A stretch of 40,726 nucleotides of DNA from Opitutaceae bacterium (GTDB taxonomy: Bacteria > Verrucomicrobiota > Verrucomicrobiia > Opitutales > Opitutaceae): the NCBI GenBank assembly GCA_028280955.1, contig JANQKU010000173.1:1-40726 (forward strand), written 5' to 3'. Positions 1-40,726 of the stretch are shown here, piece by piece (position 1 is the first letter of the stretch; the number at the start of each line of letters is the position of its first letter). Made by a program: the position numbers and the translations under genes. The notes beneath the pieces were generated by a model. The model worked only from the letters and a program-made list of their open reading frames with translations, was not told where the DNA came from and searched no databases.

Positions 1-1
1 T

Positions 2-3000
2 ATCGAGATTAGTGGTCGTCAAACTTCTGGTAGCGATGCTTTAAGGATTAATACGACGACTTCTTATGATCACATGGATGGATGGATCCATGTGTTAGCT
101 TCCTGGGATTTAGCGACTGGCTCAACCCATCTGTATGTCTCAGACGTAGACGATAAAACCGTTGTGACAGCAGCCAATGCCAATATCGACTACACCAGAA
201 CAAATTATGTAATCGGAGCTAATTCTTCTTTCGGTAATAAACTCGAGGCGAAACTCTCTGAGTTTTATTTCAATACGAGTGAATATCTGGATTTTTCTGT
301 TGAGTCCAATAGACGAAAATTCATCAGTGCGGACAAGATACCTGTTGATTTGGGAGCAAACGGTTCAATCCCTACGGGAACACAGCCAATTATTTATCTG
401 CATAATGAAGTGCCTAATTGGGAAAGCAATCTGGGCAGTGGCGGTAACTTTACCGAAAATGGCGCCTTGGTGGATGGTGGCGCCGATGTGCCGCTTGCCA
501 CTTCCTCGAATGCTTATATTAAGGATTTGGTTGCTTGGTATGATTTTGATGATGCCACCGATTCGCATGGGACTTATGATCTAACTCCATTGGGGACACC
601 GACCTATACGGGTGGCTACGGCATTGCCAGTGATAGCTCAAACGCTCACTGGATACAAACCTCAGTGGATGATGCTTGGGGTAATGCGGATCATGATACC
701 ACCTTTGTTTGTCGTTTTCGAGGTTACGGCTCTTTTGTCAATGGACACTATGTATACCTGAGTAATGGTTGGAAGCATTCGATCAGGCATAGGTCCGACG
801 GTCTGAGAGCGGAGGTTTTTGATACCTGGCTCAACAGCGGAACAACGGCGGTCAATGGAACCTGGTATTTGCTAGTGGCGACCTATGATGCCTCGACTGG
901 AGAAATGGCTGTTTCGGTCAATGACTCAGCTCCTGTGACCGTTACGGCAACACCTAATCCATCTACTGGAGATCTCTATCTTGGTGGAAATAATGATGCG
1001 CGTGATGTGGAGATCGATTACTTTGGCTGTTTCAATCGCAAGCTAAGCGCTGCGGAAATCACCTGGCTATATAATAGCGGTGGAACCAGAACCTATTCGG
1101 AAGTTTTGGCGGAAGGGACCAGCGATACAGAAAATCCGTCTGCGCCGACAAACTTGATTACCACTGGCAAGACCACGACAACGGTTGACTTAAGTTGGAC
1201 CGCTTCGACTGACAACGTCGGTGTAACCGGCTACAATGTCTATACTAATACTGGTTTCCCCACCGCATTTGCCGATTGGGATCGACGTATCCAGTTGACC
1301 ATTGCAGCAACGGAAGTGGGCTCCACTTTAACTGATTTCCCTGTCTACTTCGATTTATCACAGCTTCCGGCGTCGTTCTGGGCGAATGTCAAAGCTGATG
1401 GTGGAGATATCCGGGTGACAACCAGTGACGGAGTAACAGAGTTACCCTTCGAGATCGTTCATATCGATACAACGGCTCAAGTTGGGGAAATCCATTTTAA
1501 AGCAGGAAGTATCTCAAATTCTACGGACACGGATTTTTACCTCTACTACGATAATGCAGCCGCTTCAGCTTATGCATCCACTGCTACTTATGGCAGTGAA
1601 GCCGTTTGGAGTGATTATGGATTGGTTCTTAATTTTGCGTATATGAACCCAGCAAACATTGTGGATAGTAGTGGAAACAATACGGGAATTACCTCAACAG
1701 GTAGCATGTCCACGGGAAATGCAGGTGGGATAGAGTTTGGAGATAATCAAGGAATGACTGCTCCCGATAACAATTCTCTAGACTTTTCGACAGCCTATAC
1801 GCTTTACGCATGGGTAGATGAAAGGATTGTAGATACCGGAGCTTTTGTCACAATTGCAGAAAAGAACTGGTCAGATCCAAAAGCTTCTCCGTATGCCAGT
1901 TACTCATTGGGGATAAATACCAGTGATAAACTGGATTGTATTAATGTCGAAAGCAGTACCATTCGTTATGTTCGTTCTTCTGCAACGATTCCTACGGCAA
2001 CAGAACTGACGATGGCTGTTACGTATGACAATACGACATTGAGAGGATATATTGATGGTGTTGCCGATGGAACAAAGAGCGTTTCAGGGGGAGCTGGAAA
2101 TACAGTTCACTCTTTAAGCATTGGTCTGGACTCCGATGGAAATAATGATCTTCGCTCACGTCTCCATCAACTCGCTTTAAGTTCCCAAACTCGCTCAGCG
2201 GATTGGCTAGCGGCAAGACATTCAAATCATGTCACGCCGAACACGTTTTATTCGGTTGGAAGCGAGCAAAGCAATTACGTGTTGGAAACCAATGTGACGG
2301 TTACGGGAACGACCGCGACGGTCACGGGGTTAAGTGAAAGTACTAGTTATAATTTTGTGGTGAAAGCCAAGGATGCGGCAGGTAATATATCAGATCCGAG
2401 CAATATTTTGAGCGTTACCACAAATGCGGCCGCTGACACGCAAGCACCAACAGCGCCGACAAACTTAGTTTCAACCGGAGATACTGCTACAACAGTGGAT
2501 CTGAGTTGGACCGCTTCGACCGACAATGTCGCTGTCACCGGCTACGACGTGTATACGGATGCTGTTCTGGAAACCAACGTGACGGTAACTGGCACAACCG
2601 CAACAGTCACTGGCCTGAGTCCAAATACGAGTTATGATTTTACAGTGAAGGCAAAGGATGCGGCTGGCAATATATCCAGTGTCAGTAATACGGCAAACGT
2701 TACAACAGCTGCGGACACGACAGCGCCGAGTGCTCCCACTGGATTGAGTTCCACTGGTAATACGGCTACTACTGTAGATCTGAGTTGGGCGGCTTCGACG
2801 GACAACGTAGGGGTAACCGGTTACGATGTGTATACCGATGCCGTTTTGGAAACCAATGTAACGGTAACAGGCACAACCGCAACAGTTACGGGACTAAGTC
2901 CGAACACGAATTACAGCTTTACGGTGAAGGCGAAGGATGCCGCCGGCAATGTGTCAGCTGCCAGTAGTGCAGTGAATGTCACCACTGCTACTGATACAAC

Positions 3001-6000
3001 TGCCCCGACAGCTCCCACCAGTTTGAATTCCACTGGAAATACAGTGACGACGGTGGACCTGAGTTGGACCGCTGCAACGGATAACGTGGGTGTAACGGGC
3101 TACGATGTGTATACCAATACTGTTCTGGAAACGAATGTGACGATTACCGGTACAACCGCGACGGTCACGGGTTTAACTCCGAATACGAGTTATGACTTTA
3201 CAGTAAAGGCGAAAGATGCGGCAGGGAATGAATCAGCGGCCAGCAATACGGCCAATGTCACCACAGTTGCGGATACGACAGCGCCGAGTGCTCCGACTGG
3301 ATTAAATTCAACCGGAGATACGACGACCACGGTGGACTTGAGTTGGACCGCTTCAACCGATGACGTAGCCGTAACCGGTTATGATGTTTATACCGATGGG
3401 ATTTTAGAGACGAACATGACGATACTCGGAACAACGGCTGTTGTGACGAACCTCAGCCCATTGACGAGTTATAGCTTTACTGTCAAAGCGAAAGATGCGG
3501 CGGGCAATGTCTCCGGCGCCAGTAATGCCGTAAACGTCACGACAGATGCGGACAGCACTGCGCCGAGTGCTCCATCGGGGCTCACTTCAACTGCCAATAC
3601 CGTCACCACAGTGGATCTGAGCTGGACCGCTTCGGTGGATAACATCGGAGTAACTGGTTATGAGGTTTATACCGATGGTATCCTCGAAACCAATGTTTCC
3701 ATCACAGGTACTACGGCTGTTGTCAGTGGATTGTCTCCATCGACGAGTTATTTATTTACGGTTAAAGCTAAGGATGCAGTTGGCAATACCTCTTCAGCCA
3801 GCAGTCCGCTCAATGTCACGACTGCGGATGACGTAACCGCGCCGACCGCGCCCTCTGCTTTGAGTTCGACCGGTAGTACTGTTACAACAGTTGATCTCAG
3901 TTGGACGGGTTCAACCGATGACGTAGCGGTTACGGGTTATAACATCTATGTAGATAGTGTTTTCCAAACAAATGTTTCGGGACCGACCGCGACGGTTACC
4001 GGATTAAACCCGAATACGAGTTATAGCTTTACGGTCAAAGCCACAGATGCAGCCGAAAATGAATCAGCTGTCAGTAATGCGGTTCCGGCCACAACGCTTG
4101 CGGATGTCACCGATCCGAATGCACCAACCAATGTCAGTGTTTCCAGTTATACGGCGACTTCGGTCAATCTGAGTTGGGATGAGGCCACTGATGATGTCGC
4201 GGTCACAGAGTATGAAGTTTATACCAATGGTGTTTTGGAGATTAATGTTTCCATCACAGGTACGACTGCAGTTGTTACAGGGTTAGATCCGAATACGGCT
4301 TACAGTTTTACGGTCAAAGCCAAGGATGGGGCCGGAAATGTATCTGCTGCCAGTTCCGGAGCCAATGCAACGACCTCAGCAGATACCATCTCTCCCAGCA
4401 CTCCGGCCAATCTCAATTCAACCGGAAAGACCTCCAATACAGTCGATTTGAGTTGGGATGCGGCCACTGATAATGTCGCCGTAACCGGTTATGATGTTTA
4501 TAGAGGAACTGTTCTGGCCCTTTCGGTTTCCGGCACGACCGCGACAGTTACTGGGTTAACTCCGAATACCAGTTATGCTTTTTCTGTCAGAGCGGTAGAT
4601 GCGGCTGCCAATGTTTCGAATACCAGTAGTCCTATAGTGGTGACAACAGAGGTTCATCCTAGCCCGGATACGATTACGAATCTGGTGCTCTGGCTCGATC
4701 CGGAGGTTGGCATCACCAAAGATTTGAGCAATAAAGTTTCGGCTTGGGCTGATCAATCGATCAATGGGGATGATGCGGTTCAAAACACCAGTGGATCACA
4801 ACCTGTTTTTGTGGAGAATGCACTCAATGGAAAACCGGCTCTGTCTTTTGATGGAACGGATGACACTCTGGATTTGGGCCAAGCTTTGGATTATGAACGA
4901 GATCAGGCTATTACTGCTTTTACAGTTATCATACCGGATCTAACCGAAGATGCCGGTACCGTACTATCAAAGATGGCTTCTGATTTACGAGGGCAGGAAT
5001 ACTTTTTTTATGGATATAACAAACCTGCCTTTCTTGTTCATTTGATAAACTCTTGGCCATCGAATGGTTTTGGAGTGGAGTATCCGTCCTTCACAAGAAG
5101 AGAGTCTTATTTATTGACAGCCTCTTATGATGGATCTTCTGCAGCCTCCGGTCTTTCTGGTTTTGCAAATGGAGAAACCATTACAGCAAATGCGTTTGTA
5201 GCGACTGGGCCAACGGCAACAATCAAAACAGCAACGTCTGCCACGATTGGATCGCGTGGCGCCTATACCAATTTTTTCAAAGGCAAGATTGCTGAAGTTA
5301 TTGTTTATGAGCGTGAATTAACGGTTACAGAACGCCGTGATGTGGAAAACTATCTGGCGATCAAATATCATCTGGATTACGATTTTGATTCTGACGGATT
5401 AAGAGATAACTGGGAGAGAGATCACTTTGGAAATCTGGACCAGGGCGCTTCGGACGACCCTGATGGGGATGGAGTGACGAATTTGCAGGAGATAACATTG
5501 GGGCTCGATCCCAATCAGTTTAATGTCCTGGAAACACCTCAGACTGTAGCGAATCTAGAGCTCTGGCTCGATCCGGAAACAGGGATTACCAAAGATGGAA
5601 GCAATCAGGTATCAGCTTGGCTGGATCGATCCGGTCAGGAGAACGACGCCGTTCAAGTTACTAGTGGATCACAACCTGTTCTCGTGGAGAATGCGCTCAA
5701 TGGAAAACCGGCCCTGTCCTTTGATGGAACCAATGACTATCTGGATTTGGCGCAAGCTTTGGATTATGAACGGGATCAAGCCGTTACGATTATGGGAGTT
5801 ATGATGCCGGATTCACCGGCACAAGCCGGCACTGTTTTATCGAAAATGGGCACTGGAGACCAGGGGCATGATTTCTTTTATCAGGCTGTAAATTTACCTG
5901 GATTCAGATCTCACTTGATAAACTCCTGGTCATCGAATGCCTTAGCTGTCGATTATCAAATTTCGTTAGAGGGAGCCTATCATATATTAACGGCTTCTTA

Positions 6001-9000
6001 TGATGGATCTTCCATCGCCTCTGGCCTTTCCGGGTTTGTGGATGGAGATAGTATCACGCAAAATCCTTGGATAACAACTGGACCTACGGCGACCATCAAA
6101 ACATCTGCGATTGCCAGTGTGGGGTCACGCAATGGACAGAATACATTTTTCAAAGGCAAAATAGTTGAACTCATTGTCTACGAACGCGAGTTGACCTCTA
6201 CAGAGCGGCGCGATGTCGAAAATTATTTATCCATTAAGTATGGGTTGGACTATGATTATGATTCCGATGGGCTCACCGATAATTGGGAGAGAACCCATTT
6301 TGGAAATCTCGATCAAGGCGCTTCCGGTGATTCGGATGGGGATGGTCTCACCAATCTGCAGGAATTCACACAAGGGCTCGATCCCAATCAATTTGATGAC
6401 TTGGAGGCACCTTCTACTCCGACAGGGCTGACGTCACCTTCACAGACTTCGACTACCATTAATCTGAGTTGGACGGCGTCCACTGACAATGTGGCTGTCA
6501 CGGATTACGAAGTCTATACCAATGGTTTCTTGGAATACAATGTTACGGTAACAGATGCGACAGCTGTTGTGACAGCTTTGAATCCGAGCACGACCTATAG
6601 CTTTATGGTCAAGGCAAAAGATGTCGCTGGAAATGTCTCCTCAGAAAGCAGCGCTATCAATGCGACGACAGCCTCTGCGGATGATTCGACAGCACCGACA
6701 GCTCCCACTAATCTTGCCTCGACTGCGGATGCCGATACAACCGTGGGTCTGGTTTGGGATGCCTCTACGGATGATGTGGGTGTCACCAGTTATGAAATCT
6801 ATGCTAACAGCACCCTGGTGGCCAGTGTTTCCGGGACTCTGACGGCTGCAGTGGTCATCGATTTAACACCCAACACGAGTTACAGCTTCACAGTTAAGGC
6901 AAAGGATGCATCGGGTAAAGAGTCGGCTGCCAGTAATTCCGTATCCGTGACTACGGAAACACAAACGACCGGGTCCATTCTTCGGGAAGAGTGGACGGGC
7001 CTCAGTGGCTCACTCGTTAGTGATATGACATCCAATCCCAATTTCCCGGACAATCCAACCTCTTCCGGCACGGTAACGCTTTTTGAAGGGCCCACAGATG
7101 TGATGGATAATTACGGATCCAGAATTATTGGCTATCTGCATCCTCCCACCACGGGACAATATACCTTCTGGATAGCCTCCGATGATAAGAGTGAGTTGTG
7201 GTTGTCTACTGATTCAACGGCTGAAAATAGAGTCAAGATTGCCTATGTCGAAGTTTGGTCTGACTCTCGCGAGTGGGATAAATTTCCGGCCCAGGAATCA
7301 GCAGCGATTACCTTAACAGCAGGAAAGAAGTACTTTATTGAAGCCATTCAAAAGGAAGCTACCGGCGGCGATAACCTTGCGGTTGCCTGGCAAGGCCCTG
7401 GAATTACTCAAGCCGTTATACCTGGCAGTGCGCTTTCTCTTCTTCCCACAGATGCAGATGGTCTGTCCGATGCTTGGGAACTCAAGTACTTCGGTGGCCT
7501 TGATCAGGGTGATTCGGGCGATCCGGATGGAGATAGTTTGACCAACCTGCAGGAATTTCAGGCTGGTTCCAATCCGGCGATCGACGAAGACACCACGCCC
7601 AAAACCCTTACGGGGCTAAAGTTATGGTTACGTGGCGATGCCGGTGTAGAAGGTCATTATAACGGCCCACTGACCAAATGGAAGGACCAGAGTGGGCAGG
7701 GAAATCATGCCACACAAACAAATGGTATCTATAAATTGGATGCTCCGATTGCGTCTGTGAACGGGAAACCCTTTGTTGGGTTTAACGGAGTGGATGATTA
7801 CCTTACTTTTTCCAATGTGCTCAGTGGAGCAACCGGTGGTGAAATGTTTGTGGTTCTACGCACATCCGTTACTTCCGGAACGGAACAACGATTAACCAAT
7901 TTGAGTGGTCGTTTAAAATATCCAAGGGCTGATGGCGATATAGAACATGATTTTGCCGATACGGGATCTGGCTATGTAATCGGGCAACCGGGAACGGATA
8001 TTACTCAACCACATCTCTATAACGCTGTTTCCAGCTCTGGAGAATGGGTGGCTCGAATGAATGGACGGGAATTGTTTCATAGTTATGAGAGTACCTTCAG
8101 TGGCGGTTCCAGTTCACCTTCCTTAGGCGCTGATATTTCCGGCGGTGGCCCTCAGCAGTTCTTTAATGGAGATGTGGCTGAGTTTATCGTCTATAGTCGT
8201 ACCCTGACAGATTCGGAACGCGAAACAATCGGCGCTTATCTGACGAAAAAATACAGTCTCTCGATTCCGATTCCTCCCGTTGTCGTTGGTTTGAAGGCTG
8301 CCGCGATCGGATCCCAGAGAATTGCTCTGGACTGGGAGCGGAAGGAAGTTTTGGGTGTTACCTATAAAATTGAGCGGAAAGTAAGTGCCGGATCCTGGAC
8401 GCAGATTGCTGAGGTCGTCGATCAAATAAGCTATGTGGATTCTGGCCTGACCGCTGCGACTTCTTACGAGTATCGGGTAACCGCTCGAACCTATGGAGGT
8501 GAAGCGGCTGTGAGTGATGTGGTAAGTGCTACAACCTTGCCGATTTCCTATGCAGATATTCCCAGCTCAGGGATGCAACTCTGGTATTCGCCGGAAACAC
8601 TCTCACTCGGTTCGAATGGACTGAATATATGGCGGGATTTGAGTGGCCAGGATAATCACGCAGTCCAGGAAACTATGGCCAATCGTCCGGATGCACCCAC
8701 TACGACTTTTAATGGCAAGCCTGTTGTCAGCTTTGACGGAACAGATGATAACTTTTTGATTCCGCATGTTCTGAACGGGGCGACTGCTGGAGAAATCTTT
8801 GTGGTTCTTCGGGCTACCTCTGCATCGGGAACCGAACGACGTCTCACCAATGTCAGTGGCATTCTCAAATACCCGATGAGTGACGGACAGTTGGCCCATA
8901 ATTTTGGTTCTACCACTAATTATGTGCTCGGCCAGCCCTTGATGGATATTACGCAACCTCGGGTTTATCATGCCCTGTCGACCAATGGACAGTGGGAGGC

Positions 9001-9541
9001 ACATCTGGATGGAGATGAGCTGCATGCCACCACCACTAATACTTTTGCGGCTAATGCGCCTTATTGGACCGGCAAGATCTATCTGGGGGCAGATGCCAGT
9101 GAAGACTATGGATATGCAGGGACATGGTTTGCCGGTGATGTGGCAGAGGTTATGATTTATAACCGAATCCTGAATACCTCTGAGCGACGCTCTTTGGACA
9201 GGTACTTTGCGGCCAAATATGGGTTGGATATTTATCCTTACAATGTTGCTTCACAGGATCCAACCGGAGATTTGGACGGAGATGGGATAAGCAATTCCGA
9301 TGAAGTGGATCTTTATGGGACGGACCCAACCTTAGTGGATTCGGATGAGGATGGTATGCCCGACGCATGGGAAATTCTCTGGGGTTTTGATCCCGTAGTG
9401 GACGATGCGTCTTCCGATCTGGACAGCGATGGCGTCAGTAATCTGAAGGAATTTCTCCAGCAACGAAATCCAACTAAAGGGGCCATCCCGGATGATGGCA
9501 GTCATGTCGATCTGCAGATCTATTCACCAAAGTCTCAATAA
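2..9541 (+). CDS. Giant multidomain surface/secreted protein (LamG/ConA-like, DUF2341-like, FN3 array, PA14-like, Ca-binding 'DxDxDG' segments); 5' partial
   Basis: Frame 2 is open from base 2 (IEISGRQTSGSDALRINTTTSYDHMDGW...) through the listed ORF, so the ATG at 74 is internal and the true start is outside the window. Repeated 'APTNLxSTGxTxTTVDLSWTASTDNVxVTGYxVYTD...ATVTGLSPNTSYxFTVKAKDAAGNxS' is classic FN3. 'GYLHPPTTGQYTFWIASDDKSELWLS' is PA14-like. 'DSDGDGLTNLQEF' is a Ca-binding/TSP3-like segment. Confidence 0.93.
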   Translation: MEISGRQTSGSDALRINTTTSYDHMDGWIHVLASWDLATGSTHLYVSDVDDKTVVTAANANIDYTRTNYVIGANSSFGNKLEAKLSEFYFNTSEYLDFSVESNRRKFISADKIPVDLGANGSIPTGTQPIIYLHNEVPNWESNLGSGGNFTENGALVDGGADVPLATSSNAYIKDLVAWYDFDDATDSHGTYDLTPLGTPTYTGGYGIASDSSNAHWIQTSVDDAWGNADHDTTFVCRFRGYGSFVNGHYVYLSNGWKHSIRHRSDGLRAEVFDTWLNSGTTAVNGTWYLLVATYDASTGEMAVSVNDSAPVTVTATPNPSTGDLYLGGNNDARDVEIDYFGCFNRKLSAAEITWLYNSGGTRTYSEVLAEGTSDTENPSAPTNLITTGKTTTTVDLSWTASTDNVGVTGYNVYTNTGFPTAFADWDRRIQLTIAATEVGSTLTDFPVYFDLSQLPASFWANVKADGGDIRVTTSDGVTELPFEIVHIDTTAQVGEIHFKAGSISNSTDTDFYLYYDNAAASAYASTATYGSEAVWSDYGLVLNFAYMNPANIVDSSGNNTGITSTGSMSTGNAGGIEFGDNQGMTAPDNNSLDFSTAYTLYAWVDERIVDTGAFVTIAEKNWSDPKASPYASYSLGINTSDKLDCINVESSTIRYVRSSATIPTATELTMAVTYDNTTLRGYIDGVADGTKSVSGGAGNTVHSLSIGLDSDGNNDLRSRLHQLALSSQTRSADWLAARHSNHVTPNTFYSVGSEQSNYVLETNVTVTGTTATVTGLSESTSYNFVVKAKDAAGNISDPSNILSVTTNAAADTQAPTAPTNLVSTGDTATTVDLSWTASTDNVAVTGYDVYTDAVLETNVTVTGTTATVTGLSPNTSYDFTVKAKDAAGNISSVSNTANVTTAADTTAPSAPTGLSSTGNTATTVDLSWAASTDNVGVTGYDVYTDAVLETNVTVTGTTATVTGLSPNTNYSFTVKAKDAAGNVSAASSAVNVTTATDTTAPTAPTSLNSTGNTVTTVDLSWTAATDNVGVTGYDVYTNTVLETNVTITGTTATVTGLTPNTSYDFTVKAKDAAGNESAASNTANVTTVADTTAPSAPTGLNSTGDTTTTVDLSWTASTDDVAVTGYDVYTDGILETNMTILGTTAVVTNLSPLTSYSFTVKAKDAAGNVSGASNAVNVTTDADSTAPSAPSGLTSTANTVTTVDLSWTASVDNIGVTGYEVYTDGILETNVSITGTTAVVSGLSPSTSYLFTVKAKDAVGNTSSASSPLNVTTADDVTAPTAPSALSSTGSTVTTVDLSWTGSTDDVAVTGYNIYVDSVFQTNVSGPTATVTGLNPNTSYSFTVKATDAAENESAVSNAVPATTLADVTDPNAPTNVSVSSYTATSVNLSWDEATDDVAVTEYEVYTNGVLEINVSITGTTAVVTGLDPNTAYSFTVKAKDGAGNVSAASSGANATTSADTISPSTPANLNSTGKTSNTVDLSWDAATDNVAVTGYDVYRGTVLALSVSGTTATVTGLTPNTSYAFSVRAVDAAANVSNTSSPIVVTTEVHPSPDTITNLVLWLDPEVGITKDLSNKVSAWADQSINGDDAVQNTSGSQPVFVENALNGKPALSFDGTDDTLDLGQALDYERDQAITAFTVIIPDLTEDAGTVLSKMASDLRGQEYFFYGYNKPAFLVHLINSWPSNGFGVEYPSFTRRESYLLTASYDGSSAASGLSGFANGETITANAFVATGPTATIKTATSATIGSRGAYTNFFKGKIAEVIVYERELTVTERRDVENYLAIKYHLDYDFDSDGLRDNWERDHFGNLDQGASDDPDGDGVTNLQEITLGLDPNQFNVLETPQTVANLELWLDPETGITKDGSNQVSAWLDRSGQENDAVQVTSGSQPVLVENALNGKPALSFDGTNDYLDLAQALDYERDQAVTIMGVMMPDSPAQAGTVLSKMGTGDQGHDFFYQAVNLPGFRSHLINSWSSNALAVDYQISLEGAYHILTASYDGSSIASGLSGFVDGDSITQNPWITTGPTATIKTSAIASVGSRNGQNTFFKGKIVELIVYERELTSTERRDVENYLSIKYGLDYDYDSDGLTDNWERTHFGNLDQGASGDSDGDGLTNLQEFTQGLDPNQFDDLEAPSTPTGLTSPSQTSTTINLSWTASTDNVAVTDYEVYTNGFLEYNVTVTDATAVVTALNPSTTYSFMVKAKDVAGNVSSESSAINATTASADDSTAPTAPTNLASTADADTTVGLVWDASTDDVGVTSYEIYANSTLVASVSGTLTAAVVIDLTPNTSYSFTVKAKDASGKESAASNSVSVTTETQTTGSILREEWTGLSGSLVSDMTSNPNFPDNPTSSGTVTLFEGPTDVMDNYGSRIIGYLHPPTTGQYTFWIASDDKSELWLSTDSTAENRVKIAYVEVWSDSREWDKFPAQESAAITLTAGKKYFIEAIQKEATGGDNLAVAWQGPGITQAVIPGSALSLLPTDADGLSDAWELKYFGGLDQGDSGDPDGDSLTNLQEFQAGSNPAIDEDTTPKTLTGLKLWLRGDAGVEGHYNGPLTKWKDQSGQGNHATQTNGIYKLDAPIASVNGKPFVGFNGVDDYLTFSNVLSGATGGEMFVVLRTSVTSGTEQRLTNLSGRLKYPRADGDIEHDFADTGSGYVIGQPGTDITQPHLYNAVSSSGEWVARMNGRELFHSYESTFSGGSSSPSLGADISGGGPQQFFNGDVAEFIVYSRTLTDSERETIGAYLTKKYSLSIPIPPVVVGLKAAAIGSQRIALDWERKEVLGVTYKIERKVSAGSWTQIAEVVDQISYVDSGLTAATSYEYRVTARTYGGEAAVSDVVSATTLPISYADIPSSGMQLWYSPETLSLGSNGLNIWRDLSGQDNHAVQETMANRPDAPTTTFNGKPVVSFDGTDDNFLIPHVLNGATAGEIFVVLRATSASGTERRLTNVSGILKYPMSDGQLAHNFGSTTNYVLGQPLMDITQPRVYHALSTNGQWEAHLDGDELHATTTNTFAANAPYWTGKIYLGADASEDYGYAGTWFAGDVAEVMIYNRILNTSERRSLDRYFAAKYGLDIYPYNVASQDPTGDLDGDGISNSDEVDLYGTDPTLVDSDEDGMPDAWEILWGFDPVVDDASSDLDSDGVSNLKEFLQQRNPTKGAIPDDGSHVDLQIYSPKSQ
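1135..4655 (+). repeat. Array of about nine ~90-aa FN3 domains (first one split by an insertion); further FN3 units at ~6410-6960 and ~8275-8540
   Basis: Periodic VDLSW / GYxVYT / TVKAKDAAGN motifs at ~280-nt spacing, with high nucleotide similarity between adjacent units. Confidence 0.9.
4667..6412 (+). repeat. Tandem duplication of an ~873-nt LamG-like + Ca-binding module (two copies)
   Basis: 'CTCTGGCTCGATCCGGA' recurs at 4688 and 5561 (offset 873 nt = 291 aa). The translations LVLWLDPEVGITKDLSNKVSAW... and LELWLDPETGITKDGSNQVSAW... align throughout to GLDPNQF. Confidence 0.9.
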
Positions 9542-9556
9542 TTTACCTTTATCATC

Positions 9557-12500
9557 ATGCATACGAAACCTTCTTTTTCTCAACTACTAATTACCACAGC
9601 TTTGATGGGAAGTATCGTGGTGGGCTCCGGTAGTCTATCCGCTCAGCAATGTGCCACTCAGTCCATCTGGGCGAATCGCATTGTGGCTAAGAGCACCTAT
9701 CTTCCTAGAGAACTCAGTGGGTTTTTTAGTTATACAGATCCTGGCCCGGGTGTTGTCCCTACGAAATATAAAACAGAGACCTGGTCCGGCACTGGCCGTG
9801 AAGATCGCATTCACAGTGGAGGTTCTTATTGGGCAACGCATACATTGACCGGAAGCTGGGTCTTTAGTGCGACTGATTTCACAGATAGTTCCACTAAGAA
9901 AATTGTGTCTTCCGTGTATCGATATGCAGATGAGTCCACTACTGTTGCTGAACTCACTGAACAGAGACGATCTTGGCCTCCTCTCGGACCAATCACATCC
10001 CCGCTTTGGCCCCCGATAGAGAACATTTCGGCGACAGAGCATTCTCCTACCGGAGGGCGTTATCCTCCTGATCCTAACGGTGAAGGTACCTATATTGTAG
10101 ACAATTTTGGTCGTGGGTGGTGGACCGGTACGGATTATTTGGAAGGATTGTCCGATGAATTTACGGAGCAAGAGGCGATTGATAGGGCAGAAAATTTTGC
10201 GACTCTGGGATCCTCCAGACTTTCCTTTGCCAATGATTTCAGTGGAGAATGGAGTGAGACGAATAGAACCGATCCGGTGACATTTCATGCGCAACGGGTA
10301 GAGTTTAAAGCCGAATTTGATCAGACAAAGACAGGCTGTGCGGGTGATTACACGATTTATTATCATTATTATAAGTGGGCAATGGGCAGCGCTAAACCGA
10401 GTAGCCCCAACTATGTGGAAACCGGATCACTTTCCATTGAGCCAGGAGAACCTCTGCGTGCTCCGGCATCAGGGTGGCATGAAAGTCCGATGGAGATTGG
10501 GATGAACTATGAGATTGCCAAGGTCGAACTGATGCCTGCCCCGAATTGCCCCTTCACTCCCGGAACGGGAGGGGAGAATCTGAATAGCGTGGATGCCTGG
10601 TTTTCTCTGGGTAGCCTGACTGGTGGCGCTTCCGCAGGGATGTTGCAGGTTAAGAGCAGCCAGATAGATGAAACCCTTTATACGCCCGAGATGCTCATTT
10701 TTGGCGGACCGACCTCTGCAGAAGTCACTGTGATTCGGGATGACGATGACTTTATTCGTCAGGTGATCGCGCCGGAAGCGATTGCCGATGTGGTCACTGT
10801 GGATGCCGATACCTATGAGGTTCGGTTTTATCTTCCTTCGCAGTTAGGGACACAAGATCCAGTTACGCTGATTTATGCGCTCAGTGGCTCTCCCTATGTG
10901 ACTCACCGTATTGAAAATCCGGATGTATCACCAACGGCCAATCGACTTCAGATCACCGAAATCAAAGGCGCTCAAAGTGAGGCAACCATTTACACTCAAA
11001 CGGGGGGAGTGATGGAAATGTCCAAAGGCAATGGGCAGCGCGTTGAGACCGTTGAAGAGATTGGAACTGCCGTTACCAGGACGGTCAAGGATTCTCTGGG
11101 AACTGTCATTTCGACGGTGAAAGAGACTTACTCAGATTATTCATGGGGGCGGAGCTTAAGTATGATGGATGAGGGTGTTGGGCAAGATACCTTCCGAAGA
11201 ACCACTTATGAGTATTATGACAGTGGTCCGAGTTACTCACGTCTCAAAAAAAAGTATGATGAAAGCGGAGGTTGGGAAATCTATGAGTATGATGCGGAAG
11301 GGCGACTTACCAAAACGACATCACAATTTCTCAATACGTATTCTCATGAAACCGGAAATCGTGAGACTACCACTACCTATGGGACATTGGTCGATCAAGA
11401 TGGAGATGGAACAGAGGAAAAGCTGATTACCACGGTCCAATCACGGCAAAATCAAGAGATTGGGCGTTTCTACGATGTTTATTTTTCAAAGCTTGAAACA
11501 GTGGGTTCTTTCTCCGTGGCAACCCATTGGTCGATTCAGGCTACCTTGGCAGGAGCCGCCTGGGATGCGGCTACCAATTTGGTGACCAAGACGCGTGAAA
11601 TTGAAGGTGGAGACCTGGATGGCCGTTTGATCAGTCAACTCAATCCGGATCAAACGTTGACTACGGTGGATTATACCGTTGGCGTGAGCAGTATTACCTC
11701 TACCACTCGGACCGGCGCGCCCAATGTCACGCTCGATGCAGTTGTTGATGGCACGCGTACGGTAAAAGTGGAGACCTTGACAGGAAAATTATCCTCCAAT
11801 GATCAGTATGATATTGTTTCCGGTTTATTGCTCTCCTCAGAAATTGTCACACAGACAGATGATTTGGGACGTGCCACCCGGATTGATTATCTGGATGGCA
11901 CTTATGAAACACGATCCTATGCCTGTTGCGGTCTCGATTCCATAACAGATAGGCAGGGTATTACCACCACTTACACCTATGATGGCCTGGGGCAAGTGGA
12001 GACGGAAACGCGTGCTGGCATCACCACTCAATACAGCTACGATGCAGAAGGTCAGTTGCTGACAGTCAAACGAATTGGCAGTGACCTTTCCGAAATAACC
12101 CTGGAAACCCATGCTTACGATGTCCTGGGGAGGCGTATTTCCAGTAAGGATGCGATGAATCGTGAAACGACTTTCAATGAGAACAGGTCTGGTGTGAATA
12201 CCAAAACAACCAAAACACCCGACAATGGCACTATCATTGAAACCTTTGCCGAAGATGGGACTCTGATCGGTATTTCAGGAACGGCAGCCACTGCTCAGTT
12301 GGGATGGGGATATGGAGTGGATCTCAATGGCACCATCACCAATGAAGTTCGTATGGGTCCATCCGGAGAAACGACGGAATGGACAAAAACCTATACTGAT
12401 ATAGCGGGTCGTGTGTATAAAGTGGAGACGGCGGATGGCGCTTTCTCCGAGTATTTTTATAATAGTCTGGGGCAGTTGGTCAAGCAGGTAGATCCCGATG

Positions 12501-15500
12501 GTGTTACCACCTTGTTTGCTTACAATGCGAGAGGAGAGCAGGAGTATGTGGCAATTGATCTCAACCAGAATGGGCTCATTGATTTTTCCGGCACGGATCG
12601 AATTACCAAAACAGAACGCAGTGTGGTCACGGCTCATAGCACCACAGTGCAAAAAGTAACCACGACTCAATGGACCACCGATAATGTGGCAACGACCGAA
12701 GTGGTTTCGACCATTGAAAGTGATGTGGATGGAACCGAAGTCTGGCAAACGATTGGCGGATTAACCACTCACATCCAAACCAGTTATGGCGGTAGTGGAG
12801 CGCGTACAGAAACAACCACCGGACCGGATGGCACAGTACAAACTCGGCAATACCAGGATGATCGTTTGACCTCTGAAGTTATCTCAAATCCGGGAACGGG
12901 AACTCTTTCGTCTGTTTCCTACACCTACGATCCCCATGGTCGATTGGCCACCGCCACAGATCTTCGCAATGGAACGACCACTTACACCTATTACGATGAT
13001 GATCAACTCCATACTGTCATCACACCAGATCCGGACACCGGGCTTTCCGGAACCGGTTATGATGCGCAAACCACTATTTATGACTACGATACAGCCGGAC
13101 GTCTCTGGTATACCGCTCCTCCGGACAGTGGTGTGATTACCAATGAGTATTATCCGAACGGATTACTCAAAAAAACTGCGGGGACCCGGACCTACCCGGT
13201 GGAATACACCTATGATACCCAGGGCAGGCTCAAGACCCTGAAAACCTGGAAAGATTTCATTGGCGATACTGGCAGCTCCCTTACGACCTGGAATTATGAT
13301 ACACAGCGAGGTTGGTTGATCAGTAAACGCTATGAGGATAACCAGGGACCAAACTATACCTATTTCCCATCGGGTCGCTTGAAAACCCGCACCTGGGCAC
13401 GTGGAATTACTACCACCTATGGCTACGATAATGCCGGTGGATTGCTCACGGTTGCTTACTCAGATACGACGCCGGATGTCAGCTATAGTTATGATCGCCG
13501 TGGCAGGGTAAATACCTTCACCGATGCGGCCGGCGTTTTAACGCGCACCTACGATCTCTTAGGACAGCTCGATGACGAAAGTTATGCCGGCACGGGCGTA
13601 TTGACCGGGCAGGTGATTAACCGGGGGCAGGATGCCCTCTATCGCCTGAGCAGTGTCAGTATTCCTTCTGTTGTGACGGCCAGTTACAGCTATGATGCCG
13701 CTTCCCGTTTACAGACGGTCACGAATGGGAACCGTACCTCTACCTATGGTTATTTGGTCAATAGTACTCTGGTGGAGACGCTTACCCATGCGCAGTCGGC
13801 CAGTAATCGACTCATTACCACGAATGTCTTCGACAAATTGAACCGATTGGCTTCGATCAGTAACAGCTTGCCTGTTGTGCCTTCTACCTTGTCCCATACT
13901 TACGCTTATAACGATGCAAACCAACGGGTCAAAGCGACCCGGGAAGACAGTCGCTATTGGGAATATGGCTACGATAGCCTGGGGCAGGTGATCAATGCGG
14001 ATAAGTTTTTGGCCGATACCACTTTGATCAATGGACTCGATTTTGATTTCACCTATGATGATATCGGGAACCGTCAAACGGCTCTGCGTAATGGACGGAC
14101 CGCGGCCTATACCGCTAATGCCTTAAACCAATACGCCAACCGGACAGTGCCCGGTGCCATTGATGTGATCGGCACGGCCAATGAAAATGCTTCGATTACA
14201 GTGAATGATGGTTCCGGCACTCGCCAAACTGAAGCATTCCTTAATACGGCTCCTCTTGATAACAGCAGCTCGGCTGTGTGGAATGAATTGGAAATCGTGG
14301 GAGTTCGCAACAATGCCGGAGCTGGTGGAGAAGATGCGGTGGTGGAAGAAACGAGGAACGTTTTCCTCCCGCAGACACCGGAAAACTATACCTATGATGT
14401 GGATGGCAATCTGCTCAGTGATGGACGCTGGATCTACACCTGGGATGGGGAGAATCGTCTCATCGTGATGGAAACACCAACAGCGTTGGTCACACCGAAT
14501 GGGCCTCTCCCAGTGATCGAGCGCAAAAAACTAGAATTCACCTACGATGCCCAGAGCCGCCGGATCGAAAAGAAAGTTTCTGTCTGGAATGATGGAACCT
14601 CGAGCTACCAACTGTCCACGCATACCCTCTTTCTCTACGATGGTTGGAATCTTTTAGCCGAACTGGATGCGCTCAACAGCAATGCGACTCTGCGCAGCTA
14701 TACTTGGGGTCTTGACCTCAGTGGTTCAGCGCAAGGCGCTGGCGGGGTCGGTGGATTGCTTTCCCTGACGACTTCGAGTGAAAGTTATTTTATCAGTTAT
14801 GACGGCAACGGTAACGTCATCGGATTGGTTGATGCCACCACCGGAACGCTTTCCGCGGAATACGAGTATGGACCCTTTGGTGAAGTGGTCAAATCAACGG
14901 GAACCATGGCTACGGCAAATCTCTTCCAGTTCTCGACTAAATATAGGGATGATGAAACCGGCTTACTTTATTACGGGTATCGGTATTATAATTCGGATAT
15001 AGGGAGATGGTTGAATAGAGATCCAATTGATGAAAATGGAGGATTAAATGTGTATGGATTTACCAGGAATAATGGAGTAGATAATTGGGATCTTTTAGGA
15101 TTATCCTCATGTTCTTCAGCGAGTGATGTTGGTAATATTGATCTTCAATTAGAAGATGTAGAAATAATTAACGGAACACAAAATTTTGATGGAACCCCTG
15201 AAGATCGCCTTAATGATCTTGCAAAGAAAGTCGCAAAAAAAGTAGGCAAAAAAGGCATAGCAGAAATTATTGAAACAGCAATAACTCAGACGAGTAGTTT
15301 GGTTAGTACTTATAAGGCTCGTATAATTATTAAATACAGATGTTGTGAATGTGTTTGTGATGATGACTCAAAAAAATGTTCTGGTGAAGTTCAATGGTCT
15401 TCCTCGTCGGTTTCATCTGCAGAGGTTACAGATAGGTACGCGCAGGGTTCTAACATCATTACTGGAGCTAGTGCGTTACGACGATTGACGAAAAAAACGC

Positions 15501-15532
15501 GTGATTTATTGGTTAGAACAGCTTGTAAGTAA
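9557..15532 (+). CDS. Sec-exported RHS/YD-repeat protein with RHS-associated core and variable C-terminal tip
   Basis: N-terminal signal-peptide-like MHTKPSFSQLLITTALMGSIVVGSGSLSAQ. Many YD repeats (TYDGLGQVETET, SYDAEGQLLTV, SYDRRGRVNTF). Core motif 'YEYGPFGEVVKSTG...KYRDDETGLLYYGYRYYNSDIGRWLNRDPIDENGGLNVYGFTRNNGVDNWDLLGL'. Confidence 0.93.
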   Translation: MHTKPSFSQLLITTALMGSIVVGSGSLSAQQCATQSIWANRIVAKSTYLPRELSGFFSYTDPGPGVVPTKYKTETWSGTGREDRIHSGGSYWATHTLTGSWVFSATDFTDSSTKKIVSSVYRYADESTTVAELTEQRRSWPPLGPITSPLWPPIENISATEHSPTGGRYPPDPNGEGTYIVDNFGRGWWTGTDYLEGLSDEFTEQEAIDRAENFATLGSSRLSFANDFSGEWSETNRTDPVTFHAQRVEFKAEFDQTKTGCAGDYTIYYHYYKWAMGSAKPSSPNYVETGSLSIEPGEPLRAPASGWHESPMEIGMNYEIAKVELMPAPNCPFTPGTGGENLNSVDAWFSLGSLTGGASAGMLQVKSSQIDETLYTPEMLIFGGPTSAEVTVIRDDDDFIRQVIAPEAIADVVTVDADTYEVRFYLPSQLGTQDPVTLIYALSGSPYVTHRIENPDVSPTANRLQITEIKGAQSEATIYTQTGGVMEMSKGNGQRVETVEEIGTAVTRTVKDSLGTVISTVKETYSDYSWGRSLSMMDEGVGQDTFRRTTYEYYDSGPSYSRLKKKYDESGGWEIYEYDAEGRLTKTTSQFLNTYSHETGNRETTTTYGTLVDQDGDGTEEKLITTVQSRQNQEIGRFYDVYFSKLETVGSFSVATHWSIQATLAGAAWDAATNLVTKTREIEGGDLDGRLISQLNPDQTLTTVDYTVGVSSITSTTRTGAPNVTLDAVVDGTRTVKVETLTGKLSSNDQYDIVSGLLLSSEIVTQTDDLGRATRIDYLDGTYETRSYACCGLDSITDRQGITTTYTYDGLGQVETETRAGITTQYSYDAEGQLLTVKRIGSDLSEITLETHAYDVLGRRISSKDAMNRETTFNENRSGVNTKTTKTPDNGTIIETFAEDGTLIGISGTAATAQLGWGYGVDLNGTITNEVRMGPSGETTEWTKTYTDIAGRVYKVETADGAFSEYFYNSLGQLVKQVDPDGVTTLFAYNARGEQEYVAIDLNQNGLIDFSGTDRITKTERSVVTAHSTTVQKVTTTQWTTDNVATTEVVSTIESDVDGTEVWQTIGGLTTHIQTSYGGSGARTETTTGPDGTVQTRQYQDDRLTSEVISNPGTGTLSSVSYTYDPHGRLATATDLRNGTTTYTYYDDDQLHTVITPDPDTGLSGTGYDAQTTIYDYDTAGRLWYTAPPDSGVITNEYYPNGLLKKTAGTRTYPVEYTYDTQGRLKTLKTWKDFIGDTGSSLTTWNYDTQRGWLISKRYEDNQGPNYTYFPSGRLKTRTWARGITTTYGYDNAGGLLTVAYSDTTPDVSYSYDRRGRVNTFTDAAGVLTRTYDLLGQLDDESYAGTGVLTGQVINRGQDALYRLSSVSIPSVVTASYSYDAASRLQTVTNGNRTSTYGYLVNSTLVETLTHAQSASNRLITTNVFDKLNRLASISNSLPVVPSTLSHTYAYNDANQRVKATREDSRYWEYGYDSLGQVINADKFLADTTLINGLDFDFTYDDIGNRQTALRNGRTAAYTANALNQYANRTVPGAIDVIGTANENASITVNDGSGTRQTEAFLNTAPLDNSSSAVWNELEIVGVRNNAGAGGEDAVVEETRNVFLPQTPENYTYDVDGNLLSDGRWIYTWDGENRLIVMETPTALVTPNGPLPVIERKKLEFTYDAQSRRIEKKVSVWNDGTSSYQLSTHTLFLYDGWNLLAELDALNSNATLRSYTWGLDLSGSAQGAGGVGGLLSLTTSSESYFISYDGNGNVIGLVDATTGTLSAEYEYGPFGEVVKSTGTMATANLFQFSTKYRDDETGLLYYGYRYYNSDIGRWLNRDPIDENGGLNVYGFTRNNGVDNWDLLGLSSCSSASDVGNIDLQLEDVEIINGTQNFDGTPEDRLNDLAKKVAKKVGKKGIAEIIETAITQTSSLVSTYKARIIIKYRCCECVCDDDSKKCSGEVQWSSSSVSSAEVTDRYAQGSNIITGASALRRLTKKTRDLLVRTACK

Positions 15533-15548
15533 AGGAGGCGTTTCGTTT

Positions 15549-16118
15549 ATGTTATTTTATAAGAAATTTTTACTTAGTTTACTTAGTTTACTTAGTTGCA
15601 ATTTTGTGTTCTCAAAGACCGTAGAACATGAAGTTCTGCAATCGTATGTGTCTAGTTCGATTGCATTGAATATTAATTTGTTGTCATCAGATGATATAGG
15701 ATCTGATTTGAAACAGGACCTTAGAAGTCTATTGCTAGAAAATGTTTTCAAGACTTGGTATTATCATAAGGAGTTGAATCTTCTTAAGTTGAGTGATGAG
15801 ACAGTTGATGATCTACTAAGGATAGCGAAGCCGCATTTGTTAATTCCTGAATTTGTTGATTCAGATCGTTTTTTCGATCCTCTTGGTGTTATGTGGGCCT
15901 ATGATGAGGACACTGGTAAAATAGAGACTCAGTTTTATTCGTCTGATGGCGTGAGCATTTCCCTTTCATTGTTACCTCCTGGATTTGATTTTACGAATAA
16001 GTTATATAAACGAAATGCATATAAAAAACTAGTGAGAAGTTTCCATTTATATTTGCAAAAACTTGGGATTAAAGTGGAGAAAGATCTAAAGAAAAACGGA
16101 AAATTTGAAGACAGCTGA
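15549..16118 (+). CDS. Small exported/lipoprotein-like protein; candidate immunity protein for the RHS tip
   Basis: ATG at 15549 preceded by a strong SD (AAAGGAGG). N-terminus MLFYKKFLLSLLSLLSCNFVFS is signal-peptide/lipobox-like. Lies immediately 3' of the RHS stop. The track start at 15501 is a non-ATG upstream extension. Confidence 0.75.
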   Translation: MLFYKKFLLSLLSLLSCNFVFSKTVEHEVLQSYVSSSIALNINLLSSDDIGSDLKQDLRSLLLENVFKTWYYHKELNLLKLSDETVDDLLRIAKPHLLIPEFVDSDRFFDPLGVMWAYDEDTGKIETQFYSSDGVSISLSLLPPGFDFTNKLYKRNAYKKLVRSFHLYLQKLGIKVEKDLKKNGKFEDS

Positions 16119-16359
16119 ACAGAACAAGAAAAATGGGGTACTCCTTGAATCTTGATATTGAAGATGTGCCATAATTGTTCTTCTGAATATATTGATGTTA
16201 TGTTGTGATAATTTAAATACGAAGTTCGACGTTAAACCATTTTGCGACATGAGTTTTGAAAAGCGAAAAGGAAGAGGTAAAAAGCTGCTTGGTAAATTAA
16301 ACACACAATTCAAAGAATGATCCTTTTTATCCTTCCTCTAACAGGTAGATTGTCGGGGT

Positions 16360-16884
16360 ATGCTAAGTAGAAATAACTCCTTTTATCCCATCATAAAACC
16401 AATACATTTTATTCGATCTGTATTACTATTTATTTTCCTCTCTCTAGTACTAAATGCAGAAGACGAATGCGATGTCTTTCGCCGATACTATGTTAGCGAT
16501 GCCGAATGGTTTCTTGCGATTATGGAGTCAGGAACATTATCTCAGGATGTATGTAAGGATGTAGCAAAGATCACTTACAATCGCCTCTTTCGTATTTGGT
16601 ATTATGAAAGTAAAGGTCGGTTAGAATCTATTAATCCTGATTATTTCGAATATTTGTATTTACGTTTTCGAACGTGGGCGAAAGAGAATTCAGAAGATAT
16701 TTCTATTAAGTTTTCTGACCCACTACTGATCCTGGATGTTTATGCTGAAGATGGCTCATTAACATTAAGACTACCTATCAGAGAGAACAGTTTGTTGAAT
16801 GACTTGAGGACTCGATCCAAATATCAGGAGTTAGTGGATAAGTTTCATGCCGAAACAAAGATTTGGATAAAAGAGAGTAATTAG
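16360..16884 (+). CDS. Small exported protein, diverged paralogue of the preceding ORF; candidate immunity protein
   Basis: Signal-peptide-like FIRSVLLFIFLSLVLNAED. Shared patterns with the 15549 ORF: 'F+.WYY' and 'Y..DGS..LRLP....NDL..R..Y+.LV..FH'. Confidence 0.7.
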   Translation: MLSRNNSFYPIIKPIHFIRSVLLFIFLSLVLNAEDECDVFRRYYVSDAEWFLAIMESGTLSQDVCKDVAKITYNRLFRIWYYESKGRLESINPDYFEYLYLRFRTWAKENSEDISIKFSDPLLILDVYAEDGSLTLRLPIRENSLLNDLRTRSKYQELVDKFHAETKIWIKESN

Positions 16885-16954
16885 AGAGGATTCAATTATT
16901 TGCGTTTGCCCCCCTTTTGTTATTCAAGTGACTGGATAACTGCACGCATTACCT

Positions 16955-17437
16955 TTGGCGGCGGTGCTGAATGTGAATTCACAAATGTTTATTAAGACAC
17001 AAATAAAGTCGTCCGCATTATCAAAGCCTAATGTAACAATATCGCTTTCGGATGATACGGAATATAATTTAATGGTTTTGAATCGTAGCTTTGAGTTTTT
17101 TCTCTCTAGAGAGGATTTAAATATCTTCTTTAAGAAAAAAGGAAATAAGACCTCTGTTTTAGGCGGTACAGAGTATGTTGCTTTGCATAGAGAACAACCT
17201 ATCTTGAAGTATAAACGGTCTGTAATTGGTTTGGGAGATTCTTTTTCTTTCGAAAAGAATGTATGGTTTCGTTTCCCAAATGTTTTTTGGCCAAAAGTTG
17301 ATCAGCTTGGATTTCATGTTTCCAGGTTAAATTGGTTATTTGGCAATGAAGTATATGTAAAATGTAATGAGGAAGCTGATAAATTAAATTGTGTTCTTTT
17401 GGTTTGTATACTTTGGGTGCGTAAATGGGCTGAATAG
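16955..17437 (+). CDS. Hypothetical protein (start uncertain; TTG at 16955 or a later ATG, e.g. MFIKTQIKSS...)
   Basis: 160-aa open frame in the AT-rich island with protein-like composition; no recognisable family. Confidence 0.5.
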   Translation: MAAVLNVNSQMFIKTQIKSSALSKPNVTISLSDDTEYNLMVLNRSFEFFLSREDLNIFFKKKGNKTSVLGGTEYVALHREQPILKYKRSVIGLGDSFSFEKNVWFRFPNVFWPKVDQLGFHVSRLNWLFGNEVYVKCNEEADKLNCVLLVCILWVRKWAE

Positions 17438-17480
17438 TAACGAAAGGAATAAAAAGCGAGAGGACACTTGTGTTTCCCCA

Positions 17481-17876
17481 ATGCAAATGATTGTTTTGTT
17501 TTTTACGGGTTTTTTGGGAGTAGTTGTGGTAGCTGCAGTTTTACTCCGTGACTCCCCATATAGGTTTCGATTGTCTTTAGCGATAGGTCACTATCTTTTT
17601 ATTTTGATTGTAGCACTAGTAATATGGAGGAGTCTTAATGATGGACAAGCTGGGCTACTATGGCTGATTCCCATGACGGTAGATTTTCCTGTTTCATTGA
17701 TATATAAAGGATTGAAGGTTCTTTTCCCTAATTACTTTAGTCCCTCTAGTTTTGTAGTCCCATTCCTTTTTTTCTCTATGATCGGTACGATGCAGTATTT
17801 TCTTTATGGGGTTGTTTTGGATGTTCTCATTAACAAGTGGAAGAGAAAGAAGGGAAAAATGAAGCAAAAGGGGTAA
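17481..17876 (+). CDS. Small multi-spanning membrane protein
   Basis: ATG at 17481 in frame with the track ORF (17391). Several hydrophobic segments (IVLFFTGFLGVVVVAAVLL, HYLFILIVALVIW, FVVPFLFFSMIGTMQYFLYG). Confidence 0.55.
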   Translation: MQMIVLFFTGFLGVVVVAAVLLRDSPYRFRLSLAIGHYLFILIVALVIWRSLNDGQAGLLWLIPMTVDFPVSLIYKGLKVLFPNYFSPSSFVVPFLFFSMIGTMQYFLYGVVLDVLINKWKRKKGKMKQKG

Positions 17877-18036
17877 ATGCAAAAAATTAACTTAACAGGT
17901 ATAAACCAGAGACAACGGTAACAGATAGACTCGATAGAAATAAGGGTCTCTTTATAATAAAGGAACCTTTTATCATAATCGGGAAACTGGGTCTAAAATT
18001 CATGCCCTTAGACTTGACCTGATTGCAGACTTGCAG

Positions 18037-19293
18037 ATGACTGAAGCGAGCTTAACCCATCTGCTTCTTATGAACTTAATCCCCGCTGTTGTCGCCCGTG
18101 GTTTAGTTAAACACTGGAACTATTTTTCTCATCATATCATCGCGAGTCCGGGCATGGCCCATCCGATGCAGGCTTGCTTTGAGGAATCCTATGTGGTCAT
18201 GGGCGCCGCCCGTACCATGGGGCTGCTGGATGACGCGCGGATGACCGCCATCTGTCGTCGTTACAACGATCGCATGATGGAGTTTCAGGGGGTGCATTAT
18301 CCGGACATGTATGACATGGGTTACGGTTACAATCGCGACGCCAATGACATGGTGAATTGCTCCTGTGTGGCTGACAACGCGTCTACGGCCAACGGTATGC
18401 TGGAGGCGGTGCGTACCTTTCCGCATCTGCCGGAAAACAAGAAGGTGCTGGCTAGTGTAAAACGCTATATCGATCACTGTTTGGAAAATTATCTGACTGA
18501 CAAAGGGGTGATGGGTGTTGGGGTACTCAACCATCAGATCAACCCGGAGGAATTGCATGAATACTGGTGCGCCGATGCCCTTTTTGTTTCAACGCTCATC
18601 CGCTATGCTGATCTTACCGGCGAGTCACAGTACTACGACGCGGCGGTGCCGATGGTCGAATACATCAGCACCTATGACTACAAGAACACTCTCATGGGTG
18701 AATGGACAAAGAGCGCACCGCAGCAAATCTTGATCTACACTTCCGAAGGCCTTATCGCGGCTCTGGCCAGTGCCGAGATGAAAAAGCGTCTGCTGGTCCC
18801 GTTGGGCCAGGTCATTCAGTTCAGCCCTAAGGCTGAGCCAGAGGAGGTCGTCCCTGCTCAGGCGCCCAACTTGGTGAACCAGGAACTTGCCTCCACCCTC
18901 AAGGGCGGTGGCGATACGATTTGGTCGTGCCTGGTGGCTCGCTTCGGAGAGTTCACTGACTGGTTTCACCAAAACCAGATGGCTGATGGCTCTTTTGAGC
19001 ATCCAGTCGATGATCACTTCCGCTGTTATGAGCCGCTGGCCGCCGGTTTGTTGCTTGATGCGGCCAGAAATACCGAGGGCAATGCTTGGCTCGAGTCCAT
19101 TGCGGCCAAGCAACTCCGTTTCATGGCCAGCGATGCGGGTAAGCTCTACTACGGGCTTTATGCGAATGATTTTGCTTCGGGTATGGGGCTGGTTTCTTTT
19201 GCTACTGCCGGCGAGATCCTGAAAGAACGTGATCTCGAGGGATGGGAAGCTGCTGTGCAGGGTGTTTTCGATCGCGGTGAGGATATCTGGTAG
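18037..19293 (+). CDS. Six-hairpin glycosidase-like protein (possibly 5'-truncated)
   Basis: 418-aa alpha-helical ORF, rich in paired helices (e.g. HEYWCADALFVSTLIRYADLTGESQYYDAAVPMVEYI). ATG at 18037 lies just after the TTG used by the track. Confidence 0.5.
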   Translation: MTEASLTHLLLMNLIPAVVARGLVKHWNYFSHHIIASPGMAHPMQACFEESYVVMGAARTMGLLDDARMTAICRRYNDRMMEFQGVHYPDMYDMGYGYNRDANDMVNCSCVADNASTANGMLEAVRTFPHLPENKKVLASVKRYIDHCLENYLTDKGVMGVGVLNHQINPEELHEYWCADALFVSTLIRYADLTGESQYYDAAVPMVEYISTYDYKNTLMGEWTKSAPQQILIYTSEGLIAALASAEMKKRLLVPLGQVIQFSPKAEPEEVVPAQAPNLVNQELASTLKGGGDTIWSCLVARFGEFTDWFHQNQMADGSFEHPVDDHFRCYEPLAAGLLLDAARNTEGNAWLESIAAKQLRFMASDAGKLYYGLYANDFASGMGLVSFATAGEILKERDLEGWEAAVQGVFDRGEDIW

Positions 19294-19423
19294 GCCTGGA
19301 CGGCTACGTCATCTCCGCTATTGCTCCGTCTGATTTTCAGAAATAGTGGGAGAAGTTGTTTTATCCGCAGTCCCGATGTTATCGGGGTCATTAAAATGAA
19401 TTTTGATGAGAAACTCTGAAGTC

Positions 19424-19462
19424 TTTAGACAGGATCAACAAGATTAACAGGATAGGATTTTT
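19424..19462 (+). repeat. 9-mer dispersed repeat, copy A
   Basis: TTTAGACAGGATCAACAAGATTAACAGGATAGGATTTT: three ACARGATYA-type units. Confidence 0.75.
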
Positions 19463-19471
19463 GGAAGATGG

Positions 19472-20641
19472 TTAAGTATAGGGAAATGAAGTGAGAAATT
19501 CGGGGAGACTGATGGCTGTGACGGTTTCGGAAAGAGGAAAGGACTTTCCCTCGGGAGTTAAGAAATAACCTCGTGTTGCCTGGAGGGTCTTCATACTTTC
19601 GATAAAGCCGGAGCTGAGTTTTGGAGAGAGGGTACGTTTGATCTCGATGGCATGGATTTCTCCCGTCGGTGTTTCGACAACCAGATCCACCTCCGCTCCG
19701 GCATGGGTGCGGTAGTGGCTGAAATCATGGGTTTTGGGCAGTCGGGTTAGAATCTGTTCGAGGCAATAGCCTTCCCATGAATGGCCACAGATTGGGTGAC
19801 CGAGCACTTGTTCGAGATTTTGAAGACCAGCGATTGTGTGGAGTAAACCCGTATCTCTCCAGTAGACTTTGGGAGATTTGACGAGGCGTTTTCCGGCGTT
19901 GCGACTCCACGCGGGGACAGAACGGACAAGGTAGAGGCCTTCTAAAAGATCGAGATAATGGCGAGCTGTTTTGCCATCGATGCCGAGAGATCCAGCTATT
20001 TTGCTAAGGTTGAGAGTGGTCCCTTGTTGATGAGTGAGCATGGAACAAAAACGACGGAGCAATAACGGGGTGGCAGTGATACCAAGCTGAGGGAGGTAAC
20101 GCTCGACATAACTGGTGACAAAGTCTTCACACCATTGGATTGAGGCGGTATCATCTGGAGCGAGATAGCTATCGGGATAGCCTCCACGGAACCAGTGTTG
20201 CTCCATGACTTTAGCTTCATTACCTAGCTCGATGAGGTTGAGAGGATGAAGTTCGAGATAGCTGATACGACCGGCAAGAGTTTCAGAGCTTTGTTGGAGG
20301 AGTTCAGGGGAGGCAGAGCCAAGAATGAGGAACTGAACCGCTTTTTCGCCTGCCCTGCGACGTTCATCGACTAAGCTGCGGAGAACCGGGAACAGATTAG
20401 GTAATCGTTGGATTTCATCCAGAATGACGAAATGATTGGAGAATTTGGTAAGATAGAGCTCAGGGTCAGCTAATTTGGCGATGTCGGAGGGACGCTCAAG
20501 GTCGAGGTAATGAGTTGGTTTGTCTATGTTGATCCTCTGTGCCAATGTGGTCTTACCAACTTGTCGAGAGCCAAGGAGGGCTACTATGGGGGTTTGTAAA
20601 ATGCGATTCCGTAAGGTGGATTCCAGCTTTCGAGTGATCAT
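19472..20641 (-). CDS. AAA ATPase with C-terminal DUF4143 domain
   Basis: Walker A 'LLGSRQVGKTTLAQ', Walker B 'HFVILDEIQRLP', 'ILGSASPELLQQSSETLAGRISYLELHPL', C-terminal 'SHYRTHAGAEVDLVVE'. Confidence 0.9.
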   Translation of the reverse strand: MITRKLESTLRNRILQTPIVALLGSRQVGKTTLAQRINIDKPTHYLDLERPSDIAKLADPELYLTKFSNHFVILDEIQRLPNLFPVLRSLVDERRRAGEKAVQFLILGSASPELLQQSSETLAGRISYLELHPLNLIELGNEAKVMEQHWFRGGYPDSYLAPDDTASIQWCEDFVTSYVERYLPQLGITATPLLLRRFCSMLTHQQGTTLNLSKIAGSLGIDGKTARHYLDLLEGLYLVRSVPAWSRNAGKRLVKSPKVYWRDTGLLHTIAGLQNLEQVLGHPICGHSWEGYCLEQILTRLPKTHDFSHYRTHAGAEVDLVVETPTGEIHAIEIKRTLSPKLSSGFIESMKTLQATRGYFLTPEGKSFPLSETVTAISLPEFLTSFPYT

Positions 20642-20684
20642 TTACCTTGAAAATAAGGAATTGATTCCGGGTTTTCAAGGTAAA
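20641..20684 (-). promoter_or_regulatory. Concentric palindrome / hairpin at the start codon of the DUF4143 ATPase
   Basis: 13-bp perfect arms 641-653 (TTTACCTTGAAAA) and 672-684 (TTTTCAAGGTAAA), with an inner GGAAT-tg-ATTCC (657-668) sharing the same centre (20662.5). Confidence 0.8.
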
Positions 20685-20932
20685 GATGCCAAAAATAGTC
20701 CTTTCATCCACTGTTTCATCATGGAGAGCAAGGGATTGAACGGTTTCTGGGCCTACAGTTTTTTTATTAAAGTTTGTTTTTTAATTCGAAGTGATTTTTG
20801 TATCATTCTGCTGATGAAGGAGTTGTATTTTTCAGGCTCTGGATGCAGGAGTACAGGTGAAACAAAGTGGATGAGCCTGAGGTCCCATTAAGTTCTCGTA
20901 ATTGGCAATTTTAGAGCTTTTTTCTTAACGTT

Positions 20933-23900
20933 CTGAAAAAGACGTCTGCAACGGTTTGGTGGTCCCTTGTTAAGTGGGCCTTTAGAGGAATCCTCATCGG
21001 GATTGCTTTTACTGTTATTGGCCTAGCGACTCTTCCGTTTTGGCTGGGCTCTGCCATTCGCATTTTTGCGCCGGAAGATAGTGTCGTCTATGAACGATAT
21101 GAGCGGATGGGCTATGGGCGTTTTGCCCTGACCAATGTTGTGGCAACAACCCCGCAGGCTTCGGTGATGATTGATCGAGTCGAAGCCTATTCTCCCGTGG
21201 TCTGGCTGTGGAAGGCTGTATGGGAAGATGTGTCGCAATCTTTTGTGGCTGCGGGAGCGGTTCGAGTGGATCTGCTGGAATCTCAAGATCCACCGAAGGA
21301 ATTTGCAGGAGAAGTTCCTGAAAATCTATTAGAGGTGATCGAAATGATCGAAGAGTCCTCCGGGTTAGTCGCGTCTTGGATGCCTTTTGCCACAGTCGAT
21401 GTCGTTCAGGCAAAGATGAATGATCAGGCAATTGTCTTGCGTGAAATAACCTGGCGAGAATCACGTTTTTCACTGATAGTGTCTCATGATCGATTTTCTG
21501 AATACGAATGGGATCTGGTGGCCGATCTGAACAGTGAAGAGATGGTTGTTCGATTTGTTTCCGAGGAAGCGGGACTGATGATTGAAAACAAGCTCAGCGC
21601 CGGTGAGGAACAGGCAGACTTATCGGTGCGAATCCTTTATAAGGAAAATCTTTTGGAAGCAGTCGCACTTTTTGGAAGAGAGGGTTGGCTACCTTTTGAA
21701 GCGAGTTGGCAGGGGATCGATTGGTCGGTGGCATCATCGGATTTTGGGAAGGAGGGGCCGTATGCGAGATATGATTTTACGCTCTCGGGTGACTGGAAAG
21801 AGGGTGTTTATCGTAACCATATCAGTGGCGAAACGATACCAATAGAGGAAGATGTCTATGGTTTGCCGTCGGTGAGTTTTGAGAGTTCTCTTTCAGGTAA
21901 TTTAGAGAGGTTGGATATCGAAACGTTTCGTCTTTCTTCTCCGGGATTGAAAGCGCAGGCGGTAGAGCCGGTGGGGATTGAATTGGCCAATCGTCAACTG
22001 ACGGGTGAAATGAAATGGGATATTGACCTGGATCTGACGCTTTTGCAGATCGAAGCTCTAGCAGGCTCTCTTTCCGGTGAAGCGTTTTTGAGCGCTGATG
22101 AAGCAGGAGCATCAGTCGGGAGGTTTGTCCTGCAAGGTACGGATGTTTCTTATGAAGATTTAACGGCGGAGGTCTTTGCGATCGAGGCCACTTTGCAATG
22201 GCCCAAATTGCGTATTGAAACGATGGATATTGTATTGGATACGGGTTCCAAGGTATTGGCAAAGGGGGCTGCTGATCTGGCAAATCGTCAAATGGCCCCG
22301 AGTTCTTTGCAGATTGTTTTTTCGGAAGAGGTTTTGAAAAGGTTCATGCCTGAGGGAGTTGCGGCCCAAGAGGTCAAGGCTTCCGTCGAAGTTGAAGGTC
22401 CCTGGGAGTCGTTGACCCATTCGGGTTCCGCTGAAGTCGGTTTGTTTGAAACGAAGTCACTGAAACCGTTATCGGTTGCGGTCGAATGGCAGGGTGAAGG
22501 CACGTCGTTTGAGCGGCTTCAAGTGGAGGCAGGCAATGGGGAAGCCGGTCTAGAAGCCTTGCTTAAGGGGTCTTTGCTGGATGAGCGGATCGAGGTGGGT
22601 ATGGAGACGTTCGAGCTTTCCAATGTCCAGGGAATCTTGGCATCACTAGATTCTCCAGTGGCGATGACTTTTTTATTAGGCGATTTGATTGAGGGAGCAG
22701 TCGAAGGGTTTTCTCTTTCCGGAGAAGAGGCTCAGGTAGTTTTGGCAACGGAATTTGCCTATCCGGAAAAAGCGAATTTTTCTATCGAGATCAAAGGATT
22801 AAATACGGAGGAGTGGGTTGATCCCTGGTTGAAAACACCTTCGCCAAAGGCTCAATTGAATGAGATGAAGATGTTGGCTCATTGGGATGAGGGTCCGATC
22901 GAGGCGGAGGCGATGTTGGATGGCACAGTCGAGCTGAATGAGAGTGAACTGCTCTTTAAAGGAGAGCTTTCCTTGCTCAAAAAATCGATACGATTGAATG
23001 CTTTTGCGGTTTCTGATCTGGAGGGTGAACTTATGAAGATGGAAGGCGAGCTGCCCTACCAGGTGGATCTTTCCACGACGGACTTTTTGGTAGCCGATAA
23101 GGGAGGGAAATTGGCTCTTTCGATAGAGACGAGTGATAGCCCGACGATTATTTCTCTGGTCGATGTGGTTCATCCGTTGGGGGTAGAATCGCTCAATGCG
23201 CAGGTGAATCTTGAGGGGACACTCGAGAACCCTCAGGGTGATTTGGTCTTCAGCATCCTGACAAAGAAGGGTGAAGGTGAACATGGAGTGCCTCCGACGA
23301 GAGTGAAGGCGAAGGCTCAAATCGATGGAAGAACGTTGCGGATAAGCGAGATGGTGGCGGAGGTTTTGGAGGATAGGTTCGAGGCATCGCTGGAAGTTGT
23401 TTGGCCCGAGGAGGCATTGAAACTGGCTGCTCTGGAGCCGGTAGAGGTTGATTGGCTCTCAACGGAAGTGGCTTTTGTCGCGCCGAAAACGAAGTTGGCA
23501 CCCATAGCGTTCTTCGCTCCGCAGGTGCTTGCCCCGAGTGGTGAATTTGAAGCCGAGTTGAATGGAAATTTAGTGAAAGGGTTCAACGGATTTGTTACTC
23601 TAGAGAATCTGAATACACGGCCGATTTTTCCATTTGGATCCTTCCGTGACATTCAGACCCGATTGGAATTCGGTCAAACGATCGCGACGTTGCAGGCGTT
23701 CAAGGGTAATATTGGCCGGGAGCCGATGACAATGCAGGGGCAGATCGACTTTCGGGATATAGATGACTTGGTCTTTGCCTTCACCATGAAGGGTGAAAAT
23801 TTGCCAATGGTAAGGAAGGCGGGTCTTTTGCTTCGCTCGGATTTGGATGTCGTCGTCAGTAAAGAACTCGAAAGTGAAGCAAAAATCACAGGCACGATTG

Positions 23901-24694
23901 AGATGCGGGAGGGTCTTTTTTTGATCGATACAAGGGTTTTAACGGCTTCGGGCGGTGGAGGTCAGTCGGCGAAATCACGACCTCCTTATTTTTCGGTGGA
24001 AGTGGAGCCGTTTGCGGATTGGGAATTGGACATCGCAGTGAAGGGAGAGCGATTTATGAGGCTGCGAACGCCGGCCGCTACGGGAGCCCTTTCCATTGAT
24101 ATGAACCTGAAAGGAACATTGGAGGAGCCGTTAGCGATCGGGAGGGTCGAATTCGATGAGGGAAATTTGATGTTTCCGTTTGCCTCGTTTAATTTGACAG
24201 AGGGTTTGGTAGATATCCGTATTGAAGACCCTTATACGCCGATGATCAGTTTGCTGGGAGAAGCGCGACGCTTTCGCTATGATCTTGGCATCGAAATTAC
24301 GGGTTCGGCTTTTGATCCGAGTGTTCGTTTTACCTCTAGTCCACCCTTGTCGTCCGAGCAGATTTTGTTGATGGTGATGACTGGGGATGTGCCCGATTCG
24401 AATTTTACCTATAGCACAACGCAACGCGCTTCTAAGATAGGCACTTACTTGAGCCAGGGTCTTTTGTCATCAGGTAGTGAAGGTGGTTTGGGAAGCCGAT
24501 TCAGTATAGAGTCGGGCCAGAATTTATCGGAACAAGGGAAGGAAACTCTGGAGGTAGAGTTTAAGCTGGATGAGAGGTTTCAATTGTTGGGGGAATACGA
24601 TGAGTATGATGAGTGGAATGGAGGCGTTCGCTGGCGGATATTGAGACGACAACCGAAGGAGAGGGCACCCAGTGAGGAGGAGGAATCGAAATGA
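20933..24694 (+). CDS. tamB: TamB/DUF490-like translocation and assembly module protein (N-terminus uncertain)
   Basis: Very long beta-repetitive protein ending in a TamB-type C-terminus ('IGRVEFDEGNLMFPFASFNLTEGLVDI...SSPPLSSEQILLMVMTGDVP...VEFKLDERFQLLGEYDEYDEWNGGVRWRI'). The frame upstream of ATG 21107 encodes a membrane anchor (VKWAFRGILIGIAFTVIGLATLPFWLG), so translation probably starts upstream. CTG at 20933 is one possible non-canonical start. Confidence 0.85.
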   Translation: MKKTSATVWWSLVKWAFRGILIGIAFTVIGLATLPFWLGSAIRIFAPEDSVVYERYERMGYGRFALTNVVATTPQASVMIDRVEAYSPVVWLWKAVWEDVSQSFVAAGAVRVDLLESQDPPKEFAGEVPENLLEVIEMIEESSGLVASWMPFATVDVVQAKMNDQAIVLREITWRESRFSLIVSHDRFSEYEWDLVADLNSEEMVVRFVSEEAGLMIENKLSAGEEQADLSVRILYKENLLEAVALFGREGWLPFEASWQGIDWSVASSDFGKEGPYARYDFTLSGDWKEGVYRNHISGETIPIEEDVYGLPSVSFESSLSGNLERLDIETFRLSSPGLKAQAVEPVGIELANRQLTGEMKWDIDLDLTLLQIEALAGSLSGEAFLSADEAGASVGRFVLQGTDVSYEDLTAEVFAIEATLQWPKLRIETMDIVLDTGSKVLAKGAADLANRQMAPSSLQIVFSEEVLKRFMPEGVAAQEVKASVEVEGPWESLTHSGSAEVGLFETKSLKPLSVAVEWQGEGTSFERLQVEAGNGEAGLEALLKGSLLDERIEVGMETFELSNVQGILASLDSPVAMTFLLGDLIEGAVEGFSLSGEEAQVVLATEFAYPEKANFSIEIKGLNTEEWVDPWLKTPSPKAQLNEMKMLAHWDEGPIEAEAMLDGTVELNESELLFKGELSLLKKSIRLNAFAVSDLEGELMKMEGELPYQVDLSTTDFLVADKGGKLALSIETSDSPTIISLVDVVHPLGVESLNAQVNLEGTLENPQGDLVFSILTKKGEGEHGVPPTRVKAKAQIDGRTLRISEMVAEVLEDRFEASLEVVWPEEALKLAALEPVEVDWLSTEVAFVAPKTKLAPIAFFAPQVLAPSGEFEAELNGNLVKGFNGFVTLENLNTRPIFPFGSFRDIQTRLEFGQTIATLQAFKGNIGREPMTMQGQIDFRDIDDLVFAFTMKGENLPMVRKAGLLLRSDLDVVVSKELESEAKITGTIEMREGLFLIDTRVLTASGGGGQSAKSRPPYFSVEVEPFADWELDIAVKGERFMRLRTPAATGALSIDMNLKGTLEEPLAIGRVEFDEGNLMFPFASFNLTEGLVDIRIEDPYTPMISLLGEARRFRYDLGIEITGSAFDPSVRFTSSPPLSSEQILLMVMTGDVPDSNFTYSTTQRASKIGTYLSQGLLSSGSEGGLGSRFSIESGQNLSEQGKETLEVEFKLDERFQLLGEYDEYDEWNGGVRWRILRRQPKERAPSEEEESK

Positions 24695-26814
24695 GATCGA
24701 CTTCGGCTAAAAAGATGTGGCAGCGTTGTCTCCTGGTCTTTTGTGTGATTTTGGTCTTTTCGGGGTCGGGTTTCGAATTGGAGGCGAAGGAAGAACCGGA
24801 GCGAGCGAAGTGGTCCGTCAAAAAGGGAGGATTTTTTAAGAACCGCAGTCTGAAGAAGCAGCTCGATCTGATTTTTAATGAAGAGAAGGCCGAGTTTACG
24901 GCATCGGATATTGAAGATGCTGCTTTGATTTTGATTTCTTACCTGGAGACGGAAGGTTACCTGGCGGCAAAAACGCTGGCGACAATTACTTTGGTGGATG
25001 GAACGGAAAAAACAGTGGAATGGGACAGTCATTTTGATGTTTTTTTGCCGCGTGATACGTCTGCGACCTTTGTTCGTTTCGACTTAATTGAAGGGCCTGG
25101 TTTCTATTACCAGGAGTTGGAGATAGTTGGGAATCAGGTTTTGGCAGTAGAGGAGGTAGAGGCATTCTTTTTTTCAGAGCCGTTCCTGTTTCAGAGTGAG
25201 AAGGCTCGTTTGTTTACGCCGGGGTTGTTGCAAAGAGGTGGTGGAAATCTGCAAGCGCATTTGAATCATTTGGGGTATAAGGATGCTCTGGTCAAAACTG
25301 AGGTCTTGAGTATGGACAAAGAGACCGGAGCCTGTCTGGCGCAGGTGGTAATCGATGAAGGGGTCAAGCATTACGTAAAAGATGTCACAGTCGTTATCAA
25401 AGGAGACCCTCCAAAGTCGTCGGTAGATGTATCGCCCTACTTGGGACAACCTTATAATCGTTTCATTGCTCAGGATATTGCAAAAGAGTTGCGCAACCGT
25501 TTTTTTGAAGTTGGTTATCCGGATACAGTTATCAAGTCATCGCTAAAGGTTGGGCCTGAATCAAAAAAGGGAAAGGGTGTTGAAATATCGATTGAAGTTG
25601 AGCCAGGGGTTCAGGTCTTTGTCAGTTCCATCACCTTTGTAGGATCTGAGGAGACAAAACCTTCGTTGATTAGATCGCGGCTGAAACTGAATGAAGGTGA
25701 TCCATTGAACCCTTCGCTTTTAGAGGATTCGCGACTGAACTTGTCGCGCTTGGGAGTGTTTGATCGGGTGACTTACAACCTGGAACCTGTTGAGGAGAAG
25801 CTCCGATCGGTTGAGTTTAGTTTGACCGAGCGAACAACATGGAATGTGGACATGCTTTTTGGGTGGGGAAGCTATGAGCAGCTACGCGGTGGGTTTGTGG
25901 TGGAAAAGATGAATATTTTTGGACTGGGGCATCGAGCCCGATTGAAGACGATCGCTTCTATGAAGAGCTATTTGGGTGAAGTGGGTTATCTCGTTCCCGA
26001 AATTTTTGGAACCCCTACTTCGTTGTCCGTGAAGGTCTTTGCGTTAGAACGAGAAGAGATCGCTTTTGTGCGAGAGGACTTCGGATTGAATGTAGGTTTG
26101 TCGCGCCAATTCGAAAGAATGGGATTGGATGTGGATACGGTTTACTCCCTAAAAAATCTGGATTTGGGATTTAATAATCTGGGCGATGAGTTGGCCAATC
26201 AGGAAAGTGCGATGGTAGGGAGCCTTGAATTACGTTTGGGAAGAGATCGGCGTGACAGCGCCTTAAACCCAAGAGAGGGTTACCGGATTTTCAGTCGGAC
26301 GGAGTGGGCGGCCAAACCACTCGGTGGTGAAGTGGATTATCAAAGGGCGGAATTTGGTGCTTCGATGCACGGTGAGATATCGCGTGGTCTCTTCTGGCAT
26401 GCAGGATTGACGCATGGAGTGATTGGGTCTTTTGCGGAAGCAGAGAAGCAGGTGCCGGCGAGCGTGCTTTTTTATCCGGGTGGCGAGAGTTCGATTCGAG
26501 GGTACCAGAGAACGGAAGCTGCGCCAAGGGACACGGAGGGCAAGTTCATCGGCGCTCGTGCCTACACGCTCTTGAATCTCGAACTCGAGCAGTTGTTGTC
26601 CGATTCATTATCACTTGTTTTGTTTGTCGATGGATTGGGGACAGCATCGACTATCGAGAAGTATCCTTATAACGATACCTTAGCTTCTGTGGGATTGGGT
26701 CTTCGTTTTAAAACATTTATGGGTCCGATCCGCTTTGAGTACGGACATAATCTCAATCCACGTGCTTTGGATCCGGAGGGAACCTTCCATTTTTCGTTAG
26801 GCTATCCGTTTTAG
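24691..26814 (+). CDS. tamA: Omp85/BamA-superfamily outer-membrane protein with POTRA domains (TamA-like)
   Basis: ATGA overlap with the tamB stop. POTRA-like repeats. C-terminal Omp85 motifs 'YPGGESSIRGYQR' and 'GLGLRFKTFMGPIRFEYGHNLNP...GTFHFSLGYPF'. Confidence 0.87.
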   Translation: MRSTSAKKMWQRCLLVFCVILVFSGSGFELEAKEEPERAKWSVKKGGFFKNRSLKKQLDLIFNEEKAEFTASDIEDAALILISYLETEGYLAAKTLATITLVDGTEKTVEWDSHFDVFLPRDTSATFVRFDLIEGPGFYYQELEIVGNQVLAVEEVEAFFFSEPFLFQSEKARLFTPGLLQRGGGNLQAHLNHLGYKDALVKTEVLSMDKETGACLAQVVIDEGVKHYVKDVTVVIKGDPPKSSVDVSPYLGQPYNRFIAQDIAKELRNRFFEVGYPDTVIKSSLKVGPESKKGKGVEISIEVEPGVQVFVSSITFVGSEETKPSLIRSRLKLNEGDPLNPSLLEDSRLNLSRLGVFDRVTYNLEPVEEKLRSVEFSLTERTTWNVDMLFGWGSYEQLRGGFVVEKMNIFGLGHRARLKTIASMKSYLGEVGYLVPEIFGTPTSLSVKVFALEREEIAFVREDFGLNVGLSRQFERMGLDVDTVYSLKNLDLGFNNLGDELANQESAMVGSLELRLGRDRRDSALNPREGYRIFSRTEWAAKPLGGEVDYQRAEFGASMHGEISRGLFWHAGLTHGVIGSFAEAEKQVPASVLFYPGGESSIRGYQRTEAAPRDTEGKFIGARAYTLLNLELEQLLSDSLSLVLFVDGLGTASTIEKYPYNDTLASVGLGLRFKTFMGPIRFEYGHNLNPRALDPEGTFHFSLGYPF

Positions 26815-26854
26815 GTTTTTTGGACAGGATTAACAAGGTCTAGAGGATCCTTTT
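26815..26854 (+). repeat. 9-mer dispersed repeat, copy B
   Basis: GTTTTTTGGACAGGATTAACAAGGTCTAGAGGATCCTTTT, directly after the tamA stop. Confidence 0.65.
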
Positions 26855-26983
26855 AGATAGTTTAAAATGGAAATATGAGTGGCGGTTTGGTTTTTGGACA
26901 GTGTGTTCTCTGTGAAGGATCGTGAGAAGCTGGAAGAAGGTATTCGATAAGAAGTAAAATCAAAAAATAGGCTTGATAAAATA

Positions 26984-26998
26984 CCTTACTATGTAAGG
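26984..26998. promoter_or_regulatory. Inverted repeat upstream of the toxin-antitoxin pair (putative operator)
   Basis: CCTTAC-TAT-GTAAGG, 8 nt before the ATG at 27007. Confidence 0.5.
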
Positions 26999-27006
26999 GT
27001 AATTAG

Positions 27007-27339
27007 ATGTTCACTTTTATTGAACATCCTACGTTTACCAAACAAATCAATTCCTTGTTTAATGATGAAGAGTATAGACGATTCCAAAATGAACTTGCAG
27101 CTAATCCTAAATCTGGTGATGTCATCCCCAGTTTGGCAGGGTTGCGCAAAGTTCGTTGGGGAGCAAAAGGAAAAGGCAAGCGTGGAGGAGCGAGGATCAT
27201 TTATCTATCCATCCCCCAATCGAATATCTTTTACTTGTTCTATGCTTACACTAAAGGTGATATAATGGATATGAACACAGACCAAAAGAAGCGGCTGCGT
27301 AAAGCTGTTGAAGATATAAAAAAGGAGTATCAGAAATGA
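27007..27339 (+). CDS. RelE/HigB-family type II toxin
   Basis: 'FTKQINSLFNDEEYRRFQNELAANPKSGDVIPSLAGLRKVRWGAKGKGKRGGARIIYLSIPQSNIFYLFYAYTKGD' is typical of this family. Followed by an overlapping HTH antitoxin. Confidence 0.88.
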   Translation: MFTFIEHPTFTKQINSLFNDEEYRRFQNELAANPKSGDVIPSLAGLRKVRWGAKGKGKRGGARIIYLSIPQSNIFYLFYAYTKGDIMDMNTDQKKRLRKAVEDIKKEYQK

Positions 27340-27659
27340 AAAAGACCAAAATCCAATTTGATGCAGACGAATTTTTAAGTGCAGTCGAAGACGTGCGTGA
27401 TCATGTGGCAAAAAAGAAGAAGGTTACACTGCGTACGACGAAGGTAAAGTTGCCAGACGTTGCGCCTGAGATTACTCCAGAGGAAATCGTAGCAGCTCGT
27501 GAGGCCCTTAATCTGAGTCAACCTGTTTTTGCCCGTTTGTTGAATGTTCCAACAGTGACGGAAGTCAGTTGGGAAAAAGGTCGCCGTAAGCCATCTGGAG
27601 CTGCCTTAAGGTTGCTGCAAATTGCTCGTAGACACCCTGATGTTTTACTCAAAGCTTAA
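27336..27659 (+). CDS. HTH (XRE/NadS-like) antitoxin
   Basis: ATGA overlap with the toxin stop. 'ALNLSQPVFARLLNVPTVTEVSWEKGRRKPSGAALRLLQIARRHP' is a HigA/NadS-like HTH. Confidence 0.87.
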   Translation: MKKTKIQFDADEFLSAVEDVRDHVAKKKKVTLRTTKVKLPDVAPEITPEEIVAAREALNLSQPVFARLLNVPTVTEVSWEKGRRKPSGAALRLLQIARRHPDVLLKA

Positions 27660-27708
27660 GGCTGCAAAGTGATAGGTTTTTTTAAATATATGCCTACCTG
27701 TCTTTGTA

Positions 27709-27737
27709 TTCTATCCTGTTAATCTTGTCTAAAATTT
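27709..27737 (-). repeat. 9-mer dispersed repeat, copy C (reverse)
   Basis: Plus strand ...CTATCCTGTTAATCTTGTCTAAAATTT; reverse complement TTTTAGACAAGATTAACAGGATAG. Confidence 0.75.
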
Positions 27738-27800
27738 CTTTCGAATAGGAGGTTTGGTTTTTGCTCGCACTGTTGAGGGTTGTGACATTTTAAAACCACC

Positions 27801-29039
27801 GTGGCAAAAAAACCGTTTAATGATTTCCCCTTTTCCTATCATCAAGAGATTGAGCTGGAGATTACCACTCTGACCAATCTTGGGGTGGGCTTGGGCCGTG
27901 TCCCTTTGGGAAGTGAACCGGAGAAGAGGTCTGGTTGGGTGGTCATGGTGCCGTTTGCCCTACCGGGAGAGAAGGTGTTGGCCCGAATTTTTCGAAACCA
28001 ATCGGGGCATTCTGAAGCGGATTTGATCAGGGTTTTGGAAACTTCGAAAGACAGGGTGGAGCCGCCTTGTTCTTTGTTTGGAAGGTGTGGAGGCTGCCAG
28101 TACCAGCATCTTAACTACGAAGCTCAATTGGAATGGAAGCGAACGCAGGTGCAGGAACTGCTTCTGCATATGGCAAAGATAGAATTTGAAGTGAGTTCGG
28201 TGATTGCGTCGCCGAAAGAGTATGGCTATCGTTCAAAGATAACGCCACATTTTGAGAGGCCGCGTTCAGATAAACCTTTGCCGATTGGGTTTCGCCAGCA
28301 GGGGAAACGTTTCGGGGTGGTGGATGTGCCTGAATGTCTCTTAGCAACGGAGGGGATCAATGAGCGCCTGACGACATTGCGCGAAGAGGTTCTTGAAAAG
28401 GCCGGTACGTATAAGAAGGGAGCAACGCTCTTGCTTCGAGATGCTGTGGAGGGGGTATCGACAAATCCGAAAGAGATTATCAGCGAGAGGGTTCAGGGTT
28501 TGGAGCTACAGTTTCCGGCAGGCGAATTTTTTCAGAATAATCCGTTCATTTTGGATACGTTTACGGAGTATGCCGGAGATCAGGCCAAGGGAGCAGGAGC
28601 TCGTTATTTAATCGATGCCTATTGTGGCAGTGGATTGTTTTGTTTAACGGCGGCAGGCTCTTTTGAACGGGCGACGGGGATTGAGATCAGCGAGCAATCC
28701 ATTAAATGGGCGCGGGAAAATGCCAAACGAAACGGGCTGGAAAATTGTGAATTTATCCTGGGGCAGGCGTCTTCAATTTTTGAACAGGTCAAGGATCCGG
28801 CTGACGAAACAGCTGTGATCATCGATCCTCCGCGGAAGGGTTCTGATGCACTTTTTTTGAGTCAGCTGCTTGCCTATGGCCCCAAGACGGTGGTTTACAT
28901 TTCCTGTAATCCGGCAACCCAGATTCGTGATCTTCAGCAGTTGGTTGAGGGTGGGTATCAAGTGAAGGCGGTGCAGCCGTTTGATCTGTTCCCCCAGACA
29001 CGGCATTTGGAATGTGTGGTGACTTTGGGGAGAGTTTAA
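27801..29039 (+). CDS. TRAM-domain RNA (uracil-5)-methyltransferase, TrmA/RlmD family
   Basis: GTG start. TRAM-like N-terminus, Fe-S Cys set 'CSLFGRCGGCQYQHLNYEAQLEWKR', SAM motif 'LIDAYCGSGLFCLTAA', catalytic 'VIIDPPRKG...VVYISCNPATQIRDL'. Confidence 0.93.
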   Translation: MAKKPFNDFPFSYHQEIELEITTLTNLGVGLGRVPLGSEPEKRSGWVVMVPFALPGEKVLARIFRNQSGHSEADLIRVLETSKDRVEPPCSLFGRCGGCQYQHLNYEAQLEWKRTQVQELLLHMAKIEFEVSSVIASPKEYGYRSKITPHFERPRSDKPLPIGFRQQGKRFGVVDVPECLLATEGINERLTTLREEVLEKAGTYKKGATLLLRDAVEGVSTNPKEIISERVQGLELQFPAGEFFQNNPFILDTFTEYAGDQAKGAGARYLIDAYCGSGLFCLTAAGSFERATGIEISEQSIKWARENAKRNGLENCEFILGQASSIFEQVKDPADETAVIIDPPRKGSDALFLSQLLAYGPKTVVYISCNPATQIRDLQQLVEGGYQVKAVQPFDLFPQTRHLECVVTLGRV

Positions 29040-29098
29040 TCCGTAGATTAAACAGCCAAAAAGACATCCTGTTGATCTTGTTAATCCTGTCTAAAAAC
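29037..29098 (-). repeat. Composite dispersed repeat, copy D (reverse)
   Basis: AATCCGTAGATTAAACAGCCAAAAAGACATCCTGTTGATCTTGTTAATCCTGTCTAAAAA: same two-part layout as copy F. Confidence 0.75.
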
Positions 29099-29129
29099 CA
29101 TCATTCCGTCGCAGTTTTTTTGATGAGAA

Positions 29130-30434
29130 TTATTTTTGAGGATGCCACCAGACTTCGTTGCCGAGGGCGAGATCGTGTAGACCACTGCCGGCTTCGCCTT
29201 TGGTGAAAATGATACCGGGGATGTCCGGCACTTGATTGTGACCAGTGGTGCGTTCGATGTTGGGGAGCCAATGCGCGCGGGTGGAGTCGGGGGTGATGAT
29301 TTCGCTTTGAAAGGTCTCCATGCCGTCTTCAGACCACAGGCGGACGATCTCGGTGTTACTGTGGCCCCATTCTTTAGCCAAGTTATTCGAGGATTCCCCG
29401 TCGGATAATTTGACTAAAGCCGTTATGATAGAAGCATGACCAGAACGGCTGAATGTTATGCCACCACCCATACCGAGTATGCAGCGATGATTACGCCAGT
29501 CTTTCGGTAAATAGGGAGTAAGATCACGCTGATTCCATTTAGCGTGACCATTAGGTGAGGCGAGAATCAATGACGAGGTTTCACCGCGATCACTGGTGTA
29601 AACGATCCAAGGTTTTCCGGATGGATCTACGGCGAGCGGACCTGAGCTGAGGTTGATGCCGTTGTCGAGCTCGCCCTTAGCGATCACATCAATGTTGTCT
29701 CCTGTGACTGGTAATGTGACTGGAGTGCCGTCGGATTTCGTCCATGTTTTTCCGGCATCGGGGCTGACCAGATATCCAACTGTGGTCAATGCAGTGTTTT
29801 CTTTACTCGAGAGCCGTTCGTAAATGCGGCAATTGAGATGTAAGGTGCGATGGTCTGGTCCCCAGGCCAAGGCGGTGGCGAATTGCGCATACTCCACAAC
29901 GCGGGAAGCAATCAATGTATTCAGGTAACGCCATTCACCGTCGGCCGGTTTTTCCCAGAGCTCCTGGGTAAAGGGGTTCACCTGCGGGTCATTGTCGGGG
30001 TCGCCGCGTCGCGCCGTAAGAATGAGTGTATCATCTGGCGTACAGACGACGGTGGGGAATGACAACGCTTGGCCAAAACGGATTTCCGGTTCCCATGCTG
30101 AAACATCGTGTGGTCGAGTGGAACGTCGATGGCGGAATTGTTCGTGATGAGGATAAAAAATGATGTGAAGATGCCCTTGGCTGTCGATGGTCAGACCCGG
30201 ACCGCCGTGATTGTCTTGTGCTTCACCGACGGTGACGGTAGCCGACCATTTACCGGTTGTTTGATCGAGGGTGCGAACCCGCACACGGAAGCCTTCGCTG
30301 CCGGCATCCAGCCAGGCGATGTAAGTTTTGCCGTTTGCCGTGATGATTTTGGGTTGCTCTGAATAAGCGGTAGCACGGCCACTGCCTTCACTGGAGACAA
30401 GAAACGGCGTGGGGTGAGAGGGGGTCTCTTTCAC
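29130..30434 (-). CDS. BNR_4-like repeat protein (beta-propeller, sialidase/polysaccharide-lyase-like)
   Basis: 'DNHGGPGLTIDSQGHLHIIFYPHHEQFRHRRS', 'YLVSPDAGKTWTKSDGTPVTLPV' and 'PSGKPWIVYTS' are typical of BNR_4 proteins. Confidence 0.75.
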   Translation of the reverse strand: MKETPSHPTPFLVSSEGSGRATAYSEQPKIITANGKTYIAWLDAGSEGFRVRVRTLDQTTGKWSATVTVGEAQDNHGGPGLTIDSQGHLHIIFYPHHEQFRHRRSTRPHDVSAWEPEIRFGQALSFPTVVCTPDDTLILTARRGDPDNDPQVNPFTQELWEKPADGEWRYLNTLIASRVVEYAQFATALAWGPDHRTLHLNCRIYERLSSKENTALTTVGYLVSPDAGKTWTKSDGTPVTLPVTGDNIDVIAKGELDNGINLSSGPLAVDPSGKPWIVYTSDRGETSSLILASPNGHAKWNQRDLTPYLPKDWRNHRCILGMGGGITFSRSGHASIITALVKLSDGESSNNLAKEWGHSNTEIVRLWSEDGMETFQSEIITPDSTRAHWLPNIERTTGHNQVPDIPGIIFTKGEAGSGLHDLALGNEVWWHPQK

Positions 30435-30443
30435 AGGTTTGGT

Positions 30444-30545
30444 TGGGTTGAGGAGTTGTTTTTATCTGCAGATTTGCGCAGATTGGCACAGATTTTTTAA
30501 AGTAGGGGGTGTCAATTTTTTAGACAAGATTAACAGGATTTTGTA
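30444..30545 (+). repeat. Composite dispersed repeat, copy E
   Basis: TTGGGTTGAGGAGTTGTTTTTATCTGCAGATTTGCGCAGATTGGCACAGATTTTTTA...AATTTTTTAGACAAGATTAACAGGATTT. Confidence 0.7.
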
Positions 30546-30599
30546 ATGTATGTAGCCCGTTAGTCATATAGAAGGTCAAATGGGTTGAGAGTTTTTATG

Positions 30600-30671
30600 A
30601 TCCGCAGATTTGAAATACCATTAACGCAGATTAAACAGTCACTGACATATCCTGTGGATTCTGTCTAAAAT
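30600..30671 (-). repeat. Composite dispersed repeat, copy F = left inverted repeat flanking the K+ channel gene
   Basis: ATCCGCAGATTTGAAATACCATTAACGCAGATTAAACAGTCACTGACATATCCTGTGGATTCTGTCTAAAA. Confidence 0.85.
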
Positions 30672-30779
30672 TCACTGCAGCCTTGATTTCTCCTTTTTAG
30701 AAAAAATTCTGAAAAATAGAAATAGTTTTTAGTCTTTTGTTGTTTGGTTCAGTTTGTAGAGTTTGTTTAACCTTAATTG

Positions 30780-31601
30780 ATGAAATCTGAACGCCCCGTA
30801 AAAGATTCCTGGAGAACGTCTCTGCATGAAATTATTTTCGAAGCAGAGACTCCGGCAGGAAAGGTGTTCGATGTTGGGTTGTTGCTTACTATCGTGTTAA
30901 GCGTGGTGGCAGTTTGCATTGAGAGTGTGACAGTTTATCGCATTACCTATGGTAGTTGGTTGAGAGCTTTTGAATGGGGGCTGACGATTTTGTTTACCAT
31001 AGAATATGGACTAAGGTTGATGGCGGTTCGACGACCTTTTCGTTATGCTTTCAGTTTTTTCGGGATCGTTGATTTTTTGGCGATTTTGCCGACGTATTTG
31101 AGTTTGTTCATTGTCGGAACCCAATCGCTGCTGGTGATTCGAGCGTTGCGCTTGTTGCGGGTCTTTCGAGTGCTAAAATTGAGTCACTTTGTGGGAGAGG
31201 CTCAGATGTTACGTGCAGCTTTGAAGGCAAGTTTACGTAAGATCATTGTCTTCCTGGGTGCGGTTTTGACGATTGTGTTAATCGTTGGGACGTTGATGTA
31301 TTTGATTGAGGGGGAGGAGAACGGGTTTACCAGTATTCCGCGAGGGATTTACTGGGCAATTGTGACGATGACAACGGTTGGCTACGGAAATGTAACCCCG
31401 CATACAGTGGCCGGCCAGACTTTGGCTTCGATAGTGATGATTTTGGGCTACGGCATTCTCGCAGTGCCGACAGGCATTATCTCGGTGGAACTCGCCGGAG
31501 TGACTCGTCAAAAGGTGTCGACGGAAGCTTGCCCGGAATGCAGTGATGAGGGGCATGCGGAAGGGGCTAACTTTTGCAAAAACTGTGGCTCCAAACTTTG
31601 A
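30780..31601 (+). CDS. Voltage-gated potassium channel (Kv-like, 6TM) with C-terminal zinc ribbon
   Basis: S4-like 'LLVIRALRLLRVFRVLKLSHF', selectivity filter 'TMTTVGYGNVTP', C-terminus 'CPECSDEGHAEGANFCKNCGSKL'. ATG at 30780 (the track uses TTG 30777). Confidence 0.93.
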   Translation: MKSERPVKDSWRTSLHEIIFEAETPAGKVFDVGLLLTIVLSVVAVCIESVTVYRITYGSWLRAFEWGLTILFTIEYGLRLMAVRRPFRYAFSFFGIVDFLAILPTYLSLFIVGTQSLLVIRALRLLRVFRVLKLSHFVGEAQMLRAALKASLRKIIVFLGAVLTIVLIVGTLMYLIEGEENGFTSIPRGIYWAIVTMTTVGYGNVTPHTVAGQTLASIVMILGYGILAVPTGIISVELAGVTRQKVSTEACPECSDEGHAEGANFCKNCGSKL

Positions 31602-31721
31602 TTGAAAGTTCCTTTTGACCCATTAGCTGTGTTTTACTCGAACAGATGGGCCATTTAGCCCAATCTGCCCAAGCGAGCCTTGCTGAGTGAATCAAAAGAG
31701 CCCTTCAATCATTATGTGATT

Positions 31722-31801
31722 TTTTAGACAGGATTAACAAAATCTACAGGATATGTCAGTGACTGTTTAATCTGTGTTAATGGTATTTCAAATCTGCGGA
31801 T
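31722..31801 (+). repeat. Composite dispersed repeat = right inverted repeat flanking the K+ channel gene
   Basis: Reverse complement ATCCGCAGATTTGAAATACCATTAACACAGATTAAACAGTCACTGACATATCCTGTAGATTTTGTTAATCCTGTCTAAAA. Matches copy F over 61 nt with 2 mismatches, then has one extra 9-nt unit. Confidence 0.85.
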
Positions 31802-31874
31802 AAACTATTATCCTAGTTCTGAAAATCCTCATGCCACGGATGAGTATATTGGACAGGATGGGTTATTTTTCTAT

Positions 31875-32567
31875 CTAGCGGGCTTCGATCCATTCGGGAG
31901 AAGCGTATTGATCGATGAGAGCCGTTTCTTCGTCGGGATCAAAATCCGGCCAGCCGGGGTATTCGATTTCGGCGTCTGCCAATTTGGCGAGGGAGGCGGG
32001 AAAGGCTTCGGCAAAACGCTCCCAGTCTAATCCGGGTAAAAGAGGCTTCCAGATAGATCCCTGGAAGAGGAGGCCTTTTTTATTCCGTTTCATGGCAGCT
32101 CCGGCGACTTTGGTCCCATTGGTTGCGAGGACGACATCATTGATTTCTGCTCGGGTGAAACAGATACCCATAGGTGTTTCGGGTGGTTGTTCTTCGAGGC
32201 AGACTCCGGCGCTTTGTTGATTGAGGGCGTCAACCATTGCGGCGTGGATTTGCCGGTAAACATTTGGCCCGGGGCGTTGGCAGAGGTCATGTTTTCTCGG
32301 AATGACAAGGGCATAAGTCCAATCTTCCCGGTGGTCCACCAGCCCGCCTCCGGTGGCTCGTCGTGAAATATCGAGCGTTTCTTCGGGTAGTTGTTGGCGA
32401 ATGAAGTCGATTTTTTGACTGAGGCCAAAGGTAAAAGCAGGGCGACGCCATTCATAGTGGCGAAAGCGGAAGGCGTCTGCAGGGGTGAAGCGTTGTAGCA
32501 TGAGAAAGTCGAGCGCCATGTTTTCGGCGGCATCACCAAGACGATCAGGGAAGATAAGGAACTTCAT
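31875..32567 (-). CDS. Lipoate-protein ligase A-like (BPL/LPL catalytic domain)
   Basis: 'MALDFLML', 'SRRATGGGLVDHREDWTYALVIP', 'NDVVLATNGTKVAGAAMKRNKKGLLFQGSI'. Confidence 0.85.
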   Translation of the reverse strand: MKFLIFPDRLGDAAENMALDFLMLQRFTPADAFRFRHYEWRRPAFTFGLSQKIDFIRQQLPEETLDISRRATGGGLVDHREDWTYALVIPRKHDLCQRPGPNVYRQIHAAMVDALNQQSAGVCLEEQPPETPMGICFTRAEINDVVLATNGTKVAGAAMKRNKKGLLFQGSIWKPLLPGLDWERFAEAFPASLAKLADAEIEYPGWPDFDPDEETALIDQYASPEWIEAR

Positions 32568-32632
32568 GGAGTGGTAAAGAAGACGGTGGTCGAACAGGTT
32601 TTTCCCGTTTCGGGTGTCTTACCAGAGGCCTT

Positions 32633-34090
32633 CTAGCGCCAGTCTGGAAGATGACGGGTTAATTCGGCATCTCTTTCTTCTTTTGCCAGGACTATTTTGG
32701 CCCGAATGATTTCACGTGTTTCGTCTTCTTTATCTTTCAAGTCTTGCTGCAGTTCTTCAATCTGCCGTTCATACGCATGTATTTTTTCCTGAATCTTTGG
32801 ATGAAGATCAGCGAGTCGGGCTTCGAGTTCTTGGACCTGTGCAGTGGCAGAGGATTCATTGGAAAGCATCTGGCGTCGCTGAGAGACGAGGCCAACGACA
32901 AGTTTGTCTTTCAGTTGACGGGCCAGATGAGGAAGCAGGCGTTCACGCAGGTCTCCATTGGGATTGAGAGGCTCCTCAGATAGAGCGAGCTGTGAGCCGG
33001 CGGGGTGTCTCCTGTGACGGCGAGTCATCGAGAAAACAAGGAAAATGGAAAGAAGAACAGTGGCAGCGATCGCACTCCAAAACCATTTGGGGTCGATCGC
33101 TTCGGAGAAGGGTCCAGCGGGAATGGGCGCGGGTTGAGTGATGGTTAAAATGACAGGTTTGAGTTTTTTGAGATGGTCTATCGCAGCGATGGTTTGTAGC
33201 GAAACCAGATCGCCTTTGGCGATAATGAGTTGCCCGGGGTCATAGCGCATAGCGTTCCAGAGATCGGCTATTTCCAATGCGTGTTGCTGGTAGGTCAATT
33301 CTTCTTCAAACTGCAAGGTGGGCTCGACGAGAGACGAAATGAATTCTTTGAACTGCCATCTTTCCTGGGTGAATTTATCGGAGATAGCCGTTTTGATTTG
33401 TGAGAGGGGGATGAGATCGCTTTTGCCGAAGTATTCACCGGAATCCAATTCCAGAGCGCTGAGTTCCTGGTCGGAATGAAGTGGCGTAACTACGAGAATC
33501 CGGGGGGAACTGGCCAGTCGTTCTGAAAGCTCGCTATCATCGATGATGTGGCGTTTTCCGATAGCTTCGGCAATGGCGAACTTGTATTGCATCAGAACAC
33601 GATTTCCGGAATCGCCTGTTCCCCAGGTTTTAGCCAGCGCGGGCGTAATGACAAACTCACTCTGGGTGGGTTTAAATCTTTTCTGGAAGAGTGCGAATTG
33701 GCTGGAGCTCAGCTCCATCTTGTCGAGTTTGCTGTGACCAAAGTTACTTTCCAGTTCCTTGATAAACTCGTCACGCGCCCGGAGGAAAGCAGTCGTCAAT
33801 TTTGATTCAACTTTCTCTTTGGTTGCAGGATGATAGGAATAAATGGGAGCGAGTTGTCCCAGTCTTTCTTCACGTTCGGTTTCTGTTCTTTCAACATCCA
33901 GAACGACTAGCTGAACAGGCGTATAAAGATCGGCAATGGCAGTATCTCCAGGGGAGTAGTCGGGGATGTCCGGCCAGACAATTTCCTCCATACCCGACAG
34001 GCTAGCACCACTAATGAAGAGCAGGGCGCAGAAAAAATACCGTTGTAAAGGGGTCAATCGGATGGAGTTTTGAGCAGGTGTGAAGATCAC
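32633..34090 (-). CDS. Membrane protein with 7TMR-HDED-like ectodomain, single TM and C-terminal coiled coil
   Basis: N-terminal signal. 'PDYSPGDTAIADLYTPVQLVVLDVERTETEREERLGQLAPIYSYHP' and 'YDPGQLIIAKGDLVSLQTIAAIDHL' resemble the PgpH extracellular domain. Then TM 'WSAIAATVLLSIFLVFSM' and a charged coiled coil to the end. Confidence 0.6.
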   Translation of the reverse strand: MIFTPAQNSIRLTPLQRYFFCALLFISGASLSGMEEIVWPDIPDYSPGDTAIADLYTPVQLVVLDVERTETEREERLGQLAPIYSYHPATKEKVESKLTTAFLRARDEFIKELESNFGHSKLDKMELSSSQFALFQKRFKPTQSEFVITPALAKTWGTGDSGNRVLMQYKFAIAEAIGKRHIIDDSELSERLASSPRILVVTPLHSDQELSALELDSGEYFGKSDLIPLSQIKTAISDKFTQERWQFKEFISSLVEPTLQFEEELTYQQHALEIADLWNAMRYDPGQLIIAKGDLVSLQTIAAIDHLKKLKPVILTITQPAPIPAGPFSEAIDPKWFWSAIAATVLLSIFLVFSMTRRHRRHPAGSQLALSEEPLNPNGDLRERLLPHLARQLKDKLVVGLVSQRRQMLSNESSATAQVQELEARLADLHPKIQEKIHAYERQIEELQQDLKDKEDETREIIRAKIVLAKEERDAELTRHLPDWR

Positions 34091-34196
34091 GGTGAAGGGG
34101 AATCTTTATAAATAACAGCTTTTATCGGTAGCCGCGAGTAGCCGATTGTGCAATGAAGAAAATCGAAGGGATTTTTATTCCAGAGGCTGCCTAAAA

Positions 34197-34232
34197 AATT
34201 TTAGACAGGATTAAGAGGATCAACCAGCAGTT
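34197..34232 (+). repeat. 9-mer dispersed repeat, copy G
   Basis: AAATTTTAGACAGGATTAAGAGGATCAACCAGCAG. Confidence 0.65.
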
Positions 34233-34284
34233 AAGCAGGTTCTTTTAAGGGAGGCTGTTTAAGAAAACTCGGAAAAGCTGAAAA

Positions 34285-35202
34285 TCAAGTGGAATGATAC
34301 CAGGACTGAAAGGGTTTGGGCACGTTTAGGAGTTCCAGTTGTTCTGAAAAGGTTTGCGGCGATGTTTTTAACTTTTGGGTGAGAGCATCGCATTTAAGTG
34401 AAAGCTTTGCTTGGCGTGGAGTCGTCTCTGAAACCGTCTTTTGCGAACTTTTTTCGATGAGTGTTTCCGGTAGTTTGAAGTGGTTGAGGATTTGGGTTCC
34501 AATTTCAAAGCGGGAAAGAGTTTCTCTGCCGGCCCAGTGAAATTTACCGGTCAGGTCGACTCTTTCGCATAATTCGACGATGACTTCGGAAAGATTTTCG
34601 GCTGAGCAGGGTTGACGGAATTCATCTGCAAAAAGAGGGGTTTTTTCCCCAGTGGACCATTGGGCAAAGAGTTTTTCGTGCAGACTGTGTTGCCCGGTGA
34701 GACTGTTGCCGGAAAGGAGAGGCACTCGAATGATCGTCGTTGTTTCCGGCGCAAAATTCTCGACTTGCTGTTCGGATACGACTTTTTGCTGGCCGTAAAG
34801 GTTGATGGGACAAACAGGATCTGAGGGGTGGTAAAACTCATTCTTCCCGTCAAAGACTTGTTCACTGGAGAGGTGAATCAGGCGTGCTCCGAGATGATGA
34901 GATATTTTGGCCAGGACTTCCGGAAGTGTCACGTTGATGGCTCTGGAGAGGACGGGATCTTTTTCGCAGGCAGATGGATTTGAAATGGCAGCGGCGTTGA
35001 CAATGGCATCGGGAAAGTAGGCGAGTATTAGAGCGGTTGTTTCGTTTTCATCCTGTAAGTCGAGGCGGTGCAGATGATTGACGCCGGGGATATCTTCACT
35101 CCAGGAAGACGCAATACCGAGCACTTCATGTCTTCTGCGACTTGCCACCTTGGCGACGTTTGAGCCGACAAGTCCGGAGGCACCTGTTAGGAGAATTTTC
35201 AT
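34285..35202 (-). CDS. RmlD-like / SDR sugar-nucleotide reductase
   Basis: 'MKILLTGASGLVGSNVAKVA', 'DAIVNAAAISNPSACEKDP', 'LIHLSSEQVFDGKNEFYHPSDPVCPINLYGQQKVVSEQQV'. Confidence 0.87.
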   Translation of the reverse strand: MKILLTGASGLVGSNVAKVASRRRHEVLGIASSWSEDIPGVNHLHRLDLQDENETTALILAYFPDAIVNAAAISNPSACEKDPVLSRAINVTLPEVLAKISHHLGARLIHLSSEQVFDGKNEFYHPSDPVCPINLYGQQKVVSEQQVENFAPETTTIIRVPLLSGNSLTGQHSLHEKLFAQWSTGEKTPLFADEFRQPCSAENLSEVIVELCERVDLTGKFHWAGRETLSRFEIGTQILNHFKLPETLIEKSSQKTVSETTPRQAKLSLKCDALTQKLKTSPQTFSEQLELLNVPKPFQSWYHST

Positions 35203-35227
35203 AGAGGTTTCGGATGGAATATGGCTA

Positions 35228-35851
35228 TCAGGGAGAAAGGCGTTCGATTATCCATCGACCTTCTGCCTTCCGAGTGTAGCGGAGACGATCATGAAGCCGG
35301 CTGGGGCGACCCTGCCAGAATTCGATACTGATGGGTTCGACGCGATACCCTCCCCAGAAGGGCGGGAGGGGAATGGTTTTACCGCGATACTTTTCCATGA
35401 GTTCGGCAATTCGTTTTTCCAGGGCGAAACGATCGGGCACGACTTGGCTTTGATGAGAGGCCCAGGCGCCGAGTTGGCTGCCAACGGGACGGCTGTAAAA
35501 GTAGGCTTCGGTTTCTTCCCGGGAGACTTTGGTGACGGCCCCTCTTATCTCGACTTGTCTCTCCAGGGAAATCCAGGGAAAGAGGAGGGAAACCTCCGGA
35601 TTTTGATCGATTTGCTGACCTTTGCGGCTGCCGTAATTGGTGTAAAAGACAAAGCCGGCGGCGCTGAATTCTTTGAGGAGAACTGTACGGGTAGCGGGTT
35701 GTGCGTTTGCTCCGACAGTTGCCAGAACCATGGCATTGGGTTCCGGGATTTTTACGTGAACGGCTTCGGCAAACCATTTTTCGAATTGTTTGAAGGGATC
35801 CGGATTCAGGTCAGCTTCCGTCAACCCGGCCAATTGATAGTTGCGCCGCAT
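35228..35851 (-). CDS. pdxH: Pyridoxamine 5'-phosphate oxidase
   Basis: 'MRRNYQLAGLTEADLNPDPFKQFEKWFAEAV', 'GFVFYTNYGSRKGQQIDQNPEVSLLFPW', 'SRPVGSQLGAWASHQS', 'PPFWGGYRV...FWQGRPSRLHDRLRY'. Start placed at MRRNYQ; the track ORF extends to 35956. Confidence 0.93.
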   Translation of the reverse strand: MRRNYQLAGLTEADLNPDPFKQFEKWFAEAVHVKIPEPNAMVLATVGANAQPATRTVLLKEFSAAGFVFYTNYGSRKGQQIDQNPEVSLLFPWISLERQVEIRGAVTKVSREETEAYFYSRPVGSQLGAWASHQSQVVPDRFALEKRIAELMEKYRGKTIPLPPFWGGYRVEPISIEFWQGRPSRLHDRLRYTRKAEGRWIIERLSP

Positions 35852-35978
35852 GTCCGCCACTTTAACGCCGGCTCCTTTGAAGAATTTCCAAATGGGCAGG
35901 GCAAAGGGGATATAGAAAAGATAGGAGGCAACTTTGCTGCGGGTGTGAGGACGCATTTTGATGTTAATTCAAATAGGT

Positions 35979-36470
35979 TTATTCTCGGGAGAGAGCCAGA
36001 ATCAAATCGCTTCTAGCCGGATACTGGGAAATGAGATCTGGAGCGTTTGCCAGACAGAGGTCGGACTCTATCCAGCCAGGCGAGAGGGTGCATCCGACCA
36101 GAGCCCACTGACCACCTGCCAGAAGCCTGGATCCCTGCCAAACATTTGCCGGGATGAGAGCTTGAGGTTCCTGGCCTGCGAGGAGGTTGTTTCCCAAGAT
36201 ACGTGTTTTGCTGTGACCATCCGGAAAAAGAAGCAGTTGTTCGATGGGGTCTCCGGCATAAAAGTGATAGAGTTCGTCATTTTTGAGTCGGTGAAGGGCT
36301 GAAAAATCGGTGGGTGTTATGAGAAAATAAATAGCTGTGGCCAGAGGGCGGAGCTCTCCTGATGTCTTAAATGTGGCATCCGTCCGGTAGGTTTGGCGAA
36401 AGAAACCGCCTTCTCCGGGCAGGGGCTCCAACTTCAGAGATGAGATGATTTTCTGAATGTCCGGGCTCAT
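35979..36470 (-). CDS. DUF985-type cupin
   Basis: 'LKLEPLPGEGGFFRQTYRT...ATAIYFLITPTDFSALHRLKNDELYHFYAGDPIEQLLL...VGCTLSPGWIESDL'. Start placed at MSPDIQ; the track ORF extends to 36605. Confidence 0.88.
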   Translation of the reverse strand: MSPDIQKIISSLKLEPLPGEGGFFRQTYRTDATFKTSGELRPLATAIYFLITPTDFSALHRLKNDELYHFYAGDPIEQLLLFPDGHSKTRILGNNLLAGQEPQALIPANVWQGSRLLAGGQWALVGCTLSPGWIESDLCLANAPDLISQYPARSDLILALSRE

Positions 36471-36739
36471 GAGGCTTTCAATTAGAGCAAGGGCGATCTC
36501 TATAATCAAGGTTGCACACCTCATTTTGAAGCCTCCTGATCGGCTTGCATTTCTAGGTCTTCCGTGTTCATTTTCGCCAATCGTCCCAGCTTTTTCCTCC
36601 GTCACTTCAGGATTGTCTCGTATATGACGATGGTTACGTTGGTCGGTTTATACACTTATTTAGATAACCTTATAGATACTTTTTATCGTACTCTGTGCCT
36701 TGTTTTCAAGGAGGGGAGTCGAAGCCAAACCTAGACATT

Positions 36740-38389
36740 ATGCCTAAGAATCTCAGTGAATTATCAGGACGGAAAGGGATTGTTGACAGTCTCTTCGAAA
36801 AGATGGGGCAGGCGGCTGTTGAAGAAGGAACGCCTTCTAAGGAAGAACTCGGGAAGTTGGCTGATGAGTTTCTGATTGGTAAGGCCAATACCTATGGAGC
36901 CGCGACATTTTATGATTTCATGAAGCCCGAGAACAAGGGCAAGAAGGTGTATGTCTGTAATGGTTCTGCCTGTCTCTGCGCCGAGACGCAGGATGGGGTC
37001 AAAAAAGAGCTGAAGAAGCATTTTAAAGAAGAAGAGATTGGGCACATGACGTGCTTGGGGCGTTGTCATGAAAATGCCGCTTTTCATCTCGGAGGTTATA
37101 ATTATTCGGGCAAGGCGATCAAAGAGATCCGTTCAGTGATCGCGGAAAACCATAAGTCATCCAGAGATTCTTATGCGGTCGAAGCTCATGGGATTGCGGT
37201 GCTCACGGCAGAATACGACAAAAAGGAACTTTTCCATTTGCTGCGTAATGCTTTGCGCCGCGATTCGATAGAGATTCTCGACGAAATCAAAGGGTCCGGT
37301 CTTCGCGGTAGAGGTGGCGCAGGGTTCCCCATAGGATTTAAGTTGGAATCCTGCCGATCGGTGGAAAGTGACACGAAATTTATCATTTGTAATGCGGATG
37401 AAGGAGATCCGGGAGCTTACTCAGACAGGTATTTGCTGGAGGAGAGGCCTTTGGCAGTGCTTTTTGGCATGATGGTCGCGGGTTATGCTGCCGGCGCTAA
37501 TTGGGGTGTTTTGTACATTCGTGCGGAATATCCGGATTCGGTGGAAATCATCGAATCGGCCATTGAGGAATTGAGGCATCAGAATTTGCTAGGAGAAGAT
37601 ATTCAAGGCTCCGGTTTTACTTTTGATTTTAAGATCATCAAAGCACAGGGCGCTTATATCTGTGGAGAAGAAACGGCGTTGATCAATTCGATCGAAGGAC
37701 AACGTCCAGAAGTGCGCGCGAGACCTCCTTATCCAACCCAAGAAGGTTTATTTGGCAAGCCGACTGCAGTGAACAATGTGGAGACTCTGGCGGGATTGTT
37801 ATATATTATTCAACATGGAGGCAGAGCTTACAAAGCGATTGGGACAGAGCGATCATCGGGAACGAAATTAGTCTGCCTGGATGGGCGCTTTAATCGTCCG
37901 GGGATAGTCGAAGTGGAAATGGGTACGCCGCTATCTGAAGTCGTCTATAAGTGGGGTGACGGATTTAAAGAACCGGTTAAGGCCTTGCATATTGGAGGTC
38001 CTCTGGGTGGGATCGTGCCACTGTCCAAGATTGATGATCTCACTGTCGATTTTGAGTCTTTCACCCAGGCAGGCTTTTTGCTGGGACATGCTTCTGTCGT
38101 GAGTATTCCAAAGACTTTTTCACTGATGGAGTATATCAATCATTTGTTTGATTTTGCCTCTTATGAAAGTTGTGGTAAGTGTTTCCCTTGCCGGTTGGGG
38201 ACAAAAAGAGGGCATGAACTTACGGAGGGCAGTTTGAAAAATGGGATGAAGATTGATCGGGAACTTTTTGATGACCTTTTGCACACGCTGGCATCAGGGT
38301 CGCTCTGTGCGCACGGAGGAGGCATCCCTTTACCTGTGCGAAATGCGATGGAGTATTTTAATGACGAACTGAAAGCTTACTTTAATTGA
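36740..38389 (+). CDS. Fused NuoE-NuoF-like diaphorase subunit of a formate dehydrogenase
   Basis: N-terminal thioredoxin-like 2Fe-2S (CNGSACLC...CLGRC), then NuoF ('GLRGRGGAGFPIGFK', 'NADEGDPGAYSDRYLLEERP', 'GAYICGEETALINSIEGQRPEVRARPPYPTQEGLFGKPTAVNNVET', 'SCGKCFPCRLGT'). Confidence 0.93.
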   Translation: MPKNLSELSGRKGIVDSLFEKMGQAAVEEGTPSKEELGKLADEFLIGKANTYGAATFYDFMKPENKGKKVYVCNGSACLCAETQDGVKKELKKHFKEEEIGHMTCLGRCHENAAFHLGGYNYSGKAIKEIRSVIAENHKSSRDSYAVEAHGIAVLTAEYDKKELFHLLRNALRRDSIEILDEIKGSGLRGRGGAGFPIGFKLESCRSVESDTKFIICNADEGDPGAYSDRYLLEERPLAVLFGMMVAGYAAGANWGVLYIRAEYPDSVEIIESAIEELRHQNLLGEDIQGSGFTFDFKIIKAQGAYICGEETALINSIEGQRPEVRARPPYPTQEGLFGKPTAVNNVETLAGLLYIIQHGGRAYKAIGTERSSGTKLVCLDGRFNRPGIVEVEMGTPLSEVVYKWGDGFKEPVKALHIGGPLGGIVPLSKIDDLTVDFESFTQAGFLLGHASVVSIPKTFSLMEYINHLFDFASYESCGKCFPCRLGTKRGHELTEGSLKNGMKIDRELFDDLLHTLASGSLCAHGGGIPLPVRNAMEYFNDELKAYFN

Positions 38390-38400
38390 GAGGAGAAACT

Positions 38401-40726
38401 ATGGGTAAGACAGCATACATCAATGATAAGCCTTTTGAGATAAAAGAGGGAGAGACAATATTATCATTCATGCGGCGGCATCAGGGCGAGGATTCGGTCC
38501 CGACACTTTGCGATGCGCCTAATCTGGATCCGTTCGGTTCCTGCCGAGTGTGTAGTGTGGATGTGGCACTGGAGAAAGAGGGTAAGACGAAGGCGATGGC
38601 TTCCTGCCATACACCGATAATGGAGGGAAACTATATTTATCCGGACTCGGATAATATCACCCGACTGCGAAAAAACATCATTGAATTGGTCCTTACGGAC
38701 CATCCACTGGAGTGTTTAACCTGTGAGGTGAATGGGAATTGCGAGCTGCAAACAGTGGCCGCACGCGTAGGCATAACAGAGGTGAGATACCCTGAGGGAG
38801 AGACCCATACAAACCGGGAGAAGGACAAGAGCCATCCTTACATGACATCGGATCTTTCCAAGTGCATAAACTGTTATCGATGTGTGCGCGCTTGTGATGA
38901 GGTGCAGGGTCAATTTGTGCTGAGCATGGCAGGCCGTGGTTTTGACAGCCATATTATCAAGGGAATGGACCAATCCTTTATGGATTCCGATTGTGTCAGC
39001 TGTGGGGCTTGTTCACAGGCATGTCCGACGTCCGCTATTTCGGATATTTTTATGTCGAAGTCCATTCAGTCGACCGAAAAGACGCGTACTATTTGTACGT
39101 ATTGTGGTGTGGGCTGCAATTTGGATGTCGCGACACGTAATGGAGAAATTCTCTCCATTCAGGCGCCTTATGATGCGGAGGTGAACAACGGGCACACATG
39201 CCTGAAGGGGCGGTATGCCTTTAAATTTTATAATCATAAAGATCGGTTGAGGTTTCCCCTGATCAAACGCAATGGAGAATTTGAAGAAGCCACCTGGGAC
39301 GAGGCCTACGATTTTATTGCGGAGAAACTGACTGGTTTTAAAGAGGAATTTGGTCCCGATTCGATTGCCGGCATTTCATCGGCCCGCTGCACCAATGAAG
39401 AAAATTACCTCATGCAGAAATTTATCCGTGCGGTGGTTGGTACCAATAATATTGATGGCTGTGCCCGAGTTTGTCACTCTCCCACAGCGCTGGGCATGCA
39501 GAGAACTTTCGGAACGGGAGCAGCTACTAATTCCATCAATGATTTAAATCATACGGATTGTATTTTGGTAATCGGCGCTAATCCGACGGATGGGCATCCC
39601 GTTACGGGCGCGAAATTAAAGCAGTTTGCCATGAAGGGCAAAACATCCATTGTTATCGATCCCAGGAGGATTGACCTGGCCAATTATGCGACACATCATG
39701 TCGCGCTGCGCCCCGGGACGAATGTGGCTGTCCTCAATATGATGATGTATTATATCATCGAGGAGGGATTGGTCGATGAGCAGTTTATCGAGAACAGGAC
39801 GGAGGGTTATGATGATTTCGTAAAGCATATCCGAGAAATGGATATGGAAAAAATGGAGCAGGTTTCCGGGGTTTCCCGGGAACAAATGCGTGAGGTAGCG
39901 ATTGCCTATGCATCGGCTCCCAATGCAATGAGTTTCCATGGCCTTGGGGTGACAGAGCATTCTCAGGGGACTTTCGCGGTGATGCAGATTGCTGACCTGG
40001 CTTTGTTGACGGGAAATATTGGACGAAAGGGTGTAGGGGTAAATCCACTACGCGGGCAGAACAATGTTCAGGGAATTGCCGATATGGGGGTCCAGCCTCA
40101 CCAGGGCGCCGGCTATATGGACGTAACCCTGCCGGAAGTCCATCAACAGTATGAAGAGTTTTATGGGGCAAAGCTGCCGTTACATGTCGGCTACAAAATT
40201 CCGCAGATGTTTGATGCAGCGATTGAAGGAAAGTTGAAGGCTCTCTGGATTATCGGCGAAGACATTGCGCAGACAGACCCCAATACCAATAAGGTCATTA
40301 AAGCCTTGGAAAGCACGGATTTGGTAGTTGTGCAGGAGATTTTCATGACAGAGACGGCCAAGTATGCCGATGTCATCCTTCCGGCTTCTTCCTTCCTGGA
40401 AAAAAGTGGAACCTTTACCAATGGAGAGCGGCGTGTGCAGCGAGTGAATCAAGTGGTGAAACCACTCCAGGGAACAAAGCCCGATGGGCAGATCGTGGTG
40501 GATATGATGAATCGTCTGGGCTACAAACAGCCTGACTATACAGCGGCAGGCGTTCTGGAAGAAATTTCAAAAATCGTCCCATTTTTTGCCGGGATTAAAT
40601 GGGAAGAGCTGGGAAAGAACGGAAAGCAATGGCCGGTAGGTCCCAGTGGGAAAGATACGAAAATTCTCCACAAAAAACAGTTCAGGCGAGGGTTGGGAAA
40701 ATTCGAATTTAAGCCATTCGAAGAGA
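38401..40726 (+). CDS. fdhA: Molybdopterin formate dehydrogenase alpha subunit (3' partial; absent from the supplied ORF track)
   Basis: Read directly in frame 1, with an SD-like GAGAGGAG before ATG. N-terminal 2Fe-2S 'CDAPNLDPFGSCRVCSVDV', 4Fe-4S 'CINCYRCVRACDE' and 'CVSCGACSQACPT', molybdopterin 'TICTYCGVGCNL', 'NNIDGCARVCHSPTALGM'. Open to the window end. Confidence 0.94.
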   Translation, partial: MGKTAYINDKPFEIKEGETILSFMRRHQGEDSVPTLCDAPNLDPFGSCRVCSVDVALEKEGKTKAMASCHTPIMEGNYIYPDSDNITRLRKNIIELVLTDHPLECLTCEVNGNCELQTVAARVGITEVRYPEGETHTNREKDKSHPYMTSDLSKCINCYRCVRACDEVQGQFVLSMAGRGFDSHIIKGMDQSFMDSDCVSCGACSQACPTSAISDIFMSKSIQSTEKTRTICTYCGVGCNLDVATRNGEILSIQAPYDAEVNNGHTCLKGRYAFKFYNHKDRLRFPLIKRNGEFEEATWDEAYDFIAEKLTGFKEEFGPDSIAGISSARCTNEENYLMQKFIRAVVGTNNIDGCARVCHSPTALGMQRTFGTGAATNSINDLNHTDCILVIGANPTDGHPVTGAKLKQFAMKGKTSIVIDPRRIDLANYATHHVALRPGTNVAVLNMMMYYIIEEGLVDEQFIENRTEGYDDFVKHIREMDMEKMEQVSGVSREQMREVAIAYASAPNAMSFHGLGVTEHSQGTFAVMQIADLALLTGNIGRKGVGVNPLRGQNNVQGIADMGVQPHQGAGYMDVTLPEVHQQYEEFYGAKLPLHVGYKIPQMFDAAIEGKLKALWIIGEDIAQTDPNTNKVIKALESTDLVVVQEIFMTETAKYADVILPASSFLEKSGTFTNGERRVQRVNQVVKPLQGTKPDGQIVVDMMNRLGYKQPDYTAAGVLEEISKIVPFFAGIKWEELGKNGKQWPVGPSGKDTKILHKKQFRRGLGKFEFKPFEE

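Follow-up and report, generated by a model that had tools for sequence, protein, structure and literature searches.

Tandem heptamer repeats dispersed between genes of an Opitutaceae bacterium and their possible spread at replication forks

The repeat family in the window and its host genome

The window, i.e. the whole 40,726-nt stretch of Opitutaceae DNA that was analysed, carries eight copies of an ACARGAT array plus one remnant. A three-unit array with a T-run at its left end (TCTTTAGACAGGATCAACAAGATTAACAGGAT) is located at 19419–19455 on the plus strand (model R1, E 1.4e-9). It is followed by a plus-strand array at 26812–26850 (E 3.8e-9), which reads TTTTTTGGACAGGATTAACAAGGTCTAGAGGAT and abuts the stop codon of the ORF at 24691–26814. 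An RlmD-like gene (27801) has a two-unit minus-strand array about 60 nt upstream (27705–27740, E 1.7e-8) and a three-unit minus-strand array right behind its stop codon (29063–29101, E 2.5e-11). The two-unit plus-strand array at 30514–30545 (E 6.5e-9) is the left arm of an inverted pair, whose right arm is a degenerate minus-strand array at 30641–30674 (ACAGAATCCACAGGAT in the minus-strand reading). Two further plus-strand copies, with three units and two clear units, lie at 31717–31756 (E 2.8e-11) and 34193–34230 (E 9.7e-9), respectively. By reading the sequence we recognised two additional plus-strand features: a one-unit remnant, TTGGACAGGATGGG, at 31849–31862, where a degraded piece had been noted, and a sister-word array with a 10-nt period (GCAGATTTGC GCAGATTGGC ACAGATTTTT) at 30467–30498, just 5′ of the copy at 30514. 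A repeat search (repeat I1) revealed a 65-nt composite of a CGCAGATT repeat and an ACARGAT arm at 30600–30664, which is a 95% inverted match to its partner at 31737–31801; an ion-channel gene (30777–31601) lies between them.

The 43-column sequence model R1 derives from the host genome's own copies and partly includes those of the window. At E ≤ 1 it detected exactly the eight sites of the original prediction, in the predicted orientations, and no others, the weakest being the right arm at 30641 (E 2.7e-6). With up to three mismatches, ACARGATTAACARGAT matches 11 times in the window versus 1.23 expected, and none of 100 shuffles reached 11. As had been proposed, all eight copies are situated between ORFs, and seven of the nine gaps of at least 60 bp between 19.3 and 34.3 kb are occupied. 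In the host genome, sequence searches point to about 60 copies: 36 matches with at most one mismatch, versus none for the reversed control, and 68 matches to model R1 at E ≤ 1. The window is a hot spot: it makes up 1.1% of the assembled DNA but carries 7 of the 34 strict copies (binomial P 8e-8), and the clustering persists when the window is left out (P 0.002). The motif is far above chance level and not confined to the loci of the window; genome-wide scan, clustering, gene-context and neighbour tests agree on a dispersed intergenic family. The repeat family is thus confirmed as real, and it is larger in extent than first noted.

Architecture of the arms and related words in other genomes

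The unit had been described as a fixed nonamer. The 9-nt period was borne out, but the unit is a conserved 7-nt word followed by a loose 2-nt linker (ACARGATnn), which is repeated two or three times behind a T-run. An arm is composed of T4–7, (A/G/T)G and two or three 9-nt units, with TTTT(A/G)G or TTTTTA as its conserved border. Copies occur as single arms or as inverted pairs, and across copies the words are conserved while the linkers drift. In 52 inverted ACARGAT pairs the heptamers of both arms agree at 93%, a value partly set by the search pattern, whereas the agreement of the linkers, which is free of it, is 49% versus 46% in permuted pairs (P 0.19). The linkers of the G006 pairs agree at 38% versus 41% permuted, and neither the linkers nor the A/G positions of paired arms covary. 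Since covariation between the arms of pairs is missing, no hairpin is conserved. Outer inverted flanks, i.e. nesting, were found in 22% of pairs versus 3% of permuted ones.

The larger class to which ACARGAT belongs also includes CACAGAG, CACGAAG, CACGGAT and further words; it has a 9–10-nt period, two to four units per array and linkers of 2 nt as well as 3 nt. This class is present in 42 of 76 relatives, and within one family the genera carry between 0 and 154 copies. Several words are found side by side in one genome, the CACGGAG word also occurs in relatives, and at one gene junction the word differs between several genera. Three-unit ACARGAT arrays were retrieved from more than 118 stretches of public genomes covering many bacterial phyla and archaea, where about 0.2 would be expected by chance. 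Phages and E. coli yielded no matches and plasmids only four records. No Rfam family matches the repeats, and the open-access literature held nothing relevant matching the repeat sequences themselves. Short intergenic repeats are usually dismissed as species-specific clutter; here the same 7-nt words cross phyla and two domains.

A precedent for the class is known from one genome, that of Geobacter metallireducens. PMC2700814 describes its multicopy class-2 sites as three tandem repeats with the consensus TCTCCGTS[Y] and with one word, the sites forming opposite-strand pairs with varying spacing; they were called unique to this genome and read as IHF/HU sites. TCTCCGTS[Y] is the reverse complement of the CACGGAG word, from which ACARGAT differs. 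Both systems share three tandem repeats of about 9 nt and opposite-strand pairs. The class seen here is wider in words, phyla and domains: ACARGAT and other words occur in bacteria and archaea, and further differences are the occurrence of single arms, the orientation along the fork, one empty site and the absence of hairpin covariation.

Candidate insertion sites, gene context and replication polarity

At one gene junction the site is empty in outgroups. In G010, RfbD and LplA overlap as ATGA (CCCGATGAAACTG) with no array, and in G002 the stretch TTTTTGGGACACAGAG(x3)...CTCTGTGCCGTAAAAA sits exactly between the TGA of the RfbD/LplA junction and the ATG. It is important to note that this single clean empty site involves CACAGAG and not ACARGAT. 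The relatives are too diverged to give exact empty sites for the copies of the window, and gaps were compared instead: the RlmD–LplA gap spans about 25 bp in G018 versus 2.8 kb in the host genome, where it contains four arms and the remnant. The corresponding region of G006 is not syntenic with that of its genus-mate G076. No target-site duplication was detected, the flank repeats equalling those of permuted pairs. The repeated ATGA at the G002 site may stem from the stop and start codons that are required there.

The gene context equals the null, since copies fall into convergent, co-directional and divergent gaps as often as gap length predicts, and so does the orientation of the copies. Among 131 neighbour proteins no Pfam family is common to more than three and no co-mobilised gene was found. 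This agrees with the view that no ORF is tied to the copies, and a co-mobilised gene was rejected.

In the closed relative G005 (ori at about 2.09 Mb and ter at about 4.45 Mb according to GC skew), the purine strand is on the leading strand in 62/62 ACARGAT arms listed, out of 97 model matches, and in 82/83 listed arms of other words, i.e. in 144/145 listed arms overall. Base composition alone predicts about 3:1 for a AACCACGGAT array and 14:1 for an ACARGAT array. No concentration of the G005 copies at the terminus was apparent. The host genome shows a milder bias, with 24 of 32 single arms in polar orientation (P 0.007) and 7 of 14 paired arms. G021 has 50 of 62 polar arms, which is not clearly beyond its base-composition odds of about 2.8:1, and polarity is absent from G006, where the skew is weak. 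Across phyla, most arms are found in inverted pairs (79 paired arms), which have no polarity, and single arms lack a significant skew bias (22/39). Near-absolute polarity is seen in G005 only, and polarity could have been selected rather than set at insertion. Inverted pairs, the crossing of phyla and domains and the fork-following orientation in a relative were out of reach of the original prediction.

The lead of a TnpA-REP-like transposase did not hold up: the host genome (86% complete) has no Y1_Tnp match, and there is no family-level link. Copy number and Y1_Tnp show a weak correlation over all 76 genomes (Spearman 0.39), but within the family no association is left (Fisher P 0.72), and both are also correlated with genome size. 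G000, G005, G024, G026 and G030 contain copies and no Y1_Tnp match. Within the family, a comparison by eye likewise showed no relation between RVT_1 and copy number. As Y1_Tnp lacks a within-family association, RAYT/IS200 was rejected as the current driver; reverse transcriptase was likewise rejected because G006 and G055, the two richest genomes, have no RVT_1 match.

Possible origin and spread of the repeats

The arrays are not genes, not terminators and not CRISPR. From CRISPR arrays they differ by their dispersed blocks of two to four units with 2-nt linkers, and no cas-type family is among the shared neighbour families. Simple terminators had been doubted before and were rejected, as the stem has its T-run on the 5′ side and its A-run on the 3′ side, whereas an intrinsic terminator shows the opposite order. 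Inverted pairs can fold and end in T- and A-runs, and a hairpin terminator or mRNA 3′-end stabiliser might be imagined; such an RNA-level role is nevertheless highly improbable and was rejected in view of the missing covariation of linkers and A/G positions, the null gene context and the lack of an Rfam match. With classical MITEs the repeats share short, non-coding inverted-pair elements in many copies, but they have no target-site duplication, no cognate transposase was found for them, and their neighbour proteins share no family. REP, BIME and REPIN elements (PMC3733652, PMC3116915) are similarly small, intergenic and multicopy, often form inverted pairs and occur in several phyla. The arrays, however, have no GTAG or CGTC tag beside their arms, consist of tandem 9-nt units rather than a hairpin, show no Y1 transposase association and extend to archaea. 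IS200/IS605 transposition causes no target duplication, a feature that the arrays share along with the fork-following orientation in G005. According to PMC6006769, members such as IS608 and ISDra2 target the lagging-strand template, and their orientation can follow the fork. Unlike these elements, the arrays lack a transposase gene as well as a conserved subterminal hairpin, and several array-rich genomes lack the transposase family. Mobilisation as REP/REPIN-type palindromes by a Y1 (RAYT or IS200/IS605) transposase that is now often lost would accommodate the weak overall correlation, but appears quite unlikely given the genomes with copies and without Y1_Tnp.

Conserved 7-nt words, a 9–10-bp period, inverted pairs and arms without covariation resemble a row of protein sites, and PMC2700814 interpreted its class-2 sites in this sense. 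That the arrays serve a nucleoid or global regulator protein as tandem binding sites is still unlikely, considering the range from 0 to 154 copies within one family, the null gene context, several words in one genome and the two linker lengths. Since IHF/HU are near-universal, they would not explain the patchy presence. Polar chromosome-architecture signals of the KOPS, Chi or AIMS type, held on the leading strand by selection, would account for the G005 arms and the host bias. The replichore bias is near-absolute in G005 and partial in G021 and the host. We regard such signals as rather unlikely, because the bias is absent in G006, most arms across phyla lie in pairs without polarity, and copies are not concentrated at the terminus. 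Polymerase slippage with template switching, a by-product without dedicated machinery or function, is suggested by the absence of an associated gene and by nested palindromes and word changes that look like copying errors; it is very unlikely, as identical words turn up in unrelated phyla and in archaea and slippage would copy the linkers along with the word, yet the linkers vary.

We tentatively favour a scenario, quite possible though short of probable, in which the repeats are insertion-type elements of very small size that spread through a process coupled to the replication fork, with a putative enzyme or a host process behind it. Insertion is suggested by arms present or absent at orthologous junctions, the empty RfbD/LplA junction and the difference in the RlmD–LplA gap. 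Coupling to the fork is indicated by the G005 polarity and the single-arm bias of the host. Nesting, word changes at junctions, the loose linkers and the null gene context also speak for the scenario, which is weakened by the failure to find an enzyme or a target-site duplication, by near-absolute polarity in a single genome and by possible selection. An arm would be recognised as sequence, either in double-stranded DNA, as consecutive 7-nt sites, or through its purine strand when this lies bare on the lagging-strand template. New arms would then be copied in at replication forks with their purine strand on the lagging-strand template, and currently neither a Y1-type transposase nor a reverse transcriptase would be needed. 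An inverted pair would arise when a further arm inserts next to an existing one or within it, in line with the nested palindromes and with the differing words that related genera carry at one junction.

It is doubtful, but conceivable, that one undescribed fork-coupled copying mechanism spreads the whole class of 30–80-nt elements with differing words in bacteria and archaea and writes them always the same way round on the lagging-strand template, with no transposase, target duplication or hairpin involved. If polarity is set at insertion, it would point to a general route by which tiny pieces of DNA enter replication forks; if selection sets it, it would point to a polar signal not recognised so far. 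As the arrays accompany extra genes in the window, the repeats may mark sites of genome growth.

Copies of the repeat family and their anatomy

The original prediction listed eight copies of the ACARGAT repeat in the window (at about 19424, 26815, 27709 (-), 29065 (-), 30515, 30646 (-), 31722 and 34197) and a remnant near 31848; all were recovered at these places and in these orientations, and every copy lies between genes, as had been claimed. A sequence model built from the copies of the window's own draft genome (G000; 3.68 Mb, 286 contigs) found the same eight sites in the window and none besides. The two-unit motif has 11 matches there versus 1.23 expected, and of the nine gaps between 19.3 and 34.3 kb that measure 60 bp or more, seven hold copies. 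The genome-wide scan proposed at the outset placed the family above its control, with 36 matches at up to one mismatch versus 0 for the reversed pattern; the model gives 68 matches in the whole draft genome. Copies are clustered: the window's contig carries 7 of the 34 strict ones (P = 8e-8), and the excess of neighbours within 5 kb persists when this contig is left out; the clustering statistics are approximate because contigs were treated as one line.

An alignment of the copies yields an arm with the consensus TTTT(A/G)G-ACARGAT-nn-ACARGAT-nn-ACARGAT. Heptamers 1 and 2 are almost invariant, with one position free to be A or G; TA is the usual first linker in G000, the second linker is free, and a third unit is discernible in about half of the copies. 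The arm ends sharply at the T-run and fades at the opposite border. Many arms in other genomes form inverted pairs, spaced 4-60 nt apart.

Distribution and related words

When about 85,000 species genomes were scanned for exact three-unit ACARGAT arrays, more than 118 stretches were listed, against about 0.2 expected by chance for 41 specified bits and 5.1e11 positions on both strands of random sequence; a few matches are coding repeats. Among the matches listed, named bacterial hosts include Verrucomicrobiota, Kiritimatiellae, Lentisphaerae, Planctomycetota, Acidobacteriota (Blastocatellia), Chloroflexota, Bacteroidota, Proteobacteria, Desulfobacteria, Nitrospiraceae, Chlamydiota and Chthonomonadaceae, and archaeal hosts include Methanoperedens and ANME-2. 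Single assignments may be wrong because many records are metagenome bins, but the breadth of the distribution is not in doubt. Searches of phages and E. coli gave no match, and only four plasmids matched. In one fetched locus (L086:1453-1505) the array, if taken as the beginning of an ORF, would encode DRINRIDRIKK, because 9 nt make three codons.

In a tandem-word search of fetched loci, period 9 was prominent over the neighbouring periods 8 and 10, and other words, among them CACAGAG, CACGAAG, CACGGAG, CGCAAAG and CGCAGAT, were also found; period-10 forms (7 + 3) occur as well. CRCRRAG repeated three times with 2-nt linkers is present in 42 of 76 relatives, with the highest copy numbers in G006 (154) and G055 (127), and the reversed-pattern control is 0 in nearly all relatives. 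The G006 arms, bordered by TTTTTA/TAAAA, are embedded in a longer element. This genome also carries a separate repeat of ~175 nt (GAACAGAAGGCAACGAAGAG..., L239:470-643 and 2045-2220) in more than 20 near-full copies. Two other loci (L286 and L287, about 6.4-6.8 kb) hold period-7 palindromic arrays, GTGACRA x3, which resemble the heptanucleotide class of Geobacter metallireducens; their junction carries a CACGGAT array in another genus (L284).

Turnover at orthologous gene junctions

At orthologous junctions, arms of the class are present in some genomes and absent from others. RlmD, LplA and RfbD are kept together in relatives. RfbD and LplA overlap in G010 (ATGA), and G002 has a CACAGAG pair, with ends T5 and A5, placed precisely between their stop and start codons. 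The RlmD-LplA distance is about 25 bp in G018 and 2.8 kb in G000, where a BNR-repeat gene and an ion-channel gene lie in the interval together with four arms and the remnant. In the gap upstream of RlmD, six relatives have a tandem palindrome with differing words (CACGAAA, CACAAAG with period 10, CACGGAG, CACGGAA and one decayed), and the window has an ACARGAT arm. No target duplication was detected beside arms. Since outer inverted flanks accompany 22% of pairs versus 3% of permuted pairs, arrays often lie inside older palindromes.

Two features of the window lie among these copies. An inverted repeat of 65 nt (30600-30664 and 31737-31801, 95% alike), in which two repeat families are combined, brackets the ion-channel gene; no such gene lies between RlmD and LplA in the relatives that were examined. 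At 27007-27659, between a + and a - copy, is a toxin-antitoxin-like pair (a RelE-type toxin just below the Pfam cut-off and an MqsA/HTH-type antitoxin); the relatives examined showed no such pair upstream of RlmD.

Constraint, polarity and origin of the arrays

Linkers of inverted ACARGAT pairs do not covary (52 pairs, 49% agreement versus 46% when randomly re-paired, P = 0.19), nor do those of 40 G006 pairs (38% versus 41%); the effective number is somewhat smaller, as some listed pairs are register-shifted views of one array. Constraint therefore seems to act on each arm singly and not on the palindrome as a whole. The gene context is in line with this: co-directional, convergent and divergent gaps hold arms as often as their lengths predict, and arm orientation relative to co-directional genes is 34:27. 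A hairpin was rejected on the linker and gap data. The T-run precedes the stem and the A-run follows it, opposite to the arrangement of an intrinsic terminator; together with the gap usage, this bears out the earlier statement that the copies are no simple terminators.

In the closed chromosome of G005 (4.73 Mb, strong GC skew) the purine strand is on the leading strand in 62 of 62 ACARGAT model matches listed and in 82 of 83 TTTTTAACC-type arms, and orientation switches at ~2.09 and ~4.45 Mb, matching the GC-skew switches. This skew is very strong (about 0.2) in coding and intergenic sequence alike, as sampled in L346-L365. From base composition, odds of about 14:1 apply to an ACARGAT array, 3:1 to a AACCACGGAT array and <1:1 to TTTTTAACCACAAAT. 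Polarity of the TTTTTAACC-type arms is thus not due to composition (P = 4e-9 against 3.2:1), and that of the ACARGAT arms exceeds it only marginally (P = 0.015). Of the single arms in G000, 24 of 32 are aligned with the G-rich strand (P = 0.007); paired arms show no such preference (7 of 14). G021 shows 50 of 62, near what composition could give, G006, with weak and irregular skew, shows no polarity, and single arms across phyla have no significant bias (22 of 39). Polarity is strong in one genome, moderate in G000 and, on present data, not general.

We favour the view that the arrays are small elements of an insertion type, which enter by copying at replication forks. This draws on the presence or absence of the class at orthologous junctions, on words that are constrained although paired arms do not covary, and on the G005 polarity. 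The purine strand would be placed on the lagging-strand template and polarity would be set at insertion; pairs and nests may arise when arms land repeatedly beside or within older arrays. Protein-binding arrays and polar signals maintained by selection are the main alternatives. 'Predicted global regulator binding sites' were reported in Geobacter metallireducens in 2009; their class 2, for which IHF/HU was suggested as binder, consists of TCTCCGTS[Y] in three tandem copies, with sites in opposite-strand pairs at variable distance, and shares its architecture with the CACGGAG family (PMC2700814). REP families are like the arrays in size and location, but have tags, a hairpin and a transposase, none of which the arrays share (PMC3733652). 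The ACARGAT motif itself was not found in open-access papers.

The suggested lead of a REP-type transposase did not hold: neither G000 nor G005 has Y1_Tnp (RAYT and IS200/IS605), and within the family its presence shows no relation to copy number (Fisher P = 0.72); over the whole set, its correlation with copy number is matched by one with genome size. The two genomes with the most copies, G006 and G055, lack reverse transcriptases. Proteins nearest to cross-phylum arrays are ordinary and diverse. An AAA_14/DUF4143 ATPase (19472-20641) adjoins a window copy, and in L086 a broadly similar-looking protein (1559-2806) occurs close to copies.
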